This document shows positions 1-64,000 of a stretch of 64,000 nucleotides of DNA, piece by piece; within the stretch, counting starts at the first letter, position 1; every line of letters begins with the position of its first letter. The notes below the pieces were generated by a model, which worked only from the letters and a program-made list of their open reading frames with translations, had not been told where the DNA came from and did no database searches. The DNA comes from Labia minor (taxonomy: Eukaryota; Arthropoda; Insecta; Dermaptera; Spongiphoridae), in contig OY720346.1 in assembly GCA_963082975.1 (NCBI GenBank), forward strand, positions 43,253,296-43,317,295, in the 5' to 3' direction. Both the position numbers and the translations under genes were made by a program.

Positions 1-188
1 GGGGCAACCACGACCATCGACCTTGGTGCTCATTTCGCCTCGTTTAAACTTAGCAAACCACTTCTCTACAGTTGATTTTGCCGGTGGAGAGTCCGAATAA
101 TGTTTATCAAGCCAAGCCTTTGTTTCAACAGTAATTTTTTAGCCAAAAAGCAATGCTTTATCAACATACGAAATTCCTTTTTTTCCAT
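1..188 (-). pseudogene. Mariner-type transposase, N-terminal fragment with frameshift
   Basis: Read on the minus strand, an ATG at 188-186 begins MEKKEFRMLIKHCFL, followed after a break by TVETKAWLDKHYSDSP and then VEKWFAKFKRGEMST. This is the helix-turn-helix DNA-binding start of an arthropod mariner transposase. The A-run at about 140-150 puts the two halves in different frames, so one base appears to have been lost or gained there. The rest of the gene, with the catalytic DDD domain, lies outside the window. Upstream (189-345), the motif GATACTARTTGTGC occurs twice, near 236 and 315, and may belong to the terminal region, but the other end is not available to confirm this. The family assignment is firm; the subfamily is not. 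Confidence 0.75.
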
Positions 189-345
189 TTTTTTTAAATT
201 AAGAAAAGTTCTTTCACAAAAAATTCTATAACTCCGATACTAATTGTGCAACAGCTGTCAAATTTATACACGCGTCTTTTGAAGGATAGGGCTAACTAAA
301 AAAATATAGATTTGATACTAGTTGTGCCATGTTATGTGTCAGCCT

Positions 346-945
346 ACAAACTTTTCTGTTATATATGTATATATAACTAAAATATCAGTTTTTTATACTT
401 ACTATATATAAATAGCTTTTTAATTTTTGTTATCCTATCTAAAATATATTATTTTCTTAAACAATTTTATATATTAATATATATATATAGATATATTTAT
501 AATTAAATATTATGATATTATTGTTTTCAAGAATATTTGAATAAGCTAGATTCTAATAATTATAGAACTTTTTATATATGTATAAATATATATTTGAATA
601 AATTTATAATATTAAATCATTAAATTGTTTATAATATTAAAAGTAAATAATATTAATAATAATGTTCATATTGGTATTTAGTTAAATAGAGCGAAAGGAA
701 ACTTTAAAAAATAATGAAATTAGAGTGGTTTAATTTTTTTTCCTTTTTTTTTTTTTTGAAAATTGCATAAAATTGCTTTGATTAGTAACCAATAAAGAGA
801 TATTAGAGGGTGAAGGGTGGAGTGGATAGAGTAATATGCAATGAGGGGTGGTTAAGAGGGGGAGAGAAGGTGGAGAGTTATGATATATGGATATCATCTG
901 TGCCTGTGATGATAATAAATCAGTTCAAGCCGTTGCTATGTATGA

Positions 946-1019
<74 letters not shown>

Positions 1020-1890
1020 CATACGTTCCATTGGAAGCCCATCTATTCACACTTTTTTTTGTCTTCTAATTTCATTGGGAAACGTACACAAATGACACAC
1101 ACACACTACTAATATTTTCAAAGTAATCTATCTATATATAAATAAATTACATTCTACCATTTACAATTATACAACTCCATCTATCTTCTACTGTCACCTT
1201 TTTCCTCCCCACCCAAGATTATATATATATATATAATATATATAAATATAATTCAATATTCTATATATATATAAATAGAGAGAGAGAGAATATATAGAAT
1301 TCAAATTTTGTAAATATGATATATATATATATATATATACAATAAGGATATTAAGATTTTTGTTTAACTATTTATTATAAAAATATTATTTACTTTTCTT
1401 TTGTTAAATATCAGTAGATTTAATAAATCTATATAAAAATGAGTGTATACAAATTTTATTTCAATTAATGTTGTAGATTATTGTTGTGTGTATTAATTTG
1501 ATTTTGATAATTCCATGTAAGTATCTACATATATGAGAGATGGATGTAGAATGAGATATTGATATTAGTAGATGTGTTGATTACACTCTTCTCTTGAATT
1601 ATATCATCATTAATATATTATTATCAACAAGAGTGAATATGTCATTATTTTAGAGGCAAGCAGCATGACTGACTGCTGTCATTTGCATTTATAATTAAAC
1701 ATGATTTAAATTGATAAATTAACAATACAAATATTTAAACTGTATGAGAATTTTTAAGGAAGAGCTACCAAGTATTTTTTTTGTGTGTTTATTTTTGAAT
1801 ATAATATAGATAATATGAATTAATGATTAATTTATTTTCACTATAAAACAAAGGATATAATAAGACAAGCAAAATTTATCAAAAAAAATA
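346..1890. other. A+T-rich stretch without a recognisable gene
   Basis: Mostly A+T-rich, low-complexity DNA with a long (TA)n tract. The segment at about 1590-1690 is a degenerate relative of the dispersed repeat seen at 4483-4735 and 40542-40795. No coding signal is seen. Confidence 0.7.
945..1015. repeat. (TA)n microsatellite
   Basis: About 70 bases of uninterrupted alternating T and A. Frames through it give only Tyr-Ile runs and are not genes. Confidence 0.95.
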
Positions 1891-2266
1891 TTTTTTTACT
1901 CTGGCCAGAGATAGTATTGCGATCACGAAAATTTTCGATGTCGAGATTTTAATGTTTTTATACGTTATTCATTTTCACTAAGGTTGAGAAAAATGTCTGT
2001 GTGAGTGTGTATGTGTGTATGAAGAGAAGATTACGCAAAAAAGGTTTGAGCTAGAATCATGAAATTTGGTATGCGGGCATTTTTTAAAATTCGTAGTTTT
2101 CTATCAACTTTTGAGAAATGTAGCTCAACCGGAAGAAGATCATTACCTACCACATTTTGATTTTTTTTCCTCTAAAGTGAGCTTAAAAATAAATATATAT
2201 GTTTGATAGTTTTTCACACGATTAAAAATTGTATAAAACTGCTATATATAGATAGTAATTAATTTT

Positions 2267-2906
2267 TGGATGTGGCTATTTATACATAGAGTATGTATAC
2301 GCAATTGGCTATTTATACATACAGTATGTATACGCAATTGGCTATTTATACATACAGTATGTATAAGAAATTAGCTATTTATGCATACAGTATGTATAAG
2401 AAATTAGCTATTTATGCATACAGTATGTATAAGAAATTAGCTATTTATGCATACATATTTTAAACTACAGTTTATTTTTACAATTCAAATAGATACCAAT
2501 GACAATTTGTTTAATAAGAATATAAATAATATTGATATATGTAATTAATAAAAATAATAGTAAACATTGATTTAATAGAAATTAAAATTAATATAAAATG
2601 TTTCACTATTCAACATTTCAATTCATTCATTTCTCATTGCTTCCTTATTCAAGTGAATATACAAATATGGGTTTATTAATAAAAATCGCTTTGAGAACTC
2701 TTCTATGAATAATATTTATTAGTATAATAGAATAGTTGATATAATTAATAAAAATAATAGTAAACATTGACTTAATAGAATTCAAATTAAAATAAAATGT
2801 AATATAATATTATTATAAACTTTTTTTGGTTAGTTAGTACGTTAAACGTAACTACAAATATCCAATTGCGTATACATACTGTATGTATAAATAGCCACAT
2901 CCTTAA
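2267..2906. mobile_element. Small element with palindromic tandem-repeat end, nested in repeat A
   Basis: The left edge reads GGATGTGGCTATTTATACAT and the right edge, at about 2862-2902, is the inverted counterpart: it includes CAATTGCGTATACATACTG and ends GCCACATCC. The pair therefore forms an inverted repeat of about 40 bases around roughly 640 bp. It interrupts repeat A, whose 50.7-kb copy lacks the insertion. There is no coding capacity. It is probably a MITE; superfamily and target duplication were not resolved. Confidence 0.6.
2274..2455. repeat. 33-bp tandem array, about 5.5 units
   Basis: Units start at 2274, 2307, 2340 and 2373 and continue with the same 33-bp spacing. Each unit holds a near-perfect palindrome, TTATACATAC-A-GTATGTATAA, so each could extrude a hairpin. 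The first units carry CGCAATT and later units AGAAATT. It is an expansion of the left inverted end of the surrounding element. Confidence 0.85.
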
Positions 2907-3129
2907 TTTTTTTACATTTAAAATATCAGTTAACCGGAAGTAGCACTTTATTTAACACTGCAAATCACACGGTAGCACATGACGTGGTGCCATCAACAAA
3001 GAGCCAAAGACGCGCTGGTTTAATAAATATTATTAATTAATTTTAATTAATTAAATTTAATCTAAATATAATATATGTTATTTAATTCAATTCAAATTGC
3101 GAGAGAGTCGAGACACTCCAGCTTATTTT

Positions 3130-4010
3130 ATCTGACTATTATTTCAATCTTTTTAACCTGTTCTTTTATAAATATAAATTAGAAGTAATAAAATCAATTA
3201 TATTGACATATATAAATATTACATATTTCATATATATGTATATAATAAACATTACTCTAAGTACGTATAAAGAAATTATAAATAAGTATAATTATATAGA
3301 CACAGCGATTCGATTTGTCTTGTTTCTAATACTCGTAGTTACGTAAATTAAATGCTCCTAAATAACAAACATATATTAATTTCAATGATAAAAAAAGATT
3401 AATATATTTGTTTATTTATATTATATGGATTAATCATTTTAGATTAATAACGTACCAAAAATGAAACTCTTTCTCCAAATATAATGTAATTATATTTGAA
3501 CAACAATATAATATATATTATCAATACAACATTAAATCAGAATGTTGAAGAAATAATGTAAATAATTAATTATTTTTTTAGATATATTTAAAAAAAAAGA
3601 TAAAATTTAGCTCATTCATTTTTACATAAAAATAAATCGCTAAGTGACTTACTCTGAATTATTTGGATTTACTCCACAACAATGAGGGAAATAAAAGATT
3701 TTGTATTTCTATGCAATCTTTGTTAAATAACTTAATTAATGTACTCAATTGAGAAATGTTTCTAATTTTCATGTCTTTTTCAGAAATTTGTTTTAAACAT
3801 AACGTATTGCAGGTTGTAAATGTTTTATTTTGAGTTAAAATAATTGTCATGAATTAAAAAATTTTGATTGAATAAAATTAGTATCTTTCCAAATACATCT
3901 TTTTCAGAAGACTTTTAGAAAGTTGAACTAATAAGAGTATAAGACAGTGTCATTTTTGGAATACTTAGTATCTTATATTAGACAACTTGCTGTCTGAACA
4001 GATTAACTCG
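3130..4010. other. A+T-rich stretch without a recognisable gene
   Basis: Only short A+T-rich open frames. No homology, splice-bounded exon or RNA gene was recognised. Confidence 0.6.
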
Positions 4011-4019
4011 TTTTTCATA

Positions 4020-4395
4020 ATTATTTTTTCTACTAATTTAATAAAAATAATATGAATACATGTATTTATATAGAGAATATTTATCAACAAAAATAGTAAA
4101 AAATAAAAATTGAAAAAAAAAAAAATGAATTGAGAGCCCTTAACCATTTTTCAAAAAAAGTATCCCATATTGGACATTTTTTTCTACTATCCGTATATTA
4201 ATTATAATTTAAAGAGAAAGCTTAAATTTATAAATCTGTAATATGGAAAATCTTTTTGTAAATCTTGAATATTAATGGTTTTCTCCTTTATTTCCACTTT
4301 CTTGGATTTCGGATTTAAAAATAAAAGCACTTGAAAAGCAAATTGAAAAAAAGAAACATGCCCTTTACTATTTTTCAAAAACAAATATCCCCTAT
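4020..4395. repeat. Dispersed repeat, part Y, duplicated locally
   Basis: The block with AACCATTTTTCAAAAA and CCCATATT near 4110-4180 recurs in degenerate form at about 4330-4395, and again at about 40870-41040 on the same strand. No gene is seen. Confidence 0.5.
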
Positions 4396-4482
4396 ATATA
4401 ATGTATATACACGATATTGTAGATGTATTTATGTACTCATATATTTAAAATCAAATAAATAATCTGATAACTTGTTAATTGA

Positions 4483-4735
4483 ATAAATAATTACATTATA
4501 TTTAGATAATGATTCATTTAAATTTGTCCCTGTAATATTATTACATTCCACACATGAATTATGTCTTCAATATTAAACAGATTATAATAATATCTATAAT
4601 AATGAGTATATCGTTATTTAAAGACAAGCATTATGAATGTCATTTGTATTTATTTATAAATAAGAATTAAAAATCAAAAGGAGCAAAATTAGCTATAATG
4701 ATTATTTTTTCGTTTCTTTTTTGTAATTCAAGAAA
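4483..4735. repeat. Dispersed repeat, part X, copy 1
   Basis: About 250 bases containing ACATGAATTATGTCTTCAAT, TCGTTATTTAAAGACAAGCA and GGAGCAAAATTAGCTATA. It matches 40542-40795 nearly base for base in the same orientation. A more degenerate relative is near 1590-1690. There is no open reading frame. Confidence 0.75.
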
Positions 4736-5299
4736 AAAAATATAATTAAAAATATTAAATAAAATAAGAAAATGAATTATTTTCTTTTTTTAAAAACAGA
4801 TTGATGAATAAATAATAATAATAAATGTTTATAGAAAATATGATATCTATGGAATAATTATTATTACATATTTATTATACATCCTTCTTTTAGATTTAAT
4901 GATTAATTTTGTTTCATATTATATATCAAGTAATTTAATCAATTATTCTTCTTCTAATAAAGACAAATTATATTATAAAAAAAACTTCCTTCTTGATTAC
5001 AAGAGTCGTTCATGAAAAGCAGCTAAAACCAAATTTGATTGTCGTTAAGGCAAAGTGGGACACGTCACCCTAAAGTTGAAGTGAATTGACTCCCTCTTTC
5101 TCTCTCTCTCTCTTTCAGATAAAATCGTGCTTTCTGGATTCATTCTATCGGCTACCAATCTATGTTCATTTCAGTGCTGTCTAACTAAAGAAATATTTAC
5201 AAAAGCATATTTTTGCATTGACATACATAAATTGCTAGCTATGAAATGAATTTTTATGTTGTATTGTATTGTATATATATAATATCGAGTTTTCATTGT

Positions 5300-5304
<5 letters not shown>

Positions 5305-5337
<33 letters not shown>
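5305..5337. repeat. (TA)n microsatellite
   Basis: About 32 bases of alternating A and T. Confidence 0.9.
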
Positions 5338-5338
<1 letters not shown>

Positions 5339-5614
5339 TTATAAAAAAGTGAATTTTTTTAATTTAATTCTTTCAATTTAAATATACATATATATATATA
5401 TAGATAAAACAAATATATATTTTTTCTTCTACCTTCTCATACCTACAATTTCTTTAATTTTTTTTTCTTTACTACTTTTATATTAAGTTTTGAGTTTACT
5501 TCAACTCATACAGCTCTTCTTCTACCCACAGAAAAAAAAATATAGAAAGAAATTTGGTTCTGATTCATCCTTTTCAATATGGCTCATTTAACAAAAATAT
5601 AAAAAACTTTTGTG

Positions 5615-5619
<5 letters not shown>

Positions 5620-5652
<33 letters not shown>
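5620..5652. repeat. (TA)n microsatellite
   Basis: About 32 bases of alternating A and T. Confidence 0.9.
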
Positions 5653-5655
<3 letters not shown>

Positions 5656-6285
5656 GAAAAAAGATAAAGTTTATTGCGCCCAACCCTTGAAGTGAAAAGT
5701 TAAGTAAAAAAAAACATCTTAAAACTGAATACTTAGTTTTCGAAAAATAATGAAATTTATCATCAATAATGTTGTTTCATATATATATATATATCACTTG
5801 AAAATAAAGTCCTTTATTTCAACAAAATTATTATCAGTCTTTTAAAATTAAAATCTAAAAAAATATTTTATAATATATAAACAAAAATCTAACCCATGTC
5901 TTTGAGATTTATCTTAAAGTATTTGAAAATATATTTTTATTATAAAGAGGTTCTAAACAACAAAAAATATGAATCCACAGAGGAATGGTAAAATTTAATA
6001 TATAATGAGAAATTGTTTGAACTACTACAATGCGCCTCCATACATCAAGTTACAATATATATAGAACATGTAATTTCAATCAATAAGAAAATACTAGTCA
6101 GAACTTTGTTATGAGAAAACCATTGGATAAATACCGGTGTATAGGTAGAACAAGGACGCATTTCATAATAATAGTTTGTTAGTAAGAGGCATGGAAATTG
6201 TTTTTTTGTTTTTTTTTTGATATCAACGAGAAAGAAGTTGATCAAAAATTTGGGAATCTATTTAAATTTTAAAATAAGAAGTAAC

Positions 6286-6425
6286 CGCCTCCGATTAAGA
6301 AAATCAAGAAAAAGTTTAAGAGAATCTGTTTTACTGATAATACATCACCTCTATCCAGCTCAGGCGGCAATCACCCTGTTCTTTAATAAGATATTCAAAA
6401 GTCAGAGGTTATTTTTATATAAAGA
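6286..6425 (+). mobile_element. SINE-1 fragment, old and headless
   Basis: Starts CGCCTCCGATTAAGAAAATC and ends AAAAGTCAGAGGTTATTTTT, matching in order the 3' half of the full SINE at 20726-21005 (CGCCTCCGATCAAGAAAATC ... GTCAGAGG then a T-run). The tRNA-like head is missing and the middle is diverged, so this is a 5'-truncated old copy. Confidence 0.7.
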
Positions 6426-6429
6426 AAAT

Positions 6430-7129
6430 TGAGTGAGTATAAGGATAGATAAAGGAATGTTCATTTCTTTGTCTTTTTTTTATTTTTGCCTTTTCGTCGT
6501 TAAAAATTTGTTTCTAAATTTTCAAATAAATACCTATATATTTACCTATATCTTTATACTGATATAATTATTCCCTAGTGGAAGTGTCATGATTTAAAAT
6601 AAATGTGAAATCAATTCTTTATGCAAGATAAAATGACGTGAATCAAACTACCAAGTTTCAAGTTTAAATTGCTCTTAGGGCCATGAAATTATCGTATATA
6701 TGTATGTATATATACATAATAAAATATGATCAGTATTCTAGAGAATTAGGTATATATATTTTATATATCTATCAATAATATACGACATATAATATTGTGA
6801 AAATCAATATTATTCAATATATATCTTTCATTTTTTATTATTATATATAAACACTTTTAAGATATACTCTCCATCCATTTCTTCTCCAATACTCACTCAA
6901 TATTCGTGAAAATATGACTCCCGAAATTTTTAGTAGTCATAAAATCAAGTTTTTTTTATCTTTTTTATTTTATAGGCCACATATTTATAAAATAATTATA
7001 AATGGGATATTGTTAAAATTTTAGTTTTAAAACATCTAGATCACTTTAATATGACAGAAACTTTTCTATTTAAAATTTCCAAATTGCTATGTGGTTATTA
7101 TTGGTATAAATTGGTAAAGTAGAAATTGA

Positions 7130-7160
<31 letters not shown>

Positions 7161-8170
7161 CAATGTTTAGAAATGATAATAAAACATGAGATGAAATATA
7201 TGTTTGAATAATATTGGTTTTATAATATTATATACACAATATATATATATATAATAGTGAAAAAGTTATATTATTTATTTATATGTATATATACTGTTGA
7301 TGTGTGGGTATATTAGATTCCTTTAGTGATGCTCTCTTGATCCTTTGGATATTGGTATGCCATCTATCTATCCCCTTTTACATACCATCTCCCTCTCACT
7401 CGTTTCGTGTTTCTTTATCCGTGTGTTGTCTGTCAATCTGGAAATCAAATTCCTTCGCAACCATCGATGGGCATAATATTTTATCTCATCTCCTGTTGGA
7501 ATTCAATATCAAGAAGAAAAAAAGAGAAGCGGAAGTCCTCAACCACCTCAGCCTCACTCTTTCATCCATCTCCAATTCTTGACTCACCCTACATCCGTTT
7601 GGTACTATTTCAGTCACTTTTATCAAAATTTAACACAAGAATAGAAACAAAATTGCTTGTACCGTTATTAAACTAAAAAATAAGAAACATTCTTTTATAT
7701 ATTATTTTTTCTTTATATTTTTTGAAAAAGCATTCCATTCTACATAAAAATATTGATTTATAAATATTATATATGATAGTCATATTATTTTAATTTATAA
7801 AATTTATATCATTATAATACACACTCATTCAATAAATAATTCGATAAAAGATATTAATAAATAAAAATAATAAAATAAATAAGTAAGTTAAATAGAAGAA
7901 TATTATAAATAAATTAATTAATAAAATGTCAATGGATGCTCCTTAAAGTTAGGCAATCAAAGATACTGGTGGTCACAATCATACTTAATTCAAAACCGAG
8001 TACTTGTAAATTTCATTTACCTAGAAGGTAACTTCTATTTTGGTTACCTGATGTACTATATAAATCTTAAAATATCATCGGATCATATTTTTTCAATTAA
8101 AATCACGAAAAAAAATTTGAACAAGAAGATTTCATGAATAAAGAAGAATATTTCTTACAATAAATAAATA
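6430..8170. other. A+T-rich stretch with one pyrimidine-rich island
   Basis: The 7300-7640 part has higher G+C and is C/T-rich, and gives open frames of about 90 codons with no recognisable domain. An ATA/AAT tract lies at about 7130-7160. No gene is supported. Confidence 0.55.
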
Positions 8171-8290
8171 ATATCTTCTATATATATAAAAAAAGGTTTT
8201 TGTCTGCACATTGCTCAGAATTTAAAAATTTTTGCATATCTTCGCGTTTCATGACCTCTAGAATCCAAAAGTGACTTTAGAATTTTTCAC

Positions 8291-8325
<35 letters not shown>
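8291..8325. repeat. (GTCT)n microsatellite inside Helitron copy 1
   Basis: About 34 bases of GTCT. The same site in the copy at 43919 has about 54 bases, so the tract varies in length between copies. Confidence 0.95.
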
Positions 8326-9835
8326 CGGAAAATTACTATTTTATAGACTCAGAATTGGCTGAACCGATTTCTTTGAAATTACATCACAATATTCTTATAT
8401 ACCTCTAGAGTAACATAGGCTATAAATTTTATTAATATCTTATCAATAACCGCAGAAATTAATTTTTTAAAGTTTATATAATTCTCCGTGTTGTTCATTC
8501 AAGAGCAGCTCGCGGCTCACTGTCGGCCTAGCGGAATCATTTCAAACAATGAATTATCATAGAGATTCCCAATCGAAGAATTATTATAATATTTCCCTTT
8601 TTATTTTAAATTCTAATATACAAATATCAATTCAATTAAATAATTTATTCTAAAAGTTCTCAATTTAATTAAAATATTTATTAGATCATATTTTTATCTT
8701 AAATTATTTTTTATTTAATTGAATATTTCTTCTTTTCTATAATATATATATAATAATATATAAATTTTATCATTGAATAATAAAAAAAAATATTATTTAA
8801 CCTGAATTAAAATGACTGAATTATATTATCTTTGTTTTTTATTTTAATTTAATTACTCTATTATTAATTACTAAATATATATATATTATATAAAAATTAA
8901 AATATGATGATATAAAGTTGTTTTAAATTTTTGACATTTTTAAATTGGGTATATTTTTTAAATTTATTAAAATGTCTTTTTTATTTATTATGTTTAAAAG
9001 ATTCATTTTTATTATGTGATATTAATAAAAAATAACGATGCTCTGTGCAAGTCGAATCATGTTGCACATAATTAAATAACAATTGCCAAACAAAGAATAT
9101 AATATTTTTTTAAATTCTTATATTTAAATATCATTTCAATTAAATAATTTATTCTAAAAGGTCTCATTTTAATGCAATTTATAATTTTCTTCTAATTCAG
9201 ATTTAGGACAAATCATACAACATTATATCAAATCTCGCTAAGAACATTCAATATTTTTGTACACAAATTATTCAGAGTATTGGCTAAGCGTATCACTCAC
9301 AATCAGTTTATATTGAAATTTATATAAATTAACAAAGTAAAAATTTTTATTTGTTTAAATTTTATTAAAATGAATCAAAAAAAATTAAATATATAGATCA
9401 CATGATTAAGAGAAGCAAAAAACTTAACAGAAAATAACTGTTGGATGGAGGTCGGACATGACAGAAACTGTAAGCGAAATCTTCATATTGCGGCTAATAA
9501 TTTTCAAATCCCCTAGCACCACAGAATTTAAGTTTCTTTTAAGGAAAATAACTATGATCTAAAAAAATTAATAAATGAACTTAATAATAAAAAAAACAAA
9601 TAAATCAATTAATTTAAATTAATACTATTAATGAATGTATATATTGGTCATTTATCTATAGTTTTATACCGTTAATTTTTATAAATTCTCTCAAGTCTCT
9701 ATTTTTGCATTTTCTCAAGTTTCATTATAATTAAAAATATTCAATAATAATCTAGCAATGAAAATAAAATACCAAAATGTAATGATCAAGAAATATTATA
9801 CTCTATTATAACATATACAATACTTATAAACTATA

Positions 9836-10830
9836 GGCGGAGGAAATATTAGGAGATATCATTGCGGGTTCAGGCCAAATCGACCAACATTAATTAAGAT
9901 ATTTTCATTATGACAGATATTAGCAACAAAACCGCGAATTCAATATTTCTGTTCACTAATTATTTGTAGACTTTAGTAAAACATACGCATAACTCAATAG
10001 ATCCGGATAAACTTTTTCAAATTTTCAATCTTCAAATTTCTCTTGAAGGTAGTAAAGAAAGAATAAGATGCGGAAATCAATTGTAAAATATTAGGTTACT
10101 CAGACGACTTAAATATAATAGGAGATTCGGCAATTGCAATTACAGATAGCGAGGAAAATTTAATGGAGGTTTGAAATTAATAGTGATAAGAAAAAATATT
10201 TAGTAACAAAGAGGAAGAGTATTAACATACAAAATCTTAAGATACAAAATGTAGAATTTGAATATGTAGAAAAATTGAATGTAATCACGAAGGATAATAA
10301 TATTTGAGAAGAATTTAAATCGGGGTTGCAATCGGGAAACGCCTGTTATCTGCAATAAAGAGGCTTATCTCTTCAAAATTATTATCAAAGGGAATATATA
10401 AAAAGATTATTTTGCCTGTTGCATTATATGGGTGGGAGGCATGGTCTATGACCCTTGGAGATGAGAGTAGATTCAGAGTATTTGAGAATAGGATTCTTCC
10501 CTGCATTTATTGGCCAAAGAAAGATGAGGTCACCGGGTATGAGGGAGACTGTATAACAAGAAATTGCATGGCCTCTCTGCATCTTCAGAAATAGTTAGGG
10601 TTATAAAAGGGAAAAAGCTGCGATAGGCAGGGCACGTGGCAAGAATGGGAGAGGAAAAAGATATTGGTGGGAAGACCGATTGGAAAACGTCCGCTTGGAA
10701 AACCAATGACGCGTAGGAAGGGACGTAAGAGAGATGGAATAAGGGCTCAGGATAGGGACACTTGGAGAAATGTGGTTGTTGCTGCTAAGAACTTTAGAGT
10801 ATCTTTGAGCCACATAGGTAGATAGATATA
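9836..10830 (+). pseudogene. LINE reverse transcriptase and C-terminal fragment carried in Helitron
   Basis: In shifting frames the stretch encodes CGFRPNRPTLIKIFSL (reverse transcriptase palm region), VDFSKTYA (the motif with the first catalytic Asp; the usual following Asp is lost) and GYSDDLNIIGDSAIAITDSE, where YSDD stands for the usual YADD. Further on come LYGWEAWSMTLGDESRFRVF and WPKKDEVTG, the C-terminal region typical of arthropod LINEs annotated as craniofacial-development-protein-2-like. Stops and frame changes run throughout. The fragment ends with AGGTAGATAGATATA, the remains of a GATA-type LINE tail, and Helitron sequence resumes immediately. The clade was not determined. Confidence 0.8.
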
Positions 10831-10989
10831 ACATATACAATAATAATATATATAATTAATATAGTGATTAAATTAAAATATATTTTTTAAATAAGAACAC
10901 AAAAAGAAATGAATGTTTTATGTAATATACTGATTGAAACAAAATGGATGAAAACCTTTTAATACTTTCAACCACCAAATACTATGTAC

Positions 10990-11059
10990 AACTCGGGGGT
11001 ACAGGGGGCGGAGCCCCCGTCTAGGTGTGAAGAGCGCCGAAGGCGCTCTGAGCAGCTAG
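10990..11059 (+). other. Helitron 3' terminal region, G+C-rich
   Basis: CTCGGGGGTACAGGGGGCGG is followed by AGCCCCCGTCTAGGTGTGAA and the terminal hairpin. GGGGGCGGAGCCCCC can itself form a hairpin. The same block ends all four long Helitrons. Confidence 0.8.
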
Positions 11060-11064
11060 TAAAT

Positions 11065-11844
11065 TAAATATAATAATATAAAAAAATGAATTCAACATAA
11101 AAATGAAAATATAAATTCAAATATCATTATAATTACTATACATAGATACTATTTGGAAAGAAATTATAAAAAGTCATGTGAAGAAGGTAAATATAGTGTA
11201 ATTTTAAATATCTCAAACCGTTTCTAATATTTTTTATTAAATAAGATATATAATATATATTTAATATTATACATTATCTCCCCTCTCAATTCACTATACT
11301 ATTCAATTTTCTCTAATTTCCTCTTAAAAAATGGAAAAATGACCTGATTTTTTTATTTAAGATTTTTTTATTATTATTATTATTTATTTATTTTCTTTAT
11401 ATATGTTGTATATATTCTTTTAATAAATCATTGAATTTAGGGTGGAATTGAAGGGCATGGGGTGAGTGGATGAAACAGTGGGGGTTGTTTATATTTTTTT
11501 CCTATTGACTGAATAGAAATATATTATAGCCGGAAGAGCAACCTAGGATAAAATACTTACTATATAACAAAGTATATATATATATATATATATGAAAGAA
11601 GGAAAATAGAAAGAAAATAACTAACCATCTGGAAATAAAGTAAATACCCTCTCTAACAGTACGTATAGTAAAGGAGTAGGTTTGATGGTGGGGTTGGCAT
11701 GTCGACAGGAGGAGGTACGTAGGTTGGCTTGAAACGGCGGTAACATTTCAAAATTAATCTGAGCGTACAATAAACCTGCAAGACAAACAGTCATTTATCA
11801 TTTGCCATGTATATTTTGTATCCATTTATCAACACACACACACA

Positions 11845-11887
<43 letters not shown>

Positions 11888-12460
11888 ATCTATATGTATT
11901 TAAATATAATTTGATTATATGTATGTATATGTATAGGAAAATTTCATCCTAAAAATAAAATAAATATGTAAATTTCATAAGTGTTTTAATTTTGATTTCA
12001 TTTTATAGATTTACATAATTATGTAATATTATTTTATATAGGATCTATATTATTTTACATTTTGTAGGAGAGATATAGAGAAAGAAAAACATATACATAT
12101 ATCAAATCCTGTATAAAAATTTTGTTTATGGTTTAAATTTTCTTTACAAGAATTCACTTTACTAGGATAATATAAACATATAACTAACATATATTTTTTG
12201 ACATGGTGACATCTTAAACATTTTGAAAAATAAAAATTATATAAAGTATTTAATTTTAAAATTAATTATTATTATTATTATTATTTAATTGAAAAAGAAA
12301 AAAAATAACACAAAAAAGCATATTTATTTGGGAAAATATTAATTAATAATTGTACAAGTTAAATTTTTGAATAATTATCAATTTATTGAAAGAAATTAAG
12401 AGAAAATAATGAATTATTTATTTATTTATAAATGTGAACATTTATTATTTAAATTATAAA
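11065..12460. other. A+T-rich stretch without a recognisable gene
   Basis: Contains a compound (CA)n/(TA)n tract at 11830-11884 and a higher-G+C patch at about 11680-11790. No homology is seen. Confidence 0.6.
11830..11884. repeat. Compound (CA)n/(TA)n microsatellite
   Basis: Short CA repeats run directly into about 30 bases of TA. Confidence 0.9.
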
Positions 12461-12466
12461 AATTAA

Positions 12467-13113
12467 TAAGTTGACCTGTGGCCAGGTCCGAACCGACCGA
12501 CGGTTTGAAGTAAATTAATTAGCAGCTACAGAAACAATTTCAAATAATTTTAATATATCTATTAATGTAATAAAAAACAGATATGGATACATAAATAATA
12601 AATATAAACATTTTTAATTTTATTTTATTTATAATATATATGCAAGACCAGGCTGTGACGTCATGAATGACTGGATGACATCATATAATTTTAAATCAAG
12701 AAAAAACTAATAAATATGATTTTCCCGAGGATAAAACCAATACAAAGTGCATGATTCGTGGTGATATATAAAAAAATCTCCTCATGTAAAATTTGGTGTG
12801 AAAATAACCCTTCCCTTCCTATCGTCGATCGCTAATACTACCACTTCCGGTTTCCGGATTTGCACCAAAAGTTGATCAATTCATCCCACTGATGCATTAA
12901 GTAAATATACCAAATTTCATCAAAATCGGTTGAGCCGTTCAGGCTGTACACATCTATACGGACGGACGGACGGACGGATGGACAGACATCATGCTAAAAA
13001 TACTTTTTTCTGTTAAGAAAATGCATGATTCGTGGAGATATGTAAAAATCTCCACATGTGAAATTTGGTGTGAAAACAATACCTCCCTTACTATCGTCGG
13101 TCGGTAAAAATTG
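12467..13113 (+). mobile_element. Repeat B, one-armed copy
   Basis: Begins TAAGTTGACCTGTGGCCAGG, as in the complete element at 15941-16715. It continues with GCAAGACCAGGCTGTGACG, CCCGAGGATAAAACCAATAC and the block CCAAATTTCATCAAAATCGG next to an ACGG microsatellite. It ends near CTATCGTCGGTCGGTAAAAA without the right inverted arm. An inverted fragment of its last 30 bases occurs at about 30838-30868. No transposase is encoded. Confidence 0.7.
12957..12987. repeat. (ACGG)n microsatellite in repeat B
   Basis: Tandem ACGG units decaying into GATGGACAGAC, next to the conserved CATCAAAATCGGTTGAGCCG block. Confidence 0.85.
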
Positions 13114-13162
13114 CCTAATTTTGATTTTTGTTAAAGATAATTTTTTCTTATTTATTAATAAT

Positions 13163-13330
13163 TAGCTGATCAAACCGCCTTCGGCATACTTCGCTCTTAG
13201 GCAGGGAACTCTACCTCCTATATCTGAAGTGAAACCCAGTCTTTGGTTGAAAGTATGTATGTAATAGGTTTTAATTTATTTTATTTCAATTAGTTTATTA
13301 GAACATTCATTTCTTTTTTGTACTTATTTA
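13163..13330 (-). mobile_element. Degenerate Helitron 3' end
   Basis: On the minus strand the sequence resembles the intact ends elsewhere in the window: it includes GAAATAAAATAAATTAAAAC, a GCCGAAGGCGG-like hairpin remnant, then TGATCAGCTAA where intact copies have TGAGCAGCTAG. The CTAG is mutated to CTAA, which is still CTRR. The 5' part is not joined to it. Confidence 0.6.
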
Positions 13331-13837
13331 TATTTTAATTTAAATAGTATTTTTTAATTAATTATAATTTTATTGTATATATTATAATGTTAATAAGATA
13401 ATATTTATTAATCATTTCATTTTGATATTTTATTTTCATTTATTTAATAATTTTAATTATAATAAAATTTAAGGACTCAATACATTTTATTAATTTCAAT
13501 TAACATTTGTAACTTTCAATATACTTAAAATATATATGTATGTACATTCATTAATACTATTAATTTAAATTCATTGTTTATTTGTTTTTTCCATGGAGTT
13601 TTCGCTTTTATTAATTTTTCAAGAATATAGGTGTCCTCCTTCAGAAGAAACTTATTTATCTATGCGGTAGTAGGGGGGATTCGAAAATTATTAGCTCCGG
13701 CAAATAGATTTCTCTCACCGTTTCTGTTAAATATTTATTTTTGATTTTCAAAAATTGTTATTTTTAATGATCACATTTGATGAAATTTAAACAAATTCAT
13801 TAATTCTAATTATTAAATATTACATATTAATTTGTTA

Positions 13838-14028
13838 ACAACTGCACAGACCGCCTTCGCCGCTTTTCGCATATAGATAGGGGGCTCCTGCCCCTTGTAC
13901 CCCCTAAGTAAGACTTATTATTTGGTATAATTGAAGTAATAGTGGACATGAAACGTGAAGATATGCAAAAAAATTTAAATTCTGAGCAAGGTGAAGGCAA
14001 AATCTTTTATTTATATATATAAAGAAGA
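13838..14028 (-). mobile_element. Very short Helitron derivative
   Basis: The minus strand starts ATCTTCTTTATATATATAAA and shares CTCAGAATTTAAA and GCATATCTTCACGTTTCATG with the long Helitrons. It then jumps to the G+C-rich 3' region (GGGGCAGGAGCCCCCT) and a GGCGAAGGCGG hairpin remnant. At about 190 bp it joins 5' and 3' ends and lacks the middle. The terminal CTAG is no longer recognisable. Confidence 0.55.
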
Positions 14029-14039
14029 TAAATTCAAGA

Positions 14040-14102
14040 TCAAAATTTGTTGTAAATAAATTTGTAAATATATAAATTTCCCGTCCTTCTTATTAAATTG
14101 TC

Positions 14103-14138
<36 letters not shown>

Positions 14139-15600
14139 AATAAATAATTAATTGATATTCACAATGAGTCTAACAAATACCAAATAATTATTTTCATGAT
14201 AAATAATATTTTATTGATTTTTGTATTATAAAAATATGCTACACCCAAATTAGTACAAAATTGTTGATATGGCTCATAATATCATAAAATTTTGAAATGG
14301 CTAATTTCATAAAAGAAAAGGAACAAACAAATATTTATACGTGATATCTTCTTTATATATTCTTTGTTTAGTTTTCTTTGGGTTATCAAATAAAATTAGA
14401 AAATTATTGGGTTGTTGACGTTAAGAAGTGTGCATGTTTTTTTTTTGTAAAAACAATGAGGAAGACGTGAAAATTATGAAGTTTATGGGAGGAGGTTCAT
14501 TTGATATAATTACTGACCAATGTGTGTGGAGAAAAGAGAGAGAGAGAGAAAATAACAACCAAAGGTATACCTTTGTAGAATGAAATTAACCCATCCCCCC
14601 TTCCTAATACTCTTCGTACTTCGTCCAATCTTATAGTACGCCCTATTCTCTCTCTCTTTCTCTCTCTCTCTCTCATTATCATCATTGAAGCAGGACGTGA
14701 GAGAAAGTACTAACTGAGTGTGAGAGAGAAAGAGAGAATATTGCGTGCAAAAAAAAAACGAGGTGCAAATTGCAATTTCCTATTTCTCTCACTCTCACTC
14801 TTTCCCTTCAAGTCCAACGTCAGCTAATCGTAGTGACTGAGACAGACAGAAAAGGGGAAGATGGTAAAGGTTGAAAAGGAGATGGGGGAGTTTAAGGAGG
14901 AGGGAACTGAAATAAATAGTAAAAGTAGAAGTAGAAAAAGTGGATGAGAAATACCGTGGTTATATTATCTGAGTGGAGTGAAAAATGAGTGGTGGGTGGA
15001 GATGGGGGGAGGAGGGGTGGTATAACATTCTTCCGGTGCCTATAAAAATGAGACTTAATTTCATAACCCAGTACAGTTTTTTCTTTCTTTGTTTCATTAA
15101 TTATTTAATTTAAAAAGGACATTTTTACTTAACGTTTGAGATTCCGGTTAACAGAAAAAAAAGAAAAAATAAAAACACTTTGATATAATAGGTAAAGAGA
15201 TATTAATTTTCATTCACAGACAGATATCATAAAAATATTAAATGTCAAAAAATGTAATTTTTATGTTCTTAAAAAATGAAAATATAAGTTATATAACTTA
15301 AATTTAAAACAAATCTATAAAATATATTGAAATTACAGTTGATTAATATAAATCAATGCTTTTCTTATTATTATTATCATCTCAGGTTTTTTTTTCATTA
15401 AATCTCATTAAATTAAAATATGTTTGTAACTAACATATATTACTACTATAGTACCTGGTTCACCGATTCGCTGCTCGGTACTTTAAAAAAAATATTCCTT
15501 ATGAACTATGAATATTTATGATTAAGATTATTGTTTAAAATAAATAAACAACAAAATATATTAAATAAATTCAAATAATTTAAAAAAAACATAAATTAAA
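14040..15600. other. Stretch with purine/pyrimidine-rich islands, no gene
   Basis: There is a (TA)n tract at 14108-14136. From 14500 to 15020 the DNA is unusually rich in GA and CT tracts with GGTGGG-type words. Short frames here have no domain. Confidence 0.55.
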
Positions 15601-15619
15601 TAAAAATACTCATAAAACA

Positions 15620-15935
15620 TACTGCCCTTACGCGTACGTATTAATGCACTGAAAAACAGAAAAGTATGGTCTGTGGATATTAATTTGATTACGAAATATT
15701 ATTAAAATAAATATTTTTAATTTTATTTTATTTATAATATTTTAAATTTAAGGAAGCACTGTCCGGCATTGCCGGCGCCATATTTTTTATTATTAAAATT
15801 CTTATTTTAAATTAAGAAAAAACTAAGAAAGATTATTTTTCCCGAGACTGAAACCAATACAGATCGATTTTTCGTTATCAAAATTATATATGGTGGAAAT
15901 TTCAAAAAATCCCCTTAGAGTGGTTTAATATTTCA
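15620..15935 (+). repeat. Repeat B relative, degenerate
   Basis: ATTTTAAATTAAGAAAAAAC, then CCCGAGACTGAAACCAATAC and CAGATCGATTTTTCGTTATC. This is the same order of blocks as the interior of repeat B but diverged. A sister copy is at 16950-17250. Confidence 0.5.
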
Positions 15936-15940
15936 AAAAT

Positions 15941-16715
15941 AAATAAGTTGACCTGTGGCCAGGTCCAAACCGACCGACGGTTTGAAGTAAATTAATTTCC
16001 AGCTACAGAAAACAATTTCAAATAATTTTAATATATCTATTAATGTAATAAAAAACAGATATGGATACATAAATAATAAATATAAACATTTTTAATTTTA
16101 TTTTATTTATAATATATATGCAAGACCAGGCTGTGACGTCATATAATTTTAAAATAAGAAAAAATAATAAATATGATTTTCCCGAGGATAAAACCAATAC
16201 AAAGTGCATGATTCGTCCGTATAGATGTGTACAGCCTGAACGGCTCAACCGATTTTGATGAAATTTGGTTTATTTACTTAATGCATCAGTGGGATGAATT
16301 GATCAACTTTTGGTGCAAATCCGGAAACCGGAAGTGGTAGTATTAGCGATCGACGATAGGAAGGGAAGGGTTATTTTCACACAAAATTTCACATGAGGAG
16401 ATTTTTTTTATATATCACCACGAATCATATACTTTGTATTGGTTTTATCCTCGGGAAAATCATATTTATTAGTTTTTTCTTGATTTAAAATTATATGACG
16501 TCATCCAGCCATTCATGACGTCACAGCCTGGTCTTGCATATATATTATAAATAAAATAAAATTAAAAATGTTTATATTTATTATTTATGTATTCATATCT
16601 GTTTTTTATTACATTAATAGATATATTAAAATTATTTGAAATTGTTTCTGTAGCTAGAAATTAATTTACTTCAAACCGTCGGTCAGTTCGGACCTGGCCA
16701 CAGGTCAACTTATTT
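15941..16715. mobile_element. Repeat B, complete foldback element
   Basis: The left end AAATAAGTTGACCTGTGGCC is repeated in inverse at the right end (GGCCACAGGTCAACTTATTT). The inverted similarity extends about 270 bases inward on each side, through the GCTACAGAAA, TTAATATATCTATTAATGTA and CCCGAGGATAAAACCAATAC blocks, leaving a small unique centre. That centre holds CCTGAACGGCTCAACCGATT and an ACCGGAAGTGG block. There is no transposase gene, so the element depends on an unknown enzyme. Confidence 0.8.
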
Positions 16716-16949
16716 AATTTTGAAAGCAGGATTAAGAAAGGGGGTTATATTTTTATCTTTTTATTTATAATAATCAAATATCATTATTATTTTTAATTTA
16801 ATCTAAAAAAACATTTTAATTAATATAATATAGTTTATTATATTAATAGATCAAATTTATTCAGCAATTTATTTGAAATTCCTTCCTTATATGTTGCTAA
16901 CTTCAAGAATATTTTTTGTTTGTGTGGGGGGAATGATAAATATATTTTG

Positions 16950-17250
16950 TAATTTTATTCTAAAATATTATTAAAATAAATATTTAATTTTATTTCGAAA
17001 TTAAATAAAAAATTTTAAAACATTTTAAATATAAAAAAATATTAATACACTATCAATTAAAAAAGAATAGCAGAAGGCAAATTTTATTATGGAAGACGTA
17101 ATTTGTGATGTCATTTAAATTTACTATTATAAATTAAGAAAATCCTAATAAGGTTGATTTTTCTCGGGACTGAAACCAATAGGGATCGATTTTTCTTTAT
17201 AAAAATTATCTATGGTGTGAATTTCAACAAAATCCTTATTATTTTAATTC
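16950..17250 (+). repeat. Repeat B relative, degenerate
   Basis: Shares TTACTATTATAAATTAAGAA, CTCGGGACTGAAACCAATAG and GGATCGATTTTTCTTTATAA with 15620-15935. No ends are defined. Confidence 0.5.
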
Positions 17251-17259
17251 TATTCGGGT

Positions 17260-17955
17260 TATCATATATTCATTTATATTCGTATATTCGAATTATATTT
17301 TATTACATTAAATACTTATATAAGTAATATTGAGAATTATCTAATGGAGTATATGTTTTATAAACTGGATCCAAGAGAATTAAAAAAAATTGTTAATATT
17401 ATATAATACTAATAGAATTATTTGATTATTTATTATAATAGATTATATTTTATTTATTTTATATGGGTACATGATCAACAACAACAAAACGGATTACAAT
17501 GAAAAACAAATAAACATAAATCTGATTTTCCTTTTTTTTAAAAACAAATATGATTGATAGATTAATGTATTATTAATAAACAATGAAACTTTAAATTTTT
17601 AATTAGCTATTGATAAATATAATATATTTATTTAACATGAAAAATAACCGAGTAAATTAAAATGAATACTAAGTGGTATATTTTATTTATTTTAAATACT
17701 TATTGAGCAAAACTAAATTTAATTATTCTATTAGAAATATTTTTCAATCAATCATTTAAGAAATATTAAATCTATTATAGAAATAAACTATTATAAAACC
17801 AAGCAAATCATGATAAATAATATTAATAAGAATAAAAGAAGTAAATGATATTTAGAATTTTTTTTTTTTTTTTTGTAATGTAATATTGGTGAAATTTAAA
17901 TCTGAATTTATGAAAGGAAAAACTAAAAATGAAAACTAAAAATAAAATTTAACTA
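17260..17955. other. A+T-rich stretch, nothing recognised
   Basis: Low-complexity A+T-rich DNA with a T-run near 17860. No gene or known repeat is seen. Confidence 0.6.
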
Positions 17956-17961
17956 AAAATA

Positions 17962-18402
17962 AGCTGGAGTGTCTCCACTCGACTATCTCGCAATTTTAAT
18001 TGAATTAAATAACATAATATATTTTATTTAAATTAAATTTAATTCATTATAAATTAAAATTAATAAATAATATTTAGTTTGGCTGTTTGTTGATGGCATC
18101 ATGTCACGTGCGGGATCTGCAGTGTTAAAAAATTAATTCTGGTACTTTCAGCGATTCAATCAAGCTGAAATTCTATATATAGCAGTTTTATACAATTATT
18201 AATCATGTGAAAAATTATCAAACATATATTTTTATTTTTACGGTCACTTTAGAGGAAAAAAAATCAAAACGTTGTAGGTAATGACCCTCTTCCGGTTGAG
18301 CTACATTTCTCAAAAGTTGATAGAAAACTATGAATTTTGAATAATGTCCATGTACCAAATTTCATCATTCTAGCTCAAACCGTTTTTGCGTAATCTTGTC
18401 TG

Positions 18403-18449
<47 letters not shown>

Positions 18450-18568
18450 ACAGACATTTTTCTCAACCTTAGTGAAAATGATTCAGGAACCTTCAAAACG
18501 TATAAAAACATCAAAATCTCAACATCGAAAATTTTCGTGATCGCAATACTATCTCTTACGAGATAGTA
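17962..18568 (-). repeat. Repeat A, copy 2
   Basis: Inverse of copy 1 without the nested element. It starts at AGCTGGAGTGTCTCCACTCG, passes through GGCATCATGTCACGTGCGGG, TCTTCCGGTTGAGCTACATT and an (AC)n tract at about 18408-18446, and ends GATCGCAATACTATCTCTTA. It is the best copy for defining the family consensus. Confidence 0.65.
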
Positions 18569-18684
18569 AAAATGAAAAGAAAAGTTACTACTTAGAGATA
18601 GTGAACATAAAAATATGTATGTGCCAGCAAAGCCGTGGAGGGAATTTGTCCGAAATGATATTCCATAAATGAGTCTATCCTATA

Positions 18685-19107
18685 TACGAGAGCAGGTCAA
18701 TAAGTCTTCGAGTTTTTGAATTTCCCGTCTATTAAATGAAATGGCAATAATCAGCTGACCCCTGTCGAAATTTGAACCAGCTGGGTCTTTTAGTTTCTGT
18801 TTGACATCCATTAATATCAGACTATCTCGTGATTTGAGAAGAAAATGAATCTCGTGTGCTCGTTTTTGTGCCGTTTCGTAAGCGTGGATGTAACGTAGAT
18901 CAGTCAAAACAGTGGGTTTCTCGAGGTGAATCGGCACTAAAGATGTCCTAGAAAAATCTTATTTTTTGGAAGGGATACAATAATTAGAGAAACGCTAAAC
19001 GAAGTGTATAGAGCTCAAAGATGATTACGTTGAAAAATAAAATAATTTTTTATCAAAAAACCTGTGTTTCATACAAAAAGTCACAGACTTATTGACCTAC
19101 TCTCGTA
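18685..19107 (+). mobile_element. Mariner deletion derivative (family M1), 423 bp
   Basis: Both ends face inward: left TACGAGAGCAGGTCAATAAG, right CTTATTGACCTACTCTCGTA, i.e. terminal inverted repeats flanked by TA. Near the right end the plus strand retains KCIELKDDYVEK and a stop, the C-terminus of a mariner transposase. The catalytic core is missing, so it is a non-autonomous internal-deletion copy. An 85-codon minus-strand frame at 18680-18937 has no domain I recognise and overlaps the left terminus. Confidence 0.75.
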
Positions 19108-19109
19108 CT

Positions 19110-20030
19110 TTATGAATCAATGAAAAATTAACACTCTAAACTACTAAAAACTGTTTTCTATTTAATTAAATTCTTGCTTTAATTTATGGACTCCCTATAT
19201 AAAAACAAATATGTATTATATATATACATACATATATATATATATATGTATGTATATATATAATTTAATCTATCTAGAGTTTGTTTCTTCTTATTATCTT
19301 TAATATTTTGAGACAATAAATAAGTAGTTAGTATAAAATTTTTATAACGTTTTGCTTAAATTCACTTGGTGCCTGTCTGTTCGCTCTTTTGACAAATTGA
19401 AATCGATTTTTCATCGACTTTTTATTGAGATAAACTTTTGAAAATTTTTATAAATATTTCAATGGATCCATAGAAGGTATAGAAGAAATATAATCCAATT
19501 ATAATTAATTAATTTTAATTATTTAGCGATTAATTACTTTTAGTAATTAACTCTTTTTGTATTGCTTCGATTAATTTTTTTCCAACGGATTCTGAAGCAT
19601 AAATATTGATTTCAAGATAGATCTTCCTTTTGATAGTAATTAAATATATTTTATAGCATTAAAATTAATGATGAATTCATATTAATCAGTTGTAACGCCA
19701 ACTAAGAGGGATTTTTCCCCTAAAATGGCATAAAGAAAAGATCCTTTTTTTAAATATATGTCCCCAAGTGAAAAAAAAACAACAAAGCATTGACCTTTTT
19801 TTTGAAGACAATATGAGTATAAACAATATCCTATATACATTTGTAAAATCTCATATTAATAAAAATTATTTATTTATAAATATAATATAATAATTATTAT
19901 TCAATAATAACATTTATTTAACATAAATAAATGCATAAAATCAATTTTGGAATAAATTTTTTTGTTTTATTCAATTTGTAAATTTTCGTATAACTTTATC
20001 TTTTCTATTTCTCTTGTTATATTAAATAAA
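19110..20030. other. A+T-rich stretch, nothing recognised
   Basis: Low-complexity A+T-rich DNA with a palindromic TA/CA tract at about 19215-19262. No gene is seen. Confidence 0.6.
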
Positions 20031-20049
20031 TTTATCATTTTAAAATTAC

Positions 20050-20690
20050 ACTAAATAGAATAAAATAATATAAGTATAAAATGTTTTTATAAAATAACGT
20101 TTTTTCAATGGACAAAAAAATAATTTTTCTATAAGCCTGACAAAGTTTATGGATGAATTGCTTCATCTTCAAATAAAAAAATTGGGCCCTTTTAGTTTTC
20201 ATTTGATTTCTATGCAATTAACTTCTTTTATAGGGCTGTAATTCATATATATACATACATATCACACTAAATACTTCATTTACAAGTGACACCATTTCTT
20301 CTAGTATAATCAACCATTTTGGATTTGATTGATAATATGTAAATTTAATAAAAATTCTTTTAAATTTTGATACATACCTTGATATAAGTATATTATAGTG
20401 AAAAATAATAAAAGATTAATTTCTTAGCTATTAACCTATCAATTATATTGAAATTTGTCAGTTTATAATATGTTTAATAAAATTTTTATTATTACATAAA
20501 TTTGACTTGATTTTTCATATGAATAAATAAAACTAAATGCCCCCAACGTTCTTCGTTGAATATGAAGCAATTCATCCATAAACTTTGTCAGGCTTATTGA
20601 AAAATTATTTTATTCTTTTTAGTCCATTGGAAAAACGTTATTTTATAAAATTTTTTTATATTTATATTATTGTATAAATTGATTTCTCTA
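20050..20690. repeat. Inverted repeat (foldback) with about 110-base arms
   Basis: The left arm, about 20070-20175, contains TTATAAAATAACGTTTTTTC, AAGCCTGACAAAGTTTATGG and ATGAATTGCTTCATCTTCAA. The right arm, about 20570-20680, contains the inverse (GAAGCAATTCATCCATAAAC ... AAACGTTATTTTATAAAA). The roughly 390-base spacer is A+T-rich. No second copy was found in the window, so it may be a foldback transposon or a local inverted duplication. Confidence 0.65.
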
Positions 20691-20725
20691 AAAAATCAAT
20701 ATTTTATTTAATACTTCTTTATTTG

Positions 20726-21005
20726 AAGCGCGTGGGTAGCGAACCTGCCTCACATTCACATGGTCCCGGGTTGAAGTCCCGGGCCTGGCAAGGGAATTTC
20801 CCTAGCTGGGGTCTATGGGACGGAGTCAACCCAGCATCTGGGAACAACATTGGGGAATAGCTACTTGATAGCGCCTCCGATCAAGAAAATCAAGGTAAAG
20901 GTTGAGAGGACCCGTTCTACTGATCATAGGACTCGTCATTGATATAACCGGCTTGATAGGCGTTGTCCTTGCGTAGGACGTAGAAAGTCAGAGGTTTTTT
21001 TTTTC
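20726..21005 (+). mobile_element. SINE-1, full-length tRNA-derived SINE
   Basis: The head GTGGGTAGCGAACCTGCC resembles an internal polymerase III A box. CCCGGGTTGAAGTCCCGG about 35 bases later resembles the B box plus T-arm of a tRNA. The body follows with GGTCTATGGGACGGAGTCAA and CGCCTCCGATCAAGAAAATC, and the element ends GTCAGAGG plus a T-run that could stop polymerase III. It is non-coding and would depend on a LINE for copying. Other copies are at 37166-37738 (minus, interrupted) and 6286-6425 (fragment). Confidence 0.8.
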
Positions 21006-21014
21006 TTTATAGGA

Positions 21015-21780
21015 AACTCGCTATTAGAAATAGTTTTTAAATTAAAATTAATTTTATTTTAAAGATCTTTTTTTATTTAAACTCATTAACGCACATTGAA
21101 GATTTCATAAAATTTATTTCTGAAATAATTAACTTTATTTATATTTATTTTTATTATATCTATTTATTTTATTTATTATGATTTCCTATTCTAGAACTAC
21201 TAAAAAGAAAAAAATAGAATAGAAAAATAGAAGGAAAGACAGACTGACATTATATATATATTGAATGCTTTTAAGAGATTATTAAGAGAAATGGAAAGAG
21301 AAAGGGCGGAGGTGGGATTGATTTGGTTAGTTGGTAAACTATTAGATAGAAGAAGGGCCTTGTTGAAAGGGGTAATAATATTAATGGATGGCCAATTGGC
21401 TTAAAGCAATAAACCAGAATAATGGACAAAGGAAAAGCAATGTGGAGGGGGATTTCATCTGTACAAACCCGCATCCTATCCCATCCTCTCATCTTTCATT
21501 TCATTTTAGGACCTTATGTCTCATTTAGGCCTCTTTTAGTGGGTTATTCAATTGTTTCTTTGTTATAATAACCGCAAACACACCAACAAACCTTTTTTAA
21601 TTAAATTTTGCAATGAAACAACACAAATAAATAAACTAATAAAAAAAATATATTAATTGGATATGTAAGGACAATTTAACTGATGTAACAAGTATGGATA
21701 CCAAACATTTGATAATAAATTTCCTTGATGGATTGCTATTGAATTAGAAGAAAATATTCTACAAAAGCAATTCATCTATT

Positions 21781-21811
<31 letters not shown>

Positions 21812-21915
21812 TTCAATTTCACTTTCACTTTATATAGTATTTCTCTTATTAGTATGGCTTCTCTTGTATATATACAATTTATATTTTGTTATTGTTAATC
21901 GATTATAAATTAATT
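21015..21915. other. A+T-rich stretch with one purine-rich island
   Basis: 21280-21500 has higher G+C and strong strand purine bias. (CT)n lies at about 21783-21812. No gene is recognised. Confidence 0.55.
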
Positions 21916-21921
21916 ATTTAA

Positions 21922-22409
21922 TACAAGGGAATGTGAATAAGTCGGTGACTTTTTGAATGAAACACAGGTTTTTGGATAAAAGATTATTTTATTTTTCAAC
22001 GTAATCTCCTTTGAGCTCTATACACTTCGTCCAACGTTTCTCCAATTTTTTTATTCCTTCCAAAAAATAAGAATTGTCGAGGGCATCAAAATAGGTATTG
22101 GTTTGTGAGATGAATGGAGTCAAATCTCTTTCCGCCGAGCCATTTCATCAAATTTGGAAACAAGAAATAAATCTGGAGAATGGTGCAATTCGTATTCCAA
22201 TTAATGGATTTTCATGGAAATTAATTTTTTCCACTTCTTTCTCACATCACGAGGTAATCTGCTATTAACGGATGTGAAACAAAAATTAAAAGACCAAACT
22301 GGTTAAACAGAAGTCAGCTGATAATTGCCTGCTGACAAGAGTTGTGTTGCCATTTCATTTAAAAGACAAGAAATTCAAAAAGTCACGGATTTATTGACCT
22401 GTCCCCGTA
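21922..22409 (-). mobile_element. Mariner deletion derivative (family M1), 488 bp
   Basis: The left end, TACAAGGGAATGTGAATAAG, has point changes against the right end, whose inverse is TACGGGGACAGGTCAATAAA. On the minus strand the frame ALDNSYFLEGIKKLEKRWTK continues to CIELKGDYVEK and a stop, i.e. the transposase C-terminus. The catalytic domain is largely missing. It belongs to the same family as 18685-19107 and 57667-57858. Confidence 0.75.
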
Positions 22410-22414
22410 ATAAT

Positions 22415-24635
22415 TTAAATTTAATTTTTAAATTTAAAATAATTAATAATTGTAGTAAAACATATTTTTTTTAATTGAATAATTATTATTTTGATGCTTT
22501 TTAAGGAATGTGTTTTTGGATACGTATTATAATTTATTTATTTTAATTTTGTATTAAGTTATATTGTATTTGTTATATTGATATTTCTTTTGTTTTGCTT
22601 TACTTCTCTCAAGAATAAGAAATTTGTGCCTTTCTTGGTTTATGTATGTTTTTTTGTATGTATATATGTCAGTATATGTGAGGTGTTGGTAGTGATATAG
22701 AGAGGATGGAAGGGGTGGTTGTAAAAATGTAGGATGAGTGATGAAAAGGGATGAAGAATAAAGAAGGAGGTTTAAATGCCTTAGCATCACCACCCAATAT
22801 ATTGGCCCATCTATCTTCATCTGAAACAATTCACCTCTACACTTTTATTTTTTTTAAAAGAGAGAAGAAAAAAAGAAATATTACTTTTGAACGAAATGTG
22901 TTCCAATGGATATTACCTTTGACCCCTTAACACTCATAAAAATAATATAATAAATATCATCAAATGTAAAATAATGAAATTTTTTTTTTTGTTATTTAAT
23001 TTAAAATTAAATATCATTTAATAAATAAACAATAATCTAAAAAAATAATTTAATGATTGTTTTTTTTTGGCAAAACCCCCTCTGAAAGAAAAAGAGATGA
23101 TCGACGACTAACCTTCTGTCATGGGTTCTTTCACTTTCCAAAAGATGCATTCATTAGAATCTTAGTTCCATAAAGGAGAAGAAAATTTTACTATTTCTTA
23201 TCATGCATGCAGAGTTATCCTTTCTTTGATATTCGGCGAGAGTAATGTTGAATTAAATAAACATCAGTCTTAATATTAAATTTCATCCAGAGAATTTTCA
23301 ATATTCTTTGAAATGTAGATATTATAAAAACTCTATTTTATTTAAGGAAGATTACAAGGTCCTGTCCTTATATCCATATAAAATAATGAGGAAAATTGAT
23401 GTAAAAAATTCTGAGTCATTTAGGATTATTCATATTATATTTTTAAAATCCTATATAACCTATTTTAATATTTTTAAAAACTTTTCTATTCAATTTTAGT
23501 GCATGTTTTCAAAACTTAATTTCCAGTATCACTGAATCCTAAGTTAGTTCAACACAACTTTTGAAATGTTTCTTTTGGGAACTTTTTAAAATCGTTGTAT
23601 CTAAAATCCTACCAGATTATAATTTACTTATTTACTGAAAAATAATTTTTCACATATTTTAATTCAAATTCTGATGTTATTTTTGTTCCTTCTGATATTT
23701 TTTTGTAATAGAATAATCAAGATAAAGAACCACCCAGAATGTTGTCTGAAGATACTACTATGGTAAGGATCTTGTTTATTACAAAATTCACCAAGTTATT
23801 CTCTCATGAGATCTCTCTCTCCAAATTCATATGCTACTATTTTATCTCCCTCAACCCCTTTTCCAACTTTTGAGTTGACTTCTCCTTTCTTTGTTGTTCA
23901 CAATAATCCTTCCACATTATTATAAAAAGCTTTAATTTCTTCATAGATTTATTATTTTTGGGATAATAAAACATTCACAGTAATTCGAATAGCCAAAATG
24001 ATTTTATGTTTAGAAACCAAATCTTTCAAGTAATAAGTATAATGATAAACCTGCTGCAACACAATGAGAATTGCACCTGTAACAAACCTCCAATAATCCC
24101 AATGACAGTTTTTGATAAAAGATGCTAACTTTTTATCATTCGCCCAAACCTACACTCTGTATACATAATATATAAACAATAGCTATTAAATTTTCCATTT
24201 ATATACGATAATAAAATGAATTTCATAAAACACTTTTCATTGACTCAGTGTATTTGTGTTTATGTAGCTGTGTTATGTATTGGTTGTAATTTCACACTTA
24301 ATCAAAGGATTTTATTTAAATTCAAATTCACTCTTTGTCTCCTCCTCTCTCCCTAGATCATCACTCCATCATACTATTCACAATCACTCTTTATTTAAAT
24401 ATCAATTAAAATTAAATCCTACTCTTTAATGATGGATCATAGATATATTGAATAAATTAATTACACTGACACTCGCATCAATTGAATAATTAATTAATAT
24501 CTAGTATTACATAAAATAAAGTCATAAAATAGAATTTCAAACAAAATTTATTTATTGAAAATAGTAGTAAACAATAACTAAATATTAATACTTTATTTAT
24601 CGCACTTGGAAATTAAAAAAATAAATGATTTATTA
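22415..24635. other. Intergenic-type DNA, no gene recognised
   Basis: A+T-rich with an island at about 22660-22850. The segment 23080-24150 is less repetitive than the rest of the window, with more even base use, but no frame above 63 codons and no recognisable motif. If there is unique host DNA here, this is a candidate, possibly intronic. Confidence 0.45.
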
Positions 24636-24639
24636 TATA

Positions 24640-24905
24640 TACCAGGTGTAGAAAAAAGTCTTTTCTGTTTTTTTATCTTAAAAAAAACTATAAAAATTTC
24701 GAGAAAACGGAATAAATTATTTATTTAAAGTATTAGTCATTCGATACTACACATCTTGCTCACCTTTTAGACAATTTATGAATGCAATCCCAAAAAAATT
24801 TTTTGAATTGCCGAAATCGGCTTTCGAATGGTTCTTATGGTTGGAACATGCAGTACGTTTCTACCATCAAATAATAACTTTCAGCGGTTTTTTCTTTTGT
24901 GAGGT
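24640..24905 (-). pseudogene. Mariner-like transposase C-terminal remnant
   Basis: On the minus strand a segment near 24770-24750 reads ARCVVSND, then a stop, then YFK and a stop. This resembles the KRWEKCV-SNGQYFE type C-terminus of Tc1/mariner transposases with stops. About 90 bases downstream the possible terminus inverts to ACACCTGGTA, with TA at the edge. The other terminus was not found. The call rests on a short similarity. Confidence 0.45.
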
Positions 24906-24958
24906 ATAAATATATGAATGTGTTTCTTTTACTAAATATAAAATTTAAATCTTGAATG

Positions 24959-25651
24959 TTAAGATTAGTGGAAGACAAAAGTATTTAGTTACAGAGAGAA
25001 ATAGTATTAACACCCAAAATGTAGAATTCGAAAATGTAGAATAATTTAAATACGTAGGTTCTGTAATCACGAAGGATAATAATAATCGAGAAGAGTTTAA
25101 AGCGAGGCTGCAATCGTGAAACGCCTGTTATCAAGAAGTAAAGAGGCTTATCTCGTCAAAATTATTATCAAAGGGAAAAAAAATTAAAATATATAAAATA
25201 ATTATTTTTCCGGTTGTATTATATGGGTGTGACGCATGGTCTATGATCCTGAGAGACGAGAGTAGATTTAAAGTATTTGAGAATAGAATTCTTCGCAGCG
25301 TTTATGGGCCAAAGAAAGATGATGCGGAGACTGCATAACGAGGAATTGCATGATTTTTATGCATCTCCAGACATAGTTAAGGTTATAAAATCGAGAAGGC
25401 TGCGATGGGCAAGGCATGTGGGTAGAATGGGTGAGGAAAGAATGGCGACAAATATATTGGTGGGGAGACCGATTGGGAAACGTCCGTTTAGAAGACCAAG
25501 AGACGCGATGTGGACAATGTAAGAAGAAACGTGAGAGAGATGGGAGAGGGTATGAGCTGTGGCTCAGGATAGAAATACTTGGAGAAATGTGGTTACTGCG
25601 GCCCAGAACTTTCTAGTTCCGTAGAGAGGATAGATAGATAGATATAAGATT
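24959..25651 (+). pseudogene. LINE 3' fragment, free-standing, copy a
   Basis: Shifting frames give KYLVTERNSINTQNVEFE, then LYGCDAWSMILRDESRFK, NEELHDFYASPDIVKVIKSR and RLRWARHVGRMGEERMATNI, the C-terminal region after the reverse transcriptase domain. The open frame 25277-25522 is only part of it, and a deletion removes the codons between GPKKD and RRLHNEE. It ends in GATAGATAGATAGATATA, a microsatellite-type 3' tail. It is 5'-truncated, as most LINE insertions are. It is the same family as the fragments inside the Helitrons but with fewer lesions. Confidence 0.8.
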
Positions 25652-25659
25652 ATTAAATT

Positions 25660-27295
25660 ATAATTACAATTTTATATTTCTTTATGAAAACATTCAAGAG
25701 CTGAATTACATATCAATTCCATTATTGATATATTATATTTACATTTATATTTGTATATTTATTTGAATAAAAAAAAAATTGTTTAGAGATCTCAACTCTC
25801 TCTCTCTCTTGTCTAAATCAAAAGGTTAATTGTTTTATTTAATTAACGACTATTTCGTAACAGACTAACAATCTAATGAACTGCAATCTTCAAGATCATT
25901 CATGAAGAATTTTTTGCTTATAAAGTATAAATATATATATATGTGTCAAATAATATTATTACCCCAAATTCCATGAACAGAAATGTCTTTCCGATACACC
26001 TAATATATAAAATTTATTATTATTATTATTATTATTTATTATTATTATTTATTATTATTATTATTTATTATTATTATTATTTATTATTATTATTATTTAT
26101 TATTATTATTATTTATTATTATTATTATTTATTAATTTATTAATATTTATTAATTTATTAAATGAATAAATTACTGTTATGATTTTATATAATATAAAGA
26201 TTTGAGTTTTAGGGGAATATTTCTTTTTAAATTTTTACAAATAATAGTTTATTTCAAATTTCATTTTTCTACTTGTCAGCAACCCTTTTTAATTTAATTT
26301 CAAAGAATAAATAATTTAAACCAATTGAAATGTTGTAGAAAAAAAGCTTGGTAAAATATTAACTTTAATATATATATATATTCTCAAAAGCATTATAAAT
26401 TTCTTTTCAATTTTAATAAAATTATATACTCTCTTTTTTTATTTACCAACTTAATTAGTGTTTTTTTTAATTAATGTCAATTAATTTATATTCATTGTTA
26501 TTGAAAAATAAGAAAATAAACAATAAATGATTAATTAACTAATTATTATGGAAATATTGTTATTATGTTGAATACAAAATAAAAATTAAAAAAAAGTTCT
26601 AAGTGAAATTCAACGGGCGTTTTCTATTGCGTGGGTGAATGGGTTGAAAGCAACAACATCACGTATACATACGAACACCTCCCTCCCCATTCCTTATTTC
26701 AACCTCCTTTAAACTTGGATTCAACCAGCTCTATCGTTATTCCACCCTAGAGAGAGAGAGAGAGAAAGTTTAATTAGTTGACACAAGAGCATATAGTAGT
26801 CACACACTCACCCAGATATTCACTGCAACAACAACACCCTTCCTCAAATCTTATCCATGAATTACAATCTATAGAATTGTTATTCGAATGTTGTTGGTAT
26901 CATCTCATGCTTAGGATAGTAAATGAAAGAGAGAGAGAGAAGATAGAGAAAGATAGTGGGGGTATATACTTGTTCTGAAAGTGGGAGAGATACAAACATA
27001 TAGATTAAGTTAGTAAACAGATGTTTTCGTATTTAATCATCTGATTCTAATTAATAAATTAATTAATATATGTGTATGTACAAAATGATACACATAAATA
27101 TTAAAAGCAAACATTTATTTACGATAAATTTAATACTACACTATGCACGATTGTTAATGATATATAAAGTAAAAATAATCTTAAAAATAAAAAATCATAA
27201 TAAAAATAACTTGTAATCAAACACTCGGTGAAGTTTCAGGTTGAATAATATATTTGATTATACGCAATTCTAAGTAATCACGTAAAGCATATTAT
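25660..27295. other. A+T-rich stretch with ATT microsatellite and purine-rich island
   Basis: A 26630-26990 island of higher G+C contains (AG)n tracts. No gene is supported. Confidence 0.55.
26014..26150. repeat. (TTA)n microsatellite, imperfect
   Basis: TTA units interrupted by extra T at regular intervals (about every 16-20 bases). Frames through it give only Tyr/Ile/Leu runs. Confidence 0.95.
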
Positions 27296-27298
27296 AAA

Positions 27299-27812
27299 AC
27301 AGCTTATCTCTTCAAAATTATTATCAAAGGGAATCAAAATTAAAATATATAAAACAATTATTTTTCCGATTGTATTATATGGGTGTGAGGCATGGTCTAT
27401 GATCTTAGGAGATGAGAGAAGATTTAGAGTATTTGAGTATAGAATCCTTCGCAGCATTTATGGGCCAAAAAAAGATGAGGTCATCGGGGAATGGCGGAGA
27501 TTGCATAACGAGGAATTGCATGATCTTTATGCATCTCCAGATATAGTTATGGTTATAAAATCGAGAAGGCTGCGATGGGCAAGGCACGTGGCTAGAATGG
27601 GTGAGGAAAGAATGGCGAAAAATATATTGGTGGGGAGACCGATTGGGAAATCTCCGTTTAGAAGACCAAGAGACGCGATGTGGACAATGTAAGAAGAAAC
27701 GTGAGAGAGATGGGAGAGGGTAGCTGTGGCTCAGGATAGAGATACTTGGAGAATTGTGGTTACTGCGGCCCAGAACTTTCGAGTTTCGTAGAGTCATACC
27801 GATAGATATAGA
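27299..27812 (+). pseudogene. LINE 3' fragment, free-standing, copy b
   Basis: Begins within the region before LYGCEAWSMILGDERRFRVF. The longest clean frame, 27399-27692 (97 codons), continues with GPKKDEVIGEWRRLHNEELH, DLYASPDIVMVIKSRRLRW and ARHVARMGEERMAKNILVGR, then ends at a stop after the GRPIGK-type basic stretch. It is the least damaged version of this C-terminal segment in the window. The 3' tail is CGATAGATATAGATA. It lacks the reverse transcriptase and endonuclease domains, so it is inactive. Confidence 0.8.
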
Positions 27813-27814
27813 TA

Positions 27815-28133
27815 CGCATTTCGATTCTTACCCCTTTATTATAAAAACTGTTCTTATTAAAATTAATATTTTAAATTTTATTCAATATAAATCTTGACAT
27901 TTTTTTATCATAAACATATTTTTTTTTAATTAACAGGCATATCACACAAACTACATAAGTTGCAGGTCTAAGAATGCTGTGACCATGGTGTAACAAAGAA
28001 ATGCGCATAAAGAAAATATATGTAAACTCAAAACTTCATGAGAGTGTTTAATTAACATTTATTCTTATTATGTTTTACATTTATTAAGTTTTATCTAGTT
28101 TATTTTTCCTAATAAACAAAATAATACAATTAA

Positions 28134-28155
<22 letters not shown>
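27815..28155. other. A+T-rich stretch, nothing recognised
   Basis: Low-complexity A+T-rich DNA. (TA)n lies at 28137-28164. Confidence 0.6.
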
Positions 28156-28157
<2 letters not shown>

Positions 28158-28164
<7 letters not shown>

Positions 28165-28480
28165 CTTCTTCGTTGTCGATAACTTCCTAGCGGAAGTGTC
28201 GTGGCCCTAATAACTCCACAGGAGTCATAGGGTGTTCATGGGAAAATTTGACCGAAGTGATTTCCCCTTGCCTTCTTCGGTGGGGCAGCCGATGTTAAAT
28301 TGAATTAAATTAAATTAAATTAAATTTTTTTATATTTATTTTTTTATATTTATTTATTAATTTATTTATTAATTAAATAATTAATTAAATAAATATATAA
28401 TCTTGAGTTCTATGCTGGGATTCGAACTCAGGCTTCCTGTGTAGAAATCTAGTACTCTACCCACTCAGCCATGCTGCCCC
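28158..28480 (-). mobile_element. SINE-2, tRNA-headed
   Basis: On the minus strand the head reads ATGGCTGAGTGGGTAGAGTA (A-box-like), and CTGAGTTCGAATCCCAGC follows (B box and T-arm). An A+T-rich spacer with TTAAT repeats comes next, then a G+C-richer tail domain (CATCGGCTGCCCCACCGAAG ... TTCCGCTAGGAAGTTATCG), ending at a (TA)n tract. The sequence that should form the tRNA acceptor stem does not pair, so it is a SINE head rather than a working tRNA. No second full copy was seen. Confidence 0.65.
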
Positions 28481-28484
28481 TATA

Positions 28485-29595
28485 TATATATTTAAATGAT
28501 TACTAAAATTGAATTGATATAATTATTTTACTTAATTATGATAAATTAAAAGTTAATTACATTTCTTTGAATATTATCATTTTAATTAATATAATTATTT
28601 AAAAAACAATTAGAACACAATATAATAATAATGTTATATCTTTTTAATTTTTTTTAGTTAACTTTTTAATTAAAAAAATACTATTTAACTATTTAGGTAT
28701 ATGTATTTATTTCAAACACTTTGATAAGTTTTATAAAGAGTAATTTTCTTTTAATCATATGATTTTAATGTTTTGTTTTTCAAAGTTAAAAATAAAATTT
28801 CATATCAAATTGTTTTTTTTTATATTAAAATCAAAGTTTATTTGAATTATTTTATTTTTAATAATCTTGTAATTTGAATTTAATCGGATTATTGGTTTAA
28901 ACACTTCTGGATTCAATAACATACCAATCTACATATACGTTTATAATAAACAAAATATTCTAAAAAATATTTTTTTGAATATTTATTTAAACCACATTAA
29001 GGACCATGTTACTACTTTATTAGTAGTGATTAAATTTAAACTAAAGCTATTTTCTCTTTTGAAAAAATTGTATAGTTTTAATTTTTAAGTATATCTATAT
29101 TTTTTAAAAAGAAAATGGAAAATTGAAAAAGAGATACTAGGTATTTATAATATATATGTATATGGAGGTAGGAAAGAGTATACAATCTCAAAGTATAAAA
29201 GATATATATAGATATAAATATATGTATGAGTGTGTGTGATTGTCAATGGAAAATGTTTATTAAATGGAAAAAGTTATCTAATCATAAAAAAATGTGACAA
29301 TGAAATTTTTGTTAAAAAAAAAAAAAAAAAAATAAAATAAAAAAAAGTAAAAAAAGTAAAAAAAGTTTGTTGCATAATTTTTATTCATATCATCTCTCTC
29401 CCATCAAACATTCTCTATCTCTTACTCTTTCGCTATTTAATATAAACTTTATATTTTTAATTTATAATAAATATTTTTTTAAAAAAAAAATATGATAACA
29501 TATCAGATCGTAACAAAATATCTGATTGATAAATAAATAGTTTATGACTTCATTACAAAAATAAATAAATAAATAATTTTATAAAGATAAATACT
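28485..29595. other. A+T-rich stretch, nothing recognised
   Basis: Low-complexity A+T-rich DNA with a long A-run near 29313-29345. No gene is seen. Confidence 0.6.
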
Positions 29596-29597
29596 AT

Positions 29598-30138
29598 ATT
29601 AATGGTAATTATTTACAAAACGCGATTCTCCACAGATTTGGTTGAAACTTTACCTATGGATTCCTTGTTTAGTTCTAAAGAAACTTTTCTTATAAAAATT
29701 TTTTCAGTGTCTTCTAGTTTACGAGATAAAAATGATTAAAATTTGGAAATATAATGTAAATCCATTAATATTCTATTTAGCTACCATGCTTTATTATTTG
29801 GTCAGCAGAGGGCTTCACTAATTTTCACTAATATGAAAATTAAGAAATTAATTAATTAAATAATTTTTCTATTTACAAACCAAACCAAAAAAACCGAAAA
29901 TTAGTGAATAAGTGAATAATTTGTGAATTTTACTAATTAAACATTACTTAATGGCTGCACTTTTCGACGTTCATAACCAGCTAATCTTTCAAATTTAAAA
30001 AAAAATTATATATCTCCTAAACTAGAAGAAACGGGGAAAAATTTTATAAGAAAAGTTTCTTTGGAATAAATCAAGGAATCCATAGGTAAAGTTTCATCCA
30101 AATCCCTGGACATTCCCATTTTGTAAATAATTACATTA
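29598..30138. mobile_element. Repeat C, element with about 130-base inverted ends, copy 1
   Basis: The left arm has GGTAATTATTTACAAAACGC, GAAACTTTACCTATGGATTC and TCTTCTAGTTTACGAGATAA. The right arm is the inverse (AGGAATCCATAGGTAAAGTT ... TTTTGTAAATAATTAC). The interior carries GTCAGCAGAGGGCTTCACTA. A second copy is at 41055-41626. There is no coding capacity; the superfamily is unknown. Confidence 0.7.
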
Positions 30139-30139
30139 T

Positions 30140-30885
30140 TAATTTACAAACTACACTTTGTTCATATTAAAGTTGTACTCTATTATTTGCTATTTCAAGA
30201 AAAAACAAAATCATAATTGGTTTAATTAACATTGTTATAACAAAAGATTATTTTAATTAAATAATTTAAAAAAAAACTTCTTGTAGCTCTCTAAATATTC
30301 GACTTTTTTATATAATATATTTTGTTTTTATTCAATAGGAATTATTTTTTGTGATATAACATGTTTATAAATTATTTTCAAATATGTTTTAAATTTATTT
30401 AAATCTCAATTGTTCAATATTTTAATAAAATCCAAAATTAGAAGTAGTATAAAGTTGGAAACATTAATATTCACAAAAACGTGTTTCTGAACCTTTCCGT
30501 ATTCTAGGCCAAGTTTTCAATTATAATTTTCATTGCGTCCTCACTTACAATAAATCTATACAACAGTAATGATTATTATATATTTTAGATTCTGTTTTTA
30601 AATTATTTTTAAATATCTAGCTTCCAGTCAGTTAATCAGTTCTTTTAATATTCTCGCACCTCAACTTGGGAATCTAGTGCAGAGATGCGCAAACTATTGA
30701 GCGCCCCAATTTTACGTGAGGCGTGCAACTTTTTGAAATTGCTTAAAAAAAATTGTAGCAATTAATGTTTTCTAAAAAAAATAAATAATATTTTTTAAAA
30801 TTAAATGTCAACTATTCTTGTATTTATTGTTTTTTTACCGACCGACGATAGTAAGGGAGGTATTGTTTTTATTTATTATTTTAGT
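30140..30885. other. A+T-rich stretch with a repeat B scrap
   Basis: Contains an inverted 30-base scrap of repeat B at 30838-30868 (ACCGACCGACGATAGTAAGG). Otherwise nothing is recognised. Confidence 0.55.
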
Positions 30886-30887
30886 CA

Positions 30888-31389
30888 TACGAGGTGTGGC
30901 TATTAAATAACGAGACTGCTTACAAAAAATGGTTTAATTAAAAAAATTATGGTACAATCGAACTTTCCCCCTCAATATACTCCCCTCCACTCGCCACACA
31001 CCGCTTCATCCTTTTTTCCACTGCTCAAAGCAGAGTTCGAAGTCGTTTTTTGTTAGGCCTTTCAGAAGCTGCGCCGTTTTTCTTTTCACCTCTTCCATCG
31101 ACTCGAATCGGCTTCTCTTTGGTGCGGACATGACTTTCGGAAACTGGTAGAAGTCGCAGGGTGTTAGATCAGGGGAGTAAGGAGGGTGTTCCAGCACTGG
31201 AGTACCCCTAGCGGCCAAATTACGCTTAACAGAAAGTGCGTTGGCGCAGACTTTTCTCATGTTCAATTCTTCGTTTATAATTTTTCTGACGATTCCCTTA
31301 TCGGCACAACGGTGCATTTGGTTCCCGCCTACCCTCTCCTGGAGGCCGTCTGCGCGCGCAGTCTCGTTATTTAATAGCCACACCTCGTA
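30888..31389 (-). mobile_element. Mariner deletion derivative (family M2) with perfect 29-bp ends
   Basis: The ends TACGAGGTGTGGCTATTAAA and TTTAATAGCCACACCTCGTA continue inward as a perfect inverted repeat of 29 bases including the TA target. On the minus strand a frame down to 31006 joins the DNA-binding part (CADKGIVRKIINEELNMRKV) directly to the C-terminal part (HPPYSPDLTPCDFYQFPKV ... FELCFEQWKKG). The block between, with the first two catalytic Asp residues, is deleted; the third Asp, in PCDF, remains. The deletion joint is in frame. Such copies move only if a full-length relative supplies transposase. Confidence 0.85.
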
Positions 31390-32390
31390 TATTTCAAAAA
31401 AACTTCGTAACAATCATACCAAAAGGGTGAAAGGGTCCAAGTTTTTGCCTTGAAGAGAAAAGAGGCATTACAATGTTTGCTCATCTATGATCTAGTGTAA
31501 ATAGAGGAATTAAAAGAAAATTATCATTGGAAGAGCGAGCGGCATATATTCCAATGCACTGAAATGTTGATTCTTGACACATTTGGTGTAAAATAAAAAG
31601 TTTAGTCTTCTAGCTTCAAGATTGATTTCATAATTATATTATATATACATAAAGAAAATATTATATTATTATTAATATTATTATCATTATATATTATTAT
31701 ATATAAAGATAATGTTTATTTTTGATTGTTATTTTTATTACATTTTTCTTATATTATTTTGATTGAATATAAAAGTATAATATAAATAAAATAAAATTTC
31801 AATTTGAAATTAATGGAATGAAATCATAATAAATATATGTATAAACTTAAAATTGGCTTAGAACCCTAGAGCCAAAGAATAAATAAATAAATATTTCAAC
31901 AAAGCTTGCCAAAGATAAACAAATGATTATATTTACATTAGCTAATACTTTCATAATTTTTCACTCCAAATATTTATATTGAACGTTATGGAATACACAT
32001 CAGATTAATATAATACAAAATAATTATTTCATAGTTTTATACTTTTGCTATTTTTAGATAATAATTTTGTGAAAATAAGCTTCTCGTTGTTCTAAAATAA
32101 CATAAACTCTACCCTTTAGAATTCTTAATTTAAATTCCCATCAAATATTATTATCTTTGGTGAATATACATTCAAAATGTATATAAGAAATTGAGTAATT
32201 TTAAACTTCAAATTCTTCGTATTTCATTTATTTATTTTTATATTAATTATATATTGACTCGATTACTTTCTCTTACTAAATATTTAGCCATCTCAATATT
32301 CCTTTCGAGAAAAATAATTAATTAATATTATTTTAATATAAATATGTATTTTTGAAATATAATATGATTTTTTATAATACATCTTTTATA
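31390..32390. other. A+T-rich stretch, nothing recognised
   Basis: Low-complexity A+T-rich DNA. No gene or repeat copy was identified. Confidence 0.55.
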
Positions 32391-32394
32391 TATA

Positions 32395-34439
32395 TCTATA
32401 TATATAAAGGAGACTGTTTGTATGTATGTATGTATGTAATTCGTTTACTTTTTTGCTGTCATAGTTTAATATGTTAAAATGTAAGTTATTTACATTTTAA
32501 CATAAAATAGAAAATATATTATTTAAGGATTAAAGAATAAAAATAGAAAGTAAATTAGTGAATATTTTAAAAATTAGACAATTTGTGGAAATTGAAATAA
32601 CTAAGAAATGAGAGGTGGAGGGGATGAGGAGAGAGGTGAGAGTGTGTGTGAGCGGGAGAGAGAGAGATTTAAAGTTTATATATAGTTCTCCGTGTTGTTC
32701 ATTCAAGAGCCAGGCGTGGCCCACTGACTGGCGGACTCATTTTACACAATGTATATAACTAGCAATCAAAGAATTATTATAAATTTTAACTTTTTATTTT
32801 AAATTCTAATATTCAAATATCATTTCAATTAAATAATTTATTCTAAAAGTTCTCATTTTAATTAATATAATAAAATATTTAAATCATATTTAACTTAAAT
32901 TATTTTGTATTTATTCTTTCCATATTTGAATAGGTACTTCTTTTATTTTAAGGGAGGGAATTAACTATGATCTAAAAAAATTAATAAATGAACTTAATAA
33001 TAAAAAATCAAATAAATCCATTAATTTAAATTAATACTATTAATGAATGTATATATTGTTAATTTATCTTTAGTTTTATCAATACTTTTATACCGTTAAT
33101 TTTTATAAATTAATTTTTATAAATTGTCTCAAGTCTCTAACTTTGCATTTTCTCTAATTTTATTATAATTAAAAATATTCAATAAAAATCAAACAATGAA
33201 ATTAAAATATCGAAATGAAATGATCAAGAAATATTATACTCTATTATAACATATACAATACTTATAAACTATAGGCGGAGGAAATATTAGACGATATCAT
33301 TGCGGGTTCATGCCAAATCGATCAACATTAATTAAGATATTTTCATTATGACAGATATTAAAAAAACCGCGAATTCAATATCTCTGTTCACTAATTATTT
33401 GTAGACTTTAGTAAAACCTACGCATGACTCAATAGATCCGGATAAACTTTTTCAAATTTTGATCTTAAAATTTATCTTGAAGGTAGTAAAGAAAGAGTAA
33501 GATGTGGAAATCAATTGTAAAATATTAGGTGACCCAGACGACTTAAATATAATAGGAGATTCGGCAATTGCAATTACAGATAGCGAGGAAAAATTAATCG
33601 AGGTAGGAAAAGAGATGAGGTTTGAAATTAATAATGATAAATAAATATATTTAGAAACAAACAGGAGCAGTATTAACATACAAAATGTAGAATTTGAATA
33701 TGTAGAAAAATTGAATGTAATCACGAAGGATAATAATATTTGAGAAGAATTTAAATCGAAGTTGCAATCGGGAAACGCCTGTTATCATGCAGTAAAGAGG
33801 CTTATCTCATCAAAATTATTATAAAAGGGAATGAAAATTAAAATATATAAAACAATTATTTTGTCTGTTGTATTATATGAGTATTAGACATGGTCTATGA
33901 TCTTTGGAGATGAGAGTGGATTCAGAGAATAGGATTCTCCCCAGCATTTATGGGCCAAAGAAAGATGAGTACATCAGGGAATGACGTACGAGAGATGGAA
34001 CAGAGGCTCACGATAAGGACACTTGGAGAAATGTGGTTGTAGCTGCCAAGAACTTTCGAGTACCGTTGAGCCACGCATGGTCTATGACCCTGGGAGATGA
34101 GAGTAGATTCAGATTATTCTTTCCAGCATTTATTGGCCAAAGAAAGATGAGGTCACCGGGGACACTTGGAGAAATGTGGTTGTAGCTGCCAAGAACTTTC
34201 GAGTAGATAGATATAACATATTCAATAATAATATATATAATTAATTTACTAAATAAATTAAAATATATTTTAAATAATCACACAATAAGAAATGAATGTT
34301 TTATGTTATACATTGTTTGAAACAAAATGGATGAAAACCTTTTACTACTTTCAACCAAATACTATGTACCACTCGGGGGTACAGGGGGCGGAGCCCCCGT
34401 CTAGATGTGAAGAGCGACGAAGGAGCTCTGAGCAGCTAG
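32395..34439 (+). mobile_element. Non-autonomous Helitron, copy 2, variant 5' end
   Basis: The 5' end TCTATATATATAAAGGAGAC, after A, is followed by a (GTAT)n run and differs from copies 1, 3 and 4. From about 32665 (AGTTCTCCGTGTTGTTCATT) it joins the shared body. The 3' hairpin carries two changes (GAGCGACGAAGGAGCTC) and is followed by TGAGCAGCTAG and T. It contains a LINE fragment (33273-34216) whose C-terminal part is partly duplicated. It may be a recombinant of two Helitron subfamilies. Confidence 0.8.
33273..34216 (+). pseudogene. LINE fragment in Helitron copy 2, with internal duplication
   Basis: The reverse transcriptase remnant starts at GGCGGAGGAAATATTAGACG. The catalytic loop corresponding to YADD reads DPDD. 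The segment CATGGTCTATGA...CAAGAACTTTCGAGT occurs twice, at about 33889-34065 and 34076-34204, each with different internal losses. The GATA tail is reduced to GTAGATAGATATA. It is heavily decayed. Confidence 0.7.
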
Positions 34440-35660
34440 TTGTATATAAATTAAAATATGAATTGCATGAGGGAAGATGGATTAAGAGTAAACACAAAAT
34501 TTCATTAATAAAGATAATAATTACTATTAGTTAACTACACAATTATAAAATAAATAACAAATAAATCATATTTAACACATAGTAACAATAACAATCAAAT
34601 TTAATAAATTAATTATTCATCATTAATAAAAAAAAAAGAAATTTGGTGTGTGTAGGTATGTTATCTTAAAAGGTATATATGAACAGTTGTAGAAATATCT
34701 GTTGGTGGTTGGTGTACTTTAGAATTATTATTGCAAGTATGCAAGGGGTATGATTCACTGTTTATGAAGTGAACAAGTATAGGGTGGGAGGGATGGGGGA
34801 AAGGATGAGAGGGTGTGTTTGAATATGGTCGTAACTTAGGTATCCGTTAGTGGAATGAGAAGAGGAGGGATGGCGGTGGTTAAGGCGGATCTAGGCTCTC
34901 CCCCACCCCTCTTCCCGCTATGCCAGCTACAACCTCCACCTCAAACCATTTGAACTTAGGATTCCCAGAAGCCGATAATTTATTAAACTCTCTCGCTCTA
35001 TCTCTACAAACACCCTTGGCTCGCTTTCTAAAAGTATATATCTATATATATAAGGGTCCTCTTATATACATCAGGCACCTTCCACGAAGAAATATCTAAT
35101 TTAATAATAAAGAATAATATTATATTTTTTAAATATATATAGTACATAGAGAGAGAGGGAAAGAGATAAAGTATATATATAAAATTAAAAATGTATAAAG
35201 ATCGATTGAATAGGAATTTTTATAAACTGTATATATAATAATAATAAATAGATCTATCACACTTCACAGTTGACTATTAAAATTTTTTGAATTTATGGTT
35301 GAAAAAATCAAATAATTTTATTCCCTCTCTAATACGTTTCTATTCACAATCTATTTTAATTAAACAATTATACTTGATCTTATTGAATATGATTAATAAT
35401 ATCATTATATATACACGAGAGTCATTGAATAAGTAAAGATACAAATTCTATTCAATGAATGTGTACAATCTTTTCAGGGGTGTTAGTTGGCAATCTTGGG
35501 ATATGCTCCGATCAGCTCCCAGATCATTTTATGACAACATAACCTCAAAATTTTCAGTTCACCATGGCAATACCACTTGAAGATTGCATCTTAGAAGCTC
35601 TGTCATTAGATTTGTAGAAGAAGGTGAAAATGAAGCCAAGTGAAATTTTTTCTAGAATGT
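34440..35660. other. Stretch with a G+C-richer island, no gene
   Basis: 34640-35050 has GGTGGGAGGG and CCACCCC-type tracts and is less A+T-rich. Short frames show no domain. Confidence 0.5.
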
Positions 35661-35673
35661 TAATACACTACAG

Positions 35674-35972
35674 CAGAGGTTCTTAAACTGTGGTCCGCGG
35701 ACCCCTGGGGGTCCGCGAAGCCTTTAATAGGGGTCCGCAAAGCTGAATTTTCTTTCTTCAATATTATAATTTCTAATAAAATGTGTTCTACAATATGCAA
35801 AAAAATCGTTATTCACCAATCACTGTTAGGAATATTCATCATATATCCTTGTTCTTATGAGATCGTAAGCCAGAAAGTAACTAATAAAATGACGTAAAGT
35901 ATGGGATGGGGTCCGTCAATTAAAATTTTTTCAAGTGGGGGTTCGCGGAGTACATAAGTTTAAGAACCTCTG
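35674..35972 (-). mobile_element. hAT (Buster-type) MITE, 299 bp, derived from the 52-kb hAT
   Basis: The terminal inverted repeats CAGAGGTTCTTAAACT match over 16 bases and are flanked by a perfect 8-bp duplication, CACTACAG (35666-35673 and 35973-35980). The interior from TTCTTTCTTCAATATTATAA to GTACATAAG is the left subterminal region of the hAT at 52155-55481 in opposite orientation. The first 70 bases match that hAT's other end (GGTCCGCGGACCCC). It is therefore an internal-deletion derivative without transposase. Confidence 0.92.
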
Positions 35973-35980
35973 CACTACAG

Positions 35981-37165
35981 TAATAGTTGTATGAACCGTG
36001 TGAATTTACAGGTTGATTGGTTTAAAAGTGGCTTTAGGGGATGAACCCCTAAGCAGTGCAAAAGTGGCTTCGGAATAAATCAAAATAATCGTTTACCAAG
36101 GGAATTAGGAAGCTGGAAGAAAGATGGAAAAATTTAATAACTGTGTGTGTGGGGGGGGGAGATGATTATTATATATAATATATTGAATATTTTTTTAATT
36201 TAAATTTTTTTAAGGTTATTATGATATATATAAATGAAAAATATGCAATTTATTATTGATTGTAATGATAATCATGATTAATTTAATATAATGAACGCTG
36301 GAAATGTAATTAAAGAATTAAGATCATAATAGAAAAAAGACATGACATATATATATATGCGTATGTAGTTTAATGAAAAAAAACAGGAAAATTCCCTTTT
36401 AAGAAAATTAAAAAATTACATAACCAAAGATGAAAAAAATCGTATGAAATATTATAATAATTTAATTTATGATATAATGGTAATGTATATATTTAATAGG
36501 GTATATTAAATAAATAACATAACAAATTTATGTAATGTATTGAATTATTTCTACCTACTTAATCAAATATATATATTCATTATATATATGTGTATAATAT
36601 TTAAAAAAAATATTAGTAAATATTTATAAGGTTTTTCATTAACAAAAAATTGGATAATTGAAATTTGATGTACCCATCTTTCTAATGGACAATTATAAAA
36701 ATATTATCAATTATTTATTAAACATTCACTTTACTTAATTAATTTTTAAATTTATATACTCTATATTTGAGTATAAAATATTTTGTAAACATGTAAATAA
36801 AACTACATAATAATTATAATAATAACAATAATAAGATAATACTATAAACTTGTAATATTTGATCAAGAATTATTTATTTATTCTATTTTTTTTATTGTTT
36901 TATATTTTAAGCATATTTATTTAATTTTTTTTATAGTTTTTTGTAAATGTGGCAAACAGGGGTGAGAGAAATGAGAGATGGGAGGAATGGAAGAGAAAGA
37001 AAATAAATGGTGTACAGAAGACATAAGACAATAAGAACTTTGCAAACTTACTTATGAGAAAGAAGTTAAAGAGAAAAGGACAGAGAAAGAGAGAGTATAC
37101 ATCTTAATGTCTATAAAAATGTATGTATGTATATTTGGTAACCAAATAATATATAGTATATGAAA
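35981..37165. other. A+T-rich stretch, nothing recognised
   Basis: Low-complexity DNA with a purine-rich island at about 36950-37110. No gene is seen. Confidence 0.55.
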
Positions 37166-37738
37166 TAAAAAAACCCCTCTGACTTTTGTACGTCCTACAC
37201 AAGGACAACGCCTATCAAGTCGGTTATATCAGGGCTTCTTAAACTGTGGGTCGCGACCCCCAGGGGGGTCGCGAGACTACTGAAAGGGGGTCGCAAAGAT
37301 CTGATACTTTTGAATCATTATAAATAAAATTTTAAAATTATTAAATTATATATATGTGAAATGAATGGGTATGTATTCTTTAATCCTTATTTTATTTACA
37401 TTGTAAAATAGTGCGATATTACATCTACATCTACGGTTAATATATATTTCATTATATGGAGGAGGGGGTCGTTTAAAATTTCCTAAGCTTAAAGGGGGTC
37501 GCTATATAAAAAGTTTAAGAAGCCCTGGGTTATATGATCAGTAGAACGGGTCCTATCAACCTTTACCTTGATTTTCTTGATCGGAGGCGCTACTTTTTAT
37601 CAAGTAGCTTCCCAGTTGGGTTGATTCCGTCCCATAAACCCCAGCTAGAGAAATTCCCTTGCCAGGCACGGGACTTAAACCCGGGCCTACGAGAATGGGT
37701 GAAGGCGACGCTAGCCTCTCACTCTGTGGCGTGGTGTA
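37166..37738 (-). mobile_element. SINE-1 copy split by a hAT MITE
   Basis: On the minus strand the head has GAGTGAGAGGCTAGCGTCG (A-box-like) and CCCGGGTTTAAGTCCCGTG (B-box-like). The body continues with GGTTTATGGGACGGAATCAA and CGCCTCCGATCAAGAAAATC. It is interrupted at GGTTATAT by the MITE at 37230-37527 and resumes to GTCAGAGG plus a T-run. It is collinear with 20726-21005. Confidence 0.8.
37230..37527. mobile_element. hAT-type MITE, 298 bp, second family
   Basis: The ends CAGGGCTTCTTAAACT form a 16-base inverted repeat, flanked by a perfect 8-bp duplication, GGTTATAT (37222-37229 and 37528-37535). The inner sequence, with repeated GGGGGTCGC words near both ends, differs from the 35674 MITE, so it belongs to another member of the same branch. 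No coding sequence. Confidence 0.92.
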
Positions 37739-38063
37739 TGAAATAAACGAGAGCAAAAAAAATATTGCACAAGTATAAATTATTTATGATAAATAATTTA
37801 TACTTTTTTAAAGAAAGGGTGATGATAGTTGTCGAGTATCTCAGTAAATTAGAATAATATCAATAAAAACTTACCAGTGTACGATTGAATGGCAATGATG
37901 CCGTGAGAGAGTATTAGTGTGTGCGCACTCCTTCATGGACACTGACTGACTGAGTGAACGACTCCTTGATTTCTTTAATTCACTTTTTAACAGATTATTT
38001 CAATAGATCATATCTTTTATTCTCTGATATGAATGATGAATATAATATATTGCGCATTATATA

Positions 38064-38290
38064 TCTTATATATAAAATTCTCGTGTCACAAAACTTTGAA
38101 ATCATACTCCTCCGAAACGGCTTGACCGATTCTTATGAAATTTTTTATGTATATTCAGTAGGTCTCAGGGCATGTCAGACTTCCTTTAGAAAATCGCTAA
38201 TTGGTAAGGTGTGTCCAGGAAATGCTAATTAATTAAAAATAGTTTAGTTACCATACTAGCTCATAGAGGCGCTGGTGGCAAAAATTTGAA
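38064..38290 (+). mobile_element. Helitron 5' end fragment, second family
   Basis: TCTTATATATAAAATTCTCG after A is followed by CTCCGAAACGGCTTGACCGA and TCTTATGAAATTTTTTATG. I recognise this combination from 5' regions of arthropod Helitrons. No matching 3' end was found; at about 38328 the sequence changes to a tRNA-like segment. Confidence 0.6.
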
Positions 38291-38327
38291 ATCTTATATA
38301 TACCCTTATAAGAAGCTTCTAAACAAA

Positions 38328-38410
38328 AGCGGTTCCTGGCCGAGCGAGCTAGCGCGTCTTCTTATGACTTTGCACCCTGAGTTCGAAACTTGCAAAGGCA
38401 CATTTTTTTC
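38328..38410 (+). repeat. tRNA-like segment, probable SINE head
   Basis: CCTGGCCGAGCGAGCTAGCG (A-box-like) and CCTGAGTTCGAAACTTGC (B-box-like) are spaced about 35 bases apart and run into a T-rich tail. The acceptor stem does not pair. Only one copy is in the window. Confidence 0.5.
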
Positions 38411-38462
38411 TTTAAGTATTATATATTTTTTTTTAAAATTTATTAATTTTTATTATTTTAAT

Positions 38463-38600
38463 ATTTTATTAAATTAAATTTTATTATTAAAATAATTTTA
38501 TTTTATTAAATTAAATTTTATTATTAAAATAATTTTATTTTATTAAATTAAATTTTATTATTAAAATAATTTTATTTTATTAAATTATAATATTAAATTT
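38463..38600. repeat. 37-bp A+T tandem repeat, about 3.5 units
   Basis: The unit AAATTAAATTTTATTATTAA and its continuation starts at 38471, 38508 and 38545 with near-identical copies. Confidence 0.9.
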
Positions 38601-38832
38601 TATTTTATTAAATTAATAATTATGTCAATTAATTTTTTCTGCATAAATAAACATATATAAAAAACTATATAAAATTTGAATTTTCATTCATTCATTTAAA
38701 ATGATATTAAAATATTCCTTTGAAATATAATAAATAATTAAATTAATCCCTACTAGGGCCTCGGGGGGGGGGGGGGGGGAAGGTAACTTTCTCTTTTTGG
38801 AAAAACCCATATTGCCTTCCCCAGCTCGACTA

Positions 38833-40522
38833 TCTATATATAAAAAAAAGGTTTTTGTCTGCATATTGCTCAGAATTTAAAAATTATTATAATATTTCAC
38901 TTTTTATTTTAAATTCTAATATTTAAATATCAATTAAATTAAATAATTTATTCTAAAAGTTCTCATTTAAATTTATTTAATAAAATATTTAAATCATATT
39001 TAACTTAATTTTTATTTATTCTTTCTATATAATTGAATATTTCTTCTTTTCTATTTGAAAGTGAAAGCTTAAAAAAACTGAATATATTATTTTTAAACTT
39101 TTATCAATACAAAAATATTTTCAAAACTTCAATTAAAATGACAAAATTTTATTATTTTTGTTTTTGTTTCAATTATTAATTACAAATATATTTTAAGTGC
39201 AAAAATGATTTCTTGGTTAATTAAAATATGTTTTTTAGACAAATGATATAAACGAGATGTTTTAAATTTATGTCTTTTTTATATTGAGTATTTTTTTTTA
39301 AAATTAAAATTTGTTTTAAATCAAAATTATTGTATTCTATTATATTTTTTTATTAATAGGCTTCTTTTTTTATTATTAATTTTTAATAAATTCTCTTTTT
39401 TGATATGATATTAATAAAAAATAATATTCAATTGTATTTAAATTTAAAAATTAGAATATTTGAATTTTTTTAAATTTTAACACATGTAATCAATCATATG
39501 GATAACGAATGGAACATTTTGAAAATCAAGTTGGTATTAAATTCAGAAAAAAATACTGATATATAGAATATAATAGACCATTCGAATATAATTTAAAACT
39601 ATTTATCTCCTTTTATTTTAAATTTAAAAAAACGGAGTGTTAAGAAATTAAGATGCCTGGATAGGTAAATGGGCTGGAAGAGGAGGTAATTTATAATTTT
39701 CTTCTAATTCAGATTGAAATTAATGGTGATAAGAAAAAATATTTAGTAACAAAATCTATATACAAAATGTAGAATTTGAATATGTAGAAAAATTGAATGT
39801 AATCACGAAGGATAATAATATTTGAGAAGAATATATATATTTAAATCGAAGTTGTAATCGGGAAACGCCTGTTATCATGCAGTAAAGAGGCTTATCTCAT
39901 CAAAATTATTATCAAAAGGAATCAAAATTAAAATATATAAACCAATTATTTTGCCTGTTGTATTATATGGTTGGGACGCAAGGTCTATGACCCTGGGAGA
40001 TGAGAGTAGATCCAGAGTATTCTTTCCAGCATTTATTGGCCAAAGAAAGATGAGGTCACCGGGGAATGGCGGAGACTGCACATCGAGGAATTGCATGACC
40101 TCTATGCATTTTCAGAAATAGTTAGGGTTAGGCACGGGACGCGGCTAGAATGGGAGAGGAAAAAGATTTTGGATTGTAAAACGTCCGCTTGGAAGACCAA
40201 GGACGTGTAGGAAGGGACGTAAGAGAGATGGGACAAGGGCTCAGGATAGGGACACTTGGAGAAATGTGGTTGCTGCGGCCTAGAACTTTCGAGTTCCTTA
40301 GAGTCACATAGATAGATAGATATAACATATACAATAATAATATATATAATTAATTTAGTGATTAAATTAAAATGTATTTTAAATAAGAACACAAAAAGAA
40401 ATGAATGTTTTATGTAATATACTGATTGAAACAAAATGGATGAAAACCTTTTACTCGGGGGGTACAGGGGGCGGAGCCCCCGTCTAGGTGCGGAGAGCGC
40501 CGAAGGCGCTCGGGGCAGCTAG
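38833..40522 (+). mobile_element. Non-autonomous Helitron, copy 3 (1.69 kb)
   Basis: The 5' end TCTATATATAAAAAAAAGG follows A. Shared blocks CTGCATATTGCTCAGAATTT and TTTATTCTAAAAGTTCTCAT follow. The 3' end is GAGCGCCGAAGGCGCTC with CGGGGCAGCTAG and T. It lacks the (GTCT)n block and much of the reverse transcriptase part, so it is the most deleted of the four long copies while keeping both termini. Confidence 0.82.
39715..40325 (+). pseudogene. LINE fragment in Helitron copy 3
   Basis: Starts at the KKYLV-type block, followed by VEFEYVEKLN and RLISSKLLSKG. LYGWDARSMTLGDESRSRVF follows, then a deletion to FFPAFIGQRK, all in broken frames. The tail CACATAGATAGATAGATATA is followed at once by Helitron 3' sequence. 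No reverse transcriptase catalytic loop is left. Confidence 0.75.
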
Positions 40523-40541
40523 TATATATATATATATAATT

Positions 40542-40795
40542 GTATAAATAACTACATTATATTTAGATAATGACTCATATAAATTTGTCTCTATAATATT
40601 ATTACATTCAACACATGAATTATATCTTCAATATTAAACAGATTATATTAATATCTATAATAATGAGTATATCGTTATTTAAAGACAAGCATTATGAATG
40701 TCATATTTGTATTTATTTATAAATAAGAATTAAAAATCACAAGGAGCAAAAGTAGCTATAGTGATTATTTTTTCGTTTCTTTTTTTAATTCAAGA
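40542..40795. repeat. Dispersed repeat, part X, copy 2
   Basis: Matches 4483-4735 in the same orientation over about 250 bases (TCGTTATTTAAAGACAAGCA, TTATTTTTTCGTTTCTTTTT). It begins about 20 bases after the end of Helitron copy 3. Confidence 0.75.
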
Positions 40796-40869
40796 AAAAA
40801 AAAATATTTGAAAAAAATTAAATCAAATAAGAAAATTATTTATTTTTTAAAATAGAATGATGAATAAAA

Positions 40870-41040
40870 TTAATTTTTTTCAATCATTTTAATGAAAATT
40901 AATGTATATGTGAATACACATATTTATGTAGAGAGTATATAGTATATCAACACAAATAGTAAAAATCAAATTTGAAAAAAAGAATTGAGTTCCCTTTACC
41001 ATTGTTCAGAAAAAAGAAAAAGAATCCCATATTAGGACTA
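40870..41040. repeat. Dispersed repeat, part Y, second locus
   Basis: Shares ATATTTATGTAGAGAGTATA-type and TTCCCTTTACCATTGTTCAG-type sequence with 4060-4180. Here Y follows X; at 4 kb Y precedes X. Confidence 0.5.
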
Positions 41041-41054
41041 TATATATAATAATA

Positions 41055-41626
41055 GTTAAAATGGTAATTATTTAAAAAACAAGAATCTCCAGGGATATGG
41101 ATGAAACTTTACCTGTGGATTCTTTATTTAATTCAAAAGAAACTTTTCTCATAAAATTTTTCTCGATTTCTACTAGTTTACGAGATAAACATTTGCATAT
41201 AAATCCATCGATATTCTATTTAGCGACCATGTTTTATTATTTAATCTGCAGAGGGCTTTACTAATTTTCGGTTTTTTTCAGTCGATTTGGTTATATGCAA
41301 ATATTAAAAAATTAATTAATTAAATAATATTTCTATATCCAAACCAACTGTAAAAAAAAACCGGAAATGAATGAATAGGAAATTAGGTAATAATTATAAA
41401 TATATATAATTCTTGAGACCAAATTCATAAAACAATTATAAAAATGGCTTTCAAACTGAATGTTAATGGGCTAATTATATGCATATTTTAATCATTTTTA
41501 TCTCGTCAACTAGAAGAGACGGGAAAAATTTTATAAGAAAAGTTTTTTTGAATTAAACAAGAAATCTACAGGTAAAGTTTCATCCAAATCCCTGGACATT
41601 CCCGTTTTGTTAATAATTACTACCGT
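41055..41626. mobile_element. Repeat C, copy 2
   Basis: Inverted arms of about 130 bases as in copy 1: GGTAATTATTTAAAAAACAA, GAAACTTTACCTGTGGATTC ... AAATCTACAGGTAAAGTTTC, AACAAAACGGGAATGTCC in inverse. The interior again has CTGCAGAGGGCTTTACTAAT. Two copies with matching ends support a mobile family. Confidence 0.7.
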
Positions 41627-41629
41627 AAA

Positions 41630-43401
41630 AATTTAATATTATTTTATTTTACTTATTCTAATAATATTAATTTTTAGATATATCTTAATCTCGTCACAAC
41701 TGCCAAAATGTACATGTATATTTGAATATTAAGAATGCGTGTTTGTTACAAAATGGAGTGCGGAGAAATAATTATAGTTTATATAAAATATAGATTTACT
41801 CAATAAATTTAATTAATCGTGAATATTGCAAATTCATACTAGATAGATAAGCAGGTAATAATGATAAATAGGTATTAACGAGAATTGCGCTGTTATATAT
41901 ATATATATATATATCGTTCTAGATATGTATAAAATTCCAATCCTAATTTAATCATTTTTATATACATTCTTTAATTAAAATTCTTTTCAAGTTAATGTTT
42001 CAACGGAAAATCTCTACCAACCCCCCCCCCCCCTCTACTCGTTTTACTGACAATCGTCAAAAATGGTTTCATTATCAATTGACTGCCAAAAGAGGAGGAA
42101 AATAAAATAAAAAATAAAATAATCCCCTTCAATTAAAAAAAAGAGAACCTAGGAACATCTCTTTACTTATTTTCTGGTGCCAGTTAACAGGTGGTAAATG
42201 TTTTTTTTTTGGCCAACATCCAAAAAAAATATAATAAAAAAATATCACTTTTTTACATTGATTAATACTTTGATTTATTATTGTATATAGATATATAATA
42301 TAAAATTAAATATTTAATACATATATTGAATAAATATTGTTTATATATACTTTACATTATTAGAAAAGAAAAAAAAATTTATTATCAAAAATAAATGTGA
42401 AATCAAAGGTGAAACAGTCAAGAAATATATATATATATATATAACAAACAAATAGAAAATATTAGTCTGACATGGAAAAGGCTTCCGTTGTCGTCTTCTA
42501 AACCTTATTCAGCTCCTTTTAGTCTCACTCCCACCACCTACCCACTCATACTCCTTTCAGTAGATCCTGAGGCAAAAAGCTTTACCCCCTACCCTAACTC
42601 CCCCCTTTAACCATACCTCTTGAGATCGATAACGCGGTACGTTGCTTGAGTTCAGGTGTGACCGTCCAGGTTGCTATAGAAACACACAGGGCACCCCCAG
42701 GGTGATAGAAAAGTGTTCCTTTTTTTTATTTTTATTTTTTTTTTTTTTGAGAAAGTAGCAGAGATATGTGATGAAAGTGGAATGGGGAATTTGGAGAAAT
42801 GAAAACAGAGACTGTATAATATAATACCTACATATACATATTAAAAAAAGAGACGAACTAAAAACCAAAGAAAATTAAATAAGTATTTTACATTTAAAAA
42901 AATATTTCTTTTTATTAATTTGAATTTTAATTAAATTATTTTAATTTTTTTGTTTTTTTTTTCATTTTACATTTTTAAGATAATTATTATCAATTTTTTT
43001 TTAATTAGTATTATTATAAGGATAATAATAATTATTGATATAATTGTTTAATAAATGTAAATTATTGTTACTTATTAAATTTAAAAAAAATAAAAAAGAG
43101 AACGAAAAACACGGGATGATATTCAAAATTAAAATAAAAAATATTATATAAAATGAAATGAGATATTTGTTTTATGTTACTCCAAGAATGAGAAGATAAT
43201 AATTTATAAAGATTAAGATTAAATGAAAGAGATTTTCGTTCTATTTCATCGAAAACTTTGTAAATTTCTTAACCTAACCTCCACTTTTCTCCCACACCAT
43301 CTCTTAATTTCTTAAAGTATCATTATTTTAAGCTGGATGGTTAATTTACGAGCGTTAATTTAAGTTTGTAACTTAATAGCAAACCATCCTTCTCTATCTA
43401 T

Positions 43402-43439
<38 letters not shown>

Positions 43440-43580
43440 CCTCGCCTCATCTCTTTTACACTACCGAGATATAAAAAAATCACTTATACTTTTAATATAT
43501 AAAAAAAATCCAACCGCAATATAAAAACAATTCTCCATCAATTCAGACATTACCAATAAATAATCTAATGAAAAACTATA
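41630..43580. other. Mixed A+T-rich DNA with a G+C-richer island
   Basis: Contains a C-run at about 42020-42032 and an island at 42460-42720 with CCCCC and CACC words. (TA)n lies at 43408-43436. No gene is supported. Confidence 0.5.
43408..43436. repeat. (TA)n microsatellite
   Basis: About 28 bases of alternating T and A. Confidence 0.9.
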
Positions 43581-43584
43581 AAAA

Positions 43585-43858
43585 AAACCTGGAGTGTCTC
43601 CACTCGACAATCTCGCAAATTTGAATTGGATTAATTAAGATATATTATATTTAAATTAAACTTAATTAATTAAATTATAAATTAAAATTAATAAATAATA
43701 TAAAAAAATGAAATCGTGGTAGGTAATGGTCCAGCAACACACACACACACATTTATATATATATTTTTCTCAACCTGAGTGAAAATGATTCAGGGACCTT
43801 CAAAACGTATAAAAACATCAAAATCTCGATATCGAAAATTTCTGTGATAGTAAAAATT
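43585..43858 (-). repeat. Repeat A, copy 3, internally deleted
   Basis: CTGGAGTGTCTCCACTCGAC at one end and CATCAAAATCTCGATATCGA at the other match repeat A. The central blocks between the A+T-rich part and the AC repeat are missing. Confidence 0.6.
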
Positions 43859-44032
43859 AATATTAATTTCATTAAAATTAATATATTAAATTCATTAATT
43901 TCATCATATATATATATATCTATATATATAAAAAAAGGTTTTTGTCTGCACATTGCTCAGAATTTAAAAATTTTTGCATATCTTCGCGTTTCATGACCCC
44001 TAGAATCCAAAAGTGACTTTAGAATTTTTCAC

Positions 44033-44086
<54 letters not shown>
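44033..44086. repeat. (GTCT)n microsatellite inside Helitron copy 4
   Basis: About 54 bases of GTCT, longer than the 34 bases at the same site in copy 1. Confidence 0.95.
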
Positions 44087-44087
<1 letters not shown>

Positions 44088-46012
44088 CGGAAAATTACTA
44101 TTTTATAGACTCAGAATTGGCTGAACCGATTTCTTTGAAATTACATCACAATATTCTTATATACCTCTAGAGTAACATAGGCTATAAATTTTATTAATAT
44201 CTTATCAATAACCGCAGAAATTAATTTTTTAAAGTTTATATAATTCTCCGTGTTGTTCATTCAAGAGCAGCTCGCGGCTCACTGTCGGCCTAGCGGAATC
44301 ATTTCAAACAATGAATTATCATAGAGATTCCCAATCGAAGAATTATTATAATATTTCCCTTTTTATTTTAAATTCTAATATACAAATATCAATTCAATTA
44401 AATAATTTATTCTAAAAGTTCTCAATTTAATTAAAATATTTATTAGATCATATTTTTATCTTAAATTATTTTTTATTTAATTGAATATTTCTTCTTTTCT
44501 ATAATATATATATAATAATATATAAATTTTATCATTGAATAATAAAAAAAAATATTATTTAACCTGAATTAAAATGACTGAATTATATTATCTTTGTTTT
44601 TTATTTTAATTTAATTACTCTATTATTAATTACTAAATATATATATATATTATATAAAAATTAAAATATGATGATATAAAGTTGTTTTAAATTTTTGACA
44701 TTTTTAAATTGGATATATTTTTTAAATTTATTAAAATGTTTTTTTTATTTATTATGTTTAAAAGATTCATTTTTATCATGTGATATTAATAAAAAATAAC
44801 GATGCTCTGTGCAAGTCGAATCATGTTGCACATAATTAAATAACAATTGCCAAACAAAGAATATAATATTTTTTTAAATTCTTATATTTAAATATCATTT
44901 CAATTAAATAATTCATTCTAAAAGGTCTCATTTTAATTAATTTAATAAAATAATTAAATCACCATTCAATTTTTTATTAATAGGCTTCTTTTTTTATTTT
45001 TAATTTTTAATAAATTCTCTTTTTTTGATATGATATTAATAAAAAATAATATTAAATTGTTTATATAAATATAAAAATTAGAATATTTGATTTTTTTAAA
45101 TTTTAACACATGTAATCAATCATATGCATTAAGAATGGAAAATTTTTAAAATCAACTTGCTATTAAATTCAGAAAAAAAATACTGATATATAGAATATAT
45201 AGACTATTCGAATATAATTTAAAACTCTTTCTCTCCTTCTATTTTAAATTAAAAAAACGGAGTTTTAAGAAATTTAGATGCCATATGCAACATGGGTGGG
45301 TAAATGAATTGGGCTGGAAGAGGAGGCAATTTATAATTTTCTTCTAATTCAGATTTAGGACAAATCGTACAACATTATATCAAATCTCGCTAAGAACATT
45401 CAATATTTTTGTACACAAAATATTCAGAGTATTGGCTAAGCGTATCACTCACAATCAGTTTATATTGAAATTTAATTAAATTAACAAAGTAAAAATTTTT
45501 ATTTGTTTATATTTTATTATAATGAATCAAAAAAAATTAAATATATAGATCACATGATTAAGAGAAGCAAAAAACTTGACAGAAAATAACTGTTGGATGG
45601 AGGTCGGACATGACAGAAACTGTAAGCGAAATCTTCATATTGCGACGAATAATTTTCAAATCCCCTAGCACCACAGAATTAGATAAGTTTATTTTAAGGG
45701 AGGAAAATAACTATGATCTAAAAAAATTAATAAATGAACTTAATAATAAAAAAACAAATAAATCAATTAATTTAAATTAATACTATTAATGAATGTATAT
45801 ATTGTTAATTTATCTATAGTTTTATCTATACTTTTATACCGTTAATTTTAATAAATTTTCTCAAGTCTCTATTTTTGCATTTTCCCAAGTTTCATTATAA
45901 TTAAAAATATTCAATAATAATCTAGCAATGAAAATAAAATATCAAAATGTAATGATCAAGAAATATTATACTTTATTTCACTATAATAACATAGAAAATA
46001 CTTAAGAACCAT

Positions 46013-47012
46013 AGGCGGTGGAAATATTAGGAGATATCATTGCGGGTTAAGGCCAAATCGATCAACATTAATTAAGATATTTTCATTATGACAGATATTA
46101 GGAAAAAAACTGCGAATTCAATATTTCTGTTCACTAATTATTTGTAGACTTTAGTAAAACATACACATGACTCAATATAGATCAGCATAAACTTTTTCAA
46201 ATTTTGATCTTCAAATTTTTCTTGAAGGTAGTAAAGAAAGAATAAGATGAAGAAATCAATTGTAAAATGTTAGGTTACCCAGACGACTTAAATATAATAG
46301 GAGATTAGGAAATTGCAATTGCAGATAGCGAGGAAAAATTAATGGAGGTTTGAAATTAATAGTGATAAGAAAAAATATTTAGTAACAAAGAGGAAGAGTA
46401 TTGACATACAAAATCTTAAGATACAAAATGTAGAATTTGAATATGTAGAAAAATTGAATGTAATCACGAAGGATAATAATATTTGAGAAGAATTTAAATC
46501 GGGGTTGCAATCGGGAAACGCCTGTTATCTTGCAATAAAGAGGCTTATCTCTTCAAAATTATTATCAAAGGGAATATATAAAAAAATTATTTTGCCTGTT
46601 GCATTATATGGGTGGGAGGCATGGTCTATGACCCTGGGAGATGAGAGTAGATTCAGAGTGTTTGAGAATAGGATTCTTCCCTGCATTTATTGGCCAAAGA
46701 AAGATGAGGTCACCGGGGAATGGGGGAGACAGCATAACAAGAAATTGCATGGTCTCTCTGCATCTTCAGAAATAGTTAGGGTTATAAAAGGGAAAAAGCT
46801 GCGATAGGCAGGGCACGTGGCTAGAATGGGAGAGGAAAAAGATATTGGTGGGAAGACCGATTGGAAAACGTCCGCTTGGAAAACCAATGACGCGTAGGAA
46901 GGGACGTAAGAGAGATGGAACAAGGGCTCAGGATAGGGACACTTGGAGAAATGTGGTTGTTGCGGCTAAGAACTTTCGAGTATCTTTGAGCCACATAGGT
47001 AGATAGATATAA
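46013..47012 (+). pseudogene. LINE reverse transcriptase and C-terminal fragment in Helitron copy 4
   Basis: Same extent as in copy 1. The catalytic loop reads GYPDDLNII in place of YADD. An open frame at 46505-46807 (100 codons) runs from SGNACYLAIKRLISSKLLSK through LYGWEAWSMTLGDESRFRVF to GEWGRQHNKKLHGLSAS and stops before the LRWAGH-type block, where a TAG interrupts. The tail is AGGTAGATAGATATA. The parallel break-points in copies 1 and 4 show that the LINE piece was already in the Helitron when it was copied. Confidence 0.82.
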
Positions 47013-47242
47013 CATATACAATAATAATATATATAATTAATATAGTGATTAAATTAAAATATATTTTTTAAATAAGAACACAAAAAGAAATGAATGTTTT
47101 ATGTAATATACTGATTGAAACAAAATGGATGAAAACCTTTTACTACTTTCAACCACCAAATACTATGTACCACTCGGGGGTACAGGGGGCGGAGCCCCCG
47201 TCTAGGTGTGAAGAGCGCCGAAGGCGCTCTGAGCAGCTAGTA

Positions 47243-47244
<2 letters not shown>

Positions 47245-47283
<39 letters not shown>

Positions 47284-48365
47284 TACGTAAAAAACCTGTA
47301 AATCAATATAAAATATTAATAGATATTTCCTAAAATTATCGGAAATTAAAATTATATCGATTTATTTATATGATAAATTAATAATTTGTAAAAGTGAAAA
47401 AGTGTATAAGGGAGTGGAGATGTGGAGGGGGATATGGAAAGGGGAAGTGGTTGCGGGAGGCCGGTAATGAATGAGAAAAGGTCAATTGCAATTGAATTGA
47501 TTCAAAACAAATATTGAAATGATCATTTGATGGTCATTAATCATTGATAAACACCAACAAGCAACAAAGATATGTCTATATATATATAAATTGTTGAATT
47601 CGCATTGGTCACCCACCACAATTCAATTCAATGCGGTTTTGTCACATTTGTTCCCATCCATTTACAATATCATTATCATTCATTTTCGTCATTTCTACTC
47701 CTACTCCTTTTGATACTCCTACTCCCATATCTATATAGGTAATGGTTTCTGTTATATTATTATATTATAGTATTATTATATATACGAATAGAAATAGAAG
47801 GAAGGCTGGGGATGAAATTGCGGTTGGATAATCGTAGAATAAATTGAGCCACGAGATGGCCAACAAACACGCCACATTCACTTTGCGCTTTTCGCTAAAA
47901 TTACAATTCAAGTACACAAAAGCACTTGTTTACATTGTTGTTTGCTCCTTATACCACATATTGGTATATATATATATATACTTCACGCTTTCTTCTCTGC
48001 TGACTCTAACCTTCTCTTTTATATTGTTCAAACAAATACAATTCATATATATATATATTTAATATACCATATGTAATATTTTTTTCTAAATTGTTATATT
48101 TATACCTATATATAGTATAGTATATATAAATATATTTTTTAGATAAAATAGAAAAAAGGAGGAATAGGTCGTGAAAGCCTCAATTTAATTGGAAATCAAT
48201 ATTTAACATTGAAAATCTGTATAAAAAATAAGTAATAGATAGAATTTAATTTTTTGTTTGTTACAGTAAAAAATTTAATGCCACGCAATTATAGGAAACC
48301 AATAATTAGTGATTTTGTTAGTGTTCAATATATTAATACATATTTATATACTAATATATATCATC
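47245..48365. other. Mixed DNA, no gene recognised
   Basis: Begins with a (TAA)n tract next to the Helitron end, and has a higher-G+C island at about 47400-47720. No gene is seen. Confidence 0.5.
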
Positions 48366-48369
48366 TGTT

Positions 48370-49010
48370 CCTCTACTGATCTCGAAAGCTGTTGGCCGCA
48401 GCAATCACACACTTCATCAAGTGTATCTATCCTGAGCTACTTCCATCCAACTCTTACCTTCTCTCATCTCTCTCACGACCCTTCCTACATTGTCCACCCA
48501 CCCCATCCTTTCCCAACCAGTTCCACTCATCGTATTCTTAGTCTTCCAAGTCGTGGTTTCCCAATCGGTCTCCCCACCAATATAATTTTCCCCAGTCTTT
48601 CATCTTCCATTTTTGCCACGTGTCCTGCCCATCGCCAATTTCTTGATTTTATGACTCTATGTCTGAAGATGCTTAGAGGACATGCAGGCTATCTCATTCC
48701 TCATCTTTCTTTGGACTATAAATTCTCAGAAAAATCCTATTTTCAAATACTCTAAATCAGCTCTGGTCTCCCAAGATCATAAACCATACTTCACACCCAC
48801 AATACAATACAATATAAGATAATTGTTTTATATATTTTAATTTTGATTACCATTGATAATAATTTTGACAAGATAAGCCCATTTACTTCATGATAACAGG
48901 CGATACTCAATTACAACCTTGATTTAAATTCTTCTCGAATATTTTTATCCTTCGTGATTACAGAATCCAAATATTTAAATTTGTCTATATTTTTATTTGT
49001 AATATATGTG
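48370..49010 (-). pseudogene. LINE 3' fragment, free-standing, copy c
   Basis: On the minus strand the order is the FKYLDSVITKDKN-type block, then a VVLWV-CEVWFMILGD-type region, then RNWRWAGHVAKMEDERLGKI and LVGRPIGKPRLGRLR. It ends with a short ATAGATA-poor tail near 48370. A duplicated piece with GWVDNVGRVVREMREG follows the GRP block. Plus-strand frames here (48309-48755) are shadows. It is more diverged than the other copies, hence older. Confidence 0.7.
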
Positions 49011-49014
49011 CCAC

Positions 49015-50200
49015 TCAGAAGCCAAAGTAATTAACTCCACAAATAAACAAACTGAGAAATTGAAGCCCAAAGTTCACAGCTTCTAGGAAATTCAGGGTTA
49101 TTGATTACAGAAAAAAGTATATTGCATTGCAATATTAAGATTATCAAGTTCATTATTCACTTTATATGTCGCAGATTACCTTGCATTATATTTCATTACA
49201 TTACTAGCAAAATTTTAAAAATTGGAGTTAATCGGTTTAGCTTTTTCTAAAATCTAAATACCTTTCTAAGATGAAAGTGGCAAGTGAAGAAAAGTACTGA
49301 CCTGAAACAGATAAATATGGATACATATTTACTTATAATATTTATTTATAATAATAAATATAATACTTAATTAATATTATTTCTTAGTAAGAAAAAATGA
49401 GGTTGGCGATTTTTGTTTTGTTTATATAATAATAAATAGAAAAAAATTTTATTAATATTATTTATAAATAATATATATATATGAGATATCACTACTATTT
49501 TGAAATTTCAATGGAGTGATTATTTGAATGGCATTTAATCTATCAGTTGTCTTCTTCTACTCCTTCTTCTCCTTTATTGCAAAAGGATTGAATGAATGAA
49601 TGAATGAGTGACTGGCATTGACCCAGTGGATTGCCTCTGAAGACATTAGTGACAGAAGTGTGGGATGAGAGTAGAGTGGAAGAGATGGTTGTAACCTTCC
49701 CTTTCTCGATACGTCTAAGTATTCATCAACGGGGGATTCCCCAATGGGTTCTTCTCTCTTTCTCCCTCTATCCTTTCACTTTGATTGCATTAATTTGAAT
49801 TAAACCACCAACCACATCCAATCCAGTTCTCCTCCCACCCAACAACCATTCCACTCATTTCCGTTTCCTATTTAAACTATATATTCAGTCAACACTGATG
49901 GGATGGGATGGTACTAGTAGTATTATTCCTTTCGTCACTGCACTTCAATTCACCCCGTTAATGGAGACCTTTCACGCTGAGAAGCTAAATTGACAAGCGA
50001 TATTTATTCAAGCGATCCGTACTAGTAGCGCCAAACAACCAAAATAAATACCTACACCTTCAGAATTGTTCAGTAAAAAGACAACATAGAGAGAGAAAAA
50101 GAAAACGAAAAGAAAAATAACAACATTTACAAATGAATAAATAAATAAACAATAATAACAATATGAATTTAACAATCTAAACAAATAACAATCGATTAAT
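49015..50200. other. Mixed DNA with a G+C-richer island, no gene
   Basis: 49560-50040 is less A+T-rich and partly C/T-rich. No domain or RNA gene is recognised. Confidence 0.5.
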
Positions 50201-50209
50201 TGTAATATT

Positions 50210-50400
50210 CTAATAAAGGGTGTTTTTGAAGTGAAAACTTCTTTAGCGGCGTTGAGCACTTTTGCGGGATGAGGAAAAAATATAGATTTCGCGTGAGATT
50301 CCAAAACGACCGACCGTTCCAAAACGACCCGACCGACCGACCCGACCGATATACGCATGCGCAATACGCCAGAATGTTAGACACTAACCTTCTGATACAT
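50210..50400. other. Unassigned G+C-richer block with CCGACCGAC repeats
   Basis: AAAGGGTGTTTTTGAAGTG looks like a mariner-type terminus. It is followed by GGCGTTGAGCACTTTTGCGG and tandem CCGACCGACC words at 50308-50350. No partner terminus was found. Minus-strand frames across it have no recognisable domain. Confidence 0.35.
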
Positions 50401-50659
50401 TCTTTACAAAATTTTACATATTTGCCATATTAAATATTATTATTTATATTTACATTAATAATCAGTATTACTAAATTATGTATATATAAAATAAAATATT
50501 TTAATATATTATTATGTGTTAAATTATATTAAATTAATTTCTAATATATTTATATAATTTAAAATTAATTTCAGAATATATATATATATATATTAAATTA
50601 TATACTATATATAATATATTATATAATATATATTTTAATAAATTAATTTTTAAATATGT

Positions 50660-50681
50660 GTGTGTGTGTGTGTGTGTGTGT
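50660..50681. repeat. (GT)n microsatellite
   Basis: About 22 bases of GT directly before a repeat A copy, at the same relative place as the GT/AC tracts in copies 1 and 2. Confidence 0.9.
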
Positions 50682-50682
50682 G

Positions 50683-51206
50683 ACCGTAAAAATAAAGATA
50701 TATGTTTGATAATTTTTCACATGATTAATAATTGTATAAAACTGCTATATATAGAATTTCAGCTTGATAGAATCGCTGAAAGTACCAGAATTAATTTTTT
50801 AACACTGGAAATCTCACGCGCCAACACGTGACGTGGTGCCATCAACAAAGAGCCAAACACTCCACTATCCACTCGACTATCTTGCAAATTTGAATTTGAT
50901 TAAATAATATTTATTAATTTAAATTAAATTAAATTAATTAAATTATAATTTAATAAATATTATTTATAACATCAAAAACATCAAAATCTCAACATCGAAA
51001 ATTGAATTGCTGAAAGTACCAGAATTAATTTTTTAACACTGGAAATCTCACGCGCCAACACGTGACGTGGTGCCATCAAAAAAGAGCCAAACTTTCGCTG
51101 GTTTAATAAATATTATTTATTAATTTTAATTTATAATTGAATTAATTTAATTTAATTTAAATTAATATATGTTATTTAATCCAATTCAAATTTGCGAGAT
51201 ATGCTG
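50683..51206 (+). repeat. Repeat A, chimeric copy with repeated 3' half
   Basis: The block GAAAGTACCAGAATTAATTT ... GACGTGGTGCCATCAA occurs twice, at about 50778-50850 and 51010-51080. They are separated by a scrap of the opposite end (CATCAAAATCTCAACATCGA). Two or more copies recombined or inserted into each other. Confidence 0.6.
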
Positions 51207-51534
51207 AATATGCTTTTAAATAAAAAAAAATTTCAAGAAAGTAATTGGAATTATTAATATTAAGAATCAATAAATAAATTTATTAAATATACATTTAAAC
51301 ATGTAAATTAATCTATATATAAATTTAATAAATATTCAAACAATAATTGAAACAATATAAATAAAACGATTCAATATTTTACTTACATTGTGATTTATAT
51401 TTTTATTTTATTACAACTATTATTATGGGTATGTTATTTTTGGCAGTTTAAAAAAAATTAAAAATATTAATAAAATTTATCAAAATAATAAGTTGAAAAG
51501 ATTTCCAATTATTTTTATTTATTTATTGTAAATT

Positions 51535-51750
51535 TTTCAATGTAACCATGGTAACCATAAATAGACTTTTACCAAAATATTACTATTTAAATTAATTTTG
51601 GATAAATTAATTTTGGATTTAACTACACTAAAACCTTCCCTGGGACGCCCACAACAATCCCTGAAAGTTTCATCGCAATCGGACGGGTAGTTTTTGAGTA
51701 TTTGACAGACACACACACAGACAGACAGACAGACAGACATATATATATAT
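51535..51750. repeat. Short repeat with conserved CATCGCAATCGG block and ACAG microsatellite
   Basis: CTGAAAGTTTCATCGCAATC, then GGTAGTTTTTGAGTATTTG and (CA)n/(CAGA)n. The block plus tetranucleotide tract resembles those in repeat B and the Helitrons. No termini are defined. The perfect palindrome GTAACCATGGTAAC lies at 51542-51555. Confidence 0.5.
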
Positions 51751-52540
51751 ATTCATACACATCGTATTTTTAATATTTTTGTAATAATAATCAGTTTGCT
51801 GAAAAAAATAATTATGAATTTTATATATATATATATATATACGTATATAAATTTCATTTTTCTCGTGAAGCTGGTGCGCATTCCGTCTGCTTTCAAATTT
51901 CTTACGCACAAGTTTTCACTTCTGTCGGCCAGTCCCACGACTGCCAATTCGACTTTTTTTTTCGAGGTATAGAGAACTTTAAGTTGGCATTAATGTTCAA
52001 GTTGATGGCCGATTTAACACCTATCAAGTGATTTATTCTCAGTTTGGTTTGGTAATTCATCCTGAATAGACCCACGCCTGAACAACGCTTGGAAATAGTT
52101 CAATTTTATTTCGAAAATAATGGTTCTGTGCGGAATACGTATCGTGCACTACACCATAGGTTCTTAAACTTATGTACTCCACGGACCCCCACTTGAAAAA
52201 ATTTTTTTTGACGGACCCCCATCACAACTTTAGGTACTTTACGTCATTTTATTAATTAATTTCTGGCTTACGATCTCATAAGGACAAGGATATATGATGA
52301 ATATTTCTAACAGTGATTGGTGAATAACGATTTTTTTGCATATTGTAGAACACATTTTATTAGAAATTATAATATTGAAGAAAGAAAATACAAACATTGT
52401 CATAGCAACAAATCTCACAAATTATAATGGGTACTTACATTAAATTCATATAAATATTTTATAATTTTTTTCAGAAAATATTAAATAAGAAATATTTTAA
52501 AAAATAACTGCATCTATCTCATTAAATATAACTTACATAT

Positions 52541-54400
52541 TTAATGAGATGTATGCAGTTGTTTTCTTGAAACAAGAATCTCAATATCTGGCTTAATATT
52601 GGAAACTTTTAATCTAAGATCCGGCTCTACATTTAATTTGTTTCTATATTTAGACTTAATATAAAATAGTACCGAAAAAGCTTGTTCGCATAAATATGTT
52701 GTGCAGAATGGAATCAAGTGTTGAAGTGCTTTATTTGCAAGCGCAGGATAATCTGACCTGAGAAGTAACCAAAAGTTGCTCAATTCAGTTTTGTTAAATT
52801 TTAGTTTATAAGTTGTATCACATGATAATTCCACGAGAATATCTTGTTCAGGTGCAGATAAATGTTTAGCATTTGTAATTTCCATATTAAATGGATCTCT
52901 GATCCAGTTATTGCAAGGATCAGGAGTAGAAAAATACTTCCTGAAGTTGCTTTTCAAAGTAATTAAATGTTCAACAAATAATTGACGCGTTTGATTAAGC
53001 AATTTTTCACTGGAGCTTTCTATGAAATCATTGAGAGTTGGAAAAGACTCATATACACCGTTCTGGATGCGTTTCGACCACAAGTCGATTTTTTTAATCA
53101 TTGCTTCTATTTTATCTTCAACTTTAAATATATTTACAACAGTACCTTGCAGGCTCAAATTAAGTTCGTTCAATTTTGTAAAAATATCAGTCAAGTAAGC
53201 CACCTTAGCTAACCAGATAAAATCATTGAAACATTCGGTCAGTTCAAAATGCGCATCTATTAAAAACAATCGTATTTCATCTCGAAGCTCAAAAACGCGA
53301 ATGAGTACTTTCCCGCGGGACAACCAACGTACATCTGTATGTAATAATAAATGTGTATGTTGACTACCCATTTCCTCACACAAAATTTTAAAAACTCTGG
53401 AATTAAGTGGACGAGCCTTAATGAAATTGACAATTTTAACTACTTCGTCTAATGTTCTTTTCAAATCTGGTGACATATTTTTGGCTGCTAATGATTCTCT
53501 GTGAATGCAGCAATGATTCCAAACAACCTGAGGCGCAACATTTTTAATAAGAGCAATCAATCCAGTTCTTGTACCTGACATTGCACGAGCACCATCAGTG
53601 CAAATTCCAACACATTTTGGCCACTCTATTTCATTTTCGGTTATAAAATTATTCAAACTGTTAAATATGTCATTAGCTGTCGTTCGTGAAGGTAGTGAAT
53701 CACAAAACAATACATCTTCTTGTATTTGATTTTCAAACTCATATCTAATGAAAGCTAACAAATTGGCATTATTAGTGACATCAGTACTTTCATCCAATTG
53801 TAATGAGTAATAGTGACTTTTGCGCACTCTCGATATTAATTCTTCTTTTATATTACATGACATGTCTTCAATCCTATTCTTAACCGTATCATTTGATAAT
53901 GAAATCAAATTTATATCGTTTGCTGCTTTAGTTCCTAACATTATATTTGTAATTACTTTTGTAGCAGGAAGAATTAATTGCTCTGCTATATTATGCGGCT
54001 TTCCTGCTTTAGCAATAAGTAGAGCTACTTCATATGATGCCATTACTGCTTTCTTACTCATACCACCAGATCCCGTCTTTACCATCAATTTCTGACTTGA
54101 ATTAAGTTCTTCTTTTTTCATTTTAAAAAATTCGATAGACTTACTAACATGCTCGCTGTGCTTTGTTTGTAAATGACGTCTGAGATTAGCAGGTTTCATA
54201 CTTTCATTGGATAAACTTTCCTGTCATAGAACGCAGACTGGTCTTTCCACATCATTGTTGCAAATATAAGTAAATCCAAATGATAAATAATCATCCGAAT
54301 ATTTTCTAGTTTTGCGTTTCTTGGTAGAGTTTGCTGTTGATGCCTCATCATCTGATTCTTTCCGTTTCTGTGTTGAACCAGTTTGTAGCCAACGATCCAT
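52541..54400 (-). pseudogene. hAT (Buster/ZBED5-like) transposase with one internal stop
   Basis: From the ATG at 54400-54398 the frame starts MDRWLQTGSTQKRKESDDEA, has a basic KKRKTRK stretch (possible nuclear signal), then the BED zinc finger. In the finger the second ligand of PVCVL-x-Q is a TGA (54226-54224, codon 59) instead of a Cys codon. The frame then stays open for 560 codons. The BED His pair is in RRHLQTKH. Counting from the internal Met at 54199, the catalytic region shows LDESTD (Asp136), CTDGARAMSG (Asp202), CCIHRESL, DVRWLSRGKVL and the C-terminal dimerisation block with LCEQAFS (Glu505). The three acidic residues of the hAT DDE triad are thus kept. Re-initiation at 54199 would give a 552-residue protein without a whole BED finger. 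Confidence 0.93.
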
Positions 54401-54489
54401 TTTATGGAGTAATTTATTAACATTGAACTACAATAATATAAATATAATATAAATATAATATAAATATAACGAATTATTATTTACTAGCT

Positions 54490-54722
54490 ATGTTTTAATA
54501 TGATTTTAAATGAATGTTTTAATATCATTTTAAATGAATGTTTTAAATCATTTTAATAAATGTTTTAAATCATTTTAAATAAATGATTTAATATCATTTT
54601 AAATGAATATTAATTTATATAATAAATATATTTCGTAATTTGATTCTAAAATATTATTAATTTCGTAATTTGATTCTAAAATATTATTAATTTCGTAATT
54701 TGATTCTAAAATATTATTAAAA
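54490..54722. repeat. Two adjacent tandem repeats inside the hAT
   Basis: A 24-bp unit (ATGTTTTAATATCATTTTAA and continuation) starts at 54490, 54514 and 54538 and continues for about five copies. A 30-bp unit (CGTAATTTGATTCTAAAATA and continuation) follows in three copies. Both lie upstream of the transposase ATG, between it and the nearer terminus. Confidence 0.9.
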
Positions 54723-54905
54723 TAAATATTTTTTATTCATAAAACTAACTTATACTTACTCTCAAAAACAGCCTTTCTGGGAAATTGCAAAATGTGTTTA
54801 GTGTTTTTATAAAATAATGATCATGCAAATTATACTAAAAATTAAAAAAAATTATTAGCTATAATAAACTATTATTAGCTATAATTTAATTATAATTAAT
54901 TAAAT

Positions 54906-55015
54906 TAATAAAAATAATTTAAAGATACAACTCGTTGAGAAATGAACTTATAATTAACATTAATAAAAATAATTTAAAGATACAACTCGTTGAGAAATGA
55001 ACTTATAATTAACAT
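54906..55015. repeat. 55-bp direct duplication inside the hAT
   Basis: TAATAAAAATAATTTAAAGA and its continuation through CTCGTTGAGAAATGAAC begins at 54906 and again at 54961, with no difference noticed. Confidence 0.9.
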
Positions 55016-55663
55016 TTGCTTTAAAACTGTTTAAAACCCCAGAGTGGACGCTGACAATTTGGGTTTTTCCGGGTAAGACTGTCCCCTCCCCTGGTTTTCC
55101 CCAATAACAAAGTGAAAGAAAATTCCCTTATATGCCTCCCCTTCCGAGCCCCTAAGAGGGGTTATTTTAAAGGAACAATCGAAAAATGATTTTAAATGAA
55201 TGAATGGATGAAAATTCAAATTTTATATATAGTTTTTTATATATGTTTATTTATTCACAAAAAATTAATTGACATAATTATCAATTTAATAAAATAAAAT
55301 AGTATTATTAATAGTATTAAATTATAGCCGTAATTCTCTAGGAGGATATAGTTAAACAATGAACTTTAAATATTTATATATGTATATATTTTTACGATGA
55401 TTTTTTTCCGAGGACCGCGGACCCCCAGTAAAGGCTTCGCGGACCCCCAGGGGTCCGCGGACCACAGTTTAAGAACCACTGCACTACACCATTTTATCGT
55501 CGACAAAATCGTCCATCAGAGCTGTTAATTCGATTAACCATGGAACGTTTTTGCACCACGTTTACTCTTATTGATAACTCGCATCCCCAGAGACGCCGAA
55601 CGGTGCGTACAGAAGAAGCTATTGCTACTGTAGAGCGTAGCATTGAAGAACGTTACAGTCAAT

Positions 55664-56052
55664 GGTGATCGGTATAAAGCCATGATTACTAACTTTTTTA
55701 TTCCTGAATTGAACAACCATGTGTGGTTCCAACAAGTCGGCGCAACATGTTACACAGCTTATTGAAAGACAAGTTTGGTGACCGCCTAATTTCACGTTTT
55801 GTACCTGTGAATTGGCCTCCAAGATCTTGTGATTTTACACCGTTAGACTACTTTCTGTGGGGCTATGTAAAGTCATTGGTCTATGCGGATAAGCCACAAA
55901 CGCTTGACCATTTGGAAGACAACATTCGCCGTGTTATTGCCGATATACGGCCACAAATGTTGGAAAAAGTTATCGAAAATTGGACGTCCAGATTGGAATA
56001 CATCCGAGCCAGCCGTGGTGGTCATATGCCAGAAATCATATATAAAATGTAA
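55664..56052 (+). pseudogene. Mariner (M3) transposase, C-terminal half
   Basis: The fragment begins TVNGDRYKAMITNFFIPEL. The second catalytic motif reads WFQQVGATCYTA, where the family has QQDGA, so the second catalytic Asp has become Val. After a small deletion and a frame change, LLKDKFGDRLISRFVPVNW continues open (55723-56052) with PPRSCDFTPLDYFLWGYVK, keeping the third acidic residue. It ends RASRGGHMPEIIYKM and a stop. It is a catalytically dead remnant; the N-terminal part is split off by the hAT and an internal deletion. Confidence 0.82.
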
Positions 56053-56154
56053 TGCCACAAGATTATCTTTCGTATAAATAATGTCAATCGAACAATCCAT
56101 CGTTGTTTTATTGCAATTTAAAGTTCTATACCTCTAAAAGAAACACCCTTTATA

Positions 56155-56400
56155 AATAAATGTACTTTTAATTTAAATTAATTAAATATTTTAGTTTAAA
56201 TCCATTTTTAAAATCTTTATAATTATATAATAATAATAATAAAAATTGAATTAATTTTTCATGTTTTGATAAATTTTAAGTTTTAATCATATGTTAGTTA
56301 AATAATAATCAATAACAATGTCTTTATTGTTGAAAATATTTTCATTTAATTTTATTTTAGTCCAAATTTTAAGTTTAATCAACTTAACAATTAATTATAT
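56155..56400. other. A+T-rich spacer
   Basis: Nothing recognised between two mariner remnants. Confidence 0.6.
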
Positions 56401-56404
56401 ATAC

Positions 56405-56905
56405 TAGGTTTCAATAAGGTCGTGGAGCGCCATCTATTCGTCAATATCATGGGAAAAATACAAGATATTGAAGACCGTCGATTGACTGAAAGAGATTTAA
56501 CAGTGACTTTAGACATTTGATTGGGCACAGTGACCAATATTTTGAGTGTTAATTTGGGTTTCAAAAAACTATATGAAAAATGGGTGCCGCAAAAACCTCT
56601 GCTAAAATAACTGAATTGTTGTTGCAACATCCAGCCTATTCGCCAGATTTAGCTTCCTCTGTCTTCTGGTTCTTCCCACACCTGAAACAATATTTCCGTG
56701 GAAAACGATTTTCTTCTTTTTAGCTGCCGTGGAGGGATATTTTGCAGAGCTGCCGGAAAACCACTACAGTCAAGGGATCCATAAATTAGAAGACCGTTGG
56801 AATTAGTGTATTGAAGTTGAGGGAAACCAAATGAAAAATAAAGTCATTTTTACAAATAAAAATTGGTTTCTTCATTTCTCTTCCGCGAACTTATTGAACA
56901 AACTA
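56405..56905 (+). mobile_element. Mariner deletion derivative (family M4)
   Basis: The left end TAGGTTTCAATAAGGTCGTG and the inverse of the right end, TAGTTTGTTCAATAAGTTCG, are imperfect inverted repeats with TA. Plus-strand coding scraps: IQDIEDRRLTERDLTVTLD (helix-turn-helix region), then a jump to LLLQHPAYSPDLASSVFWFF and HLKQYFRGKRFSS. In the third catalytic motif the expected Asp in SDFW is Val (SVFW). EGYFAELPENHYSQGIHKLE and a degenerate C-terminus follow. It is a non-autonomous, decayed copy. Confidence 0.8.
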
Positions 56906-56909
56906 TTAT

Positions 56910-57660
56910 ATATACTATATAATTAAATATATAATAATGTATAAAAAAATTATATAATATTATTGATTATTATATTTCATGTGTTGTTATATTCTTTTTC
57001 TAATAATAATGAAATCTAAATAATGTAAACGTTTTATATAATAAATAAATACTTTCATCATTTCGATATAATAATTTTACATATTAAAAATATCTTCTTG
57101 TTTATTATACAATTTATTTATTCTTTCATTTTATTTATTTATTTATTTTTTTATTTAATCAAAGTAATCAAAACAATTTTATTTCCTTTATATAATAGTA
57201 CCATATAAAAGGGCATACTATATAACATACGTACATAAATACTAACTATGGATGTATGTGTTTTATTTTCCACCAACACACATACGAAAAAATACACATA
57301 CACAAATCATATAATAAAATTATTCTTTTTATAAGTGGAAAATAATAATAAAATAACAATTTTGTTTTATAACATTGTCTGTTGAATTTTTATTTATTAA
57401 TTATTTATTTTTTTTTATGTCCGTTTAAAAATGTTAACTGTTGAGATTTGAAATTTTACCTCGTTTATATTAATATGAAAAATATGATTATTATTATTAT
57501 GATCACTATTATTATTATATTAAATATTCTAATTTATTTTAATTCTCAACTTTTTATTTACGTTTTATAACGAAGATTAAAAATGTTATGTATTAATTAG
57601 TTTATGAAATTCGGAGAATAGAAGGGTTAATTTATTTTAAAATTAAAATATTTAATATTA
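56910..57660. other. A+T-rich stretch, nothing recognised
   Basis: Low-complexity DNA rich in TTTA and ATT. No gene is seen. Confidence 0.6.
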
Positions 57661-57666
57661 TTTATA

Positions 57667-57858
57667 TACGAGAGGGAAGGTCAATAAGTCCGTGACTTTT
57701 TGAATGGAACATGGGTTTTTGGATAAAAAATTATTTTATTTTTCCATGTTGTGTCTCCTTTGAACTCCATATACTTCGTCCAACTTTTCTCCATTTTTTT
57801 TATCCCTTCCAAAAAATAAGATTTGTCGAGAACATCAAAATAGGTATTTGTTTGTATA
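57667..57858 (-). mobile_element. Mariner (M1) right-end fragment
   Basis: TACGAGAGGGAAGGTCAATA starts an M1 terminus. The adjacent sequence matches 21922-22060, including the region that encodes the transposase C-terminus, now frameshifted. The similarity stops near TAGGTATTTGTTTG. The second terminus is missing. Confidence 0.7.
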
Positions 57859-57864
57859 AAATAT

Positions 57865-58986
57865 TGGTTTATTTATATTTTATCCAATTTATTCTCTTAT
57901 TATTATATGAATACATAATTACACATATACATATATAAATATATATATATATGTATATATAGTAAAAATCAAAAGTTATGTTTGATGATCAGTGATCCGA
58001 TTGTATTTGAATCGTTATCTATTCTTCCGCTCTGTATACGAAGTATATACTCCAATAGATCTTCGATGGTGAAGGTAGAAGAAAAGTTTTCTCCGCTCTG
58101 AAAGTTTCATCCACTCTCATCCTCTCTCACCCCAAACACCTACTCTCACTTATTTCTTCCATCGAGGACCTTTTATTTTATTTTTCTCTCTCCTTCTCTT
58201 TCTTTTTGATAGAAACTTTCTCTTCCCTATCCAATTCGCTATTGCTTAGGTGGACATTTAAAACCCCGCTTTTACTATATCTACAGGCAAAAGAGAAAAG
58301 AAACTGGTGGGGATGTGTGTTGATGGGGTGAGAAGAGGGAGCGAAAGGAGAGTAGAGAAGAATGCTTTCTCAACTGGATATAAATAGAAGAAGGGGATGG
58401 TTTGGCGAATTGAAATGGATTCTTTTCAAAAAGTCACAAAAGTTGTGTAAAAGTGGGTGGGTGAAGGGGTTTGGTTGAAGGTTCCAGCGAAGAAATATTA
58501 CCTTATCCATCTTCTTTCTCATCCCTCCATTTGATATTTATAAGGAGACATGATTAAACAATAAATAAAATAAATACATTAAATTGATCTTTTATCGAAC
58601 AATTTGTGAATAAAGATAGAAACAAACAATAAGAATAAAATGATAAAATGAAGACATTAAGAGGGTGTGGAAGGGAGGATGATGATGAAGGTGAGGGTGA
58701 AGTGGGCGGATAAATTGTTAATTAATTCAATATACTAGGATGGAATGTCTCTGATGGATTGCACTGTTAATTGATCCGATTCGATTAACGACGACTTAGC
58801 TTTCACATTCTGATTAGCACTGCCCAAATCCATTAAATTAAACGTCACTATCTCTCTCTCCCTCTCCATGGATTAACCATTATATTCCAACATATTAAAA
58901 TTATAATAACAGCTAACTTAACAATGTTTATTATAATAATGAAAAAAAAAATAATAATTTTTGTTAATTATTATATTAATATTGAA

Positions 58987-59029
<43 letters not shown>

Positions 59030-59665
59030 GTAACTATAAATCTTTGAATATCATCAATCAATCAAAAGCATGATGGAGTTATAACAAACGAAAAAAAAGA
59101 TAAAATCATGTTGTTGTTGTTGTTGTTGATATTTATCATTGGTATAGAATCATCAGCCTAAACTCAACTCTAGTTACTGTTGCTTATCGATAATATATAT
59201 ATATATATATATTGAAGAGATAACAACATCAACATAAATGATATCAAAAACATGACATGCAGCAGTAGTAGCATTTAAAAATACATTTCGTAACAAATTC
59301 GAATCAAAATTCAATTTTCATTTTCTTTATCTTTATTATTATATAAAAACGCAATAATAACAAAAACATACTTTATAAATATAATATATCTATAAAAATG
59401 ATTTTTCAATATTCTATATATATTCTACTACTATTGAGTTGGGTTATGAAAAATATGAGTTTTAAAATTAATAAATTTAATGTTTACTCTGGTTAATTTT
59501 AAAATACAAAATAGTTTGGTGAATCCAGCGACGGTTGATAATGGAGTAGAATTCATTTAGAATAAAAATCAAATATTAAATAAAGATAAAATTATATTTA
59601 ATAATAAAAGATTAAATTTTGTATTTAATAAGCAATTGCAATTTAATGATCGACCACTTAGCTAT
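57865..59665. other. Intergenic-type DNA with islands and microsatellites
   Basis: 58020-58860 is an island of higher G+C with strong C/T and G/A strand bias (TCTCTC, GGTGGGTG, GATGATGAAGGTGAGGG). (TA)n lies at 58988-59026 and 59192-59211, and (GTT)n at about 59110-59128. No gene is supported. Confidence 0.5.
58988..59026. repeat. (TA)n microsatellite
   Basis: About 38 bases of alternating T and A. Confidence 0.9.
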
Positions 59666-59669
59666 TTTT

Positions 59670-60261
59670 ACTTTCCCGCATACTTCGTATAAGGGAAGTA
59701 TTGGAATCGTCAAAAATTTCGACTTGGAGATTTCGATAGAACTTGACATTTTAGACCTCCCTGAGTCGGAAAATACCATTTTTCAAATTATGTCTGTGTG
59801 TGTGTATGTATCTATGTATGGATGTATGTAATGTTTGTCTGTGAGCAAATTTACTCAGAAACTAATCAAGCTAGGACTTCGAAATTTGGTACACCGATAT
59901 TATTCACAGTTTGTAGATTTCTATCAAAATTTCGTCAAAATCGGTTAACCGGAAGTGGTACTTTACCTACACTGGTTGCGTTTACCTTTCAAGTAAAGTA
60001 CCAGTTTGCTTCGAGATATTTGCTTCCTATTTTGTATATAGATTTAAAAATATGAAAAAAATTCAGATACCAAATTTCATCATGATCTGACTACCGGAAG
60101 TGACATTTTACCTATACAAGTAGCGTTAGGTGTAAATTATAAATATATATAATAGTGTTAAACCATTTTACTTTATAATTTAAATTAATTAGTTTGTTTA
60201 TTTTTATTGTTGTTAAAACACAATAATAATAACCTAATTACCTATTTATATGCGGGAAAGT
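59670..60261. mobile_element. Repeat D, MITE-like element with 13-bp inverted ends
   Basis: ACTTTCCCGCATA at 59670-59682 is exactly inverted at 60249-60261 (TATGCGGGAAAGT). The 592-bp interior has a GTGTGTAT tract, CTTCGAAATTTGGTACACCG, CGTCAAAATCGGTTAACCGG and ACCGGAAGTGACATTTTACC. The block order resembles repeat A but the sequence differs. There is no coding frame with a domain and no clear target duplication. Confidence 0.6.
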
Positions 60262-60269
60262 CTAGGGGA

Positions 60270-60560
60270 GGACACTCCCGATTTTTGATAATATGAATAG
60301 TTGGAGCAAATAGAGACATGAGTCTTCAATTAGTCCTTCAGATTTTATTGAGTCATCTTCTGTGGGCTGGCGACTACTATGGGGGTTGGAAGCCGGCCAT
60401 GATCCCTGCTCCTGGGACTGTAATCCATTTATAGAACGATTTGTCTCTCCTCCGACCTATTAGAAGACTGATTAAAATTCGTCCTTACATCGATAAGGAA
60501 AACGCTTAATCCCCTTCTTTCCAATAACTTACCCCAACTTGTACACATGTGCTCCTTGGT
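60270..60560. other. Higher-complexity non-coding block of unknown origin
   Basis: Balanced base composition with CTGTGGGCTGGCGACTACTA and GGAAGCCGGCCATGATCCCT. No open frame, tRNA fold or similarity to other repeats here. It could be an unrecognised repeat or a piece of unique host DNA. Confidence 0.4.
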
Positions 60561-60564
60561 CGAT

Positions 60565-63500
60565 TGATGTCATGAACCACATGTTATGTAATTTATTAAT
60601 TTAAAAAAAATGGAATTTATGAAATATTTTCTCTTCATCAATTGAAAATATTTCTGTTTAGGTCTTTTGTTCTCTCAAGTTTTAAGAAACTTGTCATGAA
60701 ATTTATTGAATGTGTTTATGTGATGATGTCAATGTGTTATAAATGTTCATTTATAGTATTGTAACTATATTTCCCTGTCAAAGAGCATTTTTATGCTTAT
60801 ATATTTCAATATATATAAAATAAATAGTATATTCTCTTTTTCAATAATAATAGAATTTGAGATGTAAGGGTGGTGTCATTTTGGTATTTTCTTCTCAAAC
60901 TAATAATAACTTTGCCAATAATAAAGTCGTCATATTATGTCAACACAGGTTAAGGGTTGTTGATGACGAAGTGGTAAGGGAAGGGATGGTAGATGATAAT
61001 AATAATAACCTGGGATATTCAAGACCAGTCCTAAAATTAAACAATAAAATTTCAATTAAAAATAACGATGTGATACTTTTAGACAATATGATAGATAAGA
61101 AAAGAGAAATCAATTTTTAGCAATGAATTATTTAATGAATTAAATTTAAAGAGAAAATTATATATATATATATTCATATAATATTGAAAATTTAGAATTA
61201 TATAAATATATTACTCCTTATAATCTCTTGGTTTCATCTTCTCTGTTTATGTCTTTTGGTGACATTTCATTTAATATTAATTAGTTCTATATATATAAAA
61301 GTGTGTTGGTGTCGTTTAGGGGATGCCTACGGTGCCCTCGTAAAATGTAATTAAAATTTACTAACACAATCACTTTTAAATAACTCCAACACTTTACAGT
61401 CAGATGGGCCTGGCATCATCGTGAATTAAATAAAAAATTTTTTTCTTTAAAGGAATTAACTATATAATACCTAAATATATTCAAACAAAATTGAATAATA
61501 ATATAAAAATGTAATGAAATAATTTAATGTTTAATAAAAAAAAATAAAATAATAATAGAATTAATGAACTAATTATGTTTATTTTTTTAATTATTATTAT
61601 TATCTATTACGCTAATATAATCTTCATCATTATTTAGTATATGTATTTAACAAAATTGATTAAATATGTTGAAAGAGAGGAGTGGAGGTCGGGTCGGGGG
61701 GGGGGGGGCGAAGGGGGAAGAAGTTAGGAGGTGTATATAAATTTCTTAACATTTTGCATTTGACTCGTCAACTTCTATATTTATTTTTTAATGTTTCTAT
61801 TTTATTTTAATTATATGTCAAAGGCAGTGTGAGAAAAACAAACGAGAAGATGAAATTGCGTGGGTGGTTTGATGTGGGGAGTGGGTGGCTGTCGGGAAAG
61901 AGTGGGGGATAAGAAGGAGAACAATAACAAAAGGAAAGTTGTTTCAATCGAGAGAACACAATTTAAATAGCAACACACAACACTGGAGAAAGCAAGAAGA
62001 CAAATGTTGTTGTTTAAGATTCAAGTTTATTTTTGTATTTAAATAAATAAATAAATAAATACATTCTAAAATATATATATAGCAAAGAAAGAGAAATAAT
62101 TTTAAGAATTTAATGAAGAACAACACCTAAATAAATAAAATAATGTATCGTATACCAAATAATAAATAAATAAATAAAAATATGATTTTATTTATTTATT
62201 TTATTATTTTTTATTTTTTTACATTCATTTGTTTAATTTAACTAAAAATATTTTAATTGTTTATTTATTTTTTTTATTTATTTATTTGTATAAATATCAA
62301 ACGTATTTATTTATTTTATAAAAGAGAGTAATAATATAGTATAAAAAAAATTGATTGTTTTATTATCCGATTAGTGAGTCAATGAGTGGATTGAAATATG
62401 ATTTTTCACCTTTGTTGCATATATTAAATATTTCACCCTCTAGTTAAATCTTAATTTATTCATTATTCATATGATTTTACAATATTGAAATATAACGAAT
62501 ATTCATATAAAATATAAACTATATGTATATTGTTTATAGTATATATATATATATATATATTGAATACAAAGTAACCAATTACAACAATTTAATACAATTT
62601 AAATAAACCTAAAAATCACTAAAATTTTATAATACTCTGAACGCCTTATATAAGCAACTCATTTGAACCAATTTCAATGAAGGGTTTCTTATTGGGAAAA
62701 ATTGCGTTTAGAGAAAAATTAATTTAAAGCACAAAAATATAATTTAATTATTAATTAATTAACAGAAACTAATAGAAATTCTAGTAACTATTCTAATTAA
62801 CAGAAATTAACTTCAATACTGGCAACTCAAAACACAAACATATTCCGATAACAGAATTTTTACAATTTGAGGTTTTGTTGCTGTCAACAACCCAAATATT
62901 TACCTTTTAAAAAATAAGTTGCTTATTCAGAAAAGAACTAAAAAAAGTTGCTTGAGTAGAGGTTACTTATAAAGAATGTTGCTTATATAGAACGTTCACT
63001 GTATATCATCAGAATATTTCAAAATAAAATTTTATTTTTATTATTTCTTAATTTAATAATTAAAATTAAAAAGAATCTATTATTATTGTTATTATTATAA
63101 TTAATTTTCGGTAAATTTGTATAAAAAAATTATCATTTGATTTTTTTTCTGCGTAATTATTTGCTATCATTTCCCATTTATTTCGAACCCTATTATCTTG
63201 CTTTATGCTATTATTAGTGTCTTATCGTGAATGCTAATAACCACCCTTGTGATGGAGGGTGGGAATAAACTGATGGGGTGGGGAGTAAAAGGTGGGTAAG
63301 GATTGTAGAAAGATAAGCACCTTAGCTTCTGTTTTGATCTATTACTTATAGTCAGAGGGGTGTATGATGGTGGTTGATGGTCGTTGGGGACGTTCAAAAG
63401 GGTAGAACAAAAAAAAAATTAGCGAAAAGAGATTAGGAAGAAGAAAAAAAAGTGGTGGGAAATAAAAAACTAATCAAAGGTAATCGTAGGGCTTTAGAAG

Positions 63501-63672
63501 AAGAAGAGAAAATTACAGAAAATAACTATGGACGAAAGAATGAGTGGAAAAGAGAGAGGGAGAGAGAAAATTAACAGCTATTCACCATCAACATACATTA
63601 TTTATCAATCTATAAAAGAAATCTTTTTGTTCTTTTTTGGAAAATATAAATATTCTATAATAGCGCTTTTTC

Positions 63673-63718
<46 letters not shown>

Positions 63719-64000
63719 ATATTATTGACAATTATATAAAAGAGAGGGAGAGCGAAAAAAGGGAAAGTAAAGAGGGAAAGAGAGAAAGTTGATAAACATT
63801 TTTTTGTTTTGTTTATGACTCAAAGAATGAATGGGAGGCGAAATGTTTGGGACAAGAGTGGCACATACAATCTCTCTCTATATATATTTTAGGTTAACTC
63901 TCGTAAATCTAAACCCCCACTCACCCCTTACACCGACAATTCACATCCACCTCGAATGGCAGTAAACCTAAATACCAAATATAAATAAATATATATAGAG
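60565..64000. other. Intergenic-type DNA to the window end
   Basis: A+T-rich with G-rich islands at 61670-61930 (G-run near 61698-61709) and 63230-63580, and (TA)n at 63678-63716. A frame at 60857-61120 (87 codons) has no recognisable domain and is Asn-rich at its end; I do not call it a gene. The last 250 bases are again purine-rich. Confidence 0.5.
63678..63716. repeat. (TA)n microsatellite
   Basis: About 36 bases of alternating T and A. Confidence 0.9.

What the first reader, a model, noticed from the sequence alone, without database searches (positions are those of the whole stretch)
52155..55481. Near-intact Buster-type hAT silenced by one TGA at a zinc-ligand cysteine
TIRs, a perfect 8-bp duplication and a 619-codon frame are present. 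The only lesion I see is TGA at 54226-54224, where the BED finger needs its second Cys (a TGC/TGT to TGA change). The catalytic Asp, Asp and Glu motifs and the dimerisation block are intact. Such a copy implies recent activity and probably intact siblings elsewhere. The stop could also be a rare allele or a sequencing error.
Basis: partly seen in the sequence, partly recalled or inferred. Interest (0 to 1): 0.75.

Follow-up and report, generated by a model that had tools for sequence, protein, structure and literature searches.

The report
Stop-bearing copy of exploding Buster transposon
The jumping gene in this window carries a stop early in its enzyme gene, but it belongs to a family that spread very recently to about 1,600 places in this genome, nearly all sampled copies look intact, and a perfect twin on another chromosome suggests that the broken form was itself moved, presumably with enzyme made by its siblings.

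Summary
A 3,327-bp hAT element (52155-55481) with an exact 8-bp duplication carries a 619-codon frame with one stop, at codon 59. In 28 complete copies (the window's included) all 56 flank octamers read NNNTANNN, the Buster target rule. A 30-base marker around codon 59 has 1,569 exact places in the genome; the 28 copies differ by 0.13% on average in the frame. Of 20 copies taken only by that marker, 19 keep the whole frame. Intact siblings therefore exist in number.

Sequencing error is unlikely. The stop lies in 4 exact marker places. One, on C10, equals the window copy at 3,327 of 3,327 bases in different flanks with its own duplication, and shares a variant found at no other exact place. 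So the stop-bearing form transposed after gaining the stop, presumably on enzyme supplied in trans. The other two stop copies have different SNP backgrounds; conversion and recurrent mutation both remain open. Frame changes look neutral (4 synonymous, 11 non-synonymous, 1 stop). The element sits in a decayed mariner-like gene; 40 scored paralogs run across the empty site.

In kind it is ordinary; the burst's youth, size and completeness are notable.

The parts
52155..55481 (-). Buster-type hAT element, 3,327 bp, transposase gene on the minus strand
   Evidence: ends, TIRs and duplication; 1,569 exact marker places; identical copy on C10
52147..52154 (.). left copy of the 8-bp target site duplication CACTACAC
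   Evidence: fits NNNTANNN
55482..55489 (.). right copy of the 8-bp target site duplication CACTACAC
52155..52170 (+). left terminal inverted repeat CATAGGTTCTTAAACT (3' end of the element in gene sense)
55466..55481 (-). right terminal inverted repeat CAGTGGTTCTTAAACT (5' end of the element in gene sense)
52177..52221 (+). left subterminal CGGACCCCCA repeats, possibly transposase-binding (inference)
   Evidence: repeat family D6
55413..55449 (+). right subterminal CGGACCCCCA repeats
   Evidence: repeat family D6
52541..54400 (-). single-exon transposase frame, 619 codons plus stop, one internal stop
   Evidence: Pfam Dimer_Tnp_hAT below its curated cut-off
54224..54226 (-). TGA at codon 59, where siblings have a sense codon for the second zinc-ligand cysteine
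54158..54238 (-). BED-like zinc finger (CxxC ... HxxxxH)
   Evidence: in open sibling L043: zf-C2H2_12 17.7 bits (cut-off 27.3) and zf-BED 16.7 bits (cut-off 20.6), both below cut-off
53780..53803 (-). LQLDESTD motif, first catalytic Asp (role recalled)
53573..53608 (-). GICTDGARAMSG motif, second catalytic Asp (role recalled)
52673..52702 (-). TTYLCEQAFS motif, catalytic Glu and start of the dimerisation block (role recalled)
   Evidence: Dimer_Tnp_hAT
52501..52565 (.). hairpin (29-nt arms, 90% complementary) over the end of the frame
   Evidence: pair I1
54433..55016 (.). AT-rich leader with tandem arrays (11-, 24-, 30- and 55-bp units); array length varies between siblings
52070..52146 (+). 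left flank: N-terminal part of a decayed mariner-like transposase gene, the target of the insertion (name is my reading)
55490..56052 (+). right flank: rest of the same decayed mariner-like gene (name is my reading; Pfam gave no match for 55723-56049)
35674..35972 (-). 299-bp non-coding derivative (MITE) of a related lineage, duplication CACTACAG
   Evidence: junction in 67 exact places; identical twin on C2

Best explanation
The element is one member of a very recent, very large burst of a cut-and-paste Buster-type hAT transposon that codes for its own transposase. After one copy gained a stop in the zinc-finger codon 59 it could no longer make full-length transposase, but its ends stayed recognisable, so transposase from intact siblings moved it to a second chromosome. 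Shown: stop, duplications, target rule, number of marker places, identical stop-bearing twin at a second locus. Inferred: that the mobilising enzyme came from siblings, that the stop abolishes function, and that the unsampled copies resemble the sampled ones.
For: 1,569 places match 30 fixed bases around codon 59 exactly, none the reversed control; 1,589 with up to one mismatch; 1,557 exact left ends. Mean pairwise difference in the frame is 0.13% over 28 complete copies, the window's among them. 24 of 28 have exact 8-bp duplications, all 24 different; 56 of 56 flank octamers read NNNTANNN. Of 20 copies picked only by the marker, 19 are open over 619 codons. The stop is in 4 exact marker places. 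The C10 copy equals the window copy at 3,327 of 3,327 bases in unrelated flanks with duplication ATATAGAC; variant 54833T has exact matches only in these two, within a group of 18 exact places with 53296C. The two other stop copies also have exact duplications of their own. Frame mutations in the 20 are 4 synonymous, 11 non-synonymous, 1 stop against neutral fractions 0.206, 0.727, 0.067, as expected if the enzyme acts in trans.
Against: No expression, excision or read data were available. Leaky reading of the UGA, or a restart at the next in-frame ATG (54199-54197, 552 aa), could in principle supply some protein in cis. The identical pair could both be daughters of a third stop-bearing copy; that still needs mobility after the stop. 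Assembly or polishing errors can spread variants among near-identical repeats. Pfam matches are below curated cut-offs, no PDB chain matched and the fold prediction failed.
Confidence: 0.88

Rival explanations
1. The stop is a sequencing, polishing or assembly error.
For: The family has about 1,600 near-identical places, where polishing can misplace variants; no reads could be checked.
Against: Four loci carry it, each with a clean, different 8-bp duplication; two of them also share a variant with no other exact match in the genome.
Confidence: 0.06
2. The stop-bearing copies moved on their own: UGA read-through or a restart at the next ATG gives a working transposase or a repressor, and the allele is kept for that reason.
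For: The frame reopens at an in-frame ATG nine codons on (552 aa). The stop is on three SNP backgrounds, while a given single change near codon 59 is expected in about 0.2 copies (1,589 minus 1,569 = 20 single-mismatch copies over 30 sites and 3 changes; hand arithmetic).
Against: In Hermes the first 78 residues, BED included, are reported indispensable for transposition in vivo (PMC10368747, passages seen). One stop copy also carries a 1-bp deletion and another a 3-bp deletion in the frame. Only 4 of 1,569 exact marker places carry the stop; frame mutations look neutral.
Confidence: 0.05
3. The four stop copies arose by two or three independent mutations rather than by descent plus ectopic conversion (a question about history that is compatible with the best explanation).
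For: L059 and L060 lack 53296C and 54833T and differ from each other. The evidence for conversion is modest once array sites, indels and the stop itself are set aside (3 of 15 SNP pairs).
Against: 17 of 45 marker pairs in all show the four combinations, which favours exchange between copies; at this mutation level three hits at one site are unlikely (hand estimate).
Confidence: 0.4
4. The family is old and kept uniform by concerted evolution rather than recently expanded.
For: Some signs of inter-copy exchange.
Against: 24 of 28 duplications are still exact, and two of the four mismatched ones differ at one base; conversion inside the element would not keep the host-derived duplications matching.
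Confidence: 0.04

Closest known systems
Buster family of hAT transposons (TcBuster, AeBuster, SPIN, Mar)
   Same: 8-bp duplications of the form nnnTAnnn, short TIRs, under 4 kb (PMC3499496 and PMC3517528, passages seen); motif order of hAT transposases (recalled)
   Different: here an intronless 619-aa frame with 1,569 exact marker places in one genome; no named Buster sequence was available to place it in a tree
Mar MITEs of Drosophila willistoni
   Same: Buster element accompanied by internally deleted derivatives (PMC3517528, passages seen)
   Different: there the full-length partner is described as a relic; here the full-length element is the abundant young form, and the MITE in the window is about 8% diverged from it
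Mariner-2_DF burst in the fire ant
   Same: recent DNA transposon burst in an insect, with identical copies (PMC6307670, abstract and section 18 seen)
   Different: 857 copies of at least 60% length with diversity 0.005 there; 1,569 exact marker places and 0.0013 in the frame of 28 copies here (counted differently); another superfamily
Harbinger-Snek in sea kraits
   Same: explosive DNA transposon expansion (PMC8437027, abstract and section 12 seen)
   Different: there 8-12% of the genome but 1 and 269 fully intact copies in two species; here at most about 0.9% of the genome, with 19 of 20 sampled frames open

Membership tests
hAT superfamily | 8-bp target site duplication | tested here: met
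   24 of 28 complete copies exact
hAT superfamily | short terminal inverted repeats, length under 4 kb | tested here: met
   3,327 bp; 14 of 16 terminal bases agree between the two ends
hAT superfamily | hAT C-terminal dimerisation domain | tested here: inconclusive
   PF05699 at 19.7 bits, E 0.00075, below the curated 21.4
hAT superfamily | N-terminal BED zinc finger | tested here: inconclusive
   in open sibling L043, PF02892 at 16.7 bits against 20.6, and PF18658 (Spin-doc zinc finger) slightly better at 17.7 against 27.3; CxxC...HxxxxH spacing visible
hAT superfamily | DDE catalytic triad in an RNase H fold | tested here: inconclusive
   motifs present, but the single-sequence fold was unusable (mean pLDDT 36.4) and no PDB chain matched by sequence at E up to 0.1
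Buster family | target consensus nnnTAnnn | tested here: met
   56 of 56 flank octamers of 28 copies
Buster family | transposase groups with Buster rather than Ac in a tree | not testable with these tools
   no relatives found; no collection of named eukaryotic transposases on hand
autonomous active element | transposition shown | not testable with these tools
   activity only inferred from identical copies at different sites

The most novel reading that the evidence does not exclude
This genome is caught in one of the youngest and most complete DNA-transposon explosions described: well over a thousand apparently intact autonomous Buster copies (extrapolated from 19 of 20), few fresh deletion derivatives, with copies exchanging sequence by ectopic conversion so that even a nonsense allele has reached different backgrounds and continues to be moved in trans. 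If so it is a natural experiment on what stops a DNA-transposon burst, seen before MITEs and dead copies dilute the active ones.
Probability: 0.4. Interest if true: 0.65.

Novelty: new member of a known kind. Interest (0 to 1): 0.5.

Why it matters
A burst with so many near-identical, apparently intact copies is rare material: it lets one ask how cut-and-paste elements multiply, when inactive passengers begin to dilute the active ones, and how sequence moves between dispersed copies. The window copy adds a clean genomic case of a nonsense-bearing copy that moved after it broke.

Tried and rejected
Relatives in other collections: genome contigs, viral contigs (protein query; one DNA pattern), phages and plasmids gave none. 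No PDB chain matched by sequence. The structure prediction from a single sequence was too poor for a fold search, so none was run. No tRNA and no Rfam family at its gathering score were found in the window. Pfam gave no match for the right part of the mariner-like flank, so that name rests on my reading. The host species was not identified; 'insect-like' is my inference from the AT-rich, transposon-rich window.

Reassigned TGA (a code with TGA as cysteine) was considered and dropped: siblings read an ordinary cysteine codon, and TGA is in only 4 of 1,569 exact marker places. The left-TIR mismatch as a second lesion was dropped. The 23 to 44 strand imbalance of the MITE junction was not pursued. 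Of 30 copies examined, L003 and L040 were dropped from the 28-copy alignment because an end was missing; L040 was kept for the 20-frame count. The 28 include the window copy itself (L002). L001-L008 came from the best protein matches to the window, L059-L060 because they carry the stop; only L039-L058 (the first 20 listed places on C1, from one 6.6-Mb stretch) were not chosen by frame. The first run of the end finder failed on my own pattern and was redone.

Full report
What is there. The element at 52155-55481 is 3,327 bp long, ends in CATAGGTTCTTAAACT and CAGTGGTTCTTAAACT (read inward), and is flanked by an exact 8-bp duplication, CACTACAC. On the minus strand a 619-codon frame runs from 54400 to 52541 with one internal stop, TGA at 54226-54224, codon 59. 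Pfam sees the hAT dimerisation region below its cut-off (19.7 against 21.4 bits). In an open sibling it sees a zinc finger below cut-off as zf-C2H2_12 (17.7 against 27.3) and zf-BED (16.7 against 20.6). No PDB chain matched, and the fold prediction was unusable.

Insertion site. The flanks read as two halves of a decayed mariner-like transposase gene (the name is my reading, and Pfam gave no match for the right part). A search with the joined flanks scored 40 of 619 candidate places, all at 95-97% identity and covering at least 232 of 236 bases across the junction. In the three aligned, the target octamer appears once, as CACTACAT or CACTACGT, with a 1-bp difference in length from the window. 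Both duplication copies in the window share that difference, so it is probably older than the insertion.

The siblings. The window lies at C4:43253296-43317295 of a 604-Mb genome in 71 contigs. With the 560-aa piece as query, 78 of 3,606 candidates were scored, the best ones; all 78 matched over 560 of 560 residues at a rounded 100% without a stop inside. A marker of 30 fixed bases around codon 59 has 1,569 exact places (787 plus 782) and its reversed control none; one mismatch allowed gives 1,589. Exact left ends number 1,557. The right-end count did not complete. For the 100 listed codon-59 places, all on C1, 78 have an exact left end at exactly the expected 2,054 bp, 15 at another distance (two of them far off: 509 and 4,776 bp) and 7 none. 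Of 98 left ends typed, 5 have no listed partner, and two of those five lie at full-frame protein matches. Two of the seven without an exact left end, L045 and L050, have one with a changed base. Left ends and codon-59 markers are thus about equally frequent, which speaks against a large crowd of fresh internally deleted derivatives. At 3.3 kb each the family is at most about 5.2 Mb, 0.9% of the genome (arithmetic).

Anatomy across copies. Of 30 copies examined, the window's among them, 28 had both ends. 24 of the 28 have exact 8-bp duplications, all different; all 56 flank octamers read NNNTANNN, the consensus reported for Buster elements (PMC3517528, PMC3499496; passages seen). Of the four mismatched pairs, two differ at one base. 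The other two (L008, L050) have unrelated octamers that both fit the rule, as ectopic recombination between copies or an assembly join would give. 26 of 28 left ends read CATAGG, so the imperfect TIR is the family's own.

Age and constraint. Mean pairwise difference in the frame is 0.13% over the 28 copies, a set partly chosen for likeness to the window. At a recalled insect mutation rate near 3e-9 per site and generation this is of the order of 200,000 generations (inference). In the 20 copies L039-L058, picked only by the marker, 19 are open over 619 codons and one has a stop at codon 190. Distinct frame mutations are 4 synonymous, 11 non-synonymous and 1 stop; the neutral expectation is 0.206, 0.727 and 0.067 of the total. 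The numbers are small, but nothing suggests selection on individual copies, as expected when the enzyme works in trans. By the same token a stop in a few per cent of copies is expected, and the window copy is one of those.

The stop allele. Four exact marker places carry the stop: C2:29840696, C4 (the window), C9:50472789 and C10:54939068; copies with another change in the marker would not be counted. The C10 copy is identical to the window copy at all 3,327 bases, lies in different flanks and has its own duplication, ATATAGAC. Both carry 53296C, which has 18 exact places, and 54833T, which has these two exact places only. The simplest history is that the stop arose in one copy and that this form moved afterwards. 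Since its own frame is cut after residue 58, the enzyme presumably came from siblings; the Hermes BED region is reported indispensable in vivo (PMC10368747, passages seen), which argues against a working product from the next ATG. The C2 and C9 copies lack 53296C and 54833T and have other differences, including a 1-bp and a 3-bp deletion in the frame. Among the 28 copies, 17 of 45 marker pairs show all four combinations (8 SNPs and 2 array indels, pairs counted by hand). Without the indels and the stop site it is 6 of 21; without site 54571, which lies in a tandem array, 3 of 15. Exchange of sequence between copies is thus likely but modestly supported, and the stop may have been passed on by conversion; recurrent mutation and polishing artefacts are not excluded.

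MITEs. A 299-bp non-coding element at 35674-35972 shares 238 bp and 65 bp with the element's two ends (91.6% and 95.4%) and has duplication CACTACAG. Its deletion junction occurs exactly in 67 places. Of 40 scored matches (1,106 candidates) one other is identical over 299 of 299 bases, three are at 98-99%, two at 95-96% and 33 at 93-94%. These seem to derive from a related lineage older than the burst, though some moved recently (inference).

Place among known things. It behaves as a Buster-type hAT element; the target rule was tested and met, tree placement could not be tested. In the papers read, a fire-ant mariner burst has 857 copies of at least 60% length with diversity 0.005 (PMC6307670, section 18), and the sea-krait Harbinger burst 1 and 269 fully intact copies (PMC8437027, section 12); the counting differs from mine. 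Four listing searches (19 of 19 papers listed, 19 of 19, 20 of 50, 20 of 21; titles and starts of abstracts seen) showed no paper on a Buster burst of this size; a fifth, on conversion, found nothing. The library is partial and the host unnamed, so this is weak evidence of novelty.

Noticed in passing
window 37230-37527: A second, distinct 298-bp hAT-like MITE with ends CAGGGCTTCTTAAACT and duplication GGTTATAT, also NNNTANNN.
   Followed up: partly
window 35674-35972: 299-bp MITE related to the element, with an identical twin on C2; 67 exact junction places, 23 on one strand and 44 on the other.
   Followed up: partly
window 38566-38815: Stretch 68-84% similar to the element's AT-rich leader, next to a long G run; perhaps a relic of a related element.
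   Followed up: no
window 27258-27692: Open frame resembling the C-terminal end of a LINE-type reverse transcriptase protein (my reading, no search run).
   Followed up: no
L008 and L050: Copies whose two flank octamers are unrelated yet both fit NNNTANNN, as if two insertions had recombined or been misjoined. L008 abuts part of another copy on its left.
   Followed up: partly
L046, L045, L051: Copies interrupted by 641, 125 and 426 bp of extra sequence; that of L051 matches a duplicated part of the element itself.
   Followed up: partly
G000:C1:81.77-82.01 Mb: Four of the 18 exact places with 53296C lie within 240 kb of each other in the same orientation, possibly local hopping or a segmental duplication.
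   Followed up: no
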